A DNA stretch of 64,000 nucleotides, from assembly GCA_027676805.1 (NCBI GenBank), contig JAQENU010000006.1:192958-256957 (forward strand), read 5' to 3'. Source of the stretch: Coprobacillaceae bacterium UN01-12pH3A (GTDB taxonomy: Bacteria; Bacillota_I; Bacilli_A; Erysipelotrichales; Coprobacillaceae). Below are positions 1-64,000 of the stretch, piece by piece (the stretch's first letter is position 1; every line of letters begins with the position of its first letter). The translations under genes and the position numbers were made by a program. The notes under the pieces are model-generated. The model worked only from the letters and a program-made list of their open reading frames with translations. It was not told where the DNA came from and made no database searches.

Positions 1-1
1 C

Positions 2-1186
2 TTTATATTTGAAGCAACAGCCTTGCAAGCTTTTTTGTTCTTCATTGTGGTTGTTCTTATTGAGCCGCTGTTTGAAACCGGCTTAATGATGAATGTTTAT
101 GCAAATGAACGTTTGACAGAAAAACATGTGGACTGGATCAGAAAAGGAACTTGGGGATGCTTAGCACTATTCGCTGTATATGCGCTTTATGTCTTTATCT
201 TTATAGATAATACTTTTAATGCCTTAGCCATCTTCCCATTACAGGAACTATTCTTATTCATTCCTATATTCGGATGGATCTTAGCCCCGTATCATCTTAT
301 TTTTCTAGGGGCAACACCGATCAATGTGATCTGTACGATTTTATTTGCAGTCGGAACAATTCTGATGCTGATAAGTGCGGTTAAAATGCCTTGTACTGGA
401 AAATATTATGAAGAAGCTTCAGATTATGCTCGTGATTATAGTGAAAAGAGAAAGAAAGCTAAAAAAGGTGAAGTCAGCTTTGGTAAAAGAAAATATAAAA
501 AAGCTTCTATTGCTTATAAAGGGGCTTATGCAAAAGCGATCTTTTACCGTCAAATATTAGAATATAAAAAGAATCGTTTCTTTATCTTTGGCGGGACAAC
601 GCTCCTTTCCTTGGGAGCCGGACTGGTCTTATGCTATTTCAGTATACAGGAACGTCCTCCTATTGAATTTGCCTTGTTTATTTTACCCGGATTGAGTGCC
701 TATTTCTCATTTTTGATGAGTGGTTATGCAACAAAATGGAGTAAGGAAATCGATAATGCTTATACCTTCCTGATACCGGATACGGCATTTAGAAAAATGT
801 GGTATGCGACTTTAATTGAACATCTTCGTGCTTTAGTTGATGGATTACTGATGGTTATTCCGGCAGGAATCGGAATGGGACTGTCTATTCCGCAAATGCT
901 GCTATGTATTGTTGCCCATGTCAGCATTATGGCAATCAAGCTTTATATTCAGGTTATCTGTCAAAATATTCTAGGAAAATCTTTGGGGAATACCGGATTA
1001 ACGTTATTAAAGATGTTGATACAGGGATTAGTTTTAGTTGTTGGAGTAGTAATTGCGGTTATGGCGGCATTGGCGATTTCCAATGAAATGGCGCTGTTTG
1101 CCATTATTGTGTATAGTGTTGTCATCTGCCTGCTGTTAATGGCATGCTCAACACGATTATTTGAAAGATATGAAAGTATAGACTAA
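2..1186 (+). CDS. putative ABC exporter permease, C-terminal part (5' end outside window)
   Basis: The reading frame is open from the first bases of the window, so the start lies upstream; an internal TTG at 23 is not a convincing start. About 395 residues are visible. There are several hydrophobic segments near the N-terminus, a basic hydrophilic stretch around residues 130-185 (rich in K, R, Y and E), and then a further block of membrane segments to the C-terminus. This pattern and the motif GKRKYKKASIAYKG resemble the Clostridium-type 'putative ABC exporter' permease family, whose members are roughly 500-550 residues and normally follow an ATPase gene. The partner gene would be upstream of the window. 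Substrate unknown. A strong symmetric terminator follows immediately. Confidence 0.55.
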   Translation, partial: FIFEATALQAFLFFIVVVLIEPLFETGLMMNVYANERLTEKHVDWIRKGTWGCLALFAVYALYVFIFIDNTFNALAIFPLQELFLFIPIFGWILAPYHLIFLGATPINVICTILFAVGTILMLISAVKMPCTGKYYEEASDYARDYSEKRKKAKKGEVSFGKRKYKKASIAYKGAYAKAIFYRQILEYKKNRFFIFGGTTLLSLGAGLVLCYFSIQERPPIEFALFILPGLSAYFSFLMSGYATKWSKEIDNAYTFLIPDTAFRKMWYATLIEHLRALVDGLLMVIPAGIGMGLSIPQMLLCIVAHVSIMAIKLYIQVICQNILGKSLGNTGLTLLKMLIQGLVLVVGVVIAVMAALAISNEMALFAIIVYSVVICLLLMACSTRLFERYESID

Positions 1187-1208
1187 AAGGAGCCGAGGCT
1201 CCTTTTTT
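1185..1208. terminator. bidirectional intrinsic terminator
   Basis: Perfect 10-bp stem AAAAGGAGCC / GGCTCCTTTT with a 2-nt loop, flanked by A and T runs. It lies between the converging exporter permease and mupG-like genes and can serve both. Confidence 0.85.
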
Positions 1209-2304
1209 AGATAAAAGTAAATGTAAATGGCTGACTAGATTGAATATAATCGATCAAGAATACTTCTTCTTCACGAATATGTCCGATCACATTGGTCTTT
1301 CCACTGTTTTTCATATCTTTTAAAGCGATCTGAACTTCACCGCAGTACTGACCATAGAGTTCATTATCGATGATAACGTCTCCACGTTTGATATCAACAG
1401 TATTAAATGGTTCGACTTGCCCCTTAGCTAAACGGCTTTCCAATGTACGAAGGATATAGTCATTGCGATCCCCGCGACGAGATAAGTTCATCTTCAAACG
1501 TTCTACCTGATGAGCCGGTGCATTTTCTACTAATTTTACTTTAAAATCAATCATATCTAAGTTAACATTCTTTAAAGCTTCCAATTCTTCATCACTGGCA
1601 AAGCAGTTTCCAATCATGACATCACTGATTGTTCCCATTAAAACATAATGTTTTAGCTGAACATCAATCGGCAGGTCACGATGCATTTCCAAGGTTGGAA
1701 GGCCTTCTGTAACCGGCCATGGACCAAAGGCATTTTCTTCGTTAGAAGAGATGAAAGCCTGACAGCGCAGGTTATATTGATTCCAAAAAGCAGTACCCTG
1801 ATTAAAGAAATCCAAAGCGACACCGGTATAACGATGTGGATAATAGTTATGACAGCCAATCAATTTATCACGGTTACCGCCAGCCGCTAAAACAGCCCCA
1901 ATATGATTATTGACATTGGCACCGCTTAAACAAATTGCGATTCCCTCTTTATTACGGGTTAAAAAAGCCTCCTCCATATCATTCATTCCTAAATCTAAAC
2001 GTAAAACATCCACCTCCAACTCTTTAAAAAAGCTAAGATCGATCGGTCCGTTAAATAAGGAAGCATTAACACCAAAATGCTTAAATACACTTGGATTGAC
2101 ATCACAAATAATTTCAAAGCCTAATTCTTTAGCGTAACGTGTAATGGGATGATAGCGGTCAATAACAGTCTGTCGGTCTTCCCCTACCCCCAATAAAGCT
2201 AAAAACAACAAAGAGCAGTTGCATTCCGCTGCCTTTTTTAAATAACGCATATTGTCTTCTTTAGTAGAATATGCCGGATATAATGAGATACCTATTTTCT
2301 TCAT
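1207..2304 (-). CDS. mupG: MupG-like 6-phospho-N-acetylmuramidase (DUF871 family)
   Basis: A 365-residue protein with the TIM-barrel start KIGISLYPAYS and the family motifs IICDVNPSV, LRLDLG, GCHNYYPHRYTG and AFISSNEENAFGPWPVTEGLPTLE. The C-terminal part (about residue 245 onward) matches the small cyclophilin-like domain of the family. Characterised members such as staphylococcal MupG split MurNAc-6-phosphate-GlcNAc during peptidoglycan recycling, so a cytoplasmic glycosidase role is inferred. It is a single-gene unit with AAGGAGG just before ATG and its own promoter. No adjacent murQ or murP is present, so the pathway partner must be elsewhere. Confidence 0.85.
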   Translation of the reverse strand: MKKIGISLYPAYSTKEDNMRYLKKAAECNCSLLFLALLGVGEDRQTVIDRYHPITRYAKELGFEIICDVNPSVFKHFGVNASLFNGPIDLSFFKELEVDVLRLDLGMNDMEEAFLTRNKEGIAICLSGANVNNHIGAVLAAGGNRDKLIGCHNYYPHRYTGVALDFFNQGTAFWNQYNLRCQAFISSNEENAFGPWPVTEGLPTLEMHRDLPIDVQLKHYVLMGTISDVMIGNCFASDEELEALKNVNLDMIDFKVKLVENAPAHQVERLKMNLSRRGDRNDYILRTLESRLAKGQVEPFNTVDIKRGDVIIDNELYGQYCGEVQIALKDMKNSGKTNVIGHIREEEVFLIDYIQSSQPFTFTFI

Positions 2305-2335
2305 AACTTCCTCCTTTATTTGTCTTTATAAGTTG

Positions 2336-2364
2336 AATATAGAATTCCCCATTGACAAAGTCAA
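2336..2364 (-). promoter_or_regulatory. promoter of mupG-like gene
   Basis: On the minus strand, -35 TTGACT (2359-2364) and -10 TATATT (2336-2341) are separated by 17 nt, about 35 nt upstream of the start codon. The rest of the 286-bp divergent spacer to 2590 is AT-rich, and I see no clear operator in it. Confidence 0.7.
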
Positions 2365-2590
2365 AAAATTTGCAATAGATGAAAACTTTTGCCGGGATTG
2401 AGCATAAGATAGGAAGTAGGAATAAATAAAAATGTTTATAATTAAAAACAATAATTATCTAATTAATAAAAAATATGGATATTATTTCCTAATAATATAA
2501 TTTTAATGCGATTTGTAGTAGACAATTTGAATAGGCTAGTATAAAATGACCATGACGAAGTGTATACAATGTAAATGAGGAGGATATAAA

Positions 2591-3679
2591 ATGGAAATAA
2601 AAGATCTACTAAGAGAACCTTTAAAAGGGTTTACCGCTTATAAGCCCGGGGGGAAAAAGGTGAAGGTAAGAGAAGGGGTAGAAGAGATTATTCAGCTAAA
2701 TGCAAATGAGAATCAATTAGGTCCTTCTCCTAAAGCGATTGAAGCAATGAAAGAAGCGGCAGAGATTTCTCAGTTTTATCCCTTTACTTTTGGACAGCTG
2801 GAAGAGGTTAGACAGATTTTTGCAGAATATCATGGGGTGCAGGCAGATAATATTATGATTACTGCAGGATCGGGAGGCATCATTTCAGCCTTTGGAGAGA
2901 TATTTCTGAATCCGGGCGATGAAGTAGTAAGCTGTGAACCCACCTATGATTCCTATAAAGCAATGGTGAATCGTTATGGTGCTAAGTTTATTGCAGCTCC
3001 ATTAAAAAATTATCGATATGATTTAGAAGCAATGTTGGAATTAATGACAGAAAAAACAAAACTGGCAGTTATTGTAAATCCAAATAATCCAACCGGGACC
3101 TTGCTGACAAATCAAGAATTAGATGATTTCATGGAAAAAGTGCCGGATCACGTTATTGTGGTAATCGATGAAGCTTATTTTGAATGGATTGGGGATAAAA
3201 ATTATCAGTCTGCCATTAAATATGTAAAAGAAGGAAAGAAAATAGCTGTATTAAGAACTTTCTCTAAACTCTATGGTATGGCGGGGGTACGTATCGGCTA
3301 TGGCATCATGCTGGCAGATATATGTAAGGAAATGCGCAATGTTGAATGGAACTATGGACCTAGCCGAATTGGACTAGCAGGAGCAGTGGCTGCCATTCAA
3401 GATCATGAATATATAGAACGATCATTAGATAATAATACAAAAGGAAGAGAATTCTTAACAGCGGTATTGAAAGAAGCTGGATTTGATGTTGTAAAAAGCT
3501 ATGCCAGTTTTATCTATTTTTATCCAAACGGCTTTACTTCAGATGAGCTTGTAGACAAATTAGGAAGCTATGGAGTAATTATCCGAGCATTTAAAGAGTA
3601 TACACGTGTAAGTGTCGGAATACCGAGACAAAATGCGATTTTTGCTGAAACATTAAAAAAAGTGTTAAAGAATGATTAA
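2591..3679 (+). CDS. histidinol-phosphate aminotransferase-like PLP enzyme
   Basis: A 362-residue fold-type I aminotransferase. Visible signatures are QLNANENQLGPSP at the N-terminus, NPNNPTGT (about 163-170), VIDEAY (191-196), the PLP-lysine motif TFSKLYGMAGVRIGY with Lys226, and a C-terminal arginine motif YTRVSVGIPRQN. This is the HisC subgroup. HisC itself converts imidazole-acetol phosphate to histidinol phosphate, but no other his genes are nearby. It may equally act on aromatic or other amino acids, so I leave the symbol blank. The start has AGGAGGA spaced 6-7 nt upstream. Single-gene unit with terminator. Confidence 0.85.
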   Translation: MEIKDLLREPLKGFTAYKPGGKKVKVREGVEEIIQLNANENQLGPSPKAIEAMKEAAEISQFYPFTFGQLEEVRQIFAEYHGVQADNIMITAGSGGIISAFGEIFLNPGDEVVSCEPTYDSYKAMVNRYGAKFIAAPLKNYRYDLEAMLELMTEKTKLAVIVNPNNPTGTLLTNQELDDFMEKVPDHVIVVIDEAYFEWIGDKNYQSAIKYVKEGKKIAVLRTFSKLYGMAGVRIGYGIMLADICKEMRNVEWNYGPSRIGLAGAVAAIQDHEYIERSLDNNTKGREFLTAVLKEAGFDVVKSYASFIYFYPNGFTSDELVDKLGSYGVIIRAFKEYTRVSVGIPRQNAIFAETLKKVLKND

Positions 3680-3693
3680 TTTCATTCTTTTTT
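3667..3693 (+). terminator. intrinsic terminator after HisC-like gene
   Basis: Stem AAAGAATGA / TCATTCTTT (9 bp, 6-nt loop) continuing into T residues; it overlaps the stop codon. Confidence 0.75.
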
Positions 3694-3694
3694 A

Positions 3695-3846
3695 TTCGAC
3701 AAGATATGTCAAAAAAACGGCAAGTTCTACGTAATAAAGCGCTTAAAAGCTCGTTATGATGGAGGAATTTGTCGAACGCTGTAAATTTAAGTCAAAGAGT
3801 TTAGATTGCGGTTCTTTTTTGCACATGATAATATTTATTTGTCGAA
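3695..3846. promoter_or_regulatory. three Spo0A-type boxes upstream of degenerate HAD gene
   Basis: The heptamer TGTCGAA, the known 0A-box consensus bound by the sporulation master regulator Spo0A, occurs three times in about 150 bp: on the minus strand at 3695-3701 and on the plus strand at 3770-3776 and 3840-3846. The last copy ends 1 nt before the ribosome binding site of the gene at 3860. On random grounds about 0.02 copies would be expected in this interval. Confidence 0.6.
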
Positions 3847-3859
3847 TAGGAGGGTTAAC

Positions 3860-4603
3860 ATGAAAGCACTGATAAGTAAATTCGAAAATACCTTATACAA
3901 CAACGATAAACTTTCCGGTATTCATTTTATGGATGCCAATAAGATCAAGGAATTTCAAGATTTAGGACATATATTTGGATTATTTATACAAGAGCAGGAT
4001 CCAGCTATTGATCATTTGTTAGCAGAACATGGAATTACTGCTGATTTTATGATCAGACAAGATGGATCGATCTTATTTAAAGAAGGATACCAGTATTTTG
4101 ATTATGAGCCATTTGAAAAAGAAGAGATCGAAATGATCTTATCTTCTTTAAATGGAAGTTTTAACGCGTTGATTACTACACCAACTGCAGAAATGAGTTA
4201 TGAAAGTGAAACGGATCTGGATAAAAATCAGATATATACATGTATTCGCATTATGGATTGTGACCAAGAGCAGATTCTTGCTCAATTGAAAAAACATTTT
4301 CATGCTGTGATCAGTATTAGTGTCAGTGAAAATGCGATTTGTATCTTTTCCAAGAAAAGCAGTTTGGATAAATCGGTTGAAGTTTTATGTGGATTAAAAA
4401 ATATTTTAATTAGTGACGTGAGTATGATTGCGGATTATTACAGTGATTTTGAGCTGATTGAAGGGATTGATAACCTTTATGCATTAAAGGAAGACAATGA
4501 AAGCAGCAAGGAAATCTATATCGTAGATAGCTTAGGAGAATGCGTGGATGACATCTTGAGTGGTGCCTCGGATTCTCTTTTTTTGTCGATAAAAAGTGTT
4601 TAA
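3860..4603 (+). CDS. degenerate HAD-superfamily (Cof-like) protein, probably catalytically dead
   Basis: 247 residues. The start at 3860 is chosen because AGGAGG lies 6 nt upstream; a longer frame begins at 3806 without a ribosome site. The layout follows Cof-type HAD phosphatases. The N-terminal KALISKFENTLYNNDK aligns with the usual DxDGT motif, but the nucleophile Asp is Lys7, the second Asp is Glu9 and the Gly is Asn10. Near residues 181-195, ILISDVSMIADYYSDF aligns with the GDxxND metal motif but has lost its second Asp. A cap-like region lies between. Phosphatase activity is therefore unlikely; a binding or regulatory role is inferred. Upstream 0A boxes suggest sporulation-linked control. 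Assignment rests on pattern recognition only. Confidence 0.6.
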   Translation: MKALISKFENTLYNNDKLSGIHFMDANKIKEFQDLGHIFGLFIQEQDPAIDHLLAEHGITADFMIRQDGSILFKEGYQYFDYEPFEKEEIEMILSSLNGSFNALITTPTAEMSYESETDLDKNQIYTCIRIMDCDQEQILAQLKKHFHAVISISVSENAICIFSKKSSLDKSVEVLCGLKNILISDVSMIADYYSDFELIEGIDNLYALKEDNESSKEIYIVDSLGECVDDILSGASDSLFLSIKSV

Positions 4604-4714
4604 ATTTTAGAATATTTTAGTAATTTTCCTCATATATAAGTATAAACAAGATAAAGGAGGTTTGTTAAAAAGAACCGATTAATTCGGCGAAAAATGCAAT
4701 TTAATGGCAGAGAT

Positions 4715-4743
4715 TTGACAAAGAAATGAATATTTGTTATGAT
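4715..4743 (+). promoter_or_regulatory. promoter of tatD
   Basis: -35 TTGACA (4715-4720), 17-nt spacer, -10 TATGAT (4738-4743). Transcription would begin at about 4750, just before the ribosome site GAGGTGAGG, giving a very short leader. Confidence 0.7.
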
Positions 4744-4762
4744 GTTGCCCGAGGTGAGGCTC

Positions 4763-5521
4763 ATGTACTTTGATACCCATGTTCATTTGAACAGCAGCCC
4801 TTTATATGAGGACATCGATACGTATATCGAACATGCTTTAGCAAATGGAGTCAACGAGATGATGGTCGTTGGTTTCGATTTAGAGACAAGTCGCAAAGCG
4901 ATCGAGATTGCCAATCAGTATGCGTTTATTTATGCAGCTGTAGGTATTGGTCCAAATGATTGTAAAGAGACAACAGATGAAGATTTGAATCAGATTGATG
5001 AGATGCTCGCTCAAGAAAAAGTAATTGCATTAGGAGAAGTAGGACTGGATTATTATTGGGATGAAGTCCCTAGATCCAAACAGCAAGAAGTATTTAGCAA
5101 GCAGATCGAGCTAGCTAAAAAACATAACGTACCTCTTGTTATTCACTCAAGGGATGCCTTGAATGATACCTACGAATTACTAAAGGCAGGTCAACATTAT
5201 GGTATCATGCATTGTTATAGCGGAAGCTATGAAATGGCACAAAGGTTTATCGACATTGGATTTTATATCTCTCTTGCCGGACCGGTGACATTTAAAAATG
5301 CCAGGGTACCAAAAGAAGTAGCCCAAAATATAAATTTAAATAGATTGTTGATCGAGACGGACTGTCCTTATTTAACACCTCATCCATACCGAGGAAAGTT
5401 GAATGAGCCTGCAAATGTTATGTATATTGCCATGGAGATCGCAAAACTGCGAAACATGGAAATAGAAGACGTTGCTAGAATCACAACGTTTAATGCCAAA
5501 AGAGTGCTTGGTATTAAATAA
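4763..5521 (+). CDS. tatD: TatD-family metal-dependent hydrolase
   Basis: 252 residues. Start at 4763 (MYFDTHVHL) because GAGGTGAGG precedes it; the in-frame ATG at 4739 overlaps the promoter. TatD motifs in order: FDTHVHL (metal-binding HxH), ALGEVGLDYYW, VIHSRDA, IMHCYSGS, and LIETDCPYLTPHPYRGKLNEP near the C-terminus. Family members are cytoplasmic 3'-5' exonucleases or D-aminoacyl-tRNA deacylases with two metals. In Bacillus subtilis tatD (yabD) stands next to yabE and rnmV-ksgA. Here it keeps the 3D-domain neighbour but is about 38 kb from rnmV-ksgA. Confidence 0.9.
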   Translation: MYFDTHVHLNSSPLYEDIDTYIEHALANGVNEMMVVGFDLETSRKAIEIANQYAFIYAAVGIGPNDCKETTDEDLNQIDEMLAQEKVIALGEVGLDYYWDEVPRSKQQEVFSKQIELAKKHNVPLVIHSRDALNDTYELLKAGQHYGIMHCYSGSYEMAQRFIDIGFYISLAGPVTFKNARVPKEVAQNINLNRLLIETDCPYLTPHPYRGKLNEPANVMYIAMEIAKLRNMEIEDVARITTFNAKRVLGIK

Positions 5522-5535
5522 GGAGGAAAATTGAG

Positions 5536-6471
5536 ATGAAAAATTTTGTAAAAAAGATCGAGGAAACAGACTCGAGAATTAAGATGTTATTATTAGTGGC
5601 AATTGCCTATGTAGCGATTGCATTTGGTTTCAATCATGTTGAAGCCATGACAAAAATTGAGAATTATACACCCGCTATCAATATTTCGATCAAAGATGGC
5701 GCTAATGAACCGGTTGGACATTTAGTACAACAGGCTACATTGCAAGATGTATTAAATGAATTAGAGATTACTTTAGGAAGCGATGACTTCTTAAACATTG
5801 ATGCAAGTACTTTATTGGAAGACAACCAAACAGTTGAAATCACACGTGTGACCTATACTGAAGAAAAAACAGAGGAAGAGGTTCCGTTTGAAACAGAAAT
5901 CAACGGTGATGACGTTGATGGGGCCAGTGTAGATGTTTTGCAGGTTGGCGAAAATGGACTGATCGAAAAAACTTATAAAGTTCGATTAGAAAATGGGACA
6001 GAAGTCAGCCGTGAATTAATCAATGAAACAACAGTTAAAGAAACTATAAACCAAGTTGAAAATTATACGGCACCTGTTCAAACAACCGTTGTTGCTGAAG
6101 GAAGTTCAGCATCAGGAGCCTTTACCGGACGTTTAACGACTTACGGCGGTGACTGTTACGGATGTTCTGGAATTACTGCTGCCGGTGTTACCTTAAACGG
6201 TAATGGGGCAAACAATTCGGGAAGTGCCAAAGTTTTCTATAATGGTGGATGGTATTATGTGTTAGCTGCAGACAGATCGATCCCATTTGGAACGATTATC
6301 GAAATTTCTAATCATAACCTTTCATTAGAACCCGTTATCTATGGGGTAGTGTTGGATCGCGGTGGCGATATAACAGGAACAAAAATCGATATTTTTAGTG
6401 GATCAGAAAAAGGAACCCGATTCTTTAGCGGTTCAACTTCTTATGATACCCAATTTAGAATTATCGGTTAA
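5536..6471 (+). CDS. G5 and 3D domain cell-wall protein (YabE/RpfB-like)
   Basis: 311 residues, 14 nt after tatD with AAGGAGG, so co-transcribed. A hydrophobic segment at about residues 18-35 works as signal or membrane anchor. An Ubl-like DUF348 segment (about 45-100) is followed by a G5-like region (about 100-180) and then a 3D domain (about 200-311) with its three aspartates in AADRSIPFGT, VLDRGGD and TKIDIF. 3D domains are double-psi beta-barrel lytic transglycosylase-like folds acting on peptidoglycan. The TatD/3D pairing matches the yabD-yabE pair of Bacillus. Inferred role: extracellular muralytic or resuscitation-type factor. Confidence 0.85.
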   Translation: MKNFVKKIEETDSRIKMLLLVAIAYVAIAFGFNHVEAMTKIENYTPAINISIKDGANEPVGHLVQQATLQDVLNELEITLGSDDFLNIDASTLLEDNQTVEITRVTYTEEKTEEEVPFETEINGDDVDGASVDVLQVGENGLIEKTYKVRLENGTEVSRELINETTVKETINQVENYTAPVQTTVVAEGSSASGAFTGRLTTYGGDCYGCSGITAAGVTLNGNGANNSGSAKVFYNGGWYYVLAADRSIPFGTIIEISNHNLSLEPVIYGVVLDRGGDITGTKIDIFSGSEKGTRFFSGSTSYDTQFRIIG

Positions 6472-6493
6472 TCGATTATAAAAATAAGACAGA

Positions 6494-6524
6494 AAAACTG
6501 AGTTTTGACGACTCAGCTTTTCTT
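6494..6524 (+). terminator. intrinsic terminator after 3D protein
   Basis: Stem CTGAGT / ACTCAG with A-rich and T-rich flanks that extend the pairing; followed by CTTTTCTTGTTTTT. Confidence 0.65.
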
Positions 6525-6542
6525 GTTTTTGACCAATTTTAT

Positions 6543-6571
6543 TTGTAATATAGGACAATTATGCTTATAAT
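6543..6571 (+). promoter_or_regulatory. promoter of mnmG-rsmG-noc
   Basis: -35 TTGTAA (6543-6548), 17 nt, -10 TATAAT (6566-6571), about 24 nt before the start codon. Confidence 0.7.
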
Positions 6572-6594
6572 AGTAAAAGTTAGGAGGGATGAGT

Positions 6595-8454
6595 ATGTAC
6601 GATATTATCGTTGTCGGTGGTGGTCATGCCGGTGTAGAAGCCTCATTGGCACCTGCCAGAATGGGATTAAAGACACTTCTGATCACCTCTAATTTTAATA
6701 ATGTAGCAAGTCTGCCATGCAATACATCTATTGGGGGACCCGCTAAAGGAATCATTGTTCGTGAAATTGATGCATTAGGCGGACAAATGGGAAAAACTGC
6801 CGATCATACCTATCTGCAAATGAAAATGCTGAATACGGCAAAGGGACCGGGAGTACAGTCATTAAGAGCGCAGGCAGATAAAGTAGATTATCCAAAATAT
6901 ATGCAGGAAATCATTTCACATCAGGAAAATTTAGAAGTCAAAGAAGCAATGGTGGAAGATTTGGTGATCGAAGGGGATCAGGTTCATGGCATTCTATTGG
7001 AGGATGGAACAAAAATCGAAGCAGTCTGCGTCATTTTAACTACAGGAACTTACTTGAAATCAGAAATATTAGTAGGGGCTACTAAAACCCCAAGCGGACC
7101 GGATCAGCAAAGACAATCGCTGCATTTATCAGGTCGTTTGGCTGACTATGGTTTTAAGATTCAGCGATTAAAGACGGGAACTCCTCCACGTGTACATAAG
7201 GATAGTATTGACTATTCAAAAACCACTTTACAGCCGGGAACGGATGCGAAGCTGTCTTTCAGCTTTGAAACAACGGACTATATTCCAATAGAACAACAAA
7301 CTCCCTGCTATTTAACTTACACCAATGAAACGACCCATACGATCATACGTGACAATCTGCATCGTTCAAGCATGTATTCAGGTATTGTAAAGGGAATTGG
7401 ACCGCGTTACTGCCCATCGATTGAAGATAAAGTTGTGCGTTTCAGTGATAAGCCTCAGCATCAAATCTTCTTAGAACCGGAATCGAAATCAATGGAAACG
7501 ATTTATGTACAGGGCTTTTCAACTTCATTACCGCATGATGTTCAAGAGGAAATGATACGTACTATTCCGGGGTTGGAAAACTGCGAGATATTAAAGTATG
7601 CTTATGCTATTGAGTATGATGCGATTGATCCTATTCAGTTATGGCCAACTTTAGAAACAAAAGTAATCAAGAATTTATTTACTGCCGGACAAATCAACGG
7701 AACCAGCGGTTATGAAGAAGCGGCTGCACAAGGTTTAATTGCCGGAATTAATGCTGTCATGAAAATTAAAAATGAAAAACCGGTTATCCTGGGAAGAGAT
7801 GAAGCCTATATCGGGGTTATGATTGATGATCTTGTAACCAAAGGGACACAGGAGCCTTACCGAATGCTGACATCCCGTGCAGAATATCGATTATTGCTGC
7901 GTCACGACAATGCAGATGTACGTCTGCGTGACTATGCTTATCGTGTCGGGTTAATCAGTGAAGCCACTTATCAGCAGTATTTATTAAAACAAGAACATAT
8001 TCATCAGGAGATTGAACGTTTAAAAACAATTCGTTTTACCCCTAAACATGAGGTGAATGATGTAATTGAACAGTTAGGATCTAATCGATTAAACGAAGGA
8101 ATCAGCGCTAAAGAACTAATTCAACGTCCGGAAGTGACCTATCAAGTGTTAATTCCTTATATTGATGCCCCAAATCTGACGGATGAAGAAATGAATGACA
8201 TTAATATAGAAATTAAATATGCCGGTTATATCGAAAAGGCAAAACGTCAGGTAGAAAAACAAAAGAAGATGGAAGAAAAAGGAATTCCTGAAGATATCCA
8301 TTATGATGACATCAAGAATTTAGCTTTGGAAGCAAAACAGAAATTAACCAAAATTCGACCATTAACAGTCGGACAGGCAAGCCGTATCTCAGGAATTAAC
8401 CCCGCAGATATTTCAGTATTACTCATTCATTTAAAACAAAATTATTCAAAGTAA
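6595..8454 (+). CDS. mnmG: tRNA uridine-5-carboxymethylaminomethyl modification enzyme MnmG
   Basis: 619 residues. The second ATG (6595) is chosen because TAGGAGGG directly abuts the first ATG at 6589 and spaces correctly only to the second. FAD-binding [10 protein letters not shown] and [13 protein letters not shown] near the N-terminus, [28 protein letters not shown], and the C-terminal [15 protein letters not shown] are diagnostic for MnmG (GidA). With MnmE it adds carboxymethylaminomethyl groups to the wobble uridine of certain tRNAs, using FAD and folate. It is first in an operon with rsmG and noc. mnmE is not adjacent, unlike in Bacillus. Confidence 0.97.
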
Positions 8455-8464
8455 AGGAACGCAT

Positions 8465-9172
8465 ATGAATATTGAAACATTTATTCAACATTTAAAAAAA
8501 CATAATATTGAATTAACTCAAACTCAGTTAAACCAATTTGAAAGATATTTTGAATTACTGGTGGAGTGGAATGAGAAAATGAATCTTACAAATATTACTG
8601 AAAAAGAGGATGTATATTTAAAACATTTTTATGATTCGTTGACCCTTGCTTTTACGCATCCTTTAAATGACGAAAGCTTATGTGATATAGGTGCCGGAGC
8701 GGGTTTCCCGAGTATTCCTTTGAAGATTGTCTATCCTAAGTTAAAGATTACCATCGTAGATTCTTTAAATAAGCGTATTACCTTTTTAAACCATTTAGTT
8801 AAAGAGTTGGGATTAACAGATGTAGAGGCAGTTGCTGCCAGAGCAGAAGAATATGCAGCGGATCATCGTGAAAGCTTTGATATCGTCAGTGCCAGAGCGG
8901 TTGCCCGATTAAATATTTTAGATGAACTTTGTCTGCCTTTATGCAAAGTGGGGGGATATTTTATTACCTTAAAAGGAGCTCAGGGAGAACAGGAATTAAA
9001 AGAATGCCAGCAGGCTATTAAAAAATTAGGGGGAAAAGTAGAAAAGATAGAAAAATTTACTTTACCCGATCATGATGATCAGCGTATTAATATTTATATT
9101 CATAAGACTTCCTCTACACCAAAGGGGTATCCGCGAATGTTTGCTAAGATTAAGAAAAGTCCATTGAAATAG
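8465..9172 (+). CDS. rsmG: 16S rRNA m7G methyltransferase RsmG
   Basis: 235 residues. The SAM-binding motif DIGAGAGFPSIPLKI lies at about residues 73-87, followed by VDSLNKRITFLNHL and the family motif VSARAVARLN. RsmG (GidB) methylates G527 (E. coli numbering) of 16S rRNA; loss in other bacteria gives streptomycin tolerance. It starts 10 nt after mnmG, in the conserved mnmG-rsmG order. Confidence 0.95.
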   Translation: MNIETFIQHLKKHNIELTQTQLNQFERYFELLVEWNEKMNLTNITEKEDVYLKHFYDSLTLAFTHPLNDESLCDIGAGAGFPSIPLKIVYPKLKITIVDSLNKRITFLNHLVKELGLTDVEAVAARAEEYAADHRESFDIVSARAVARLNILDELCLPLCKVGGYFITLKGAQGEQELKECQQAIKKLGGKVEKIEKFTLPDHDDQRINIYIHKTSSTPKGYPRMFAKIKKSPLK

Positions 9173-9181
9173 GAGAAAACT

Positions 9182-9958
9182 ATGAGCGAGAAAAATTTAA
9201 AAATGATTAATATGGAATATATCGTTCCTAATGCCAATCAACCTAGAACCTATTTTGACAGCGAAGCAATCAGCGAACTAGCACAATCCATTAGTGAAAA
9301 CGGATTGATTCAGCCGATTGTGGTTCGCCCTATCGAATTAGGACAATATGAGATCGTTGCCGGAGAAAGACGTTACAGAGCATGTCAGAAAGCGATGATG
9401 CAGACGATTCCTTGCATTGTCGAAGAATACGATGATGCAAAACTGGCACAAGTGGCGATCATTGAAAATATTCAAAGAGAAAACTTAACGCCGATTGAAG
9501 AAGCAGTAGCTTATCAAAAGCTGATTGAAGCCTATGGTTATACACAAAGTACGTTAGCCGGACAAGTCGGAAAGAAACAGTCAACGATTGCCAATAAGCT
9601 GCGTTTGCTGAATCTGCCTAAGAAAGTACAGGACGCCGTAAAGAATCGTGAGATTACCGAACGTCATGCCCGTGCCTTGCTGAGTTTGCCGGATGCGTCT
9701 TCACAAGTCAAGACCTTAAATAAAATTGTTAATCAGGGATTGAATGTCAAACAAACAGAAGAAATGATTAATAAAAAGCAGAAGCAAACAATAAAAAAAG
9801 CCCCTAAAAGAGGAATATCGCAGCATATTAAATTGGCAATTAATACAGTAAAGCAAGCCGTAGAGATGGTACATAAAACAGGCATTGATCTGGTAATGGA
9901 TGAAAGTGATCAGGATGATTATTACATCATGACCATTAAGATCAAAAAGAATAAATAG
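9182..9958 (+). CDS. noc: nucleoid occlusion protein Noc, short N-terminus
   Basis: 258 residues of the ParB family. The CTP-binding GERRYR box is at 61-66. The DNA-recognition helix region reads KKQSTIANKLRLLNLP, the Noc-type sequence, unlike the SRTHIANTLRLLQLP of the Spo0J paralogue at 13394. The C-terminal HIKLAINTVKQAVEMVHKTG also matches the Noc dimerisation domain. Bacillus Noc has about 30 extra N-terminal residues forming a membrane-targeting amphipathic helix. Here the ParB-fold motif VPNANQPR starts at residue 15, and the in-frame rsmG stop at 9170 rules out a longer start. Third gene of the mnmG operon; a terminator follows. Confidence 0.9.
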   Translation: MSEKNLKMINMEYIVPNANQPRTYFDSEAISELAQSISENGLIQPIVVRPIELGQYEIVAGERRYRACQKAMMQTIPCIVEEYDDAKLAQVAIIENIQRENLTPIEEAVAYQKLIEAYGYTQSTLAGQVGKKQSTIANKLRLLNLPKKVQDAVKNREITERHARALLSLPDASSQVKTLNKIVNQGLNVKQTEEMINKKQKQTIKKAPKRGISQHIKLAINTVKQAVEMVHKTGIDLVMDESDQDDYYIMTIKIKKNK

Positions 9959-9987
9959 TTAGGAAACAAATTTCTTAACTTTTTTTA
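9958..9987 (+). terminator. intrinsic terminator of mnmG-rsmG-noc
   Basis: Stem GTTAGGAAA / TTTCTTAAC (one G-T pair, 4-nt loop) followed by eight T residues. Confidence 0.8.
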
Positions 9988-10031
9988 TTTGCACGATCAT
10001 CTTTATAATACAAGAGAATGAAATAAACTAC

Positions 10032-10071
10032 AAAAAAGCATGTCACCCTCTGAAGAAGAAATGACATGCTT
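10032..10071 (-). terminator. intrinsic terminator of the maltose acetyltransferase-like gene
   Basis: Ten-bp perfect inverted repeat AAGCATGTCA / TGACATGCTT with a 16-nt loop. In minus orientation it runs into a six-U tract. Confidence 0.75.
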
Positions 10072-10119
10072 TACATAGGACTTTTTTTATTAATATGAGA
10101 AGGATTACTTATATAGATT

Positions 10120-10731
10120 TTATAAATCAATCTTTCTGTCTTTATAATAGTATTGCCGATCATGATCATTGATCTCTCTAAGCACACGGCATGGAGTACC
10201 TGCTGCGACTACATTGGCAGGAATATCTTTTGTAACGACACTCCCCGCTCCGATCACAGTATTTTCACCAATGGTAACACCCGGCAATACAATACATCCT
10301 GCACCAAGCCATACATTTTTTTTAATATGAACAGGCATATTGTATTGATAAGCCTGCATTCTTAATTCCGGCAAAATCGGATGTGTACCGGTAGCAATCG
10401 TTACATTAGGCCCAATCATAACATAATCATCAATATAAATTTCAACATCATCGACTAACGTAAGATTAAAATTTGCATAAACATAATTTCCTAAGTGCAG
10501 ACGCTTTCCTCCCCAATTTGCGTGCAGCGGAGGTTCAATATAACAGTTTTCCCCAATACTTGCCAGCATGTCTTTCAAGAGTGCCTGTCGCAATTCTTTT
10601 TGCAAAGGACGTGTAGCATTAAAATCATATTGTTTTTCTAAACACAGCGCCTGTTCATTCATAATCGATTCATCATTAGGAAGATAAAGCTTTCCCGTCA
10701 TCATTCTTTCCTTCATATCTTTTATAGCCAT
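10120..10731 (-). CDS. maltose/galactoside O-acetyltransferase-like enzyme
   Basis: 203 residues. Start at 10731 (MAIKDMKERMMTGKLY) because GGGAGG lies upstream; a longer frame to 10824 lacks a ribosome site. An N-terminal Mac domain (about 5-60) is followed by left-handed beta-helix hexapeptides, including IYIDDYVMIGPNVTI, a catalytic-type His in TGTHPILPE, and VWLGAGCIVLPGVTIGENTVIGAGSVVTKDIPANVVAAGTPCRV. This matches the Maa/LacA sugar acetyltransferases, which use acetyl-CoA as trimers in the cytoplasm. Substrate cannot be decided from sequence. Monocistronic. Confidence 0.88.
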   Translation of the reverse strand: MAIKDMKERMMTGKLYLPNDESIMNEQALCLEKQYDFNATRPLQKELRQALLKDMLASIGENCYIEPPLHANWGGKRLHLGNYVYANFNLTLVDDVEIYIDDYVMIGPNVTIATGTHPILPELRMQAYQYNMPVHIKKNVWLGAGCIVLPGVTIGENTVIGAGSVVTKDIPANVVAAGTPCRVLREINDHDRQYYYKDRKIDL

Positions 10732-11143
10732 TTTCTTTTCCTCCCGGTTATCTATAACTGTTTTTATTTTAACACAGTATGTACTGACAATAAAATGTTC
10801 ATTCAAAATAACAGAATATTCCAAATTATCTATAAATTATATAGTTAATACGTATAAAATCAATGTTGATGTATAACGTTGTATTTGAAAAATAAGTAAA
10901 TGTCAGGTACTTTAATGGAAATATAGGATCTTTAATTAAATGTAGGGGATGTAAATAAAATATTAAGAAATTGTTTTTTTATTGTTGTGTGAAAAAGTAA
11001 ACAAGACCAAGGAATCCCTGTGGTTTCTCGACAAAATGTGGATTTTCTTTACCATTAAAACTTACATTTTTGAAAAATAATGATAATAGTCAAAGTGTTT
11101 TATGCTATAATGTCAGATAGTAGGAGATTTTGGAGGAATAACA
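10732..11143. other. 412-bp intergenic region with the pssA promoter
   Basis: Spacer between divergent genes, AT-rich, with no ORF or RNA gene recognised. It holds an extended -10 promoter (TGCTATAAT; hexamer 11106-11111) about 33 nt before pssA. A one-mismatch 0A-like sequence CTCGACA lies near 11032 but is not convincing alone. AT-richness near 10825-10870 could carry the maa promoter, which I could not place reliably. Confidence 0.5.
11103..11111 (+). promoter_or_regulatory. extended -10 promoter of the pssA-psd-soj-spo0J operon
   Basis: TGC followed by TATAAT (11106-11111). No good -35 at 17 nt, as is common for extended -10 promoters. Confidence 0.6.
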
Positions 11144-11758
11144 ATGCTAGGGTATTATAACTATACAGTCATTTTAACATATATAAGTCTTTGCGTCTCA
11201 GTAGTCGGGATTCATTTTGCGATGTCAGGAAAACCTGTTTTTGCGTTCATTTGTCTGATGACATCTGGTTTTTGTGATATGCTGGACGGACCGATTGCCC
11301 GTACGAAAGCACGTAATGATGAAGAAAAAGAGTTTGGAATTCAGATTGATTCCCTGACTGATTTAGTTTGCTTTGGTGTTTTTCCGGCAGTCATCGCCTA
11401 TTCTTTAGGAATGAAAAATAGTTTTTCTGTTTTAATTTTGCTGCTTTATGTTCTTTGTGCAATGATTCGTTTAGCGTATTTTAATGTGCAGGAAAGCTCA
11501 AGACAGAAACAGACAACAGATAAAAGAAAATACTATTCGGGAATGCCGGTCACGACATCAGCGATTATCTTTCCATTAGTATTTGCTTTTAAAGACAGTT
11601 TAGGAACCTATTTTATACAAATATACGGAGCCATCGTGATTATTGTAGCGATGCTTTTCGTATTGGATATTCGAATCAGAAAAGCAGGTAAAAAAGGACT
11701 TGGCGTTATGGTGATTATTGCCTTGATCGAATTTATTTTGCTGATGAGGCTGATTTAG
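11144..11758 (+). CDS. pssA: CDP-diacylglycerol-serine O-phosphatidyltransferase
   Basis: 204 residues, preceded by GGAGGA. The CDP-alcohol phosphotransferase signature is complete: D45-x2-D48-G49-x2-A52-R53, then G65-x3-D69-x3-D73. The gap between R53 and G65 is slightly long. About six hydrophobic segments indicate an integral membrane enzyme. It makes phosphatidylserine from CDP-DAG and serine. psd begins 1 nt after its stop, so the pair would deliver phosphatidylethanolamine. Most similar in size to the short Gram-positive PssA. Confidence 0.9.
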   Translation: MLGYYNYTVILTYISLCVSVVGIHFAMSGKPVFAFICLMTSGFCDMLDGPIARTKARNDEEKEFGIQIDSLTDLVCFGVFPAVIAYSLGMKNSFSVLILLLYVLCAMIRLAYFNVQESSRQKQTTDKRKYYSGMPVTTSAIIFPLVFAFKDSLGTYFIQIYGAIVIIVAMLFVLDIRIRKAGKKGLGVMVIIALIEFILLMRLI

Positions 11759-11759
11759 A

Positions 11760-12659
11760 ATGAAGAATCACATCGTTAAAAGAAATGGAGAAGTATTGCC
11801 TGATGATCAGACAGGATCTATGCGATTTCTTTATTCGCATGCGTTTGGCAGATTTCTACTTCGCCCATTGATTGGACCAACTGTATCTAAAATAGCGGGT
11901 GGTTTTTTAAATACTCGTTTTTCAACGTTTTTGATCCCTTCTTTTATCAAAAACAACAAGATTGATATGAATGAATACAAACCGACAAAGTATTCATGCT
12001 ATAATGAGTTCTTCACAAGGGAGATCAAAGAAGAATGCCGTCCTATTGATCACATTGCCGATCATTTAATTTCCCCTTGCGATAGTAAGGTTACTTATTA
12101 TAAAATAGATGAGCATACTGGCTTTAAGATTAAAGATAGTTTATATAGTGTCGAAGATTTACTGCAAAATAAAGAATTGGCACAGCAGTATCAAAATGGA
12201 GTTGCCTTAATTTTTCGTTTAAGCGTCGATGACTATCATCGCTACTGCTTCATTGATGATGGCAGCTATCTGTTTGATTATAGAATTAAAGGAAAATTAC
12301 ATACCGTCAATCCAATCGCCAGTTATCACTACAAAATTTATAAAACTAACAGTCGCCATATCAATGTATTAGAGACTGTTCATTTTGATCAAGTCATTGC
12401 GATGGAAGTGGGCGCAATGATGGTAGGAAAAATAAAAAACCAATCTGTTGAAGCCTTTAAAAGAGGCATGATAAAAGGTTGGTTTGAGTTTGGCGGCTCT
12501 ACCGTCGTCTTATTATTTAAAGAGAACACCATAGAAATAGACCAGGATATTATTGATTTTTCAACACAGGATATTGAAGTCAAAGTTAAAATGGGAGAAA
12601 AAATCGGCGTAGCAATCAGAAAGGAAGAAATATATGGGAAAGATCATATCCATCACTAA
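11760..12659 (+). CDS. psd: phosphatidylserine decarboxylase proenzyme
   Basis: 299 residues. The self-cleavage motif is GGST at 245-248, which would leave a pyruvoyl group on Ser247 of the small alpha chain. The usual LGST is GGST here, as in the clostridial-type subgroup. Asp108 in SPCDSK and His160 in DDYHRY correspond to the conserved charge-relay residues. It decarboxylates phosphatidylserine to phosphatidylethanolamine at the membrane. It directly follows pssA, and its last 26 nt overlap the start of soj in another frame, implying translational coupling of lipid synthesis and segregation genes. Confidence 0.93.
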   Translation: MKNHIVKRNGEVLPDDQTGSMRFLYSHAFGRFLLRPLIGPTVSKIAGGFLNTRFSTFLIPSFIKNNKIDMNEYKPTKYSCYNEFFTREIKEECRPIDHIADHLISPCDSKVTYYKIDEHTGFKIKDSLYSVEDLLQNKELAQQYQNGVALIFRLSVDDYHRYCFIDDGSYLFDYRIKGKLHTVNPIASYHYKIYKTNSRHINVLETVHFDQVIAMEVGAMMVGKIKNQSVEAFKRGMIKGWFEFGGSTVVLLFKENTIEIDQDIIDFSTQDIEVKVKMGEKIGVAIRKEEIYGKDHIHH

Positions 12660-13407
12660 CCAAAAGGGTGGCGTGGGTAAAACCACAACAAGTGTGAACT
12701 TAGCAGCAGGATTAGCCTATTTGAATAAAAAAGTATTGATGATCGATATTGACCCTCAGGCAAATGCGACTCAGGGAATCGGTGTTGATCGTATGCAGAT
12801 AAAAGGAACATCTTATGATATTATCGTAGGCGATGAGGAAGTAAAGAATGTTGTTTTATGTACATCTGTACCTCGCTTATCGATTGTTCCAGCCAGTGCT
12901 GATCTTGCAACGGCAGATTTGGAATTGTCAGAGCTTAAGACAGGAAGAGAATTGCGTTTAAAAGAAAAACTAGCAAGAGTCAAAGATGACTATGATTTTA
13001 TCATTATTGACTGTCCGCCATCTTTAGGACTGCTTAACCGAAATGCTTTGGCAGCCAGTGATTCCGTGTTGATTCCGGTACAATGTGAATATTATGCACT
13101 GGAAGGATTGACTCAGCTCCTCAGCACAATTAAATTTATTCAGGATTCCTTCAATCCGGACTTATCTATTGAAGGCGTATTGTTAACGATGCTGGATCAG
13201 CGTACTAACTTAGGAATCGAAGTATCTCAGGAAGTAAGAAAATATTTCAGAGACAAGGTATATAAAACCTTTATTCCAAGAAATATCAAATTATCAGAAG
13301 CACCATCAGAAGGAATGTGTATCTATGATTATGACCGTACTTCTGAAGGAGCAAAATCTTATGCAAATCTATCGAAGGAAGTGATCGTAAGAAATGGTGG
13401 CAAGTAA
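12634..13407 (+). CDS. soj: chromosome segregation ATPase Soj/ParA
   Basis: 257 residues. Deviant Walker A KGGVGKTTTSVNLAAGLA at about 11-28, DIDPQANAT (Walker A'), and Walker B-type DFIIIDCPPSLG. No N-terminal HTH, so this is the short chromosomal Soj/ParA type. It dimerises with ATP on DNA and works with Spo0J on the origin region and on DnaA. An AAGGAAG ribosome site lies inside psd. It overlaps spo0J by 14 nt. Confidence 0.96.
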   Translation: MGKIISITNQKGGVGKTTTSVNLAAGLAYLNKKVLMIDIDPQANATQGIGVDRMQIKGTSYDIIVGDEEVKNVVLCTSVPRLSIVPASADLATADLELSELKTGRELRLKEKLARVKDDYDFIIIDCPPSLGLLNRNALAASDSVLIPVQCEYYALEGLTQLLSTIKFIQDSFNPDLSIEGVLLTMLDQRTNLGIEVSQEVRKYFRDKVYKTFIPRNIKLSEAPSEGMCIYDYDRTSEGAKSYANLSKEVIVRNGGK

Positions 13408-14287
13408 AAAGAAAACAACGACAACTAAAAAACGTTTAGGAAAAGGTTTAGATGATATTTTTGGCGGAGACTTGACTTCTTTTATCGATGATATTGAAAA
13501 GAATACACCAAAGAATTCACAAATAACAGTAACATTGGATCAAATTCGCCCAAACCCTTATCAGCCAAGACGTTTGTTTGATGAAGAAAAGTTAAATGAA
13601 TTGGCTTTATCGATTAAGCAGCATGGAATCTTTACGCCATTGATCTTAAAGGAATCTGTGCAAGGATATGAGATCGTTGCCGGCGAAAGACGTTTCAGAG
13701 CAGCGAAGCTTGCGGAATTAAATGAAGTTCCGGCAATTATTGTAGAATTCAACGATGATCAGATGATGGAAGTTGCTTTGTTAGAGAATATTCAAAGAGA
13801 GAATTTGAATGCGATCGAAGAAGCTCAGGCTTATCGCATGATGATGGATAAATTGTCTTTGACACAGGAGCAGTTAGCAACGCGCTTAGGAAAGTCAAGA
13901 ACGCATATTGCGAATACCTTGAGACTGCTGCAGCTCCCTTCAACATTGCAAACCTATGTTTTAGATGGCAGTTTATCAATGGGGCATGTACGACCTTTGA
14001 TTACATTAGAGCCTAAAAAAGCAGAAGAAATTGCAAACCGCGCAATTACAGATCATTTGTCTGTTCGTGATGTAGAGAATATTGTACGTGGAATTGAATT
14101 AAGCAAAAACAATAAAAAGAAAGAAAAACCAGAAAAAAGCAAAGAGTTTATTTATGTAGAAGGTCTTTTACGCAAGAAATTCAGAACAAAGGCAAAGGTA
14201 GAAGATCAAACCATTACTATAAAATATACAGATACGGATGATCTGAATCGTATATTAGAATTAATGGGGGTTATTGAAGAGTCATGA
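13394..14287 (+). CDS. spo0J: chromosome partitioning protein ParB/Spo0J
   Basis: 297 residues. The N-terminal KRLGKGLDDIFGG resembles the ParA-activating peptide. CTP-binding GERRFR at 97-102, ENIQRENLNAIEEAQAY, then the HTH with GKSRTHIANTLRLLQLP (from about 156), which is the ParB rather than Noc type. The C-terminal 60 residues form the dimerisation domain. It should load at parS sites and slide as a CTP clamp. I found no clear parS in this window by eye. The stop overlaps the ATG of the next gene (ATGA). Confidence 0.95.
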   Translation: MVASKKKTTTTKKRLGKGLDDIFGGDLTSFIDDIEKNTPKNSQITVTLDQIRPNPYQPRRLFDEEKLNELALSIKQHGIFTPLILKESVQGYEIVAGERRFRAAKLAELNEVPAIIVEFNDDQMMEVALLENIQRENLNAIEEAQAYRMMMDKLSLTQEQLATRLGKSRTHIANTLRLLQLPSTLQTYVLDGSLSMGHVRPLITLEPKKAEEIANRAITDHLSVRDVENIVRGIELSKNNKKKEKPEKSKEFIYVEGLLRKKFRTKAKVEDQTITIKYTDTDDLNRILELMGVIEES

Positions 14288-14913
14288 AAATAAATCCTCC
14301 TAAAATCTTGCCGAAGCTGGAAATCATTGAATCCATTAAAGTCGTAATGGATGATGGATTTGTCAGCCATGGGTACTTTGAAAATACGGTTATTGATGAA
14401 GAGGGGATCAGAGAGTTTGATGGCTGCCGTTTTAAAAACGTGCAGTTTTTCTTAGCCAAAGATCATCGCATCAGTTTTGTTGACTGTCATTTTGACCATT
14501 GTGAAATCGCCAATCTAACATTAGCCAATATTTCTATACTGCGCTGTGAGTTTATCGAATGTAAATGTACTGGTTTAGAAATTATTGAATCTTATATGAA
14601 AGATGTTCGTTTTGAACATTGCTTAATGACCTATATGAACTTTTCCAAAACAAAAACAGATCACCTATTGTTTGAAGAAAATGATCTGTCTTATGGAAGC
14701 TTTAATAATATGAAGGTTAAAGGCATTGAATTTAAAAATAATGATTTAACACGCTGTGAATTCTTTTTCACCTCATTAAACGGAGTAGACTTAAGAACCA
14801 ATACTATTGAAGGGATTGCCATCACACTGAATGATCTAAAAGGAGCAATCGTTGATACGTTTCAGGCAATCAGTCTATCTCGTTTATTAGGGATTATTGT
14901 GAAAGAGGATTAA
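14284..14913 (+). CDS. pentapeptide-repeat-like protein in the soj-spo0J operon
   Basis: 209 residues, starting in a 4-nt ATGA overlap with spo0J. From about residue 45 to 185 it has irregular five-residue repeats with L/F at the centre, for example CRFKN, CHFDH, CEFIE, VRFEH, MNFSK, GSFNN, CEFFF and VDLRT, giving a right-handed beta-helix. Such proteins can mimic DNA (Qnr/MfpA type gyrase protection), but many have unknown roles; nothing here proves gyrase binding. Its last 20 bp overlap the 3' end of the convergent LysR gene. The fixed place behind spo0J suggests a chromosome-related role (inference). Confidence 0.7.
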   Translation: MKINPPKILPKLEIIESIKVVMDDGFVSHGYFENTVIDEEGIREFDGCRFKNVQFFLAKDHRISFVDCHFDHCEIANLTLANISILRCEFIECKCTGLEIIESYMKDVRFEHCLMTYMNFSKTKTDHLLFEENDLSYGSFNNMKVKGIEFKNNDLTRCEFFFTSLNGVDLRTNTIEGIAITLNDLKGAIVDTFQAISLSRLLGIIVKED

Positions 14914-15760
14914 ATGCTTCGATAAATTCTTTGATTAGGGAAGATAAATCCTGATCATTTCGCCAAACAATAGCGACACTTGTATAAAGCTCCTGTTCTA
15001 AAATGGGAACTTTTTTTATTTCCTCGGAAATGGCATACAGCGATAATGCCGATTGCGGAACAATGGCGATACCTTTGTGCATATTTGCCCATAATAAAGA
15101 GGTTCTGCAGTCATCGTTTTTGCAGTTAATATTAGGAACTAAATGCTGATTCAGACAAGCCTCCTGAATGATGCGTTCATAGCGGCGATAAATAATAAGC
15201 GGGAAGGGCATCATGTCACTAAGCGTTATTTGCTCAGCATCTTTTAAGTATTCATTTCCGCCAATCGCGATCATCGGCTCTTGCAGTAAATATTTGAAAC
15301 TCAATCCGGTGCTGTCAAAAGGTGTACGGATAATCGCCAAATCAATAAGATGTGATTTAATTTCATCAATCATTTCATAGGTATTCCCTTCATGAATCTC
15401 AAAAGCTAAATCAGGGTATTTGATTTTGAATGGATCAAGACATGAATTCAGCATGATTCCTCCGTTGGAAGAAGTAATGCCGATATGAATTTTTTGATGA
15501 TAATTTATATCCTGAACTTCCCTGGCAGTCTGTTCACATAATTCCAGAATCTGCAATGTTCGTTTATAAAAAAGGCGTCCTTCTTGCGTTAACTCTACAC
15601 GGCGCGGTAAACGTCTTAGTAGTGTTACTCCCAGTTCATCTTCTAAACCTTTAAGCTGCATAGATAGCGGTGGCTGTGCCATGTGCAAAGCAAGCGCAGC
15701 TTTCGATATCGTTCCTTCTTCAACAATCGTTTTAAAGTAAAGTAACTGTCTCAATTCCAT
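14894..15760 (-). CDS. LysR-family transcriptional regulator
   Basis: 288 residues. Start at 15760 (MELRQLLYF) supported by GGGAGA 6 nt upstream; the longer frame to 15976 would run into the exporter gene. N-terminal winged HTH (about 1-60: TIVEEGTISKAALALHMAQPP), then a periplasmic-binding-like effector domain (about 90-288), the standard LysR size. It is divergent from the ABC exporter pair at 15870, with a T-N11-A palindrome in the 109-bp gap, so it probably controls that pair and itself. Effector unknown. Confidence 0.92.
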   Translation of the reverse strand: MELRQLLYFKTIVEEGTISKAALALHMAQPPLSMQLKGLEDELGVTLLRRLPRRVELTQEGRLFYKRTLQILELCEQTAREVQDINYHQKIHIGITSSNGGIMLNSCLDPFKIKYPDLAFEIHEGNTYEMIDEIKSHLIDLAIIRTPFDSTGLSFKYLLQEPMIAIGGNEYLKDAEQITLSDMMPFPLIIYRRYERIIQEACLNQHLVPNINCKNDDCRTSLLWANMHKGIAIVPQSALSLYAISEEIKKVPILEQELYTSVAIVWRNDQDLSSLIKEFIEAFNPLSQ

Positions 15761-15782
15761 AGGTTTCTCCCATACTTTTAAG

Positions 15783-15797
15783 ATATAGTAACTATAT
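15783..15797. promoter_or_regulatory. candidate LysR operator
   Basis: ATATAGT-A-ACTATAT, a perfect 7-bp inverted repeat containing the LysR-type T-N11-A core, in the divergent spacer between the LysR gene and the ABC exporter genes. Confidence 0.55.
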
Positions 15798-15869
15798 ATA
15801 ATATATACTATTAATATAATAACATTTATATTATAATTAGGGAAGTTTAAGAAGGATAGGGGGAAAATT

Positions 15870-17627
15870 ATGTTTAGATTACTTAAATATCTAAAGAAAT
15901 ATAAGTGGCAAGCCTTCTTTGGACCGTTCTTTAAAATAGCTGAAGCTGCCTTGGAGTTAGCTGTTCCATTGGTCATGGCAGATATTATAGATAACGGAAT
16001 TCCAACGGGGGATGCTTCTATTGTATTACAAAAAGGGTTGATGCTGGTGATCTTATCTACAGTTGGATATGCCTGCTCATTGACTTGTCAGTATTTTGCA
16101 TCTGTCACCTCACAGGGGACAGGAACGGAAATCCGCAATGCTTTATTTGCTCATATTCAATCACTATCTCATAAAGAAATAGATAGGATTGGAACACCAT
16201 CATTAATGACACGTATTACCAGTGATATTAATAATGTGGAACGTGCGATTGCGATGACGATTCGTATGGCTTCACGTGCACCGTTTTTAGTTATCGGATC
16301 CACGATTTTAGCCATTCGGTTAAATTTTCAATTATCGATTATATTTATTATTGCTTCTATATTTATAGCGTTAAGTATTTATTATATTATCACGCGTACC
16401 ATGCCAGCTTTTAAGAAAGTACAGAAAATGCTTGATCGCTTATCTTTGATTACCAGAGAAAATCTGGAAGGAGTGCGTGTCATCCGTTCTGTATCTAGCC
16501 AAGATTATGAAAAAACGCGTTTTGAAGAAGCAGCGGTAAAACAGCGTGACCTTGCTTTAAAAGCGGGTAAACTAAATGCTTTGCTGAATCCTATTACGAT
16601 TCTGATTGTTAATATTGCGGTCATTCTGATTATCTATCAGGGTGGAATCAAAATTGATAATGGAATTATGAGTCAGGGAGAAATCATTGCCTTCATCAGC
16701 TATATGACAACAATTTTAAATGCTTTAATCGCTTTTTCAAACACTTTAGTCATTATTAATAAAGGAAATGCTAGTGCTAAACGTATCAATGAGGTTTTTG
16801 ATATTAAAGCCAGTGTAGTGGAAAATCCAAAAGCAATGGTAACTGTTGAAAGTGACTATCGTATTGAATTTGATGATGTTGACTTTACTTATGATCGTTC
16901 AAAAGAGGCTTTCTTACAAAATATTAATTTAAAAATCAAACCAAATCAGACGATTGGGATAATTGGGGTGACAGGTGCTGGGAAGTCAACCTTGATCCAG
17001 ATGATTTCACGTTTCTACGATGTAACCAAAGGAACCGTAAAAATCGATGGAGTTGATGTCAAAGATTATGCGTTTAATATATTAAGAAAGAAAGTATCCG
17101 TAGTACCTCAGCAGGTATCTTTGTTTTCGGGTACATTAAGAAAGAATATGCAGTGGGGAAAAAATAATGCAACCGATGAAGAAATCTACCATGCATTAGA
17201 CATTGCTCAGGCTAGGGATTTTGTGGATCAATTACCAGAAGGATTAGATACGATGATCTATCAAGGAGGAAAGAATCTATCCGGTGGTCAGCGTCAGCGT
17301 TTATCAATTGCTCGTGCTATGGTTGGCAATCCGGAAATCTTAATTATGGATGACAGTGCCAGTGCATTAGATTTTGCGACCGATGCGGCTTTAAGAAAAG
17401 CCATCTATAAAAATATGAAGAATACCACTGTGATCATTGTTTCACAGCGTGTCAATACAGTTAGAAATGCAGATTTGATCGTTGTTTTAGATGAAGGTCA
17501 GATCGTTGGAAAAGGAACACACTTATCATTATTAAAAGATTGTGAGATATATGAGGAGATCTGTAAATCTCAGCTATCTAGTAAGGAGTTAGAAAATGCA
17601 TATACAACCATTGAAACGACTGCTTAA
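15870..17627 (+). CDS. multidrug-type ABC exporter half-transporter, subunit 1
   Basis: 585 residues, six-helix exporter domain (about 1-310) fused to an NBD (about 325-570). Walker A GVTGAGKST, Q-loop VPQQVS, canonical signature LSGGQRQR. Walker B is followed by Asp, not the catalytic Glu (ILIMDDSASALD). That makes this the subunit contributing the degenerate Walker B of a heterodimer such as BmrC/BmrD or LmrCD. GGGGGAAA ribosome site. Its 3' end overlaps the second subunit by 32 nt. Drug or lipid-like export is inferred from family only. Confidence 0.9.
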   Translation: MFRLLKYLKKYKWQAFFGPFFKIAEAALELAVPLVMADIIDNGIPTGDASIVLQKGLMLVILSTVGYACSLTCQYFASVTSQGTGTEIRNALFAHIQSLSHKEIDRIGTPSLMTRITSDINNVERAIAMTIRMASRAPFLVIGSTILAIRLNFQLSIIFIIASIFIALSIYYIITRTMPAFKKVQKMLDRLSLITRENLEGVRVIRSVSSQDYEKTRFEEAAVKQRDLALKAGKLNALLNPITILIVNIAVILIIYQGGIKIDNGIMSQGEIIAFISYMTTILNALIAFSNTLVIINKGNASAKRINEVFDIKASVVENPKAMVTVESDYRIEFDDVDFTYDRSKEAFLQNINLKIKPNQTIGIIGVTGAGKSTLIQMISRFYDVTKGTVKIDGVDVKDYAFNILRKKVSVVPQQVSLFSGTLRKNMQWGKNNATDEEIYHALDIAQARDFVDQLPEGLDTMIYQGGKNLSGGQRQRLSIARAMVGNPEILIMDDSASALDFATDAALRKAIYKNMKNTTVIIVSQRVNTVRNADLIVVLDEGQIVGKGTHLSLLKDCEIYEEICKSQLSSKELENAYTTIETTA

Positions 17628-19338
17628 ATACGTAAAGCCATATCGAAAATATTTTGTTGGAGCACTAATAGGTGCCATTGGAAGTGTGTTCTTTACTTTG
17701 TTAACGCCAATTATTATCGGTCAGGCTGTAGATCTTTTAATTGGAAAAGGTTTAGTCGATTTTACAGGACTGCTGATTATATTAAGAAATCTAGCGATTG
17801 TTGTGGTGATGAGTGCAGTATTAACCTATTTTATGCAGTTATGTACCAATCAGCTTTCATATCGCACAGTGAAAGATCTTCGTGAAGAATTGTTCAGTAA
17901 ACTTGAAGAAATGCCATTAAAATATATTGATACAACTTCTCATGGAGAAATTATCAGCCGTATTATTGTAGATATTGATTTAATTAGTGATGGTCTTCTG
18001 CAAGGCTTTTCGAATATGTTCACAGGAATCATGACGATTGTCGGAACGTTAATCTTTATGATGTCTATTAATTTTAATATAGCCATGATCGTGTTCTTTA
18101 TGACACCGATCTCTTTGGTGGTAGCTTCACTGATTGCGAAATTCTCATATAAGTTTCTGCGCGGACAATTAGCGGTACGTGGAGAAATGGGAGGCTTTGT
18201 TGAAGAATATATCGGTCAGCTAAAGCTTGTAAAGGCTTTTAGCTATGAATCAGTCAGTCAGCAGGAATTTGAAGAGATTAATGGACGTCTGCAAAAAATC
18301 GGAGTAAAAGCACAGGTGTTAAGTGCCATTACCGGACCAAGCACCCGCTTTGTTAATGGTTTGGTTTATGCAGCGGTAGGAATTTATGGTGCCTTAAGCG
18401 TTGTCTATGGTCATGTCAGTATTGGGCAGTTGTCAAGCTTCTTATCCTATGCTAATCAGTATACAAAACCATTTAATGATATTTCCAGTGTCATTACTGA
18501 ACTGCAAAGTGCTGTCGCTGCGGCTCAGCGTATTTTTGGTATCCTTGATCAGCCGTCTCAGTCAGCAGATCATATACCGGCTGTGACACTGGAGCATTGT
18601 GAAGGAAAAGTAGATATTGATCATGTTGATTTTTCTTATCAGCCAAGCCGTCCATTGATTACTGATTTAAATATTCATGTACAGCCGGGACAGCGTATAG
18701 CGATTGTGGGTCCGACCGGCTGTGGAAAAACAACAATTATTAATCTATTGATGCGTTTTTATGATATTAACAATGGGAGCATTAAGATACAAGATGAGGA
18801 TATGATGCTTTTACCTCGAGATCATTTACGTGGATTATATGGAATGGTTCTGCAAGATACTTGGGTATTTGGCGGGACGATCAAGGAAAATATTGCTTAT
18901 GGTAAAAAAGATGCTACAGATGAAGAAATTATTGCAGCAGCTAAAAAGGCTTATGCGCATAGTTTTATCAAACGCTTGCCGCAGGGGTATGATACTATCA
19001 TCAGTGATGACGGCAACAGTATTTCCCAAGGACAAAAGCAATTATTGTCAATTGCCAGAGTGATGCTGCTGAATCCGCCTATGCTCATATTAGATGAAGC
19101 TACCAGCTCGATTGATACCTTAACAGAAATTCGTGTTCAGCGCGCTTTTGATGAGATGATGAAAGGCAAGACAAGCTTTATCGTAGCTCATCGCTTATCA
19201 ACTATCAAAAATGCGGATACGATATTGGTGATGAACGCTGGAAAAATAATTGAACAGGGAACACATAATGAACTATTGAAAAAAGAAGGATTTTATGCAA
19301 ATCTATACCAGAGTCAGTTCGCTAAAAATGAAGATTAA
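17596..19338 (+). CDS. multidrug-type ABC exporter half-transporter, subunit 2
   Basis: 580 residues, same layout as subunit 1. Walker A GPTGCGKTT, Walker B with catalytic Glu (LILDEATSSID), H-loop AHRLST. The signature is changed to ISQGQKQ from LSGGQ. Together with the E-to-D change in subunit 1, this produces one degenerate and one competent ATP site, the classic asymmetric heterodimer. Start codon with AAGGAG inside the upstream gene; terminator after the stop. Confidence 0.92.
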   Translation: MHIQPLKRLLKYVKPYRKYFVGALIGAIGSVFFTLLTPIIIGQAVDLLIGKGLVDFTGLLIILRNLAIVVVMSAVLTYFMQLCTNQLSYRTVKDLREELFSKLEEMPLKYIDTTSHGEIISRIIVDIDLISDGLLQGFSNMFTGIMTIVGTLIFMMSINFNIAMIVFFMTPISLVVASLIAKFSYKFLRGQLAVRGEMGGFVEEYIGQLKLVKAFSYESVSQQEFEEINGRLQKIGVKAQVLSAITGPSTRFVNGLVYAAVGIYGALSVVYGHVSIGQLSSFLSYANQYTKPFNDISSVITELQSAVAAAQRIFGILDQPSQSADHIPAVTLEHCEGKVDIDHVDFSYQPSRPLITDLNIHVQPGQRIAIVGPTGCGKTTIINLLMRFYDINNGSIKIQDEDMMLLPRDHLRGLYGMVLQDTWVFGGTIKENIAYGKKDATDEEIIAAAKKAYAHSFIKRLPQGYDTIISDDGNSISQGQKQLLSIARVMLLNPPMLILDEATSSIDTLTEIRVQRAFDEMMKGKTSFIVAHRLSTIKNADTILVMNAGKIIEQGTHNELLKKEGFYANLYQSQFAKNED

Positions 19339-19340
19339 AA

Positions 19341-19377
19341 AAGCCTGTACTTCACAAATTGAAGTACAGACTTTTTT
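19341..19377. terminator. bidirectional terminator between ABC exporter and DUF1846 gene
   Basis: Nine-bp stem CTGTACTTC / GAAGTACAG (7-nt loop) flanked by A and T runs on both sides. Confidence 0.85.
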
Positions 19378-19379
19378 CT

Positions 19380-20864
19380 TTAACGATGATAAAGTTTTTT
19401 TGTTTGATATTTATCTTCGCAAGTTAAGTTCATGTTTAATTTACGGAATGTAGTCATGTCTACCTGTGATAAAATAACGGTACTGTGTGCTTCACAATTC
19501 TTTAATTTATCCAATTGCTGTAAAGCTAAATGAGATAAAGGGTTTGTAGTAGCACTGATTGCTAGGGCGATGAGTATTTCATCTGTATGTAAACGAGGAT
19601 TGTTATTTCCTAATGAATTAATTTTTAAACGCTGTATAGGTTCAATGATACTTGGTGAAATCAATGGGATTTCATCATTGATATTCCCTAATTTTTTCAA
19701 TGCGTTTAGTAAAGCTGAAGAACTTGCTCCCAACAAAGAAGAAGTTTTACCGGTTACAATAGAACCATCTGGCAATTCAATGGCTACTGCCGGTCCATCA
19801 GTTAATTCTGCTTTCTTTAATGCAGGAGAAACACAACGACGCATATCCGTTGAAATGTTTGTGGTTGACATGATAATTTCAATTTTTCGAATCGCTTCTT
19901 CATCCGCATGTCCTTTTTTAAATTCTACTTTTGTATTATAATAACGACGAATAATTTCTTGATTGCTTGCAGCGCACGCCGCTTCGTCATCACAAATGCA
20001 ATATCCTACCATGTTAACCCCCATATCCGTCGGTGATTTATAAGGACTCTCACCTAAAATCTTTTGAAACATCGCATTCAGTACTGGAAAAATTTCAACA
20101 TCACGATTATAGTTGACGGTTGTCTCTCCATAAGCTTCCAAATGGAATGGGTCAATCATATTGACATCATTTAAATCTGCTGTTGCGGCTTCATAAGCTA
20201 AGTTAACAGGGTGTTTTAAAGGTAAATTCCAGATGGGAAAGGTTTCAAATTTTGCATAGCCTGCTTCAATGCCACGTTTATGATCATGGTATAATTGTGA
20301 CAGGCAAGTCGCCATTTTTCCTGAACCGGGACCCGGTGCAGTTACCACAACTAAAGGCTTTGTTGTTTCGATATATTCGTTTTTTCCATAGCCTTCATCG
20401 GAAACAATGATTTCCACATTGTTTGGATAACCGACAATAGGATAATGCAAAAAGACTTTTATACCTAAATGTTCCAAATGACTTTTAAAGGTATCCGCAG
20501 AAGGCTGATTAGAATATTGCGTAATCACAACGCTTCCAACATAAAGTCCAATATCTCTGAACGCATCAATTAAACGCAGAACCTCTACATCATATGTAAT
20601 TCCCATATCACTGCGTATTTTATTTTTTTCAATATCACCGGCGCATACGGCGATCACAACTTCTACTTTATCTTTCATCTCCAACAACATTTTTAGTTTA
20701 CTGTCGGGAGCAAAGCCAGGCAGTACACGAGCCGCATGATGGTCATCAAATAATTTACCGCCAAACTCTAAATATAGTTTATTTCCGAATTGTCCAATTC
20801 GTTCCAATATGTGTTTAGATTGTAGTTTCACATATTTATCATTATCAAAAGCAATTTTCTTCAT
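19380..20864 (-). CDS. DUF1846 (UPF0371) family protein
   Basis: 494 residues, the usual length for the family. Recognisable blocks are the N-terminal [56 protein letters not shown] (a P-loop-like GPGSGK), [24 protein letters not shown] and [17 protein letters not shown]. The family is conserved in Bacillota and Actinobacteria but has no firmly established activity that I know of; the structured P-loop-like element suggests nucleotide binding. Ribosome site AAGGAGTG. Monocistronic. Confidence 0.88.
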
Positions 20865-20960
20865 TTCTTCACACTCCTTTTTTCAACATCATTCCTTATT
20901 ATAGCAAAGATCGACTCAATTTACTAAACATATTTTATACTTTTAAACAAATCGTAAAGA

Positions 20961-20986
20961 AAAAGGAGCAAGCCTTGCTTTGCTCC
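20961..20986 (-). terminator. intrinsic terminator of small membrane protein gene
   Basis: Stem GGAGCAA / TTGCTCC; read on the minus strand it runs into a five-U tract. Confidence 0.7.
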
Positions 20987-20993
20987 CGATAAA

Positions 20994-21353
20994 TTATAGA
21001 AGAGATAGAATAATAGAAGGTAAAATCAAGATAATTCCGACAATGATATCGCTGTAAAAAGCAATTACTTCGCTGTTGGTAGAGCTAATCATTGTTGTCT
21101 GTTCAATGTGATCATTCCCAATTTTATTGACCATTTGGTTTGCCTGACGGCTAAAGCTGAATCGATTAATCTGCATGCCATCTAAGTTCAGATAACTAAA
21201 CCAAGCAGCTGCGAAAAAGAGGATACCACAGATAAACACGGGATACGTTAAAATATAGGTTAAAGTTGAATGCTGCGTAAAATACCAAATAAGACAAACA
21301 AAAACAACGAAACCAAGACGTATAGCCATCTTTTTGAATAATAGCTTTTTCAT
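20994..21353 (-). CDS. small membrane protein of unknown function
   Basis: 119 residues with hydrophobic segments at about 8-26, 30-52 and 98-118, separated by a polar loop (about 55-95, rich in N, Q and S). Basic N-terminus KKLLFKKMAIRLG. GAGGGA ribosome site. I recognise no family. It is flanked by the DUF1846 gene downstream and by the divergent MarR operon upstream. Confidence 0.65.
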   Translation of the reverse strand: MKKLLFKKMAIRLGFVVFVCLIWYFTQHSTLTYILTYPVFICGILFFAAAWFSYLNLDGMQINRFSFSRQANQMVNKIGNDHIEQTTMISSTNSEVIAFYSDIIVGIILILPSIILSLL

Positions 21354-21490
21354 AAAATATCCCTCCTTTAATTACATTTTATAATAGAATGCAACCAATT
21401 GAAAGAACTTGCTGAAATAGATAATCAAAATGACGAAATTTGTGAGATAATGTAAAAAAAGAAGCTTTTTTGTATCTTATAATTTTAATT

Positions 21491-21525
21491 TGTGCTATGA
21501 TTATTTAGTCAATAAAGGTTGACTA
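21491..21525 (+). promoter_or_regulatory. MarR operon promoter and operator
   Basis: Extended -10 TGCTATGAT (hexamer 21496-21501) is followed by an inverted repeat TAGTCAA (21506-21512) and TTGACTA (21519-21525) with a 6-nt spacer. The repeat covers the expected start of transcription, the standard place for MarR autorepression. Confidence 0.65.
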
Positions 21526-21540
21526 ATAGGAGGGAGTATA

Positions 21541-21972
21541 TTGGATTATCTTACATTAAAAAGTGATCTGTTTCATATTCTTGTGCTTAATCAAAAAACT
21601 TTGAAACCTTATGAAAATAAATTAATTTCAAAATTAACGATGCTTCAATTTCGTACGTTATGCGTACTCAATGTAGAAGGGGATCTCAGCCTAAATGAGT
21701 TGGCGAAGATTCAAAATATTACAAAACAACAACAATCTCTTATCATAAAAAGTTTAGTAAATGTCGGTTATGTCAGTCGAATGATCGATGAAGTAGACCG
21801 CCGTGTCATTCGTTTTAATATTACTGATGATGGAAAACAATTACTTGATGATCAGTTATCAGGAATGGTAAACAAGATCGTTGAGAGATTTAAGAGCTTA
21901 GATGAAGATAAGCAGAAGGAGTTATATGCTGCTATTCATTCTATCTGTATGATCTTAAAAGAGATTGCTTAG
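21541..21972 (+). CDS. MarR-family transcriptional regulator
   Basis: 143 residues with a TTG start preceded by AGGAGGGAG. Winged HTH: LSLNELAKIQNITKQQQSLIIKSLVNVGYVSR, then the wing DEVDRRVIRFNITDDGKQLL. MarR proteins bind palindromes as dimers and usually repress. It is 9 nt upstream of the giant dehydratase-activase gene, and the operator at 21506-21525 lies in the shared leader, so it probably represses both genes. Ligand unknown. Confidence 0.88.
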   Translation: MDYLTLKSDLFHILVLNQKTLKPYENKLISKLTMLQFRTLCVLNVEGDLSLNELAKIQNITKQQQSLIIKSLVNVGYVSRMIDEVDRRVIRFNITDDGKQLLDDQLSGMVNKIVERFKSLDEDKQKELYAAIHSICMILKEIA

Positions 21973-21981
21973 GGGGTATTT

Positions 21982-24900
21982 ATGAATTTCTTGGGAATCG
22001 ATATTGGATCTACAACTATTAAGTTGTATTTAACCAATGAATCAGATGAATGTCTGTATCGTACTTATCAGCGTCATTATTCAGATGTGCAAGCAAATCT
22101 GAAAAGAATGATTAAGGAGATGATGGACGAATTAGGGGATATGCCGATGAAAGTTGCCATGACCGGGTCAGGTGGATTAGCATTATCTCAAGCTTTAAAT
22201 ATTGACTTTGTACAAGAAGTGATCGCTTGTACGTCAACAGTCGAAAAATACATTCCGGAAACGGATGTAGTCATTGAATTAGGGGGCGAGGATGCTAAGA
22301 TCACGTATTTTGAAGGAACTTTGGAACAGCGTATGAATGGAAGCTGTGCCGGGGGAACAGGGGCATTTATTGATCAGATGGCAAGCCTATTGCAGACTGA
22401 TGCTGCGGGATTGAATGAACTGGCAAAACATCATGAAACCATTTATCCGATTGCATCACGCTGCGGAGTATTCGCTAAAACGGATGTTCAGCCGCTTATC
22501 AATGAAGGGGCAGCAAAAGAGGATATTGCCGCTTCTATCTTTCAGGCAGTAGTAAATCAAACAATCAGTGGATTAGCTTGTGGAAAACCTATTCGCGGTA
22601 TGGTAGCCTTTTTGGGAGGACCGTTGTATTTCTTATCAAGTCTAAGAGAACGTTTTATTGAAACTTTAGGATTAACAGAGGAACACGTTATTTTTCCTGA
22701 TGATCCGCAACTATTTGTGGCGATGGGAGCCTCTATTCATGCTTGTGATGCGAAAGCAGAGCTGATGCTTTCACAAATGTATGAACGTTTAAATACAATG
22801 AAGCATCTCGAAATCGATCAAAATGATATTTTACCGGTTTTATTTAAAGACAAAGATGAGTTGAATGCGTTTAGAAATGCTCACAATCAAAATCAAGTCG
22901 AACAACGTATGCTGGAAACTTACAGCGGTGATGCTTATTTAGGTATAGATGTTGGGTCAACAACCTCAAAAATTGTATTAATCAGCGATCAGGCAGAACT
23001 TTTATATACTTACTATGGAAGCAATAACGGAAGTCCTTTGGAATTAGTCAGAAAAATTATGATGGAAATCTATGAACGTCTGCCGTCTGATGTCACCATC
23101 AGGAAAGCAGGGGTTACGGGGTATGGCGAATCTCTAATCAAAGCTGCCTTAAAAGTAGATCTAGGTGAAGTAGAAACAATTGCTCATTTTAAAGCCGCAC
23201 AATATTTTATGCCAAATGTCGATTTTATTATTGATATCGGTGGTCAGGATATGAAAGCGATCAAGATCAAAGATGGTGCTATTGAAGAAATTCTGCTAAA
23301 TGAAGCCTGCTCATCGGGATGTGGTTCTTTTATTGAAACTTTCGCCAGTTCATTAAACATGTCTGTTGAAGACTTTGCTAAAGAAGCTTTACTGGCAAAA
23401 CATCCGATTGATTTAGGAAGCCGCTGTACTGTCTTTATGAATTCAAAAGTAAAGCAAGCCCAAAAAGAAGGGGCCAGCATTGCTGATATTTCTGCCGGAT
23501 TATCTTACTCTGTCATTAAAAATGCTTTATATAAGGTCATAAAATTAAGAAGTCCGGAGAGCATGGGCAAGAATGTCATTGTTCAAGGAGGAACTTTCTA
23601 TAATGAAGCGATTTTAAGAGCGTTTGAAAAAGAAACCGGTGTAATACCTTTCCGACCTACTATTTCCGGATTAATGGGAGCTTTTGGGATTGCCCTGATG
23701 GCAAGAGATACCTGTCAGGATCAAGCTATAACTTCATTGCTTTCACCAAGAGAGCTGGAACATTTAGCATATGCGAAAACATTCAGACATTGCAGTAAGT
23801 GTACTAACAATTGTGCCTTAACGATTACTACATTTAATGATGGTCGTGAATTTGTTTCGGGGAATCGCTGTGAACGTGGTGCTAATTTACCGTTAAAAGT
23901 GCATGATATGCCAAACGGATTTGATTATAAATATCGTCGTGTCTTTGATTACCAGTCATTATTGCCAAGTGTGGCGCCAAGAGGAACAATCGGAATACCA
24001 AGAGTCTTAAATATGTATGATAATTATCCATTTTGGCATACATTTTTTACCTCTCTGGGATTCAGAGTCGTCTTATCTCCGAGGTCTTCCAAGAAAATCT
24101 ATGAGATGGGAATGGAAACAATCCCTTCTGAATCAGTTTGCTATCCGGCAAAATTGGTTCACGGGCATATTGAGAGTTTGATTAAGCGAGGGGTTAACGC
24201 GATTTTCTATCCAAGTGTCATCTATGAAAGAAAAGAAGATCAGAATAGTAACAATCACTATAACTGTCCGATCGTTCAGTCTTATCCGGAAGTAGTGAAA
24301 AATAATGTGGAGTCCATTAAACAAGTAAAATATATTCAGCCTTTTATAACGTTAAATGATAAGCAAAAAGTCTTTGATACAATGAAGGAAGCTTTAAAAG
24401 AATATCATATATCAGAAGATTATTTACATAAAGCCATTGAGCTTGCTTATAGCGAACTAGATCATTATAAAGATGATATTTATAACGAAGGTCAGCTCAT
24501 CTTGGATTATATGGAAAAACATCATTGTCAGGGGATTGTCTTAGCTGGACGCCCTTATCATATCGACCCGGAAATAAATCATGGATTAGCGGATCTGATT
24601 ACAGCCGAGGGATTAGCTGTTTTAACCGAAGAAATGGTATCCAGCCAGCACGCCGTTGAAAGACCGTTAAGAGTTGTCGATCAATGGATGTATCATACTC
24701 GTTTATATAATGCTGCAGCGTTTGTTACCACGCATAAAGATTTGGAACTGATTCAGTTAACTTCATTTGGCTGTGGCTTAGATGCAGTAACTGCGGATCA
24801 GGTACAAGAGATCTTAAAAGCGAAAAATAAGATATATACTTTGATTAAGATTGATGAAGGAAGCAATTTAGGCGCAATCCGCATTCGTATTCGTTCTTTA

Positions 24901-26202
24901 AAAGCAACGATGGATGAGCGCCGTCAAAAGCCAATCGATAAACCTAAAACAAGCTATGTGACAAATCCAGTATCATTTACCAAAGAGATGAGAGAAAACT
25001 ATACCATCCTATGTCCGCAGATGTCGCCTATTCATTTTCAATTTATTGAACCGGCAGCAAGAAATGCTGGCTATAATTTAGTTGTTCTTCCGGAGGAAGG
25101 GAAGAAAGACATAGAAGAAGGATTGCGTTATGTCAATAACGATGCGTGTTATCCAAGTATCTTAACAATCGGACAGATGATGAATGCTTTAAAGAGCGGT
25201 CACTATGATCCAAATAAAACAGCATTAATTATGACACAAACGGGTGGCGGATGCCGTGCAACGAATTATATTGCTTTTATTCGTAAAGCCTTAAAAGATG
25301 CCGGAATGTCACAAGTCCCTGTCATTTCTTTAAATGTCAGCGGTTTGGAAAGCAACCCCGGATTCAAGATTACCTATAAGCTAGCTAAAGGTATTGCTTT
25401 CGCGGCAGTCTATGGAGACTTATTGATGCGTGTGCTTTATCGTGTGCGACCATATGAAAAAGAAAAAGGCTCAGCGAACGCTTTATATGAAAAATGGGTA
25501 ACGAAAATAAAACAGAATATCGATGATCTTAGCTATCGCAGATTTAAGAAAAATATATATGCCATCGTAAAAGACTTTGATGAACTGCCATTATTAGACA
25601 TAAAGAAGCCTAGAGTTGGTCTTGTGGGAGAAATTTTGGTTAAGTTCTCTGAAGAAGCAAATAATCATATTGTTGATATTGTAGAAAGTGAAGGTGCGGA
25701 AGCTGTAATGCCGGATCTGATTGATTTCTTCATGTATTGCTTCTACAGCAATAATTTCAATCATCAGTATTTAGAAACGGATAAGAAATCGAAGCGTTAT
25801 TCAAATCTTGGCATTAAAGCTATTGAATTTATGCGTAAAGATATGCGCAAGGCTTTAAGAGACTCAAAACGTTTTGATGAACCGGGGCATATCGATGATT
25901 TGGCCGAAAAGGCAAATAAGGTTGTTTCAGTAGGAAATCAGACGGGTGAAGGCTGGTTCCTGACTGCGGAAATGATTGAGTTAATTGAAACCGGTGCTCC
26001 TAATATTGTTTGTATGCAGCCGTTTGGATGCTTGCCAAACCATGTTACGGGTAAGGGGGTTATTAAAGCATTAAGAGCGACTTATCCAAAGAGTAATATT
26101 GTAGCGATTGATTATGATCCCGGAGTTTCTGAGGTCAATCAGCTTAACCGTATTAAACTGATGTTGTCAACGGCATTTAAATCACTTAAAAAGGAGGATT
26201 AG
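21982..26202 (+). CDS. large acyl-CoA dehydratase activase-related protein (double BcrAD/BadFG ATPase plus DUF2229)
   Basis: 1406 residues. Two ASKHA ATPase domains in tandem: GIDIGSTTIKLYL (from about residue 4) with ELGGEDAKI and CAGGTGAFIDQ, and GIDVGSTTSKIVL (from about 315) with IDIGGQDMKAIKI and CSSGCGSFIE. Each keeps the cysteine preceding the GTG/GCG loop and a second one in SRCGVF or SRCTVF, the usual [4Fe-4S] ligands of HgdC-type activators. Then a CxxC region (CSKCTNNCALT, near 605), a DUF2229 region (about 660-880) and a C-terminal HgdB-like half with several Cys (for example NNDACYPS, GGGCRATNY, CMQPFGCLPNH). The full reaction is not established; radical-type dehydratase or related electron transfer is inferred. 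Confidence 0.88.
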   Translation: MNFLGIDIGSTTIKLYLTNESDECLYRTYQRHYSDVQANLKRMIKEMMDELGDMPMKVAMTGSGGLALSQALNIDFVQEVIACTSTVEKYIPETDVVIELGGEDAKITYFEGTLEQRMNGSCAGGTGAFIDQMASLLQTDAAGLNELAKHHETIYPIASRCGVFAKTDVQPLINEGAAKEDIAASIFQAVVNQTISGLACGKPIRGMVAFLGGPLYFLSSLRERFIETLGLTEEHVIFPDDPQLFVAMGASIHACDAKAELMLSQMYERLNTMKHLEIDQNDILPVLFKDKDELNAFRNAHNQNQVEQRMLETYSGDAYLGIDVGSTTSKIVLISDQAELLYTYYGSNNGSPLELVRKIMMEIYERLPSDVTIRKAGVTGYGESLIKAALKVDLGEVETIAHFKAAQYFMPNVDFIIDIGGQDMKAIKIKDGAIEEILLNEACSSGCGSFIETFASSLNMSVEDFAKEALLAKHPIDLGSRCTVFMNSKVKQAQKEGASIADISAGLSYSVIKNALYKVIKLRSPESMGKNVIVQGGTFYNEAILRAFEKETGVIPFRPTISGLMGAFGIALMARDTCQDQAITSLLSPRELEHLAYAKTFRHCSKCTNNCALTITTFNDGREFVSGNRCERGANLPLKVHDMPNGFDYKYRRVFDYQSLLPSVAPRGTIGIPRVLNMYDNYPFWHTFFTSLGFRVVLSPRSSKKIYEMGMETIPSESVCYPAKLVHGHIESLIKRGVNAIFYPSVIYERKEDQNSNNHYNCPIVQSYPEVVKNNVESIKQVKYIQPFITLNDKQKVFDTMKEALKEYHISEDYLHKAIELAYSELDHYKDDIYNEGQLILDYMEKHHCQGIVLAGRPYHIDPEINHGLADLITAEGLAVLTEEMVSSQHAVERPLRVVDQWMYHTRLYNAAAFVTTHKDLELIQLTSFGCGLDAVTADQVQEILKAKNKIYTLIKIDEGSNLGAIRIRIRSLKATMDERRQKPIDKPKTSYVTNPVSFTKEMRENYTILCPQMSPIHFQFIEPAARNAGYNLVVLPEEGKKDIEEGLRYVNNDACYPSILTIGQMMNALKSGHYDPNKTALIMTQTGGGCRATNYIAFIRKALKDAGMSQVPVISLNVSGLESNPGFKITYKLAKGIAFAAVYGDLLMRVLYRVRPYEKEKGSANALYEKWVTKIKQNIDDLSYRRFKKNIYAIVKDFDELPLLDIKKPRVGLVGEILVKFSEEANNHIVDIVESEGAEAVMPDLIDFFMYCFYSNNFNHQYLETDKKSKRYSNLGIKAIEFMRKDMRKALRDSKRFDEPGHIDDLAEKANKVVSVGNQTGEGWFLTAEMIELIETGAPNIVCMQPFGCLPNHVTGKGVIKALRATYPKSNIVAIDYDPGVSEVNQLNRIKLMLSTAFKSLKKED

Positions 26203-26214
26203 GCCCTCCTTTTT
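26188..26214 (+). terminator. intrinsic terminator of the MarR operon
   Basis: Ten-bp stem AAAAAGGAGG / CCTCCTTTTT overlapping the stop codon, 7-nt loop. Confidence 0.85.
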
Positions 26215-26248
26215 ATATTGAATTTTAATTAAGTAAATTTTTCTTATC

Positions 26249-26485
26249 TTATTTCTTATTCTTAGCAAAAAAAGAACGATAGATAAAATAGATGATTAAA
26301 AGAATTATAATTCTATTTTGAATAATGATTGTATCTTCAGCCATCCAAAGATACACATGATTATGAACAAGCTTATCATAAAGCTGTGTTAAATAAATCA
26401 GGATTCCTTCGATTCTCACTAATAAAAATAAACTGATAAAGGCACCCAATAAATATAGTACTGTCTTTTTCATTATGTTATTCAT
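26249..26485 (-). CDS. small membrane protein of unknown function
   Basis: 78 residues with two hydrophobic segments (about 8-30 and 54-70) and a basic C-terminal tail FFAKNKK. GGGAGAGAG stands 5 nt before the ATG at 26485; a second ATG 12 nt downstream is possible. Not recognised. It lies between the activase gene and the divergent LytTR regulator. Confidence 0.5.
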   Translation of the reverse strand: MNNIMKKTVLYLLGAFISLFLLVRIEGILIYLTQLYDKLVHNHVYLWMAEDTIIIQNRIIILLIIYFIYRSFFAKNKK

Positions 26486-26646
26486 GTTATTCTCTCTCCC
26501 TGCTAAATACTCTTATTCCACTATAGCATAAAAATCGTTCATCGGATTATGAAATAATGAAAAGTGTACTTGAAATATTTTCATTCCGGTTGGCAATAGA
26601 ATAGAATTATGTTAAAGTCAAAATAGAAATATTAGAGGATAAAGGA

Positions 26647-27534
26647 ATGAACTATTTAGAAAATATCAGTGAGCAAATGCAAATAGAAGGCATAATTATC
26701 AATATTGAATGTGATAGTAAAAGCAGTGACCAAATTTTGCAATATTTACAGACATGGAAACAGATCGGTATCGTCACAAGAGATATATATCTTTATGATC
26801 GCTTGAAAGTAAAAGAATATCTTAAGCTTTTTAGCCGCCTTAATCAAATAAAACGGTATCAGGATATTATCGATATCATGGAACTGCAAGAATTAATGAA
26901 TTTACGATGCCACCAATTAACGCATTCACAGAAAAGAAGAATTGCGATTGCCAGAGAACTGCTTCGTGATCCTAAAGTTATGTATATCCAAGAGCCGCTG
27001 ACTGATCTTGATGAAGCTAGTTTTAATATTGTATTAAGATGGACAAATACTTTAAAACAGCAGATAAAATTGATTACGACTTCTTTATCCTTAAAATCAA
27101 CTTTGCTTTTACCTGGGAATCCTTATACTTTATTTCAAGGACAGCTGCAAAAAATCTATACAGATGATTATTTTGACTTGCTGCGTCAGGAACCGATGGT
27201 CTACACGAAGATCAGTGCAAAGGTTGAAGACAAAGTATTTTTATTTGATCCGGAGGACATCAGTTATATTGAGGCACAAAATTCTAAAACAATTATTTGT
27301 GTGCGTGACAGCATGTTTCCTTGTCAGTATACCTTAGATGAATTGGAAGGAAAACTAAAGCGATTCGGATTTTATCGATGCCATCGTTCTTACCTAGTCA
27401 ACATGCAGAAAGTAGAAGAAGTGAAGAGGTGGACAAAGAACTCCTATTCGCTTAAATTGAAAAATATGGAAGATAAACATGTTCCATTATCTAAAGGAAG
27501 AATTGATGAATTAAGGGAGCTCTATGATTTTTAG
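26647..27534 (+). CDS. LytTR regulator with an N-terminal ABC-ATPase-like domain lacking Walker A
   Basis: 295 residues. Residues 1-180 look like the second half of an ABC ATPase. RDIYLYDRLKVKEYLKLFSRL matches the helical region, LTHSQKRRIAIARELLRDP the signature (LSGGQ replaced by LTHSQ), and VMYIQEPLTDLDEASF the Walker B/D-loop (DEP replaced by QEP). No P-loop is present before them. Residues 195-295 form a LytTR DNA-binding domain (DPEDISYIEAQNSKTIICV, FYRCHRSYLVNMQKVEEVKRW, VPLSKGRIDELREL). Such regulators stand next to ABC transporter genes, here 27628-29186. Inferred role: transport-linked sensing and transcriptional control. Confidence 0.85.
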   Translation: MNYLENISEQMQIEGIIINIECDSKSSDQILQYLQTWKQIGIVTRDIYLYDRLKVKEYLKLFSRLNQIKRYQDIIDIMELQELMNLRCHQLTHSQKRRIAIARELLRDPKVMYIQEPLTDLDEASFNIVLRWTNTLKQQIKLITTSLSLKSTLLLPGNPYTLFQGQLQKIYTDDYFDLLRQEPMVYTKISAKVEDKVFLFDPEDISYIEAQNSKTIICVRDSMFPCQYTLDELEGKLKRFGFYRCHRSYLVNMQKVEEVKRWTKNSYSLKLKNMEDKHVPLSKGRIDELRELYDF

Positions 27535-27627
27535 GGCTCCTTTCAGCAGTTTCCAGGCTCCGTTCGACCTAAATTAGTGGTAAAATACTATAAAAGTGTG
27601 TAAGATGATTTAAACAGGGGGGATATT

Positions 27628-28470
27628 ATGAAAAATGAATTAATCATGAAAGATGTCAGTATATCTTTTGATGGAAAAAAAGCATTGGACCAATTAAGCT
27701 TTGAAGTTTTTGAAAATGAAATTTTTGGTTTTTTAGGTCCCAGTGGTGCTGGTAAAACAACAACAATTAAACTGTTGACAAAGCAATTAAAAGCAGACAG
27801 CGGGATGATTGAACTGTTTGGTGAAGAAATTGATCATGTATCACAGGATACATTTGAAAAAATAGGAATATTAAGTGACAACAGCGGGGCCTATGAACGT
27901 TTTAGCCTATATGACAATATAAAATTCTTTGCGGACATTCGCAGAGTGGATCATGCGCGAATCGATGAATTATTAAAACGTGTTGGACTTTATGAAGACC
28001 GTAATAAAAAGATGAAAAGCTTATCAAGAGGAATGACACAAAGAGCACTGATCGTTCAGGCTGTTTTGCATAAACCGAAATTATTATTCTTGGATGAACC
28101 AACAGCGGCTTTAGACCCTTCAACAACGAAAGAGATTCATCAGATGCTGTTGGAATTAAACAGAGAAGGAACAACAATTTTCTTAACTACACACCGAATG
28201 GAAGAAGCAGATCAATTATGTGATCGTATCGCTTTCTTAAATAAAGGACATGTGATCGAGTCCGGAAGCCCGGAAGAATTAAAAGTGAAATACGCTAAAG
28301 ATAAAATGGTGGCTGTATTTAAAGAAAACGGTAAAGTAGAATTAGATAAATCATCAGAAGCATTGCTTAAATTAGCGGAGCTTTCAAAAAATGATGAATT
28401 AATCACCTTGCATACGATCGAACCGACAATCGAAGATATTTTCTTAGAATTAACAAAGGAGGCAGCATAA
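27628..28470 (+). CDS. ABC transporter ATP-binding protein
   Basis: 280 residues, start preceded by GGGGGG. Walker A GPSGAGKTT (about 38-46), a signature changed to LSRGMTQR as in many ABC-2 drug/antibiotic ATPases, Walker B LLFLDEPTAALD, and H-loop THRMEEADQLCD. The C-terminal extension of about 60 residues is typical of the CcmA/NatA-type group. The final TAA overlaps the ATG of the permease by 1 nt (TAATG). Likely a half of an ABC-2 exporter controlled by the LytTR gene upstream. Confidence 0.93.
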   Translation: MKNELIMKDVSISFDGKKALDQLSFEVFENEIFGFLGPSGAGKTTTIKLLTKQLKADSGMIELFGEEIDHVSQDTFEKIGILSDNSGAYERFSLYDNIKFFADIRRVDHARIDELLKRVGLYEDRNKKMKSLSRGMTQRALIVQAVLHKPKLLFLDEPTAALDPSTTKEIHQMLLELNREGTTIFLTTHRMEEADQLCDRIAFLNKGHVIESGSPEELKVKYAKDKMVAVFKENGKVELDKSSEALLKLAELSKNDELITLHTIEPTIEDIFLELTKEAA

Positions 28471-29186
28471 TGAAAATCGCCGGATATAAAATAAAAGCGT
28501 TATTTATTAAAGATATTAAAAACTTGTTTCGTAATCCTAATGTAGCCTTCATGCTGTTGCTGCCAATCGCTTTTGCTTTCCTTTATACGCATATTATGGA
28601 AATGCCCGATGAAGCAGGAATGTATGTTTTTAACTTATGTACGATCTTAAATATGGGGGTTGTCCCTATTTCAATAGTGGCAATGAGCATTGCAGAAGAA
28701 AAAGAAAAAAATACCCTGCGTACATTGATGCTTTCTAATGTATCGGCAGTAGAATTCATGGTAGCAAAATTAGTATTAGGCATTGTTATGTTCTTAGGCG
28801 TTAATGTATTAGTGTATTTTATTTGCGGAGTAGATATTTCATTATTCCCATGGACTATGTTTGTGATCTTTGTTACATCATTATCTGCTTTGATGTTTGG
28901 GGCAGTGATTGGTTTGATTTCTAAAGATCAGATGGCAACAGGATATTATTCAACTCCGGTCATGCTGTTGTTTATGGCACCTATTTTTGGGATGATGTCA
29001 GAATCCATCAGCAAGGTTACACAGTTTATTCCAACACAATCAATGATGTGGCTGCAAAGCATCGAAAGTGCAGGCGATTTAATGACCGGAAAAGGAATGT
29101 TCTCCATTGCGGTCATCGCAGCATGGATGATTATTTCACTTGTTGTATTTAAATTTGTCTACAAAAAGAATAGTTTGGACAATTAA
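28470..29186 (+). CDS. ABC-2 type transporter permease
   Basis: 238 residues, six predicted membrane segments (about 25-42, 53-73, 100-123, 130-152, 160-182, 212-232). The motif SIAEEKEKNTLRTLMLSNVSAVEFMVAKL after the second segment is characteristic of ABC-2 permeases. It begins at the stop codon of the ATPase gene. Substrate unknown; bacteriocin or antibiotic export or sodium efflux are the usual options. Confidence 0.9.
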   Translation: MKIAGYKIKALFIKDIKNLFRNPNVAFMLLLPIAFAFLYTHIMEMPDEAGMYVFNLCTILNMGVVPISIVAMSIAEEKEKNTLRTLMLSNVSAVEFMVAKLVLGIVMFLGVNVLVYFICGVDISLFPWTMFVIFVTSLSALMFGAVIGLISKDQMATGYYSTPVMLLFMAPIFGMMSESISKVTQFIPTQSMMWLQSIESAGDLMTGKGMFSIAVIAAWMIISLVVFKFVYKKNSLDN

Positions 29187-29203
29187 TCGAATATCGCTAT
29201 AAT
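29175..29203 (+). promoter_or_regulatory. promoter of the 29224 gene
   Basis: -35 TTGGAC (29175-29180), 17-nt spacer, -10 TATAAT (29198-29203); it straddles the permease stop codon. Confidence 0.65.
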
Positions 29204-29223
29204 AAAGGTTAGGAGATGAAGCT

Positions 29224-30102
29224 ATGCATTCGACTAACCTTTTTAAATACATCTTATATACTTTTATTGTGTCTATATGGATTACCTGTCTTTATTTTTG
29301 TACTTCTTTAATAGTAAATGGCACTATTGAAAATTATAATAAAGCCGCGTGGTATTATCATTATAATCAGGTTGATATTGAACCTACTGCAGATATTGAG
29401 GATTTAAAACAACAGTATACTTCAATGATTGGTTATCAAGATGAACGTCTGTTTCATTTAGAAGATCAGGAGATCACTGTATATCAGCTTATTTCGGCTA
29501 TTGCGTTGGAAAACGGAGCAATGCCAAAGACGGAGAATGAGGTAGTTATTTCCCGAGAAATAGCCGATTATTTAATTCGTCTCTATCAATTAGAGAGGGA
29601 TCAAGACCTTTTTGGCAGAGACTTTTTAGATTACCGTATCTGCGGCATTACGAGTGTTCAGATGCAAAAGGAATGGGTCATCTATATCAAAGAAATTCCC
29701 GCTTCCTCAACGCATCGTCTATTATTTTCGCCATCAACGGATATGGAGACTTTGCAGGAACAATCAGGCTTTACCTTAAATCAGCATGATCAAATGATTA
29801 GGTATATGCAGAAAATAATGAAGGCTTTAGATCTTTTAGCGATTGTCAGCTTATTTTGTTTGGGTGTAGATCTATTGTTAAGCAAATTAAGTCATTTTAA
29901 TATGCTGCATACGTTTATATTAAACGGCTTAGGCATTATATTGAGTATTGGCATCATCTGTATAAGTGATGGGGCATTAAACCAATGGCTGAGCACAATT
30001 CCTTATCTGCAGCTGCAAAGACAATGGGCATATTTGATTGTTCCAAGTGTGTTTATACTGATTCTTAATCTGGGGATTAAGAAAATAAAGTTTTTTAACT
30101 AA
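29224..30102 (+). CDS. membrane protein with FtsX/MacB-like layout, function unknown
   Basis: 292 residues. One membrane segment at about 9-32, an extracellular-looking domain (about 35-195) containing PKTENEVVISREIADYLIRLYQL and FLDYRICGI, which resemble the MacB/FtsX periplasmic pattern. Three C-terminal membrane segments follow (about 204-222, 234-252, 268-285). It looks like a single half of an FtsX-type permease with no ATPase of its own. It has its own promoter next to the ABC-2 pair, so functional linkage is uncertain. GGAGATGAAGCT ribosome region. Confidence 0.6.
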   Translation: MHSTNLFKYILYTFIVSIWITCLYFCTSLIVNGTIENYNKAAWYYHYNQVDIEPTADIEDLKQQYTSMIGYQDERLFHLEDQEITVYQLISAIALENGAMPKTENEVVISREIADYLIRLYQLERDQDLFGRDFLDYRICGITSVQMQKEWVIYIKEIPASSTHRLLFSPSTDMETLQEQSGFTLNQHDQMIRYMQKIMKALDLLAIVSLFCLGVDLLLSKLSHFNMLHTFILNGLGIILSIGIICISDGALNQWLSTIPYLQLQRQWAYLIVPSVFILILNLGIKKIKFFN

Positions 30103-30107
30103 CTTCG

Positions 30108-30136
30108 TTGACAAAAAATAGTTTACGTTCTATTAT
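30108..30136 (+). promoter_or_regulatory. promoter of trpS leader
   Basis: -35 TTGACA (30108-30113), 17-nt spacer, -10 TATTAT (30131-30136). Confidence 0.75.
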
Positions 30137-30142
30137 TTTAAT

Positions 30143-30370
30143 AACAAAAAAATTCGCTTAATCAGGAAGAGTAGCTTGAAAGAGAGATCATAGAGAGTAA
30201 GTGGCTGGTGGAAACTTATATCAATGTTCAAGGGAATGGGCCTGATGAGAAGCAAAACGAAAGGAAACGAGTAGTGGCGCCGCAATTCCTGCGTTATTGG
30301 AAGCAGACATGATGGTGTTTGAATAGGTGGCGGATCAGTTTTTGTCCTATTGGGCAGAAACTTTTTTTGT
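30143..30370 (+). ncRNA. T-box riboswitch (tryptophan) controlling trpS
   Basis: The stem I landmarks are in order: AGTAG (near 30170), paired AGAGAG/AGAGAG-type GA elements, and an apical loop GTGGCTGGTGGAAAC. Then comes GGGAA followed by TGG at 30237-30239, a Trp specifier codon. The antiterminator bulge has TGGC (30328-30331), complementary to GCCA, the 3' end expected for tRNA-Trp whose discriminator base is G. A terminator stem AGTTTTTGTCC / GGGCAGAAACT (30337-30362, two G-U pairs) runs into seven T residues. Uncharged tRNA-Trp should stabilise the antiterminator and switch trpS on. Confidence 0.88.
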
Positions 30371-30387
30371 TAGAAAGAGGGAAAATT

Positions 30388-31467
30388 ATGAAAAAAATCA
30401 TTTTAACAGGAGATCGACCAACCGGTCGCCTACATTTAGGGCATTTTGTTGGCTCTTTAAGAAGACGTGTAGAATTACAGAATTCAGGAGAGTTTGATGA
30501 AATTTATATTATGATTGCCGATTCACAGGCATTAACAGATAATGCGGATAACCCTGAAAAAATTAGAAGAAGTATTTTAGAAGTAGCTTTAGATTACTTA
30601 TCTGTAGGGTTAGATCCAAGTATTACAACCATGTTTATTCAGTCACAGATCCCGGCTTTATATGAATTAACGGCTTATTATTTGAACTTGGTAACTGTGG
30701 CGAGATTACAGCGTAATCCAACGATTAAAGAAGAAATTAAGCAAAGAGGCTTTGAAACAAGCATCCCGGCAGGCTTTTTAAATTATCCGGTATCTCAAGC
30801 TGCTGATATCACAGCATTCGAAGCTACCTGTGTTCCGGTGGGCGAGGACCAAATGCCAATGATCGAACAAACTCGTGAAGTTGTACGCAGCTTTAATCAT
30901 ATTTATGGTGATGTTTTAGTGGAACCGGAAGGGTTGTTGTCGGATAATGAAGTCTGTCTGCGACTGCCGGGGATTGATGGAAAAGCAAAGATGTCAAAAT
31001 CTTTAGGAAACGGTATTTATTTATCAGACACACCGGAAGAAGTAAAGAAAAAAGTCATGAGCATGTATACTGACCCTAATCATTTAAAAGTAGAAGATCC
31101 GGGAAGTGTTGAAGGAAATACAGTCTTTATCTATTTAGATGCTTTCTGTAAAGATGAATACTTTGAAAAATATCTGCCTGAATACAAAAACTTAGATGAA
31201 TTAAAAGCACATTATCAGCGTGGTGGTTTGGGAGATGTAAAGATTAAGCGTTTCTTAAACAATGTCTTAGAGGAGATCTTAACCCCGATTCGTCAAAGAA
31301 GAAAAGAACTGGAAAAAGATATTGATGGTGTGATGAAGGTCTTGCAGGAGGGCTGTGATAAAGCGAACGCTAAAGCGAATGCTACTTTAAAGAAAGCAAA
31401 AGATGCGATGAAGATCAATTATTTTGATGATCAAGAACATAATATTAAAGATTATTTTCAGGAATAA
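30388..31467 (+). CDS. trpS: tryptophanyl-tRNA synthetase
   Basis: 359 residues. Start at 30388 ([19 protein letters not shown]), preceded by AGAAAGAGGG; the longer frame from 30319 lies in the T-box and is not used. HIGH-type motif HLGHFVGSL, GxDQ-type [10 protein letters not shown], and KMSKS motif AKMSKSLGN define class Ic TrpRS. It charges tRNA-Trp. The single-gene unit is controlled by its Trp T-box. Confidence 0.97.
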
Positions 31468-31470
31468 TAA

Positions 31471-31492
31471 AAGCCGGTGATGAATTCACCGG
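31471..31492. terminator. terminator between trpS and iadA, possibly bidirectional
   Basis: Seven-bp stem CCGGTGA / TCACCGG; stronger U-tract in the minus direction. Confidence 0.65.
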
Positions 31493-31493
31493 T

Positions 31494-32612
31494 TTATTCG
31501 TATGTCCCTTTTATTAATAACTGCTTATTTTGAATGTGAAGAACACCATTAATCAGCACATCCTCTATATCATTATTCTCATCTAACAAAATAAGATCTG
31601 CATCTTTATTAAGGTCAATCATTCCTTTATTCAGATTTAATCCTCTTGCCACATTTACTGTGAAGAATGGCAATGCCTCTTCAATCGTAAATCCGGCAGT
31701 CAGCATATATTGAAATTCTTTAAATAAACAATCAACACTGGATACACCTATTTTTATGAGGTGTCCGTCTTGATCATAATGTGACCAGCTGCCTTGTCCG
31801 TCGGAGCTGATCGTGATGCGAGATAATGGGAGCTGACGGGTTTTAGCTTCTATGATAGCATGAGTAGGCTGATGGTCAGGACTTGCTGTCATATCAATAT
31901 ATCCCCCCTTCTTTAACAGCTGATAAGCCTCTTCTAATAAATGAGTGTTTCTTGTCACGTGTGTAGGACGAAACAGCGTGATAGGAATATCGGTCTGTTC
32001 TAAGGCTTCAAACACTTGGCTTAATCCTTGCTTTTCATCGCCCATATGCAAAGTTACAATGCCGGGCTTGCCACTTAATAAGGCACTGACACGCACATCA
32101 CTGGCTAAACGAATTAATTCCTGAGTAGTGATATGGCTAGAGCGATGATCGGACAATGCTAGCTTACAGCCAACGACTTCCTCAATAAATTGAACATCCT
32201 TCTTAATATCTCCGGTAATGGTAATGGGCGGATACTGATATGATCCGCTGATAATCAGACAGTTTAATCCCTCTTCTTTAAGTGCTTTGGCTTTAGACAA
32301 CAGGTTTTCAACATCGCGGCTAATGCCATCGGTTCCTAAAAGTCCCAACGCCGTAGTAATCCCTGCAGCAGTTAATTTAGAAAGGGTGATTTCCGGAGCT
32401 TTTGTTTTGAAGCTTCCCTCTCCCCCTCCTCCGGTAATATGCACATGCTGGTCGATAAATCCGGGAATTAGTTTTTTATGTGTCCCATCAATAATCTCAA
32501 ATAAATCACTATCAATGTGATCTTCAAGCATTTCAATTTTATTACTGATTAAAACATCTTTTTTACCTAAATAGGCGGGTGAATAGACTTCTATATTTTT
32601 AATCAAATACAT
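31494..32612 (-). CDS. iadA: isoaspartyl dipeptidase (beta-aspartyl-peptidase)
   Basis: 372 residues. Start at 32612 (MYLIKNIEVYSP) with GGAGGT upstream. Amidohydrolase fold: HVHITGGGGEGS at about 58-69 supplies the metal HxH and IadA-specific glycines, SDHRSSHIT and TLHMGDEKQGL provide further ligands, and ISSDGQGSWSHYDQDGHL contains the catalytic Asp. It splits isoaspartyl dipeptides arising from damaged proteins or cyanophycin. It is the first gene of a long minus-strand block and starts 35 nt after the Lsa stop, so it may be co-transcribed with it. Confidence 0.92.
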   Translation of the reverse strand: MYLIKNIEVYSPAYLGKKDVLISNKIEMLEDHIDSDLFEIIDGTHKKLIPGFIDQHVHITGGGGEGSFKTKAPEITLSKLTAAGITTALGLLGTDGISRDVENLLSKAKALKEEGLNCLIISGSYQYPPITITGDIKKDVQFIEEVVGCKLALSDHRSSHITTQELIRLASDVRVSALLSGKPGIVTLHMGDEKQGLSQVFEALEQTDIPITLFRPTHVTRNTHLLEEAYQLLKKGGYIDMTASPDHQPTHAIIEAKTRQLPLSRITISSDGQGSWSHYDQDGHLIKIGVSSVDCLFKEFQYMLTAGFTIEEALPFFTVNVARGLNLNKGMIDLNKDADLILLDENNDIEDVLINGVLHIQNKQLLIKGTYE

Positions 32613-32646
32613 AAAAATACCTCCGTTAGAGGTATTATAAAACAAA

Positions 32647-34119
32647 TTATTCTAATTGAATACGTTTGGTTGCTATTTTATCTGTAAATGCAGCATCATG
32701 TTCAACGAAGATCATCGTCGGCTGATACTCTAAGATGAGATTTTCAATCTGAACACGGGATAAGACATCGATATAATTGAGGGGTTCATCCCAAATATAT
32801 AAGTGTGCCTGCTGACTGAGACTGCCGGCAATAAGCACTTTTTTCTTTTGTCCCGCACTGAATTCTTCAATATTCTTCTCGAACTGAATTCTTGAAAAAT
32901 CGAGTTTTCTTAGAATCGCTTTGAATAAACTTTCATCAATTCCGGCATTTAAAGCATATTCTTTTAAATTCCCTTTTAAAAAAGCGGTATCTTGTGACAC
33001 ATACGAAATCTTTAATTGATTCTTAATGACGACAGTGCCTGAATGCGGAATATCCTGCCCCAATAATAATTTAATAATACTTGATTTTCCACTGCCGTTT
33101 TTACCGATCAATGCCACTCTTTCTCCAACGCAAACATTAAAGCTGAGATCTTGGATAATCGGACGATCATAAGCAATGCTTAAATGATCGACATACAGCA
33201 TCTGATTGCTGTGAAACTTTAATGGGTGAATAGCAAGTGATTCTGCTTCTTCAATATTTTTAAGCAGTTTTTCTTTTTCATTTAACTGATCGCTTCGTCT
33301 TTTCTCCATGGTCTTTGAACGTTTCATCATTTTAGCGGATTTATGCCCGATGTAGCCGCGATCAGGTCTTAACCCAGAGATACGCTGTCCCTTTTTGGTG
33401 CTTTCTACTGCATCTGACCATTGCGATGTACGCTTGGCCGCTTCATTTAAACGTTTAATATCTTTCTTTAAACGCTGATTCTCATCAAGCTCATACTGAT
33501 CCTGATAGTCTTTATTTTGTTTCCATGTACTGTAATTTCCTTTTTGCACTTCAATATCAGCCTTGTTGATGGATAATACATGATCGATACAGCCATCTAA
33601 AAAGGTACGGTCATGACTGATTAAAATAAAGCCATTCTTTTTGTTTAAATAATCACTGACTATCTTACGACCATTCCTATCTAAATGATTGGTTGGTTCA
33701 TCGATTAATAAAAAGTGATGTTCCTTTAAAAATAAGATAGCAAGCATTATTTTAGTCTGTTCCCCTTTTGATAATGTGGAAAACATTTGATACAGTGCTT
33801 CATCAGGAATTTCCAGTAATGAAAATTCTTTGTAAATCTGCCAGTGTTCTATGTTTGGTAGCATCTCTTCAATAATATTGATGGTTAAATCATCTTTAAT
33901 AGAAAAAGGAAAATAATCAAATTCGATATCTGCACTGATTGTTCCCTTATATTCATATTCTCCCATCAATAGCTTTAAAAAGGTTGTTTTTCCTCTTCCA
34001 TTTCTGCCGATAAAGCCAAGTTTCCAATTCGTATCAATCTGAAAGCTTACATCGTGGAAAATATCGTCAAATGATGAATCATAGGAAAATGTTAATTGGG
34101 ATATATTTATTAATGCCAT
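32647..34119 (-). CDS. ABC-F ribosome-protection protein, Lsa type
   Basis: 490 residues, two NBDs and no membrane segments. NBD1: Walker A GRNGRGKTT (about 38-46), LSKGEQ, LLIDEPTNHLD. The interdomain linker (about 200-300) is long and basic (KRLNEAAKRTSQW, KSAKMMKRSKTMEKRR). NBD2: GKNGSGKSS, FSAGQKKK, IWDEPLNYID. The NWKLGFIGRNGRGKTT start and linker match the Lsa family (LsaA, VgaA relatives), which dislodge lincosamides, streptogramin A and pleuromutilins from the ribosome. The leader upstream carries attenuation elements, as in other antibiotic-induced ABC-F genes. Exact subtype and spectrum are not decidable from sequence alone. Confidence 0.85.
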   Translation of the reverse strand: MALINISQLTFSYDSSFDDIFHDVSFQIDTNWKLGFIGRNGRGKTTFLKLLMGEYEYKGTISADIEFDYFPFSIKDDLTINIIEEMLPNIEHWQIYKEFSLLEIPDEALYQMFSTLSKGEQTKIMLAILFLKEHHFLLIDEPTNHLDRNGRKIVSDYLNKKNGFILISHDRTFLDGCIDHVLSINKADIEVQKGNYSTWKQNKDYQDQYELDENQRLKKDIKRLNEAAKRTSQWSDAVESTKKGQRISGLRPDRGYIGHKSAKMMKRSKTMEKRRSDQLNEKEKLLKNIEEAESLAIHPLKFHSNQMLYVDHLSIAYDRPIIQDLSFNVCVGERVALIGKNGSGKSSIIKLLLGQDIPHSGTVVIKNQLKISYVSQDTAFLKGNLKEYALNAGIDESLFKAILRKLDFSRIQFEKNIEEFSAGQKKKVLIAGSLSQQAHLYIWDEPLNYIDVLSRVQIENLILEYQPTMIFVEHDAAFTDKIATKRIQLE

Positions 34120-34292
34120 AAGTGGTCCTCCTTATAATCAAAAAAGATTGCAAGAAATTACAATCCTTTTTAAGCATAATAAAAAGAAGATATATAATTT
34201 CTTGCTTGGACACACTGAAAATCGCCATTATTTGGCTTCGTGCATCCTATTTTTTAGCAAGAAATTTTATACATCTTCTCATCCCCTTTGTT
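34120..34292 (-). promoter_or_regulatory. attenuator leader of the Lsa-type gene
   Basis: The minus-strand leader contains (1) a short uORF at 34254-34274, (2) AATTTCTTGCT within the uORF (34256-34266), (3) its perfect 11-nt complement AGCAAGAAATT (34196-34206), and (4) a second AATTTCTTGC (34150-34159) in the loop of a terminator whose stem is AAAAGGATTG / CAATCTTTTT (34141-34170). Segments 2 and 4 compete for segment 3. A ribosome stalled on the uORF would free segment 3 to pair with segment 4 and break the terminator, allowing transcription of the ABC-F gene. Confidence 0.75.
34254..34274 (-). CDS. leader peptide MYKISC of the Lsa attenuator
   Basis: Six codons plus stop, ATG preceded at 8 nt by AAAGGGG. 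Too short to function as a protein; its job is presumably ribosome stalling in the presence of drug. An overlapping alternative of 11 codons starts at the upstream ATG but sits directly on the ribosome site, so it is less likely. Confidence 0.6.
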   Translation of the reverse strand: MYKISC

Positions 34293-34298
34293 ACTTTA

Positions 34299-34327
34299 AA
34301 TATAGGCTATTTTTAACTTTTTAGCAA
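34299..34327 (-). promoter_or_regulatory. promoter of the Lsa leader
   Basis: Minus-strand -35 TTGCTA (34322-34327), 17-nt spacer, -10 TATATT (34299-34304); start near 34292, about 18 nt before the uORF. Confidence 0.65.
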
Positions 34328-34442
34328 CCTATTTATTCATCTTTTTAAATAAAAAATAGCATAGCTAAGTTGTTTAACATCTGGAGTTGCCAAACAAAAA
34401 CTAATAAAATCTCTAGCGTTCCTATAAGGATGGGGGAAGTTA

Positions 34443-34530
34443 TCACGACGATTCTTTATCATTCACAAACTCAATTAAATCGATAATATGAGCATAATTC
34501 CACTCTATAAGTTCCGTTTTTCTTCTCCTC
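34443..34530 (-). pseudogene. possible frameshifted 3' remnant after the HisRS-like gene
   Basis: In a frame shifted by one from the HisRS-like gene, 29 codons remain open and read TELIEWNYAHIIDLIEFVN near their end before TGA at 34443. There is no start codon. It could be the true C-terminus of the upstream protein separated by a one-base shift, or a decayed neighbour, or chance. The remaining 34331-34442 shows no gene. Confidence 0.25.
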
Positions 34531-35457
34531 TTATGAAACAGCTGCAAGAAATCTTTCTAAGCCCATACCACTTATCAAACAGCGTTCTTTTTTATTTCCA
34601 AGCATTTGATAAGTCCAGTCAACAAATCCACCGTCAGCTATCTCAACGGTTTCATTTCCTTGTTTGATCGATAATTTGAAATTGATACCTTTATAATAAT
34701 TATTATCAACATCATCATTATGAATTGATAACTCTATATTAGGAAAAATAAGTTTGATAGTTTCAACCATTCTGTCGAAAAATCCGTCATTATCTTTGTA
34801 ACCGTTTCTTTTGCGTAGAATAATAGAGAAACGAACATTTTCTATTTCATTTAAGAGATCTTTATAATAGGTTAAGTGCTTTTCTAACAAAATTTTTTCA
34901 CAAGTATAAGATCCTGTATCTATACCGGATGAAACCATACAATATAAGCCAAAATGTGAATATAAACCGTTACCTACAAAATTTTGCGCTCTTATTGCCC
35001 TAGCAGTAGTAGCCATGTGGAGTGGTATGATATTATTTTCTTCCTTTCTTTTTAATTTATCAGCAATAATTATTGCCAACATATTTGAGGGGTCTGCAAG
35101 TGTTTCTGTCCCTCGTAGAGCACTTACTACGTTATATTGATCTACGGAGCCAAAAACGCTGCAGCTACCTAATGGAGCAGAGGGAGAAAGCATAATCGTC
35201 TTAATATCCATATTGTGTGCTTTTCTCAATAATTTTGATTCCAAAGTATAAAATTCTTCTGGGTCTATACTGCTAGGGATAGTAAATCTATTTAGCTGGT
35301 ATGACTTTAGAATATCCGTTGCAGTTAAAGTATTTGCTTGTCTATCAAACACTTCTAATAGAAGTGAGTTCAAATCTGATTTTGATAGAGCTGATAACTT
35401 ATCCACTATATTCTTATCCCCAATTTTGTTTGTAATTCTACTTAAAATATCACTCAT
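34531..35457 (-). CDS. class II aminoacyl-tRNA synthetase-like (HisRS/HisZ-like) protein
   Basis: 308 residues. Start at 35457 (MSDILSRITNK) with GGAGG 7 nt upstream. RAIRAQNFVGNGLYSHFGL (about 165-183) resembles motif 2 of HisRS, and the stretch from YYKGINFKLSIK through EIADGGFVDW to ISGMGLERFLAA (about 258-306) mirrors the HisRS/HisZ pattern YYTGxxFE...GGGRYD...GFAxGLERL. No anticodon-binding domain is visible and the protein ends immediately after motif 3, so it is not a complete tRNA synthetase. It overlaps the nucleotidyltransferase gene by 8 nt, hence translational coupling. Could be an amino-acid-activating or binding paralogue; function unknown. Confidence 0.55.
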   Translation of the reverse strand: MSDILSRITNKIGDKNIVDKLSALSKSDLNSLLLEVFDRQANTLTATDILKSYQLNRFTIPSSIDPEEFYTLESKLLRKAHNMDIKTIMLSPSAPLGSCSVFGSVDQYNVVSALRGTETLADPSNMLAIIIADKLKRKEENNIIPLHMATTARAIRAQNFVGNGLYSHFGLYCMVSSGIDTGSYTCEKILLEKHLTYYKDLLNEIENVRFSIILRKRNGYKDNDGFFDRMVETIKLIFPNIELSIHNDDVDNNYYKGINFKLSIKQGNETVEIADGGFVDWTYQMLGNKKERCLISGMGLERFLAAVS

Positions 35458-36271
35458 AGTTATCCTCCATACTGTTACTTTCAAAATGATTTTTGAGTAA
35501 ATCTTGAAGATACTGTAATGCAACTCTTTCAGCTTCAACCTTTTTGACAATAGGACTTTGTGATAATTCCTCTCTTAACTCAAGATACAGGTTGATAGTA
35601 GCCTGCAAAGCATTAACACAGCTTTCATATTCATGGGCAGCAACCGTCTTTTCTAATGCTTCAATATATTGGGGTGCGTCCAATTCAATTTTTCTAACTC
35701 CACGAGGTAATTTTCCTAAGTGGAGCTGTATTAATGGGGCAAGTACTGATTGTCTTAAAAAAGATAAAAAATCAATTGTTTCAAATAGTTCTCTACGTCC
35801 AATCTTCGTACAAGCGTAATGAACCCAAATCCAAAATCTATCTTCAATCCACTGTAAGTTTGGAGTTGGGAAGTATGCTTCTTTTTTAGAATAAGTTTCT
35901 GTTATGCAGTTGTTTTCTTCATAGAGAATAGCTGAATCTTCAACCCTATCTAATAAACCATCTAAGGTTGTAAACTTAAAATCAACATGAAGAACAGGGG
36001 AATCATAGAGGGAAATTATCAATCGAGGTTCTCCAACGTGTTCGCCAGTAAAAGCAGAAACTAATGTTCCAAACTGTTCCACAATAAGGAATCTCTCTTC
36101 GATAACTTCTTCATAGGATTTATCATCTGCTACAATCAGAAAATCCAAATCAGAATACTCATCTAACGATTTTGTGATATAAGAACCGCTAATTGCAAGT
36201 CCTATTATCCTACTATCTCTTTTTGAAAATTCTAATACATTTTTTATCATTTCCTGTTGTGTTTTAGTCAT
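35450..36271 (-). CDS. nucleotidyltransferase (antibiotic NTase-like fold)
   Basis: 273 residues. The catalytic signature GLAISGSYITKSLDEYSDLDFLIV (GS...DxD) spans about residues 24-47. A third acidic residue is likely in HVDFKF (about 116-121). The C-terminal half is helical (WIEDRFWIWVHYACTKIGRRE and onward), similar to aminoglycoside or lincosamide nucleotidyltransferases, but the sequence is not a clear member of a named resistance class. It forms an operon with the HisRS-like gene. The promoter region upstream has a palindrome at about -40. Could modify a small molecule or a tRNA/protein partner; not decidable here. Confidence 0.7.
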   Translation of the reverse strand: MTKTQQEMIKNVLEFSKRDSRIIGLAISGSYITKSLDEYSDLDFLIVADDKSYEEVIEERFLIVEQFGTLVSAFTGEHVGEPRLIISLYDSPVLHVDFKFTTLDGLLDRVEDSAILYEENNCITETYSKKEAYFPTPNLQWIEDRFWIWVHYACTKIGRRELFETIDFLSFLRQSVLAPLIQLHLGKLPRGVRKIELDAPQYIEALEKTVAAHEYESCVNALQATINLYLELREELSQSPIVKKVEAERVALQYLQDLLKNHFESNSMEDNYE

Positions 36272-36332
36272 AATATAACACCTCTCACTTTCTTTTATTA
36301 GCTATCAATCCAGCATAATTGTGCATAGGAAT

Positions 36333-36372
36333 ATTATATAATGAGGAAATAAAAAAAATAGGTCACTTGACC
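36333..36372 (-). promoter_or_regulatory. promoter and candidate operator of the nucleotidyltransferase operon
   Basis: Minus-strand -10 TATAAT (36333-36338) with a poor -35. A palindrome GGTCA-CT-TGACC at 36361-36372 is centred about 40 nt upstream of the predicted start, the place where Crp/Fnr-type activators bind class II promoters. The adjacent Crp-like gene is an obvious candidate, but this is inference. Confidence 0.45.
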
Positions 36373-36378
36373 CGAAAT

Positions 36379-36415
36379 AAAAAAGTATTGAATAATTATT
36401 ATCCAATACTTTTTT
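36379..36415. terminator. bidirectional terminator after crp-like gene
   Basis: Twelve-bp stem AAAAAAGTATTG / CAATACTTTTTT, 13-nt AT loop. Confidence 0.85.
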
Positions 36416-36425
36416 GAAAATATAC

Positions 36426-37046
36426 TTATGTTGTAGGAAGATTCTTTAATACCTCTCGCTGATTAATTACACTAAATCTTTTGTTTTCATAAACAATCAG
36501 ATGTTCTTGTACACATTCATTTATAGCACGATTAATGCTTCTAATTGGAGCGTTTACTTCGCTAACAAGCTGTTTTTTGGTAAGCAGATTTAATTCACTT
36601 CTATAATAGTGTAAGGATATACACCTCAGAAGTCGTTCTTTAACACTTAAAGATGATAATTCTTCAATTAATTTGGCATTTACAACTAATTTACTGGATA
36701 TTTCTCGAATCAGAAATTTTGTAGCTTCAAAATCTCCCTTTAACCAGTTTAAAAAATCATCTCTATGAAGTTTATATACATTACAATCTGTGAAAGCGAC
36801 AATTTCAACAGGTTTTTTCCCATCATTAAATTGTTCCATTTCTCCAAAAAAACTACCACTTTTATAAAGATGAATAGTTGAGATGTTTCCTTTTACATTT
36901 AAGATGAATGCTTCTGCAATACCGTCAATCATAAGAATTACATATTCATTTTCTTGCTCAGCAAAAAGAATAGTCTCTTTCTTTTTATACGTTTTTTTAA
37001 CAAGCTTCTTTTTAATATCTTCATTCATGAAATCAATTAAATGCAT
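36426..37046 (-). CDS. Crp/Fnr-family transcriptional regulator
   Basis: 206 residues. The second ATG (37046) is chosen because AAGGAGGG abuts the first at 37052. A cyclic-nucleotide-binding-like beta-barrel (about 10-115, with GSFFGEMEQFND where cAMP-binding proteins have GE...) is followed by a long dimer helix and a winged HTH (about 150-200: LTKKQLVSEVNAPIRSINRAINECVQE). No N-terminal Fnr cysteines. Its own promoter lies under an 18-bp palindrome, suggesting autoregulation. Neighbours suggest it controls the nucleotidyltransferase/HisRS-like pair. Effector unknown. Confidence 0.85.
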   Translation of the reverse strand: MHLIDFMNEDIKKKLVKKTYKKKETILFAEQENEYVILMIDGIAEAFILNVKGNISTIHLYKSGSFFGEMEQFNDGKKPVEIVAFTDCNVYKLHRDDFLNWLKGDFEATKFLIREISSKLVVNAKLIEELSSLSVKERLLRCISLHYYRSELNLLTKKQLVSEVNAPIRSINRAINECVQEHLIVYENKRFSVINQREVLKNLPTT

Positions 37047-37058
37047 ATTCATCCCTCC

Positions 37059-37081
37059 TTACCAAATTTTTGGTAATTATA
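37059..37081 (-). promoter_or_regulatory. promoter and autoregulatory palindrome of the crp-like gene
   Basis: Minus-strand extended -10 TGATATAAT (hexamer 37076-37081) is immediately followed by TTACCAAA-N2-TTTGGTAA (37059-37076), a palindrome with perfect 8-bp arms covering the expected transcription start and ending at the ribosome site. Confidence 0.55.
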
Positions 37082-37163
37082 TCATCTTTCAATTAGTTAG
37101 GTAAGATAGTAAAAATATATTTATAATAAAAACGATATGACATGCAATCATACCGTATTTGTT

Positions 37164-37820
37164 TTAAAGCCTTTGGTCTTTTATTAAAGTTAAAACATCG
37201 TTTAAGCTATCGACAATATCATGTGTCATTTCAGCATATTCTTTTTCCGGATATTTCATATCAGGAATGCAGATCACACGAATATCAGCGCTGTGTGCTG
37301 CCTGAATACCGGCTTCGGAATCTTCTAATACTAGAGCCTCATCTGGATGGACTCCGAGTTTTTCGCAAGACTTCAGGAATACTTCCGGATTAGGTTTTCC
37401 TTTTGAAACTTCATCACCACAGATAGAAGCATCGAAATAAGAAGAGATCTTTGCATTCTCTAAAATAACATCTACACGATGACGGTTAGAAGAAGTCGCT
37501 ACAATTGTTTTATAGTTATTCTCTTTCAAATATTTTAAAAGCTCAATTAACCCGGGTTTAACAGGTACCCCTTTTGTTTCAAATAAATCCGCCATATAAG
37601 CATGTACCTTCCCAATAACCTCCTCAATAGGAAAATCTTCTCCAAATTCTTTATGAAATTGATCATAGATTCCGGCAATAGGTTTACCGAGTAAGGTTTT
37701 ATAAAATTCTTTTGTCATGGTATGTCCCAGTTTATTACATTCAATCACATAGCCGTCAAAAGTGACTCTTTCACTATCGATCATAAGACCATCCATATCA
37801 AAAATAACCGCTTTAAGCAT
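37164..37820 (-). CDS. HAD-family hydrolase, beta-phosphoglucomutase-like
   Basis: 218 residues. Motif I AVIFDMDGLMIDSE (nucleophile and acid Asp at about 8 and 10), motif II VATSSNR, motif III Lys in SKGKPNPEVF, motif IV VLEDSEAGIQAA. The helical cap lies between about 15 and 80. This is the PGMB/GPP-like subgroup that acts on small sugar phosphates as phosphatase or mutase; substrate not decidable. Unlike the HAD-like protein at 3860, all catalytic residues are present. Monocistronic. Confidence 0.9.
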   Translation of the reverse strand: MLKAVIFDMDGLMIDSERVTFDGYVIECNKLGHTMTKEFYKTLLGKPIAGIYDQFHKEFGEDFPIEEVIGKVHAYMADLFETKGVPVKPGLIELLKYLKENNYKTIVATSSNRHRVDVILENAKISSYFDASICGDEVSKGKPNPEVFLKSCEKLGVHPDEALVLEDSEAGIQAAHSADIRVICIPDMKYPEKEYAEMTHDIVDSLNDVLTLIKDQRL

Positions 37821-38017
37821 AGTATAATCCGCCTTTCATTTTGTTAGTTATAATGTAAACTAAATTATACCAAGTGTCAATTTATTCTAAATTTAAAATC
37901 AAGCAATAAATGTTTTTTATAAAATACATTACTAATATACGAACCTTTTGCATATATTTTAGGGGAACCATAAATTTAATGCGAATAAACAAAAAAATAA
38001 AAAGTGGCAAATAGGTG

Positions 38018-38045
38018 TTGACAAGTTAAATTAAAAATGTATAAT
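38018..38045 (+). promoter_or_regulatory. promoter of the T-box amino-acid transporter operon
   Basis: -35 TTGACA (38018-38023), 16-nt spacer, -10 TATAAT (38040-38045). Confidence 0.8.
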
Positions 38046-38051
38046 GAGGGC

Positions 38052-38290
38052 ATACAAACAAACCCAACGATAAAGAGAGTAGTTATCTGAAATGTTTCAG
38101 CGAGTTAATGCAGGTGAGAGATTAACACAGGAAAGATGGCGAAGCGCACTTTGGAGGGGAATATCTGAATTCATAGGATATTCGGTAAGCTTACCTTACA
38201 AGCGAGAGTGGATATGAGGTCAACTTATATCAACGAGAGTGGTACCGCGATATATTCGTCTCTTGATTAATTTCAAGAGGCGTTTTTTAT
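38052..38290 (+). ncRNA. T-box riboswitch, probably tyrosine-specific
   Basis: AGAGAGTAG opens stem I. A distal hairpin GTTAAT...ATTAAC carries the loop GCAGGTGAGAG. The classic T-box sequence TGGTACCGCG is at 38240-38249; its TGGT pairs with an ACCA tRNA end. A terminator CGTCTCTTGA / TCAAGAGGCG followed by six T residues spans 38257-38288. The segment GGGGAA-TAT (TAT at 38162-38164) aligns with GGGAA-TGG of the trpS T-box in this window, pointing to a Tyr specifier; tRNA-Tyr has discriminator A, consistent with TGGT. The specifier call is tentative because stem I was not folded computationally. Confidence 0.85.
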
Positions 38291-38311
38291 TTATAAAAGG
38301 AGGAGAAAGAG

Positions 38312-39031
38312 ATGTTAGATTTTAGCTTAGTTTCAGCGGTTGTCATCGATTTCAGCAAGATGACAAAATGGATCCCAACATTTATTGAGGGAACAATCGT
38401 AACGATCGTATTATCGTTGCTTACTGTGGTAATTGGATGTGTATTAGGGTTGATTGCCACTCTAATGAAACGGTCTAATAGTAAAATCCTCAACTTTGTA
38501 GCAGCAGCTTATACACAGGTTATCCGTGGAACACCAATTTTACTTCAGTTATATATTTGGCTGTACGGATTTACACTGATCGGAATAGCGATTCCGGCAA
38601 TGCCTTTCTTAGGTCCAACTTATGGTTCAAGAGTATTCTTAACTGCGGTCGTGGCTTTAGGAATTAACTCAGGGGCTTATATTTGTGAATTATTAAGAGG
38701 TGGCTTGGATTCAGTCGATAAAGGACAAATGGAAGCCGGTCGTTCATTGGGATTAACCAGTACTCAAACCATGCGTTATATCATTATACCACAAGCGGTA
38801 AAAGTGGTATTGCCCGGGCTATGTAATGAATTTATTATGATGATTAAAGAATCTTCAATTGTTTCGGTAGTTGGTGTATTTGATGTTATGTATACAAGCA
38901 ATATCGTAAAGGCTTCTACTTATTCAGTATTTGAACCTTTAATTATTATTGCAGTCATATATTTTGTATTAACTTCGGTATTAACGGCAGCAATCGGAGT
39001 TATAGAAAGGAAGATGAATACAGATGCTTAA
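38312..39031 (+). CDS. polar amino-acid ABC transporter permease
   Basis: 239 residues, GGAGGAG ribosome site. HisMQ-type permease with about five membrane segments. The cytoplasmic EAA-type loop is [43 protein letters not shown]. An N-terminal [23 protein letters not shown] segment is typical of the family. It overlaps the ATPase gene by 8 nt. First gene behind the T-box, so the imported compound should relate to the T-box amino acid (inference: tyrosine or aromatic). Confidence 0.93.
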
Positions 39032-39758
39032 AACAAATGATCTATACAAAACTTATGGTAAGTTAGATGTATTAAAAGGAATCTCAACAGAGATTCATAC
39101 AGGTGAAGTAGTCGCTATCATTGGTCCATCAGGATCTGGAAAATCTACTTTCTTACGATGCTTAAACTTAATGGAAGAACCGACAAAGGGAGAAGTTATC
39201 TTTAAAGGTGTGAATTTAACCACGAAAGAGGATAAATCTTTCAATATTAATAAGGTACGTGAACACATTGGAATGGTGTTTCAGCACTTTAATTTATTTC
39301 CGCATATGACAGTTTTGGAAAATATCACGTTGGCTCCCATCCAAGTAAAAGGATTGAATAAAGCTGATGCAGAAAAGAAAGCGGTAGAGCTGTTAAAGCG
39401 TGTTGGCTTAGTCGATAAAAAGGATGTTTATCCAAACAAGTTATCAGGGGGGCAGAAACAGCGTGTGGCGATTGCCAGAGCATTGGCGATGGAACCGGAT
39501 GTTATGCTGTTTGATGAACCCACCAGTGCTTTAGACCCAGAGATGGTAAAAGAAGTATTATTAGTTATTAAAGATTTGGCAGAGAGTGGAATGACAACCG
39601 TCATTGTGACTCATGAAATGGGATTTGCGAAAGAAATCGCATCACGTGTGATGTTTATTGATCAAGGAATCATATTGGAAGAGGGAAAACCGGAGGATGT
39701 CTTTAATCATCCTAAACATCAGCGTACACAAGAATTTTTAGATAAAGTGATGTACTAA
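39024..39758 (+). CDS. polar amino-acid ABC transporter ATP-binding protein
   Basis: 244 residues of the GlnQ/HisP family. Walker [11 protein letters not shown]-loop [18 protein letters not shown], signature [19 protein letters not shown], Walker [18 protein letters not shown]-loop [17 protein letters not shown]. Second gene of the T-box operon. Confidence 0.96.
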
Positions 39759-39777
39759 TAAAAAGGAGAGAAAAACT

Positions 39778-40626
39778 ATGAAAAAGCTATTAACTGCATT
39801 ATTGGCTGTTGTGATGATGGTGACATTAGTCGGATGTTCAAGCGGAGAAAAGAAAGATAAATTAGATGAAATTAAAGCTGCTGGGAAACTTGTAGTTGGG
39901 ACTTCACCGGATTTCCCACCTTCAGAATTCTATATTTTAGATGAAAAAGGACAGAAACAAATTGTCGGAAGCGATATCGCTCTAGCAAAAGCAATTGCTG
40001 AAGAATTAGGTGTTGAATTAGAAATTAAAGCAACAAACTTTGATGGTGTGCTTGCTAATATCCAATCCGGACAAGTAGACATGGGGATTTCAGGATTTGC
40101 CGCAACTGAAGAAAGAAAGAAAGTGATGCAGTTCTCAGTTGGGTATCAAAGAGAAGCAGATGATGGATATCAAGGCTTAGTAGTCAGCAAAGCAACAGCA
40201 GAAAAGTATAAAACATTAGAAGAATTAAAAGCCGCTAATTTAAAAATCGGAGCCCAAGCCGCTTCTATTCAATATGAAATGGCAACAAAATTAACAAAAG
40301 AAGCAAACATTCAACAATTAGGAACAACAGATGCGATTGCTTTAGCCCTGAATGCAGGAGATATTGATGCCATGGTTTCAGCAAGCTCTTCTGCAGAACC
40401 AATGTTAAAAACATTCCCTGATTTAGTATTGCTGCCTCAAGATGAATTTGATTTAGATCCAGAGAAAATGTATTCAACAAACGTTATCGGATTCCCATTA
40501 GGGGATGAATATAAATCATTAATTGAAGTCGTAAACAAGGTGATTGAAGAAGCAAGAGCTAGTGGGGATTTGGATAAATGGGTAAATGAAGCAAAAGCTC
40601 AGGTATCTAAAGCGATTGAAGAATAA
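39778..40626 (+). CDS. amino-acid ABC transporter substrate-binding lipoprotein
   Basis: 282 residues. Signal peptide with lipobox LVGC, so lipidated at Cys20 and surface-anchored. SBP family 3 signatures: KAAGKLVVGTSPDFPPSEF near the N-terminus, VGSDIALAKAIAEELGVELEIKATNFDGVLANIQSGQVDMGISGFAATEERK in the middle. AGGAGAG ribosome site, 19 nt after the ATPase gene. A weak stem-loop after its stop may reduce read-through to the M20 gene. Confidence 0.93.
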   Translation: MKKLLTALLAVVMMVTLVGCSSGEKKDKLDEIKAAGKLVVGTSPDFPPSEFYILDEKGQKQIVGSDIALAKAIAEELGVELEIKATNFDGVLANIQSGQVDMGISGFAATEERKKVMQFSVGYQREADDGYQGLVVSKATAEKYKTLEELKAANLKIGAQAASIQYEMATKLTKEANIQQLGTTDAIALALNAGDIDAMVSASSSAEPMLKTFPDLVLLPQDEFDLDPEKMYSTNVIGFPLGDEYKSLIEVVNKVIEEARASGDLDKWVNEAKAQVSKAIEE

Positions 40627-40631
40627 TCATT

Positions 40632-40657
40632 AAAAGCAACCGCGGTTGCTTTTTATA
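40632..40657 (+). terminator. stem-loop terminator between SBP and M20 genes
   Basis: Ten-bp stem AAAAGCAACC / GGTTGCTTTT with a 2-nt loop and short T run. It probably lowers rather than abolishes downstream expression, since no new promoter is obvious before 40680. Confidence 0.7.
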
Positions 40658-40679
40658 AAAATAAAAAAGGAGAAAAACA

Positions 40680-41846
40680 ATGGACTGCAAACAAATTATT
40701 AAAGATTCAGTAGAATCAAAAGTAGAAGATTACATGAGTTTAGTTAAGAGTATGTATGAAAATCCGGAAATCGGAAATGAAGAATTTGAAACCATGGAAT
40801 TACTTTCTGCATACCTAGAAAAAGCGGGATTTGAAACAACTAAAGGATACGTGGTGCCAACTGGCTTTTTAGGAAAGTATGAGACTGGAAAACCGGGACC
40901 GAAGATCGCCTTTATGTGTGAATATGATGCTTTGCCGGAAGTCGGACATGGGTGTGGGCATAACCTGATTGCAGGAATCGGGATTGCCGCAGGAGAAGCT
41001 TTAAAAGCGGTTATGGATCAATTCGGCGGAACGGTATTAGTAGTTGGAACACCGGCTGAAGAAAATTTTGGCGGTAAGGTTTCAATGGCAAATGCCGGAG
41101 TGTTCGATGATGTCGATGCGGCATTAATGGTGCATCCGGGAACATCAAGCGGATTAGGCGGACGTTCAAATGCGATCAATCCTGTTAAATTTGAATTCTT
41201 TGGAAAAAATGCACATGGATGTCAGCCTCAGGATGGAGCTTCTGCCTTAGATGCAGCTGTAATGACATATATACAAATTAACCTGTTAAGACAATTTGTA
41301 GAAAAGAATACATTTATTCATGGAATTATCAGAGATGGCGGAGCAGCAGCGAATGTTATTCCGGCTTATGCCTCAATGGAATACTATTTCAGAGCACCGA
41401 CAATGAAATATGCTTTAGAAGTTACTGACAAAGCAATCGAATGTGCAAAAGGAGCATGCCTTGCTACAGGAACAACATTCAAAACTTCTATCTATGAATG
41501 TCCTTATGAAGATACATTGATTAACTACACCCTAGCAGATATTTTAAATGATAAATATATGGAGCTGGGTGTTCCTGACATTGAGCCTGTTAATGAAGTC
41601 GGTGACGGATCAACCGATGTTGGGGCTGTAAGCTATAAATGTCCAACCATTCAAGGAAGAATTAAAATTGCGGATACTTGTGTAACCGGACATTCAAAAG
41701 AAATGGCCGCAGCAACCATTTCACCTGAAGGTAAAAACGGTTTAATTAAAGCGGCGGAAGGAATCGCTTTAACGGCACTGGAATTGTTAGAAAAACCGGA
41801 ATTGCTTCAAAAAGCAAAAGACGAATTTATTGCCGCAACAAAATAA
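40680..41846 (+). CDS. M20-family amidohydrolase/metallopeptidase (AbgB-like)
   Basis: 388 residues, AGGAG ribosome site. Metal-binding and catalytic motifs: CEYDALPEVGHGCGHNLI, GTPAEENFGGKVSMANAG, VHPGTSSG, FFGKNAHGCQPQDGASALDA (lid domain), and a late His in TGHSKEMAAATIS. This resembles p-aminobenzoyl-glutamate hydrolase subunit B and related N-acyl amino acid or dipeptide amidohydrolases. Its position behind an amino-acid transporter and T-box suggests it releases a free amino acid from an imported N-acylated or dipeptide form (inference). Confidence 0.88.
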   Translation: MDCKQIIKDSVESKVEDYMSLVKSMYENPEIGNEEFETMELLSAYLEKAGFETTKGYVVPTGFLGKYETGKPGPKIAFMCEYDALPEVGHGCGHNLIAGIGIAAGEALKAVMDQFGGTVLVVGTPAEENFGGKVSMANAGVFDDVDAALMVHPGTSSGLGGRSNAINPVKFEFFGKNAHGCQPQDGASALDAAVMTYIQINLLRQFVEKNTFIHGIIRDGGAAANVIPAYASMEYYFRAPTMKYALEVTDKAIECAKGACLATGTTFKTSIYECPYEDTLINYTLADILNDKYMELGVPDIEPVNEVGDGSTDVGAVSYKCPTIQGRIKIADTCVTGHSKEMAAATISPEGKNGLIKAAEGIALTALELLEKPELLQKAKDEFIAATK

Positions 41847-41895
41847 TTAAGGGTTCTTAGTTGATAAAAATAAATGAGTATTGTAGAATAAATTA

Positions 41896-41950
41896 GATTT
41901 CTCTAATGTGTTTAATGTCACAAACGTGATTTCATTAGAGAGTCTTTTTA
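41896..41950 (+). terminator. terminator of the T-box operon
   Basis: CTCTAATG / CATTAGAG stem (with further partial pairing of the flanks) and a 24-nt loop, then a T-rich tract. Confidence 0.65.
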
Positions 41951-42002
41951 TTTTAGAATAGAGTGTTTAAAGAATGATAAGCTAAACAAAAAGGAGAAAA
42001 CT

Positions 42003-42824
42003 ATGAAGATAGTCAAACGTTTATTAAAGATATTTGCTGTATTGTTTGTGGTTGGGTGTCTGTGCATAGGATATGCCTTTTTAGTGGAACCTAAACGATT
42101 AGTTGTCAATGAATATACGATAGAAAAGAATGATCAGCAAACCTCAATGAAGATTGTTCAGCTGTCCGATACCCATGTCGGAGAGCATTACGATATAAAG
42201 CAATTAGATAAATTAGTTGAAAAAACGAATCGCTTAGAACCGGATTTGATTATCTTTACAGGGGATCTTTTTGATAATTACAGTCAGTATCCTAAAAAAG
42301 ATGAGGTTCAGGAAAGCTTGTCCAATCTACAAGCGACATATGGAAAGATTGCGGTATGGGGGAACCGTGATTATGGCGGAGGTGCTGAACGTATTTATCA
42401 GGATTTAATGGAAAATGCGGGATTTATTGTGTTAAGCAATGAAGTGATGTCCATAGAAGCAGACAATAAGGTACTCGCGATTGGTGGGGTAGATGATTTT
42501 TTACTGGGAGACCCGCAAATGAAAAGGACAGCGAATCAATTGAATGGAGATTATAACTTATTATTGATGCATGAGCCTGATGAAGCAGAAGCTCTAGTGA
42601 ATACACCGGCAGATCTGATTTTGACCGGGCATAGTCATGGCGGACAGATTCGTCTGCCGATTATTCCGGGAATACGCACAGAGCTGGCTCAACGCTATGT
42701 TGACGGATTTTATACGATTGATGAAGAGACTCTGTTGTTTGTAAATACCGGCATTGGAACAACAAAGATTCATGCACGATTTATGGTACCGCCGGAAATC
42801 GATGTGTTTGAAATTAAATTTTAG
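42003..42824 (+). CDS. calcineurin-like metallophosphoesterase, membrane-anchored (YkuE-like)
   Basis: 273 residues, AGGAGA ribosome site. N-terminal membrane segment (about 8-28). Metal motifs: QLSDTHVG (Asp56, His58), FTGDLFDN (Asp88), GNRD at 120-123, LMHEPD, and LTGHSHGGQ. In most family members the fourth motif is GNHD/GNHE with a catalytic His; here it is Arg122, so phosphodiesterase activity may be altered. Family members of the YkuE type act near or outside the membrane; substrate unknown. Monocistronic. Confidence 0.85.
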   Translation: MKIVKRLLKIFAVLFVVGCLCIGYAFLVEPKRLVVNEYTIEKNDQQTSMKIVQLSDTHVGEHYDIKQLDKLVEKTNRLEPDLIIFTGDLFDNYSQYPKKDEVQESLSNLQATYGKIAVWGNRDYGGGAERIYQDLMENAGFIVLSNEVMSIEADNKVLAIGGVDDFLLGDPQMKRTANQLNGDYNLLLMHEPDEAEALVNTPADLILTGHSHGGQIRLPIIPGIRTELAQRYVDGFYTIDEETLLFVNTGIGTTKIHARFMVPPEIDVFEIKF

Positions 42825-42897
42825 AACTCAAAAAGAAGTGTGCCCGATAGTTTGGATATTCAAATAGGGGCATTCGTTTCAAAAGAGTTCTTTTTTA
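42823..42897 (+). terminator. branched intrinsic terminator
   Basis: Outer stem AGAACTC / GAGTTCT followed by TTTTTT, enclosing an inner hairpin TGCCC / GGGCA. Confidence 0.7.
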
Positions 42898-42952
42898 ATA
42901 CACTGGTTTTTTTAATAATGAAATGCTATTATAGAGGCAATGAGGTGTAGAT

Positions 42953-43549
42953 ATGGCAAAATTTTATGCAGTAAAAAATGGAAAAGTACCGGGAATCTAT
43001 CCTACTTGGGAAGCCTGTAAAAAGCAGGTGGCAGGATTTTCCGGAGCAGTATATAAGAGTTTCACAACGAAAGAAGAAGCAGAAGCATTTATTAAAGATC
43101 AGCCTAAAACGATAGATCAGCCGGGGTTGATTGCTTATGTTGATGGCAGCTACAATATTAAAACAAAAGAATACGGATACGGCTGTGTCCTTTTAGATGG
43201 ACAGACTGTAGTGAAAGAATTGCTGGGAAAAGGTGATCATCCGGAGTATGCTTCGATGCGCAACGTTGCCGGGGAAATATTTGGAAGTGAAGTCGCTATT
43301 CATTATGCGATCGAACATGGCTATTCAGCAATCTATATCTATTATGATTATGAAGGTATTCAGAAATGGGCTGACGGATTATGGAAAGCAAATAAGGTCG
43401 GAACTCAGCGTTATCAGCAGCTTATTAAAGAGTTTAGAAAAAAAATAGCGATTCAGTTTATTAAAGTTTTAGCGCATAGCGGTGATTTATATAATGAAAG
43501 AGCCGACTATTTAGCGAAGAAAGCAGCGGGGGTTATCAATGAAGATTAA
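42953..43549 (+). CDS. rnhA: ribonuclease HI with N-terminal hybrid-binding domain
   Basis: 198 residues, GAGGTG ribosome site. Residues 1-47 form the caulimovirus-viroplasmin/hybrid-binding domain (KFYAVKNGKVPGIYPTWEACKKQVAGFSGAVYKSF pattern). The RNase H domain (about 58-195) has the carboxylates in AYVDGSY (Asp64), NVAGEI (Glu108), YYDYEG (Asp132) and NERADYLAKK (Asp185). It removes RNA from RNA-DNA hybrids. It overlaps rnmV by 11 nt, an arrangement not standard for the rnmV-ksgA cluster. Confidence 0.92.
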   Translation: MAKFYAVKNGKVPGIYPTWEACKKQVAGFSGAVYKSFTTKEEAEAFIKDQPKTIDQPGLIAYVDGSYNIKTKEYGYGCVLLDGQTVVKELLGKGDHPEYASMRNVAGEIFGSEVAIHYAIEHGYSAIYIYYDYEGIQKWADGLWKANKVGTQRYQQLIKEFRKKIAIQFIKVLAHSGDLYNERADYLAKKAAGVINED

Positions 43550-44072
43550 TGAAGTCATTATTGTTGAAGGAAAAACGGATACGCAAGTATTAAAATCGTT
43601 TTTAGACGTGGATACGATTGAAACCGGGGGATCGGGACTGAATCAAAAAACATTGGAATATATCAAAACAACAAGCTTGACTCGCGATATTATCGTGATG
43701 ACGGATCCTGATTTTCCGGGCAAACAAATTCGTGACAAGATATCAAAAGTGATTCCTCATTGCAAGCATGCTTTTGTGAATAAAAAAGATGCGATCAAGC
43801 ATCATAAGGTAGGGATAGCCGAAGCAACGCAGGACGCTATTTTAGAAGCATTGGAAAATGTCGTAACATTCAGTCCGGATAGTGAAAGCATTACTTGGGC
43901 AGAGTTTATTCAATTAGACATCATCGGTGATAAAAAAAGACGTGAAGAAATATACGATCATTTTCATTTAGGCTATGGGAATGTGAAAACATTGTTTAAA
44001 AGACTGAATTTAGTTGGTATTACCGCTCAGCAAATTCAAGATTTTATAGCTCAGGGAGGAAAAGACGCTTGA
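43539..44072 (+). CDS. rnmV: ribonuclease M5
   Basis: 177 residues. Toprim domain at the N-terminus (VIIVEGKTDTQVLKSF, then IVMTDPDFPGKQIRDKI), and the family motif VGIAEAT. RNase M5 matures 5S rRNA in Bacillota. The gene overlaps rnhA upstream and ksgA downstream, consistent with the conserved rnmV-ksgA pair. Confidence 0.95.
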   Translation: MKINEVIIVEGKTDTQVLKSFLDVDTIETGGSGLNQKTLEYIKTTSLTRDIIVMTDPDFPGKQIRDKISKVIPHCKHAFVNKKDAIKHHKVGIAEATQDAILEALENVVTFSPDSESITWAEFIQLDIIGDKKRREEIYDHFHLGYGNVKTLFKRLNLVGITAQQIQDFIAQGGKDA

Positions 44073-44893
44073 GAGATATCGGAAAAGTAAATCATACATT
44101 GGAAATACTGGATCGTTTTAAATTGCAGGCTAAGAAATCTTTTGGTCAGAATTTTTTAGTAGATCTCAATATCATCAGAAATATCGTAGAGTGTGCACAT
44201 ATTAAAGAAAATACCTGTGTTGTGGAGATTGGACCAGGAATCGGCGGATTGACGGAATATATTGCACGATCTGCAAAAAAAGTTATTGCCTATGACATTG
44301 ATGAACGATTAATTGCTGTGTTAGCTGACAGTTTAAGCGAATATCCCAATGTTGAGGTGCGTCTGCAGGATTTTTTAACTGTGGATTTGCAGGCTTTGGC
44401 AGAGGAAGTAAAAGGCTATGATCATTTTATTATTATCTCAAATCTGCCTTACTATATTACCAGTGAGCTTTTAACTAAAATCATGATCAGTCCAATTAAG
44501 CTGGATTGTTTTGTCGGGATGATGCAAAAAGAAGTCGCCTTGAAGCTGACATCTAAAGAAAAAAGTCCGCTGCGTCTGCTGATGGATTGTGTTGGTGAAG
44601 TGAAATATGAATTTACTGTAACCGCAAATGTGTTTATTCCGAAACCTAATGTAGATTCCGCTGTTATCTCAGTGTCTTTTAAGGAAATGAATAAAGAGAA
44701 TCTAGCTGATTTTTATCATTTTCTGCAAGCTTGCTTTAAACAAAGAAGGAAAACGATTTATAATAATTTATCGCAGGCTGCACAAGATAAGGATAAGCTG
44801 AAGGATATCTTAAAGACTTGTAATATTGATCCTAAATTACGTGCAGAACAATTATCTTTGGATCAATTTAAAGAATTGTATGACCTTATTTAA
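44069..44893 (+). CDS. ksgA: 16S rRNA dimethyladenosine transferase RsmA/KsgA
   Basis: 274 residues with a TTG start overlapping the rnmV stop (TTGA), with GGGAGG upstream. KKSFGQNFLVD near the start, SAM motif VVEIGPGIGGLTEYIA, and catalytic NLPYYITSELLTKI. It dimethylates the two adjacent adenosines in the 3' terminal loop of 16S rRNA. Followed after 30 nt by yabG, as in Bacillus. Confidence 0.96.
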   Translation: MRDIGKVNHTLEILDRFKLQAKKSFGQNFLVDLNIIRNIVECAHIKENTCVVEIGPGIGGLTEYIARSAKKVIAYDIDERLIAVLADSLSEYPNVEVRLQDFLTVDLQALAEEVKGYDHFIIISNLPYYITSELLTKIMISPIKLDCFVGMMQKEVALKLTSKEKSPLRLLMDCVGEVKYEFTVTANVFIPKPNVDSAVISVSFKEMNKENLADFYHFLQACFKQRRKTIYNNLSQAAQDKDKLKDILKTCNIDPKLRAEQLSLDQFKELYDLI

Positions 44894-44923
44894 TATTTTT
44901 CATATATTTAAATAGGTGGTCAT

Positions 44924-45679
44924 ATGAAAATAGGAGATTTAGTAGTACGTATAAAATATAACCGCGACATCGTTTTTGAAATCTATGATATTCAAAAGGA
45001 TGTCGTTTATTTAAAAGGTGTAGAGGTCCGCTTGGTGGCAGACAGTACACTGGATGATTTAGAACCGGCACAGGAAAGTCACTTTGTTTCTAAGCTGGAT
45101 GAATCCACATTATTGAGAAATGATAAAGTCATCAGGGGAAAAGTACTGCATTTAGACGGGGATCCCAGATACTTGAAGATGTGTGAAGAAAAGTATAAAG
45201 CATTGGGGGTCCGAGCAGTCTGCATTTATTTAAAAGAAGGCGAAATGAAAGATCAAATTTATGAATTATTGGAAAAACATAAGCCGCAAATCTTAGTAAT
45301 TACCGGTCATGATTCGATGTCCAGAGATGGAAACTGTGAAAGTATTGATACTTACAGTCATACGCGAGACTACATTGAGGCGGTGAAACAGGCACGTTTA
45401 TATGAAAGCAATATTGATCAGTTAGTGATTTTTGCCGGAGGCTGTCAGTCCAATTATGAATTACTGATTGCGGCAGGAGCCAATTTTGCTTCTTCACCGC
45501 AAAGAAAGAACATTCATGCCTTAGATCCTGTCTATATAGCTTTTCAAGTAGCCAATGAAAGTGTGAAGAATTATGTCGATGTTGAAACTGTCATCAAAAA
45601 TACTTATAATAAAGCTGCAGGGATCGGTGGAATCGATACACGTGGGGTAGCCCGCAACATCTATCCGAGAAGGGAATGA
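44924..45679 (+). CDS. yabG: sporulation-specific cysteine protease YabG
   Basis: 251 residues. Family motifs: GDLVVRIKYNRDIVFEI, GKVLHLDGDPRYL, LVITGHDSMSRDG (about 124-136), FAGGCQSNYELLIAAGANFASSPQRKNIHALDPV (catalytic-type Cys near 168), and the C-terminal GIGGIDTRGVARNIYPR. YabG processes spore-coat proteins in Bacillus and cortex-lytic precursors in clostridia. It is the clearest sign in this window that the organism makes spores. It retains the ksgA-yabG order, but veg and sspF are absent before ispE. The TGA overlaps the ispE start. Confidence 0.93.
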   Translation: MKIGDLVVRIKYNRDIVFEIYDIQKDVVYLKGVEVRLVADSTLDDLEPAQESHFVSKLDESTLLRNDKVIRGKVLHLDGDPRYLKMCEEKYKALGVRAVCIYLKEGEMKDQIYELLEKHKPQILVITGHDSMSRDGNCESIDTYSHTRDYIEAVKQARLYESNIDQLVIFAGGCQSNYELLIAAGANFASSPQRKNIHALDPVYIAFQVANESVKNYVDVETVIKNTYNKAAGIGGIDTRGVARNIYPRRE

Positions 45680-46524
45680 ATGGGATGAAAATAAGAGCAC
45701 ACGCTAAGATTAATCTTGGTTTAAATGTAGTAGGGAAAAGAGAAGATGGCTATCATGAACTAGAAATGATTATGGCGCCTATCTCTTTGCACGATCTTCT
45801 TTATATTAATATTATTGATGAAGGAATAGAGATTTCCAGCAATAGTACAATAATGCCGGTCAATGAAAAAAATATCATGTATAAAGTCGCTAAAGCGATG
45901 ATGGAGAGATATGATATCAAAAAAGGAATTCGCATCCATATCTACAAACATATTCCAATGCAAGCCGGATTAGCTGGTGGTAGTGCCGATGGAGCGGCAG
46001 TGATGCGTGCCATCAATCTCTTATTTAAATTAGGACTCAGCTATGAAGAATTGGCTGAACTGGGAAAAACGATAGGAGCGGATATTCCTTTTTGTATTCA
46101 TGAAAAAACGGCTTTTGTATCCGGAATTGGTGAGAAATTGGAATTCATAGATAACCGTATTCATAAACACATTGTTTTGATTAAGCCAAGAAAAGGAGTT
46201 TCCACGAAACGCTCTTTTGGAATGCTGGATATAGCGAATGAAATTCATCCGGATTGCCGAGGATTAAAAGAAGCTATACAAGAAAACGATTATGATAAAA
46301 TGCTCGCATGTATGGGGAATACACTTGAAGGTGTTTCGGTAAAGATTGTGCCACAGATTGGTGAAATAAAAAACACTCTTTTAGAAATGGGCTTTGACAC
46401 GGCTTTAATGTCTGGCAGTGGGTCTTGTGTATTTGCTTTGACAAAAGATGAAAAATTAGCGGATTTAGCTGTGGAACATTTCAGAAAACAGAAAATATTT
46501 GCACAGAAGGCAACTTTTTTATGA
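45676..46524 (+). CDS. ispE: 4-diphosphocytidyl-2-C-methyl-D-erythritol kinase
   Basis: 282 residues. GHMP kinase: AHAKINLGLNVVGKREDGYHE at the N-terminus, ATP motif MQAGLAGGSADGAAVMRA, and LMSGSGSCVFAL near the C-terminus. IspE phosphorylates CDP-methylerythritol in the non-mevalonate isoprenoid pathway. It starts in the yabG stop (ATGA); a second ATG 9 nt on (45685) is an alternative with GGGAATGAATGGG upstream. Neighbouring glmU and prs keep the Bacillus order, without purR and spoVG between. Confidence 0.94.
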   Translation: MNGMKIRAHAKINLGLNVVGKREDGYHELEMIMAPISLHDLLYINIIDEGIEISSNSTIMPVNEKNIMYKVAKAMMERYDIKKGIRIHIYKHIPMQAGLAGGSADGAAVMRAINLLFKLGLSYEELAELGKTIGADIPFCIHEKTAFVSGIGEKLEFIDNRIHKHIVLIKPRKGVSTKRSFGMLDIANEIHPDCRGLKEAIQENDYDKMLACMGNTLEGVSVKIVPQIGEIKNTLLEMGFDTALMSGSGSCVFALTKDEKLADLAVEHFRKQKIFAQKATFL

Positions 46525-46606
46525 AAAAATAGGGGGTATTACCGTAATACTCTTTTATTTTTATAGGTTTTTTGGTAGAATAATGTCGGATAAAAGGGGT
46601 GGAGCA

Positions 46607-47986
46607 ATGAATATTTATGCAATTGTATTAGCTGCCGGCAAAGGAACAAGAATGAAATCTAGTTTGCCAAAGGTGGCACATGTTGTGTTATATAAACCAA
46701 TGATTAAACATATCTGTGATGAGTTAAAAAAGATGGAAACATCTGAAACAATCGCTGTTATTGGTCATGGAAAAGACATTATCCGTAAGATCATGAAGGA
46801 TGAAGTGTCTTACGTTGAACAAAATGAACAGTTAGGAACCGGACATGCAGTCAAAATGACAGCGCCGATCCTAGAAGACAAAGAAGGAATCACCTTAGTG
46901 ATTAATGGGGATGCCCCGTTATTAAGAAAAGAAACATTAGAAGCTTTGGTACAGGCACATCAGGAAAATAAGAATCAGGCAACGCTTTTAACGGCACATT
47001 GTGATACATCAAAATCATTTGGTCGTATTTTGCGTAATGCACAAGGGGATGTTGATGCCATTGTGGAAGTAAAAGATGCAACGCCAGAAGAGTTGGCAAT
47101 TACAGAAATGAATACCGGTATTTACTGTTTTGATAATCAGTTATTATTTGAAGCCTTGAAACAGGTGACAAATGATAATGCTCAAAAAGAATATTATATT
47201 ACGGATGTAGTGAAAATTTTAAATCAAATGAATAAGAAGGTTGGAAGCTGTGTAATCAGCGACTTTGATGAAGTTGGCGGTATCAATGACCGTGTAGAAT
47301 TGGCTAAAGCGCAGAAAAAACTACAGCTGCGTGTCAACCATGAATTGCTGCTGAACGGAGTGACGATTCTTGATCCGGAAAATACGTATATTGCCAGAGA
47401 TGTTGAAATTGGACAAGATACAATCATTGAACCGGGATGTATCATTAAAGGCAATACAGTTATCGGACAGAATTGCCATATTGGACCTTACTGTGAATTT
47501 GACAATGTCATTATTAAAGACAATGTCGAAATTAAATTCTCAGTATTGAGTGATTCCATTATTGAGTCAGGGGTAGATATCGGTCCTTATGCACGTTTAA
47601 GAAAAGACTGCCATATTTTAGAAAATGTTCATATGGGCAACTTTGTAGAAATGAAGAATACAACTTTCGGTGTTGGCAGCAAATGTGCACATCTGAGCTA
47701 TATTGGGGATGCGGTAGTTGGAAAAGATGTGAATATCGGCTGTGGAACGATTACCAGTAATTATGATGGAAAAAATAAATTCAAGACCATTATTAAAGAC
47801 AATGTCTTTGTTGGATGCAACTCGAACTTAGTGGCACCTGTCACTTTGGAATCCGGAGCATACGTTGCGGCAGGATCAACGATTACTGAAACAGTACCGG
47901 AAGATGCGTTCGCTATTGCAAGAGAAAGACAAGTGACAAAAGAAGAATATGCTAAAGTATTGAAAGAAAAAAGAGAAAGAAAATAA
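46607..47986 (+). CDS. glmU: bifunctional N-acetylglucosamine-1-phosphate uridyltransferase / glucosamine-1-phosphate acetyltransferase
   Basis: 459 residues, the normal length. Start at 46607 (MNIYAIVLAAGKGTRM) with GGGGTGGAG upstream; the longer frame from 46499 overlaps ispE and is not used. N-terminal nucleotidyltransferase (LAAGKGTRM, QLGTGHAV, INGDAPLL) and C-terminal left-handed beta helix (about 250-440) with NFVEMKNTTFG and GCGTITSNYDGKNKFKT. It makes UDP-GlcNAc for cell wall synthesis. Confidence 0.97.
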   Translation: MNIYAIVLAAGKGTRMKSSLPKVAHVVLYKPMIKHICDELKKMETSETIAVIGHGKDIIRKIMKDEVSYVEQNEQLGTGHAVKMTAPILEDKEGITLVINGDAPLLRKETLEALVQAHQENKNQATLLTAHCDTSKSFGRILRNAQGDVDAIVEVKDATPEELAITEMNTGIYCFDNQLLFEALKQVTNDNAQKEYYITDVVKILNQMNKKVGSCVISDFDEVGGINDRVELAKAQKKLQLRVNHELLLNGVTILDPENTYIARDVEIGQDTIIEPGCIIKGNTVIGQNCHIGPYCEFDNVIIKDNVEIKFSVLSDSIIESGVDIGPYARLRKDCHILENVHMGNFVEMKNTTFGVGSKCAHLSYIGDAVVGKDVNIGCGTITSNYDGKNKFKTIIKDNVFVGCNSNLVAPVTLESGAYVAAGSTITETVPEDAFAIARERQVTKEEYAKVLKEKRERK

Positions 47987-47997
47987 GGGGCAAAAAA

Positions 47998-48954
47998 ATG
48001 AAAGAAACAACAACACTCATTGCATTATCAGCTAGTCAAAAATTAGCAGGGGATATCGCAAAAATCTTAGACGGAGACGTTTGCGATACAAAAGTTCATC
48101 ACTTTGCTGATGGGGAGATTTTAGTCGAAATAAATGAATCTGTACGTGGTAAACATGTTTATATTATTCAATCAACTTCATGTCCGGTGACTGAAAACTT
48201 AATGGAGCTATTAATTTGTGTAGATGCATTAAAACGTTCTTCAGCTGCTGAAATCACTGCAGTTATTCCATATTTTGGTTATGCAAGACAAGATCGCAAG
48301 GCAAAAGCAAGACAGCCGATCACAGCAAAATTAGTTGCAGACTTATTACAAACTGCCGGTGTTGACCGTGTTGTGACTGTAGATTTACATGCTGCCCAAA
48401 TTCAAGGCTTCTTCAATATTCCGGTAGATGACATGACTGCGTTGCCGTTATTAAGCAATTACTTCAAAGATCAGGGAATCGAAGATGTTACTGTTGTTTC
48501 ACCGGATCATGGCGGAGCAAACAGAGCAAGAAAATTAGCGAATGCTTTAGATGTGCCTCTGGCAATCATTGATAAACGCAGACCGAAACCAAACGTAGCG
48601 GAAGTCACAGGAATCATTGGTGATGTTGCCGGAAGAAACTGTATCATGGTTGATGATATGATTGATACTGGCGGAACGATTGCTGCCGGAGCTAAAGCTG
48701 TAATGGATAAAGGCGCTAAAGCGGTTTACATTGCCTGCACGCATGCTGTATTCTCAGGACCTGCCTGCGAAAGACTGCAAAACTCAGTAGCAAAGGAAAT
48801 TATCGTGACAGATACTATTCAATTGCCAGATGAAAAGAAATTTGATAAATTAAAACATGTGTCTATCGCTGACTTAATTGCAAGTACGATTTACAACATT
48901 GAACATTCTAAGCCAGTGAGTGAAGTGTTTTCTAAATACGATTTTGAAGAATAA
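47998..48954 (+). CDS. prs: ribose-phosphate pyrophosphokinase
   Basis: 318 residues, 11 nt after glmU with AGGGG. Motifs YFGYARQDRKAKARQPI, VVTVDLHAAQIQGFF, and the PRPP loop IMVDDMIDTGGTIAAGA are diagnostic. It makes PRPP from ribose-5-phosphate and ATP for nucleotide, His and Trp synthesis. The glmU-prs pair is conserved in Bacillota. Confidence 0.97.
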   Translation: MKETTTLIALSASQKLAGDIAKILDGDVCDTKVHHFADGEILVEINESVRGKHVYIIQSTSCPVTENLMELLICVDALKRSSAAEITAVIPYFGYARQDRKAKARQPITAKLVADLLQTAGVDRVVTVDLHAAQIQGFFNIPVDDMTALPLLSNYFKDQGIEDVTVVSPDHGGANRARKLANALDVPLAIIDKRRPKPNVAEVTGIIGDVAGRNCIMVDDMIDTGGTIAAGAKAVMDKGAKAVYIACTHAVFSGPACERLQNSVAKEIIVTDTIQLPDEKKFDKLKHVSIADLIASTIYNIEHSKPVSEVFSKYDFEE

Positions 48955-48962
48955 TGAAAAAT

Positions 48963-48987
48963 AGTGCCAAATAGGCACTTTTTTTAT
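48963..48987 (+). terminator. terminator after prs
   Basis: Stem AGTGCC / GGCACT with a 5-nt loop and eight T residues. Confidence 0.85.
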
Positions 48988-49076
48988 TTTTCAAAGATAA
49001 ATTCTGTCGATATTATGGGGACGATTACATATTTATTCTAAAGGGGGACATGCTATGATGAAAGCGGGTGATCGTC

Positions 49077-49472
49077 ATGAAAGGACAGCAATTAAAACAG
49101 CCATCAAACCTGCAGACACTAAGAATGACCATCAATTTATTGACGCCTGCCCTATGTGGAATCGTATTAGTGGAATTATGCCTGCAAATCATTTGGAACT
49201 ACTTTATATCTAATAGTTATATGAATGATTTACTGGCAACAGCATTAGTCGGATGCTTACTTTTTGCGACGATGGAAGGAATATTAGGAAAGAACTCCTA
49301 TGCTTCCACCATCACAAGCGGTATTTTTTATCTTTTCGGTGGTTTTTTATCATTATTTATAGATCAATTTGATATTGTTATATTAAATATAACAATCAGT
49401 ATGCAAGTATGGGCGCTTTTATTAATTATTATTGGGGTCTTCTTTATTTATTGCGGGCAATATGGAAAATAG
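49077..49472 (+). CDS. small four-helix membrane protein, function unknown
   Basis: 131 residues from ATG 49077 (MKGQQLKQPS), with GGGTGA 6 nt upstream; GTG at 49068 is an alternative. Hydrophobic segments at about 18-42, 52-68, 80-96 and 103-125. Not recognised. The stronger ribosome site AAGGGGG at 49041-49047 instead fits ATG 49055, which opens a different, about 50-codon frame overlapping this gene. That frame looks non-protein-like but could set translation of this one by coupling. Confidence 0.5.
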   Translation: MKGQQLKQPSNLQTLRMTINLLTPALCGIVLVELCLQIIWNYFISNSYMNDLLATALVGCLLFATMEGILGKNSYASTITSGIFYLFGGFLSLFIDQFDIVILNITISMQVWALLLIIIGVFFIYCGQYGK

Positions 49473-49495
49473 CTATCAATCCGATAGCTATTTTT
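49467..49495 (+). terminator. terminator before the two-component operon
   Basis: Eleven-bp stem AAATAGCTATC / GATAGCTATTT around the stop codon, then T residues. Confidence 0.8.
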
Positions 49496-49554
49496 AGTTA
49501 CGATTGCTTTCAAACCGGAAAATCGCTACAATAAAAGGTAAAGGAAGTGATCTC

Positions 49555-50241
49555 ATGCATTATCAATGTTTAATTGTCGATGATGAAAAACCGTTGGCAC
49601 AAAGCACAGAAGAATATTTCAACCTTTTCAATGTTACTTGCAAAGCTGTTTTTGATGCGCCTTCCTGCTTAGATTTTTTTAAGCACCATACAGCTGATTT
49701 AATCTTGTTAGACATTAACTTAAAAGAAAGTTCTGGCTTTGAACTGTGCCGTCAGTTAAGAAAAGAGATCAGTGTTCCTATTCTATTCATCAGTGCCAGA
49801 AACAGTGATGATGATATTTTGCTGGCATTAAATATTGGCGGTGATGATTATATTGCCAAGCCTTATTCGCTAAGTGTCTTGCTTGCTAAGGTAAAAGCCG
49901 TCTTAAAACGATACAGCAGTGCAAAGACAACAGCAGATATTTTTGAGATTGATGATTTTATGATCAATTTTAACAATCATGAGGTAAAAGTCGGGCAGGA
50001 GATAATTAAATTAAAGGCATTGGAATACAAATTATTAGCTTATCTTGTTATGAATCGAGGAAAAGTCTTAAAGAAAGAAGAACTTTTTGAAAATGTTTGG
50101 CAGGATACAATTACAAGTGATGGTACTTTAAATGTACATATACGCCATTTACGAGAAAAAATTGAAAAAGATCCGAATCATCCTCAGTTAATTCAAACAG
50201 TCTGGGGAGTTGGATATCGATTTAAGGAGGAGCAAAAATGA
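49555..50241 (+). CDS. OmpR-family response regulator
   Basis: 228 residues. Start at 49555 (MHYQCLIVDDEKP) with AGGAAGTG upstream. Receiver: acidic pair in IVDDEK, phospho-acceptor in LILLDINLKESSGFELC, Lys in GGDDYIAKPYS. The DNA-binding winged helix (about 130-225) has LKALEYKLLAYLVMNRGKVLKKEELFENVW and LNVHIRHLREKIE. Translationally coupled to the kinase gene (4-nt overlap). Probably acts on the TTAAG repeats at 51510. Confidence 0.94.
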   Translation: MHYQCLIVDDEKPLAQSTEEYFNLFNVTCKAVFDAPSCLDFFKHHTADLILLDINLKESSGFELCRQLRKEISVPILFISARNSDDDILLALNIGGDDYIAKPYSLSVLLAKVKAVLKRYSSAKTTADIFEIDDFMINFNNHEVKVGQEIIKLKALEYKLLAYLVMNRGKVLKKEELFENVWQDTITSDGTLNVHIRHLREKIEKDPNHPQLIQTVWGVGYRFKEEQK

Positions 50242-51509
50242 AATTAAAATTTATCCTCTTTTTATTTATAGGATTGCTTTTAATAGAAGGGATGATCGGC
50301 TGGACTATTATTGGAAACATTAAGGATACACCGCTCGATAATGTTATGGTGAATGATTTAAGTCAGCAGATTAACCAGCAGTGGGAGACACTAATACAGA
50401 CACAATCATGTACAGTGACAGCGAATATCGATTTAGACTTTACTTTACTTGATCATGATGGGAAAAAAGTGTATACGTCATCTCCGTCTATCTCGCAGTC
50501 TATGGAAGCGGCAATCCGAAACCGTGACAGTATTATCGATATTGAACAAAACGGACAAAGTGTAGGAAAGATCTTAATTTATAACGACAGCACTCAGCGT
50601 TTAGCTTCACACCTTGTCTTTCTTTTACAGATTTTAGGAGGAACACTGATCATTGAAGGTGTCATCTTGATCGTATATACATATTACATAAATAAGCGAA
50701 TGATTCAGCCTTTTCGTACATTGCAGCGTTTTGCTAATAGAGTAGCGGGTGGAGATTTAGATTTCCCCTTAGAGATGGATCGTCATAATAACTTTGGGAT
50801 TTTTACTGAGAGCTTTGATTTGATGAGAACCGAACTAAAAAAAGCACGGCTAAAGGAACAGGAAGCCAATCAAAGCAAGAAAGAATTGGTTGCCAAGATG
50901 AGTCATGATATTAAAACACCAATTTCCTCTATTAAAGCGATATTAGAATTAATGCTGATTAAGGTAAACGATCCAAAAGAACGCGGACAATTACAGATCA
51001 TTGAACAAAAGGCGAATCAAATTGATGAACTTGTCTCTGATTTATTTCATGCGACTTTGGAAGAACTGCAGGAATTAACTATTACCGTTAAAGAACATTC
51101 AAGTCAAGAGTTAGCGACATTGCTTCAGGCAGCAGACTATCAAGAAAAAGCGGTTATTGGCGTGATACCGGATTGCTTGCTTTTATTTGATGCACTTCGA
51201 TTACAGCAGGTATTTGATAACCTGTTTGGCAATTCTTATAAATATGCCAACACAGCAATGGAAGTGTATTTTGAAATTATCGATGATGAGTTCCTTATTT
51301 CTATCAAAGATTTTGGTGAAGGGGTAACCGAGGAAGAACAATCCCTTATATTTAATAAATATTATCGGGCAAAGAATGCCGAAGAAAAAAGCGGGGCAGG
51401 ATTAGGGTTATATATTTGCCGCTATATTATGATGCAGATGAATGGTGCAATCGAATGTGAGAAAACATCAGACGGCTTTATTATGCAGGTGGCTTTAAAA
51501 TTGGCATAA
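50238..51509 (+). CDS. sensor histidine kinase
   Basis: 423 residues. Two membrane segments (about 4-22 and 126-150) enclose an extracellular domain of about 100 residues. HAMP region (RMIQPFRTLQRFANRVAGGDL), HisKA with the phospho-His in MSHDIKTPISSIKA (about 222-235), and a HATPase domain with DNLFGNSYKYA, FGEGVTEEEQ and GAGLGLYICRYI. The extracellular domain is larger than in BceS-type kinases, so it may sense its ligand itself. Operon with the regulator and upstream of the ABC transporter. Confidence 0.94.
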   Translation: MKLKFILFLFIGLLLIEGMIGWTIIGNIKDTPLDNVMVNDLSQQINQQWETLIQTQSCTVTANIDLDFTLLDHDGKKVYTSSPSISQSMEAAIRNRDSIIDIEQNGQSVGKILIYNDSTQRLASHLVFLLQILGGTLIIEGVILIVYTYYINKRMIQPFRTLQRFANRVAGGDLDFPLEMDRHNNFGIFTESFDLMRTELKKARLKEQEANQSKKELVAKMSHDIKTPISSIKAILELMLIKVNDPKERGQLQIIEQKANQIDELVSDLFHATLEELQELTITVKEHSSQELATLLQAADYQEKAVIGVIPDCLLLFDALRLQQVFDNLFGNSYKYANTAMEVYFEIIDDEFLISIKDFGEGVTEEEQSLIFNKYYRAKNAEEKSGAGLGLYICRYIMMQMNGAIECEKTSDGFIMQVALKLA

Positions 51510-51546
51510 TTAAGAAATAATTAAGGATTGGACAAAGACCGTTAAG
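51510..51546 (+). promoter_or_regulatory. TTAAG direct repeats, candidate response-regulator operator
   Basis: TTAAG occurs at 51510-51514, 51521-51525 and 51542-51546, spaced 11 and 21 nt, close to one and two helical turns. This is the typical pattern for OmpR-family regulators. It lies between the kinase stop and the ABC transporter ATPase gene. Confidence 0.5.
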
Positions 51547-51590
51547 AATTTTACATGGTAGGATGGAGATACAAGGAGAGGAGATTCAAC

Positions 51591-52346
51591 ATGAAAAAAA
51601 TTATATCTACCCAAAAACTGTGTAAAACATTTTCCAGTGGCGGTGTATTGCAGCATATTTTAAAAAACTTAGATTTAGATATTTATGATGGGGATTTTAC
51701 GGTGATTATGGGACCTTCCGGAGCAGGTAAATCTACTTTGCTTTATGCTTTATCGGGAATGGATAAGCCTTCTTTAGGCAGCATTCACTTTAGAGATGAA
51801 GAGATATCCAATTATTCAGATGATCGCTTAGCGATCTTTCGCCGTCATCATTGCGGCTTTGTTTTCCAACAAATCTATTTACAGGATAATATGAGTGTAA
51901 TGGATAATATCCTATCTGCCGGACTGCTGGTTAGCCGTAAGAAGAAAGAAGTGGTTCAAAGAGCACGGCAGCTGTTGTTGCAAGTTGAAATGAAAGAAGA
52001 GCTTTATCATAAATTTCCAACTCAGCTTTCCGGTGGAGAGGCACAGCGTGCAGGCATTGTCAGAGCTTTGATCAATCAGCCCGATATCTTATTTGCGGAT
52101 GAGCCAACCGGACAATTAAATTCATATGCCAGTACAGCCGTTTTGGATGTCTTAACTCATTTGAATCAATCCGGACAAAGCATTGTGATGGTAACCCATG
52201 ACGTTATATCCGCCCGTCGAGCAAATCGTATTTTATATTTGCAGGATGGTGCTATTCGGGGAGAATGTAATCTGGGAGAATACGTCCCAAATGATGAAAA
52301 ACGTCATGACCAGTTAACTGCCTTTTTAAAGGAAATGGGGTGGTAA
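51591..52346 (+). CDS. ABC transporter ATP-binding protein, antimicrobial-peptide type
   Basis: 251 residues. Start at 51591 (MKKIISTQKLCKTF) with AGGAGAGGAG upstream. Walker A GPSGAGKST, FVFQQIYLQDNMSVMDNI, a signature changed to LSGGEAQRAGIVRAL, Walker B ILFADEPTGQLN, H-loop VTHDVISARRANRI. Member of the MacB/LolD/BceA-like group. It pairs with the FtsX-like permease 1 nt downstream. Confidence 0.94.
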   Translation: MKKIISTQKLCKTFSSGGVLQHILKNLDLDIYDGDFTVIMGPSGAGKSTLLYALSGMDKPSLGSIHFRDEEISNYSDDRLAIFRRHHCGFVFQQIYLQDNMSVMDNILSAGLLVSRKKKEVVQRARQLLLQVEMKEELYHKFPTQLSGGEAQRAGIVRALINQPDILFADEPTGQLNSYASTAVLDVLTHLNQSGQSIVMVTHDVISARRANRILYLQDGAIRGECNLGEYVPNDEKRHDQLTAFLKEMGW

Positions 52347-52347
52347 T

Positions 52348-54717
52348 ATGCAATCCGTTTGGCAATTAGTAAAAGCCCAGTTTCACAAAAGCAAAAGCCA
52401 AGCTATTTCATTTTTTGTCATTGTATTGGTAGGCGCCGTTCTTCTTAATATCGGGTTAGTTATCACGCATAATTATGACCGCAACTATGATCAGCATGCC
52501 GATAGATTAAATAGTGCGGGGGCTATTCTAGCGATAAAATCTCAGGATGAGCAGCTGGTTGATGAACTTATGACAGCCATGCAGGAAGATGACCGCAGTG
52601 TAGAGGTCGAAAAACGTGATATTCTTTTTGCCACAGCAACACTCGCTTATGGCGATGGCGAGCAAACCCGTAATATGGTGTTTATGAATCAGCAGGATCG
52701 ACCTAATATCAGTCAGATTGATTATATTGAATATTCCTCTGATGTTTATGAACATCCGATCTATTTGCCTTGGCTGTTTCATACTGGAGGCAATTATCAG
52801 CTAGGCGATTCATTCGAGATGGAGATTGCCTTGATGAGCGGAGAAAAGGAGACAAAAATATATCAAGTTGCCGGCTTCTTTGAAGAACCGATATTAGGGA
52901 CAGTTAATTCCACCATTTCGGGAGTGGTACTGCCTGCTCAGGAATATCAGGATTTATCACAGTCTTTTGACGGCAAAATAGAGGGAACGATTTTTAATGC
53001 CCTATTAAAAGAAAATAAAACAATGGGAGAAAATTTTGTCGGTACGTATAATACTTTGCTTGAAGATCATGATTCTAATGTGTATCACGATTCATCTTTT
53101 TATTTAATGGTCAAACAAGCACGTACAATGACATCATCCATCGGTTCGATGATCATTATTGGTTTCTCGATGATTATTGTAGCGGTTGTCTTAGTGATGG
53201 TGAAGTTTAGAATCGGCAATACGATTGAAGAAGAAATAAGGAATATGGGAGTCCAAAAAGCTATCGGTTACAGCAATTATCAGATTATTTCATCGTTGAT
53301 CGTACAGTTTTTGATTCTGACGTTGCTGGGGAGTCTGACCGGCATAGCGGTATCCTATCTGATCCTGCCTTTTATTTCTAATATGTTTGCTTTGCAGACC
53401 GGGATCGTTTGGAATCAGGGCTTTGATCTTGTTTCAGCGTTTATAAGTGTCGTTGGTATTTCTTTCATGGTTGTTTTAACGGCCTATTTAAGTGCTCGAA
53501 AAATTGGCAAGTTAACGCCGATCACAGCCATTCGCACCGGAATTACGACGCACAGCTTTAAAAATAATCCCTTTCCACTTGAAACAACGAAAGGAAATCT
53601 ACCGATGCTTCTCGCCGCCAAAAACTTTATTCATCAAATTCGGTTAAATATAATGATTATGTTCGTTGTTATGGGAGTCAGTTTTGCGGCAATGTTTGCG
53701 ATGGTGATGTATTATAATATTTCTGTAGAATCAACGAAATTTGTAGAGATGGTATCTACAGAAGTCCCCACGGTTCAAATCAATGCGATCGATGAAGCAG
53801 GGGCAGATCGCTTACTTGCCAGCATGCAAAATACTAAGGGAGTCAGGAAAGCCGCTTATTATGATCAAGTCAGAGCCTCTATCGGAACGAAGGACAGTGA
53901 AGTCTTCTGCTATATTATGGATGATTTCAGTGCTTTGGATAATCAGCTGGCAGTTTATAAAGGCAGATTCCCTAAATATGATAACGAAATCGCAATCAAT
54001 GGATTACTTGCGAAAAATATGAATAAAAATATCGGGGATACAGTCACAATTAAAAAAGGAACCGCAGAAATTGAATACTTGATTACAGGGTTTAGTCAAG
54101 GTTCTAACTATATGGGGCATGAAGCGATGCTGACAAGCAAAGCCATCCAACAATTGGACAGCAGTTATCACTCTTTATGTATTTATGTCTATTTAGATAA
54201 GGGAGTGGATACAGCAAACTTCATTGAAGGTTTAGATCAATATTCGAATGATATTGCTAAAACGACTAACGCACAGCTGCAAATTGAAAGTATGCTGGGG
54301 GTTTATCAAAATATTGTCACGATTATCGCCCTTATTATCATGCTGATTACGGTGGCGATTGTAAGTATTGCTTTATATATGGTAGTCAAAACAACCGTGC
54401 TTCGTAAAAGGCAGGAATTTGGCATTCAAAAAGCGATTGGCTATACAACCCGCCAGTTGGTTTTGGAAACAATCTATACTTTTTTGCCGGTTATATCATT
54501 TGGAACCATTCTTGGGTGTCTGTTAGGAAAAGTGGGATTGAACTCCATGCTGAGTGTCTTATTCAGCGGGATTGGAATGATGAAAATCAGTTTCGCTATT
54601 CCAACAGGCTGGATGATAGGTGTCGGTTCAGGTATCTTCATATTTGGACTATTCATTACCTTGCTCGTTTCGATGCGTATCAGAAAAATAAGTCCATATA
54701 ATATGCTGAAAGAATAA
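52348..54717 (+). CDS. FtsX-family ABC transporter permease
   Basis: 789 residues. N-terminal membrane segment (about 18-38), an extracellular domain (about 45-255), three membrane segments (about 262-285, 312-342, 365-385), a further anchor (about 430-452), a second extracellular domain (about 460-650) and three C-terminal segments (about 655-685, 710-735, 755-780). This is the duplicated MacB/FtsX layout of about 10 helices in VanX-like or bacitracin/lantibiotic-type transporters, with two extracytoplasmic domains rather than the single large one of BceB. Likely an antibiotic-peptide or lipoprotein-related transporter regulated by the upstream two-component system. Confidence 0.88.
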   Translation: MQSVWQLVKAQFHKSKSQAISFFVIVLVGAVLLNIGLVITHNYDRNYDQHADRLNSAGAILAIKSQDEQLVDELMTAMQEDDRSVEVEKRDILFATATLAYGDGEQTRNMVFMNQQDRPNISQIDYIEYSSDVYEHPIYLPWLFHTGGNYQLGDSFEMEIALMSGEKETKIYQVAGFFEEPILGTVNSTISGVVLPAQEYQDLSQSFDGKIEGTIFNALLKENKTMGENFVGTYNTLLEDHDSNVYHDSSFYLMVKQARTMTSSIGSMIIIGFSMIIVAVVLVMVKFRIGNTIEEEIRNMGVQKAIGYSNYQIISSLIVQFLILTLLGSLTGIAVSYLILPFISNMFALQTGIVWNQGFDLVSAFISVVGISFMVVLTAYLSARKIGKLTPITAIRTGITTHSFKNNPFPLETTKGNLPMLLAAKNFIHQIRLNIMIMFVVMGVSFAAMFAMVMYYNISVESTKFVEMVSTEVPTVQINAIDEAGADRLLASMQNTKGVRKAAYYDQVRASIGTKDSEVFCYIMDDFSALDNQLAVYKGRFPKYDNEIAINGLLAKNMNKNIGDTVTIKKGTAEIEYLITGFSQGSNYMGHEAMLTSKAIQQLDSSYHSLCIYVYLDKGVDTANFIEGLDQYSNDIAKTTNAQLQIESMLGVYQNIVTIIALIIMLITVAIVSIALYMVVKTTVLRKRQEFGIQKAIGYTTRQLVLETIYTFLPVISFGTILGCLLGKVGLNSMLSVLFSGIGMMKISFAIPTGWMIGVGSGIFIFGLFITLLVSMRIRKISPYNMLKE

Positions 54718-54742
54718 AGAATCTGCAACTGCAGATTCTTTT
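54716..54742. terminator. bidirectional terminator
   Basis: Stem AAAGAATCTGC / GCAGATTCTTT, 4-nt loop, located between the permease and the convergent metallo-hydrolase gene whose stop it overlaps. Confidence 0.85.
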
Positions 54743-55409
54743 AGATTTCAAAAGATTGATTTTCATGTTCAATCTTTTGTATTTGGAGATAATTCTTTAA
54801 TGGCTCTTCATTTAGATAATCCTGCATCAATTCAATGGCATCACCAAAATGCATTGGCAGGATATATTTAATTTGGGCATGCTTTAGAATTTCTTCAATT
54901 CCCCACCAAGCATTCTCTTCTTGACGAGGATCAAGAGGGAGCATCGCTACATCAATAATAAGACCATCAAGCTTTGCCATCTCTTTTTTAAAGTTATAGG
55001 CTTGATTATCATTAAAGTTTTTCGGTTCTCCTTCCCAATGCCACCAGTTGAGATCACCGGCATGATAAATGACTTTATTTTCGACAGTGACTAAAAAAGC
55101 AACACCGGCATCCGTCGAACGCAAAGTCTTGATCGTCAAATCATCAATTTCATAAGTTTCATTCTTTTTAACAATGTGAATAGAATCCGTTTCTTTTATG
55201 CGTGTGTCTTTTGAAAGGATAAAGGCTGCGTTGGGAAATAAATCAAAAATATCACGGTTAAAATGATCTTGGTGAAAATGAGTAACAAAGCAATAGACTT
55301 TTTTATTTGCTGGATAATGAGGCAATTCTTTTTGGTAATAATCAAATACTAAAACATGGTTTTCAAGTTCAATCATGAATCCACTGTGGAAAATATAGGT
55401 TACTTTCAT
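54741..55409 (-). CDS. metallo-beta-lactamase-fold hydrolase
   Basis: 222 residues. Start at 55409 (MKVTYIFHSGFMIEL) with AGGAGGAAT upstream. Metal motif THFHQDHF (about 43-50), GDLNWWHWEG, and a C-terminal His in ILPMHFGDA. UlaG-like short MBL protein; the substrate is unknown. Single gene, convergent with the ABC permease. Confidence 0.85.
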   Translation of the reverse strand: MKVTYIFHSGFMIELENHVLVFDYYQKELPHYPANKKVYCFVTHFHQDHFNRDIFDLFPNAAFILSKDTRIKETDSIHIVKKNETYEIDDLTIKTLRSTDAGVAFLVTVENKVIYHAGDLNWWHWEGEPKNFNDNQAYNFKKEMAKLDGLIIDVAMLPLDPRQEENAWWGIEEILKHAQIKYILPMHFGDAIELMQDYLNEEPLKNYLQIQKIEHENQSFEI

Positions 55410-55543
55410 AATATTCCTCCTTAAATCATTATAAAACAGTATCGGCATTTCGTCTATGAATATGAAAAAGTATAGAATAATGGGCTATAATTTAATAAAT
55501 AATAAAAAAATAGGAGTGATAGCACTTACAATGATAAAAAATG

Positions 55544-55571
55544 TTTGCAGAAACACGATTTGTGTTATAAT
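55544..55571 (+). promoter_or_regulatory. promoter of typA
   Basis: -35 TTTGCA (55544-55549), 16-nt spacer, extended -10 TGTTATAAT (hexamer 55566-55571). Confidence 0.65.
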
Positions 55572-55611
55572 GTGTAAGTTGTAAAAAAGATTAAGAAAGA
55601 GAGGTATTGTG

Positions 55612-57429
55612 ATGAGTAACATTCGTAACATTGCAATTATTGCACACGTAGACCACGGAAAAACGACATTAGTTGATCAGCTATTAAGACAATCAGGAAC
55701 CTTTAGAAATAATGAACAGGTTGCAGAAAGAGTAATGGATAGTAACGCCTTAGAAAGAGAAAGAGGAATTACAATTCTGGCTAAAAACACAGCGATCAAT
55801 TATAAGGATTATCATATCAATATCATGGATACACCGGGCCATGCCGATTTTGGCGGTGAGGTAGAACGTATCATGAAAATGGTCGATGGGGTTTTGTTGG
55901 TGGTAGATGCATACGAAGGAACAATGCCTCAAACTCGTTTTGTATTAAAAAAAGCATTGGAATCAAAGGTTAAACCTATCGTTGTTATTAATAAGGTAGA
56001 CCGTCCGGTTGTCCGAATTAGTGAGGTACGCGATGAAATCTTAGAATTATTTATGGAATTAGGAGCAGAAGATGATCAGTTAGATTTCCCAACCGTTTAT
56101 GTATCTGCTTTACAAGGAACATCAAGTTTATCTGAAGAATTATCAACACAGGAAGCGACGATGGATCATTTGTTCGATATGATCATCGATGAAATTCCAG
56201 CTCCCGATGTAGATGAAGAAGGACCATTGCAATTCCAGCCTGCTTTATTAGATTATAATGACTACGTTGGACGTATTGGGGTTGGACGTATCAAACGTGG
56301 TAAGATTAAATTAAATGAAACAGTATCATGTGTCAGAGCAGATGGGTCTGTCACACAGTTTAGAATTCAGAAATTATTCGGATTCCTTGGATTATCAAGA
56401 ATTGAAATTCAGGAAGCAGCAGCAGGTGATATCGTTGCTATTGCCGGATTAGCGGATATCGGTGTAGGTGAAACAGTATGTACAATGGGAAAAGAAGAAG
56501 CCTTGCCATTATTACGTGTAGATGAGCCTACAATTCAAATGGTATTTGGGACAAATACTTCTCCGTTTGCCGGCAGAGAAGGAAAATTTGTCACTGCCAG
56601 CAAAATTGAAGAACGTTTATTTAAGGAAACAAATAAAGATGTTTCATTAAAGATTGAAAGAATTCCTAATTCGGAAGAGTGGATCGTAAGCGGACGTGGA
56701 GAACTGCATTTATCTATTTTAATTGAAACAATGCGTCGTGAAGGTTATGAACTGCAAGTGTCTCGCCCAAAAGTTATTTTAAAAGAAATCGATGGTAAAG
56801 TTTGCGAGCCATGGGAAGACGTACAGGTGGAAGCACCGGATGACTGTATCGGTTCAGTTATTGAATCACTGGGATTTAGACGTGGTATTATGCAAAACAT
56901 GACAAGCCATGACGGGCAGACAAGAGTAACTTATCATATTCCATCAAGAGGAATGATTGGTTTCATGACAAACTTCTTAACAATGACAAAAGGATATGGA
57001 ATTATCTCTCATACCTTTATGGAATATCGCCCGGTAGATGGTGAAGCCGTTGGAGAAAGACAATTAGGCGTATTGATCTCAATCGATTCTGGACAGTCAA
57101 CCGCTTATTCTTTAGGCAGTGTGGAAGATCGCGGAGTTATGTTTATTGGTCCTGGTGTTGAGGTTTATGAAGGGATGATCGTTGGTGAACACAGCCGTGA
57201 TAATGACCTGGTAGTAAATATTACTAAAGGGAAAAACTTAACTAATACGCGTTCATCTTCTAAAGATTCTACTGTTGTTTTAAAGAAACCAAGACAGTTT
57301 AACTTAGAATCATGCTTAGATTATATTAATGATGATGAATTAGTGGAAGTAACACCAGAAAACATTCGTTTGCGTAAACGTTTACTGACAGATCAGGAAC
57401 GCCGTCGCGCAAATCGTGAGAAAGTATAA
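55612..57429 (+). CDS. typA: ribosome-associated GTPase TypA/BipA
   Basis: 605 residues. ATG 55612 is chosen over GTG 55609 for spacing to AGAGAGG. G1 [10 protein letters not shown]2 region RERGITI, G3 [13 protein letters not shown]4 NKVDRP, then the EF-G-like domains and the BipA-specific C-terminus ([39 protein letters not shown]). Translation-factor-like GTPase important for 50S assembly and stress or cold growth. Single gene with terminator. Confidence 0.97.
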
Positions 57430-57432
57430 GGA

Positions 57433-57461
57433 GTATTAGGAAATAACCTAATACTTTTTTT
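57433..57461 (+). terminator. terminator after typA
   Basis: Perfect stem GTATTAGG / CCTAATAC, 6-nt loop, seven T residues. Confidence 0.9.
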
Positions 57462-57542
57462 CTTGGGTGAACATGGGATTTTCTGTATTTTATTTGCTTT
57501 TAAAGAGCTAATGTTGTACATTTAAATGGTGAGGTGGAGCCT

Positions 57543-58583
57543 ATGGGATATTTAATAATACTAATTTGTATGATGATTGTTATCATGAACATACTAAAAA
57601 TTATATTTGCAGAGATGGATGGACGACGTGCCAACAAGCAGTTCAATGTTGCTTACTTTTTACAGTTTACCCGTCCTTTTGCTTATGGAAGAACAAGTTA
57701 TATCATTTTTATTGCGCTGCTGATCTTCTTGTTTACAAATGATTTGCCTTTGTTTTCAATGGCATGGCTGTTAGAATTTGTTACTTTATTATGTGTCTCT
57801 GTCATTATCGATGTTGTATCACAGTTTACTTATTATAAGTATGCACAGCGTCGTTTTAAAGATGGGGTGGATAAGGCGATTGCTATTCGTGACAAGATTA
57901 ATGAAGAAAAAACGATCGAAAATAAAGAAGATATTATCTATCCAGAACCGGGATTGGGGTTTGAAGAAGTAGCGGAATCTTATTTAACACCGGAAGATCA
58001 TCTTGGAATAGCAAGTATGGATGCCGGAGAATTTGCGGATTCAATCCATGATCTGCCGGATGTGACTTATGTGATTGATACTAGAAAAGTCGATGCGGAG
58101 CATCGTTTAGCTGATAAAGGGGTCAAAGTTACAACCTTAACGCAAGAAAATCACTTGCCATTTAAAGATGGAAAGCTGGATACATATATCGTTGCGTATA
58201 CTAATTTTGATAAGAATGATGTGCTTCGAATTTTAAAACCGGGCGGATTATTATTAGTTAAACAGCGTGGCGGAGATAATCTGAAAGAGTTAAATCCGCT
58301 TTATATGCCGATTAATCCCAATACTAAATGGAATAAATATGCCTGTCAGGCAATTCTGGATCAAAATGGCTTTACAATTCTTGATGGCAAAGAACAGCTG
58401 GCTAAGATTGGGTTCAGAAGCTTATCGGCATTATTTACGTATTTGAAAGAGGCAATGCCGGATAGGGTGACCAATTCCGATATGTATATCAACCAGTATG
58501 CCTATATTGATGAGTGCATTAAACAAAGAGGGTTCTTTGAACTGACGATTCATGAATTTTATTTAGTGTGTCGAAAAAAGTGA
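57543..58583 (+). CDS. membrane-anchored methyltransferase-like protein
   Basis: 346 residues. ATG 57543 preferred because GAGGTGGAG stands directly before it. Three N-terminal membrane segments (about 4-24, 54-72, 76-98), then a hydrophilic linker and a C-terminal domain (about 180-346). The motif DVLRILKPGGLLLVKQRGGDN resembles the late strand of class I SAM methyltransferases (Methyltransf_11), but the usual N-terminal glycine motif (E/DxGxGxG) is not obvious, so SAM binding is uncertain. Function unknown. Confidence 0.55.
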   Translation: MGYLIILICMMIVIMNILKIIFAEMDGRRANKQFNVAYFLQFTRPFAYGRTSYIIFIALLIFLFTNDLPLFSMAWLLEFVTLLCVSVIIDVVSQFTYYKYAQRRFKDGVDKAIAIRDKINEEKTIENKEDIIYPEPGLGFEEVAESYLTPEDHLGIASMDAGEFADSIHDLPDVTYVIDTRKVDAEHRLADKGVKVTTLTQENHLPFKDGKLDTYIVAYTNFDKNDVLRILKPGGLLLVKQRGGDNLKELNPLYMPINPNTKWNKYACQAILDQNGFTILDGKEQLAKIGFRSLSALFTYLKEAMPDRVTNSDMYINQYAYIDECIKQRGFFELTIHEFYLVCRKK

Positions 58584-58609
58584 GAAATAATCATATAAAT
58601 TAAATAAAG

Positions 58610-58623
58610 TGAAAGCGCTAAAA
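58610..58623 (+). promoter_or_regulatory. candidate cre (CcpA) site upstream of ptsH
   Basis: TGAAAGCGCTAAAA matches the CcpA consensus TGWAANCGNTNWCA at all but one position, about 40-55 nt upstream of the ptsH -10 hexamer. Confidence 0.6.
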
Positions 58624-58659
58624 AAATTTTGCTTTTCCTATAGAATTTCATTGAAAATG

Positions 58660-58668
58660 TGATATAAT
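58660..58668 (+). promoter_or_regulatory. extended -10 promoter of ptsH
   Basis: TGATATAAT with hexamer 58663-58668; about 36 nt before the start codon, no good -35. Confidence 0.6.
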
Positions 58669-58704
58669 ATATCCAGTCAAATTGTATTAAGGAGGAATTA
58701 TATA

Positions 58705-58974
58705 ATGGCTGAAAAATTAAGTTTTGTAGTATCTGATCCTGTTGGGTTACATGCAAGACCAGCAACTATCTTAGTAAATCAAGCAAGCAAATTCGCTAGC
58801 AATGTTAAATTGATTTATAATGAAAAAGAAGTTAACTTAAAATCAATTATGGGTGTTATGTCTTTAGGTGTTCCAACTAAAGCAACTGTAGAAATCGTTG
58901 CTGAAGGTGAAGACGAAAAAGAAGTAATTGCATCTATCGCTAAAGTTATCAAAGAACAAAAAGTAGCAGAATAG
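58705..58974 (+). CDS. ptsH: phosphocarrier protein HPr
   Basis: 89 residues, AGGAGG ribosome site. Active-site His16 in GLHARPA and regulatory Ser47 in LKSIMGVMSLG (residues 15 and 46 after loss of Met) are both present. HPr passes phosphate from enzyme I to sugar EIIA proteins. Its Ser-phosphorylated form is the CcpA corepressor in Bacillota. ptsI does not follow; instead a terminator and the rRNA operon do. Upstream cre suggests feedback control. Confidence 0.97.
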   Translation: MAEKLSFVVSDPVGLHARPATILVNQASKFASNVKLIYNEKEVNLKSIMGVMSLGVPTKATVEIVAEGEDEKEVIASIAKVIKEQKVAE

Positions 58975-58984
58975 TTATGAATAG

Positions 58985-59004
58985 AAGCCCATCTGGGCTT
59001 TTTT
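58985..59004 (+). terminator. terminator after ptsH
   Basis: Stem AAGCCCA / TGGGCTT with a 2-nt loop and six T residues. Confidence 0.85.
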
Positions 59005-59056
59005 AATTTATATATATAGAAATATTCAAAAAAAATAAAAAAATAATAAAAAAGAC

Positions 59057-59085
59057 TTGTCAAGTGGGGAGAGACGTGGTAATAT
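59057..59085 (+). promoter_or_regulatory. rRNA operon promoter
   Basis: -35 TTGTCA (59057-59062), 17-nt GC-rich spacer, -10 TAATAT (59080-59085). A long A-rich run lies directly upstream (about 59028-59053), as expected for an UP element. Confidence 0.75.
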
Positions 59086-59122
59086 AAACAGGCAGTCCAA
59101 TCAAGGGCCGCGGAGACCATTG

Positions 59123-59137
59123 AAAACTGAACAGAAC
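59123..59137 (+). repeat. 16S processing stem, 5' arm
   Basis: AAAACTGAACAGAAC is the exact reverse complement of 60784-60798 downstream of 16S. The two would form the 15-bp base of the precursor stem cut by RNase III. Confidence 0.8.
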
Positions 59138-59242
59138 ACGTCAAACAATTTCGATCGAAAGAAAGAAATATTGAGAAAAAAAGAAACAAAAGTCAGAAGA
59201 CAAAAAAGAGTCAAAGAGAACCAACTTTGATGGTAAATAAAC

Positions 59243-60771
<1,529 letters not shown>

Positions 60772-60938
60772 AAGGAGAAAAAGGTTCTGTTCAGTTTTGA
60801 GTGGAGACACTCAGAAGACAAGAGATCATTGAAAACTGGATAATAAGATGAAAAAGATATATTAGAAAGATCAGGAGAATAAAAGGATCTTTCCTAATAG
60901 TCGAAAAAACTAAGAAAAAGTAACAAAAGCAAATCTAG
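60772..60938 (+). other. 16S-23S spacer without tRNA genes
   Basis: About 167 bp. It contains the 3' arm of the 16S processing stem (60784-60798) and the 5' arm of the 23S stem (60832-60847). No cloverleaf, CCA end or T-loop sequence (GGTTCRAATC) is visible. Confidence 0.8.
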
Positions 60939-63843
<2,905 letters not shown>

Positions 63844-63858
63844 TAGAAGAAGAAAGAA

Positions 63859-63874
63859 CTTATTATCCAGTTTT
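63859..63874 (+). repeat. 23S processing stem, 3' arm
   Basis: CTTATTATCCAGTTTT, exact reverse complement of 60832-60847 in the 16S-23S spacer. Confidence 0.8.
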
Positions 63875-63892
63875 GAGTGAGAGCTCAGAGGA

Positions 63893-64000
63893 ATCCGGTG
63901 ATGATGGGGATATGGACACACCTGTAACCATCTCGAACACAGAAGTTAAGCATATCAACGGCGAAGATAGTGAGGGATCGCGAAAATAGCAGATTGCCGG
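63893..64000 (+). rRNA. 5S ribosomal RNA, cut at the window end
   Basis: Starts near TCCGGTGATGATGG and contains the conserved CTCGAACACAGAAGTTAAGC. The closing strand GATTGCCGG pairs with the start, so only the last few bases are missing. Confidence 0.92.

What the first reader, a model, noticed from the sequence alone, without database searches (positions are those of the whole stretch)
34120..34327. Ribosome-stalling attenuator of an Lsa-type antibiotic-resistance gene
All parts can be read: a promoter, a six-codon uORF (MYKISC) with its own ribosome site, and a repeated AATTTCTTGC sequence present both in the uORF and in the terminator loop. A single complementary AGCAAGAAATT lies between them. 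Stalling on the uORF would let the middle segment pair with the terminator loop and open the gene. The logic matches drug-induced ABC-F genes, but this leader peptide and pairing scheme look new to me.
Basis: partly seen in the sequence, partly recalled or inferred. Interest (0 to 1): 0.7.

Follow-up and report, generated by a model that had tools for sequence, protein, structure and literature searches.

The report
Antibiotic-sensing RNA switch before resistance gene
The stretch of RNA ahead of an antibiotic-resistance gene looks like a switch that a drug-stalled ribosome flips on, and relatives of the same switch sit in front of similar resistance genes in many other bacteria.

Summary
Comparison supports a ribosome-controlled transcription attenuator of the Lsa-type ABC-F gene at 32647-34119. 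Free RNA folds into anti-antiterminator plus terminator; with a ribosome held on the uORF AUG, the middle segment pairs with the terminator loop before the terminator arm emerges. Antiterminator pairs form in 97.0% of cells over 18 related leaders. The logic is known (vmlR, cplR). New, as far as the open-access library shows: one RNA element, without an Rfam match, precedes Lsa-type genes in Erysipelotrichales, Clostridia, Negativicutes and Paenibacillaceae, plasmid lsa(E) (leader joined to the gene start in 102 plasmid records), and cfr (18 of 71 fetched Paenibacillaceae loci). The peptide is probably not the sensor: codon 2 is a stop in 57 of 63 distinct Paenibacillaceae leaders, all three stops used, and Ser-Cys fits RNA pairing. 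The likely sensor is a ribosome held at the start codon by peptidyl-transferase drugs. Against: uORF sequence matters in vmlR. Nothing was tested experimentally.

The parts
34299..34327 (-). promoter-like -35 TTGCTA (34327-34322) and -10 TATATT (34304-34299), spacer 17
   Evidence: scan, (not above chance by itself); Beduini has TTGATA-17-TATATT at the same place while sequence further upstream does not align well
34283..34288 (-). Shine-Dalgarno site of the uORF, AAGGGG
   Evidence: identical in Beduini; G-rich SD sites are visible before the uORFs of the order-level leaders. The filter required an SD, so it is no independent evidence
34254..34274 (-). uORF MYKISC*
   Evidence: MYxFSC/MYxISC uORFs in most order-level relatives
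34257..34266 (-). segment 1, AATTTCTTGC, inside the uORF
   Evidence: pairs with segment 2
34208..34248 (-). apical hairpin of the anti-antiterminator
   Evidence: MFE fold; GCCA/TGGC in the window against GTCA/TGAC in Beduini keeps the stem
34178..34205 (-). segment 2: core GCAAGAAATT 34205-34196, with the downstream part that pairs back to the uORF SD/AUG region
34140..34171 (-). intrinsic terminator hairpin with U tract (-11.4 kcal/mol; -16.9 with flanking pairs)
   Evidence: same place relative to the gene in Beduini, with one stem position changed
34150..34159 (-). segment 3, AATTTCTTGC, in the terminator loop and 3' arm; pairs with segment 2 as antiterminator
34127..34132 (-). Shine-Dalgarno site of the ABC-F gene, AAGGAGG region
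32647..34119 (-). Lsa-type ABC-F ribosome-protection protein, 490 aa
   Evidence: NCBIfam NF000167 720.1 bits (cut-off 750) and NF000355 462.9 bits (cut-off 380); best solved relative Lsa(A) 7nhk, 433.5 bits over residues 1-489

Best explanation
34120-34290 (minus strand) is a ribosome-controlled transcription attenuator of the downstream Lsa-type ABC-F gene. Without drug, a ribosome quickly passes or leaves the six-codon uORF; segment 1 pairs with segment 2 (anti-antiterminator), the terminator forms, and transcription stops at the U tract. Drugs that block the peptidyl-transferase centre (pleuromutilins, lincosamides, streptogramin A) hold the ribosome at the uORF start codon. Its footprint, to about +16, covers most of segment 1; segment 2 is freed and pairs with segment 3 as it leaves RNA polymerase, so the terminator cannot close and the gene is transcribed. 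Sensing depends mainly on initiation at the uORF AUG, not on the peptide. Shown here: parts, conservation, covariation, switch in constrained folds, replacement of the peptide in relatives. Inferred: termination, drug stalling, induction.
For: Parts and fold. Near-identity in Beduini although the region upstream of the promoter differs. Three-segment pairing in 43 of 77 leaders against 17 of 770 shuffles (9 nt). SD + start + segment 1 in 56 of 81 leaders. Antiterminator helix kept in 97.0% of 234 cells over 18 leaders, 3 pairs with changes on both sides, against 46-63% when slid; segment 1:2 structure 91.3% of 288 cells. Stepwise folding of the window: antiterminator complete at RNA end 34150 with the footprint blocked, terminator when free. 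Of 134 leaders, 117 had a scorable segment 2/3; antiterminator formed in 117 of 117 blocked and 5 of 117 free at the end of segment 3, and in 84 and 0 twelve nt later. Model R1 hits: of 130 fetched loci 110 precede Lsa-type genes, 18 cfr, 2 neither; 11 of the 130 are re-finds of the first 80 loci. Published: such drugs stall ribosomes at uORF start codons (toeprints, passages of PMC12421871), and the 30S toeprint on the vmlR uORF lies 16 nt downstream of the A of AUG (passages of PMC9226507).
Against: No expression data. In vmlR the uORF sequence does matter: the MRK variant induces less well than MIN (passages of PMC9226507; PMC10201436, calls it crucial), which speaks against full independence of the codons. 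The terminator stem is A+T-rich and was not flagged by the scanner. At equilibrium only 3 of 14 leaders folded with the footprint blocked switch fully (window, Beduini, L006, as I read the structures); the others keep the terminator and need co-transcriptional ordering. At +12 nt, 33 of 117 no longer hold the antiterminator. Leaders for one search were picked for segment 2/3 complementarity, so only the free/blocked contrast is informative. Unguided RNAalifold on 26 leaders gave 8 pairs, 1 with double-sided change. Double-changed pair counts are reached by 28 of 500 and 54 of 500 shuffles. 25 of 81 leaders did not pass the uORF+segment-1 filter, 4 of them short of upstream sequence. In the induced fold the gene's SD can pair with the U tract.
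Confidence: 0.87

Rival explanations
1. Peptide-dependent stalling: the nascent MYKISC peptide with drug in the ribosome causes arrest at a specific codon, as for ErmCL/MsrDL-type leaders.
For: Codons 5-6 read Ser-Cys in 74 of 146 distinct leader starts; Tyr at codon 2 is common in the order-level set; uORF sequence affects induction in vmlR (passages).
Against: Codons 2-4 vary; Ser is TCT in 71 and TCC in 3 of 74, Cys TGC 70 / TGT 4, as a pairing constraint predicts; the last base of the Cys codon covaries with segment 2 (pair 33-89, CG 14, UA 2, UG 1, unpaired 1); codon 2 is a stop in 57 of 63 distinct Paenibacillaceae leaders; MR*, MRN*, MRK* and MK* versions exist.
Confidence: 0.07
2. Amino-acid-starvation attenuator of the trp/his type, sensing a charged tRNA (for example Tyr or Cys).
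For: A short uORF with a three-segment switch is the classical layout (recalled).
Against: No run of one codon; relatives with AUG-stop uORFs decode no tRNA beyond the initiator; downstream genes are Lsa-type or cfr in 128 of 130 fetched loci.
Confidence: 0.01
3. Mainly translational control: the leader hides the gene's Shine-Dalgarno site, and the terminator is leaky or unimportant.
For: Translational attenuation adds to transcriptional control in cplR and vmlR (passages); in the MFE structure the region from the terminator's end to the start codon is partly paired.
Against: In the centroid structure that region is unpaired, and the U tract follows directly on the hairpin that overlaps segment 3.
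Confidence: 0.04
4. Chance repeats next to an ordinary terminator; no regulation.
For: A+T-rich sequence; the 10-nt triple arises in 1% of shuffles (20 of 2000).
Against: Conservation in Beduini and many distant leaders, covariation, and placement of model hits before Lsa-type or cfr genes in 128 of 130 fetched loci.
Confidence: 0.01

Closest known systems
vmlR leader of Bacillus subtilis (uORF MIN)
   Same: Drug-stalled ribosome on a very short uORF; anti-antiterminator, antiterminator and terminator stem-loops; ABC-F gene for pleuromutilin/lincosamide/streptogramin A resistance (passages of PMC9226507).
   Different: uORF MIN* of three codons, whose sequence affects induction; NusG-dependent pausing and an SD-sequestering hairpin are described there and were not tested here. 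I did not align the vmlR leader itself, so homology is open.
lsa(A) uORF (predicted MAGN), cplR (MR[I/M]) and vmlR2 (MK[L/Q])
   Same: Same gene class or drug spectrum; short uORF found by conservation, tested by reporters for cplR (passages of PMC10201436).
   Different: Reported consensuses are 3-4 codons and none is MxxxSC* or AUG-stop; the LsaA search there used an 80% identity cut-off. I did not see that paper's supplement and did not align these leaders.
are5sc and tiaA leaders of Streptomyces coelicolor
   Same: Ribosome-mediated attenuation; toeprints show drug stalling at the uORF start codon (passages of PMC12421871).
   Different: Other ABC-F subfamily (ARE5) and other uORFs (MLV; MVGDDDISG).
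lsa(E) of enterococcal plasmids
   Same: Leader matches model R1 at 76.4 bits, with uORF MYNFSC* and a terminator-like hairpin containing the repeat; leader found in 107 plasmid records, joined to the gene start in 102.
   Different: About 160 nt lie between segment 3 and the gene, against about 30 in the window; protein 57.7% identical to the window's. I found no account of this leader in the open-access library.

Membership tests
Lsa family of ABC-F ribosomal protection proteins | NCBIfam NF000167 at or above 750 bits | tested here: not met
   720.1 bits over the full length; the general NF000355 cut-off is met (462.9 vs 380). Called Lsa-type here, not Lsa.
Lsa family of ABC-F ribosomal protection proteins | Closest solved relative is Lsa(A), with full-length alignment including the inter-domain linker | tested here: met
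   7nhk, residues 1-489 against 1-496, 433.5 bits; next best 206.3 bits
Ribosome-mediated transcription attenuators of ARE-ABCF genes | Short uORF with its own SD upstream of an ABC-F gene | tested here: met
   (sequence only; translation not shown)
Ribosome-mediated transcription attenuators of ARE-ABCF genes | Mutually exclusive anti-antiterminator, antiterminator and intrinsic terminator | tested here: met
   (sequence, covariation and folding only)
Ribosome-mediated transcription attenuators of ARE-ABCF genes | Premature termination without drug and read-through with drug, dependent on uORF translation | not testable with these tools
   needs RNA ends, reporter or in vitro transcription
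Known Rfam family | Match at the family's gathering score | tested here: not met
   no gathering match on the window leader; best sub-threshold match 29 bits vs 55.8 needed; no match on the leaders of 8 relatives at E <= 0.5
Peptide-dependent stalling leaders (ErmCL/MsrDL type) | Conserved peptide sequence required for arrest | tested here: inconclusive
   comparison speaks against: AUG-stop in 57 of 63 distinct Paenibacillaceae leaders with all three stops; but codons 5-6 are conserved in the MxxxSC leaders and no experiment was possible

The most novel reading that the evidence does not exclude
One mobile RNA element, reusable before unrelated resistance genes (Lsa-type ABC-F and cfr methyltransferase), senses peptidyl-transferase-centre antibiotics through the initiation codon alone. 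Its uORF can shrink to AUG-stop, under selection for an immediate stop (TAA, TAG and TGA all used), so the sensor is the drug-held initiation complex; the clinical plasmid gene lsa(E) is under the same undescribed switch.
Probability: 0.58. Interest if true: 0.75.

Novelty: new variant of a known kind. Interest (0 to 1): 0.6.

Why it matters
If true, drug-inducible control of Lsa-type resistance is common in several groups of Bacillota, includes the plasmid gene lsa(E), and is shared with cfr, so resistance may be underestimated in uninduced tests. The AUG-stop leaders give a clean natural test of whether drug sensing needs any nascent peptide; the relation between uORF sequence and inducibility is named as a matter for follow-up in PMC10201436 (passages).

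Tried and rejected
Rfam: no match on the leader. T-box: the one at 38058 is separate. Peptide-specific stalling and amino-acid attenuation: see rivals. Unguided RNAalifold on a wide MAFFT alignment: weak, probably because apical hairpins differ in length. The first alignment A2 had one wrong coordinate (L003); it was redone as A3 with 26 of the 28 rows, L071 and L004 dropped, three tails trimmed. R1 has only 8 base pairs, so it rests mostly on sequence. The phylum sample gave 9 of 392 genomes and the class of Flavonifractor 16 of 291: the element is far from universal; those scans use stricter filters that lose weak matches. lsa(B) and an Enterococcus gilvus homologue show no R1 match at E <= 1, a Paenibacillus urinalis plasmid gene does (35.1 bits). 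L157 and L168 are model hits without an Lsa-type or cfr gene in the stretch fetched. Seven of 77 Paenibacillaceae leaders were left out of the codon-2 count for lack of an ATG at the set distance; L169 and L170 among them have an AUG-stop further off. The tally script missed the uORF of L091 and the gene and uORF of L192, seen by eye; only the L192 gene is corrected in my totals, and L143 counts as lsa though only a remnant stands there. Literature searches for an AUG-stop antibiotic uORF, a cfr leader in Paenibacillus and an lsa leader listed none that I recognised; only titles, abstract starts and passages of five papers (PMC10201436, PMC9226507, PMC10219788, PMC12421871, PMC8116656) were seen, and no subscription papers.

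Full report
WHERE AND WHAT. The window's 16S rRNA gene is 98% identical to that of Beduini massiliensis, an Erysipelotrichales species; no whole genome is held for the window. The gene at 32647-34119 (minus strand, 490 aa) is an ABC-F protein whose best family model is Lsa (720.1 bits, under NCBI's cut-off of 750) and whose best solved relative is Lsa(A), aligned end to end. The finding lies directly upstream.

OBSERVATION. On both strands of the 64 kb the ten bases occur four times, three of them here. The leader folds far better than shuffles (z -6.81; 0 of 200 as stable). The 10-nt triple followed by a T run arises in 20 of 2000 shuffles, so on this leader alone it is suggestive; comparison decides it.

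NEAREST RELATIVE. In Beduini massiliensis (L001, protein 93% identical) the -10, SD, uORF and all three segments are identical, while sequence upstream of the promoter does not align well. Within the leader most differences lie in the apical hairpin of the uORF stem, where GCCA/TGGC becomes GTCA/TGAC and the stem is kept; one change weakens the terminator stem.

DISTANT RELATIVES. I read 80 loci holding Lsa-type genes (412 candidates encode a relative, the best 80 kept). With the window, 77 of 81 have at least 150 nt upstream; of these, 43 contain a 9-nt three-segment pairing followed by a T run, against 17 of 770 shuffles (8 nt: 61 of 77 against 130 of 770; 10 nt: 21 of 77 against 6 of 770). 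56 of 81 pass a filter for SD, start codon and segment 1. Typical uORFs are MxxxSC* or MxxxSCK*. A covariance model of the uORF stem (R1, 26 sequences, 8 pairs) finds this leader and, at E <= 1, no other place in the window except its own antisense; in the 80 loci its plus-strand matches lie within about 0.55 kb upstream of the Lsa-type gene, by my reading of the table (many of these built the model or resemble it).

COVARIATION. On 18 leaders of the window, Beduini and its order (alignment A4), the antiterminator helix, segment 2 with 3, forms standard pairs in 97.0% of 234 cells, with three pairs changed on both sides (10 cells); slid versions give 46-63%. 28 of 500 shuffles reach the number of double-changed pairs, none reach the covariation score. 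The uORF stem gives 91.3% of 288 cells, two double-changed pairs (54 of 500 shuffles reach that), slid 50-67%. I wrote both structures from the sequences, so the percentage paired leans towards them; the double changes at columns 97-169 and 100-166 (UA, GC, UG, AU) are the stronger evidence. The window's terminator stem sits in another register than the relatives'; in both, segment 3 spans loop and 3' arm.

SWITCH. Folding the growing window RNA at 11 end points: free RNA forms the uORF stem from 34196 onward and the full terminator by 34140. With nucleotides -15 to +16 around the uORF AUG blocked, segment 2 pairs with segment 3 as it emerges (5 pairs at 34155, 10 at 34150) and the terminator does not form at any step tested. 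The isolated antiterminator is -19.9 kcal/mol, the terminator -11.4 (-16.9 with flanking pairs). Over 134 leaders, 17 had no scorable segment 2/3; in the other 117 the antiterminator forms in 117 blocked and 5 free at the end of segment 3, and in 84 and 0 twelve nucleotides later. Against this, at equilibrium only 3 of 14 full leaders tested switch, as I read the structures, so distant relatives would depend on co-transcriptional order.

THE PEPTIDE IS PROBABLY NOT THE SENSOR. In the 74 of 146 distinct leader starts that read Ser-Cys at codons 5-6, Ser is TCT in 71 and TCC in 3, Cys TGC in 70 and TGT in 4, while codons 2-4 vary (up to 4 of the 74 have an earlier stop). That is what pairing to segment 2 demands. 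In Paenibacillaceae the uORF is usually AUG followed at once by a stop: of 77 leaders examined 7 lacked an ATG at the set distance, and 70 gave 63 distinct sequences, with codon 2 TAA 43, TAG 9, TGA 5 and six sense codons. Use of all three stops points to selection for an immediate stop, not merely for a pairing sequence. Limits: the SD lies about 12 nt from these AUGs, further than in the MxxxSC leaders (my count), and translation is not shown; and in vmlR the uORF sequence affects induction (MRK less efficient than MIN; PMC9226507, passages). MK*, MR*, MRN* and MRK* also occur here. Published toeprints show lincosamides, a pleuromutilin and a streptogramin A holding ribosomes at uORF start codons (PMC12421871, passages). 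A ribosome there covers to about +16, which masks most of segment 1.

SPREAD AND TARGETS. R1 at E <= 1e-4, centre genome included each time: 19 of 148 genomes of Beduini's order, 9 of 392 of its phylum sample, partly the same genomes, 73 of 104 of the family of Paenibacillus chitinolyticus, 20 of 150 of the class of Propionispora (Negativicutes), 16 of 291 of the class of Flavonifractor (Clostridia). Of 130 fetched loci, 109 precede an Lsa-type gene by script, plus L192 by inspection; 18 precede cfr; 2 neither. 11 of the 130 are re-finds among the first 80 loci, and 9 of the 130 lie in loci used for the model. The loci were the best-scoring ones plus 40 Paenibacillaceae hits that I chose, many of them second hits in a genome, so 18 of 71 is not a rate. 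The cfr gene of L086 meets the Cfr cut-off (629.7 vs 550 bits); the other 17 were called by similarity to it (73-95%). In L143 a 50-residue lsa remnant stands between the attenuator and cfr, a hint of how the switch changed target. Plasmid lsa(E) has the element too (76.4 bits; uORF MYNFSC*): the leader is in 107 plasmid records, 102 of them Enterococcus, and leader plus gene start covers at least 80% in 102 records. lsa(B) shows no match.

COMPARED WITH WHAT IS KNOWN. The logic is that of vmlR (PMC9226507, passages), cplR and the predicted lsa(A) uORF (PMC10201436, passages), and are5sc/tiaA (PMC12421871, passages). So the window holds a member of a known kind. The element, its AUG-stop form and its use before cfr and lsa(E) I did not find described in the open-access library (listings). 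No Rfam match was found. Induction, termination and stalling remain to be shown by experiment.

Noticed in passing
window 34430-37160: In Beduini (L001) the HAD-like gene (window 37164-37820) directly precedes the attenuator; in the window about 2.7 kb lies between, with a streptomycin-adenylyltransferase-like protein (35450-36271, PF04439), an ORF with no Pfam match (34531-35457; its longer reading had no NCBIfam match) and a CRP-like regulator (36426-37052).
   Followed up: partly
   Followed up: partly
L086, L140, L145, L146 and 14 other Paenibacillaceae loci: The same attenuator with an AUG-stop uORF precedes cfr-type methyltransferase genes, uORF about 420-570 nt before the cfr start; in L086 a frame with PSID lies between, and L157 has a 40-aa ORF with PSID.
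   Followed up: partly
L143 323-966: A 50-residue lsa remnant lies between the attenuator and a cfr-type gene.
   Followed up: no
L157: An attenuator without lsa or cfr in the stretch fetched; a frame further downstream looks like ribosomal protein L4 (my reading of the sequence).
   Followed up: no
window 38058-38266 and 59244-64000: A T-box leader and an rRNA operon.
   Followed up: no
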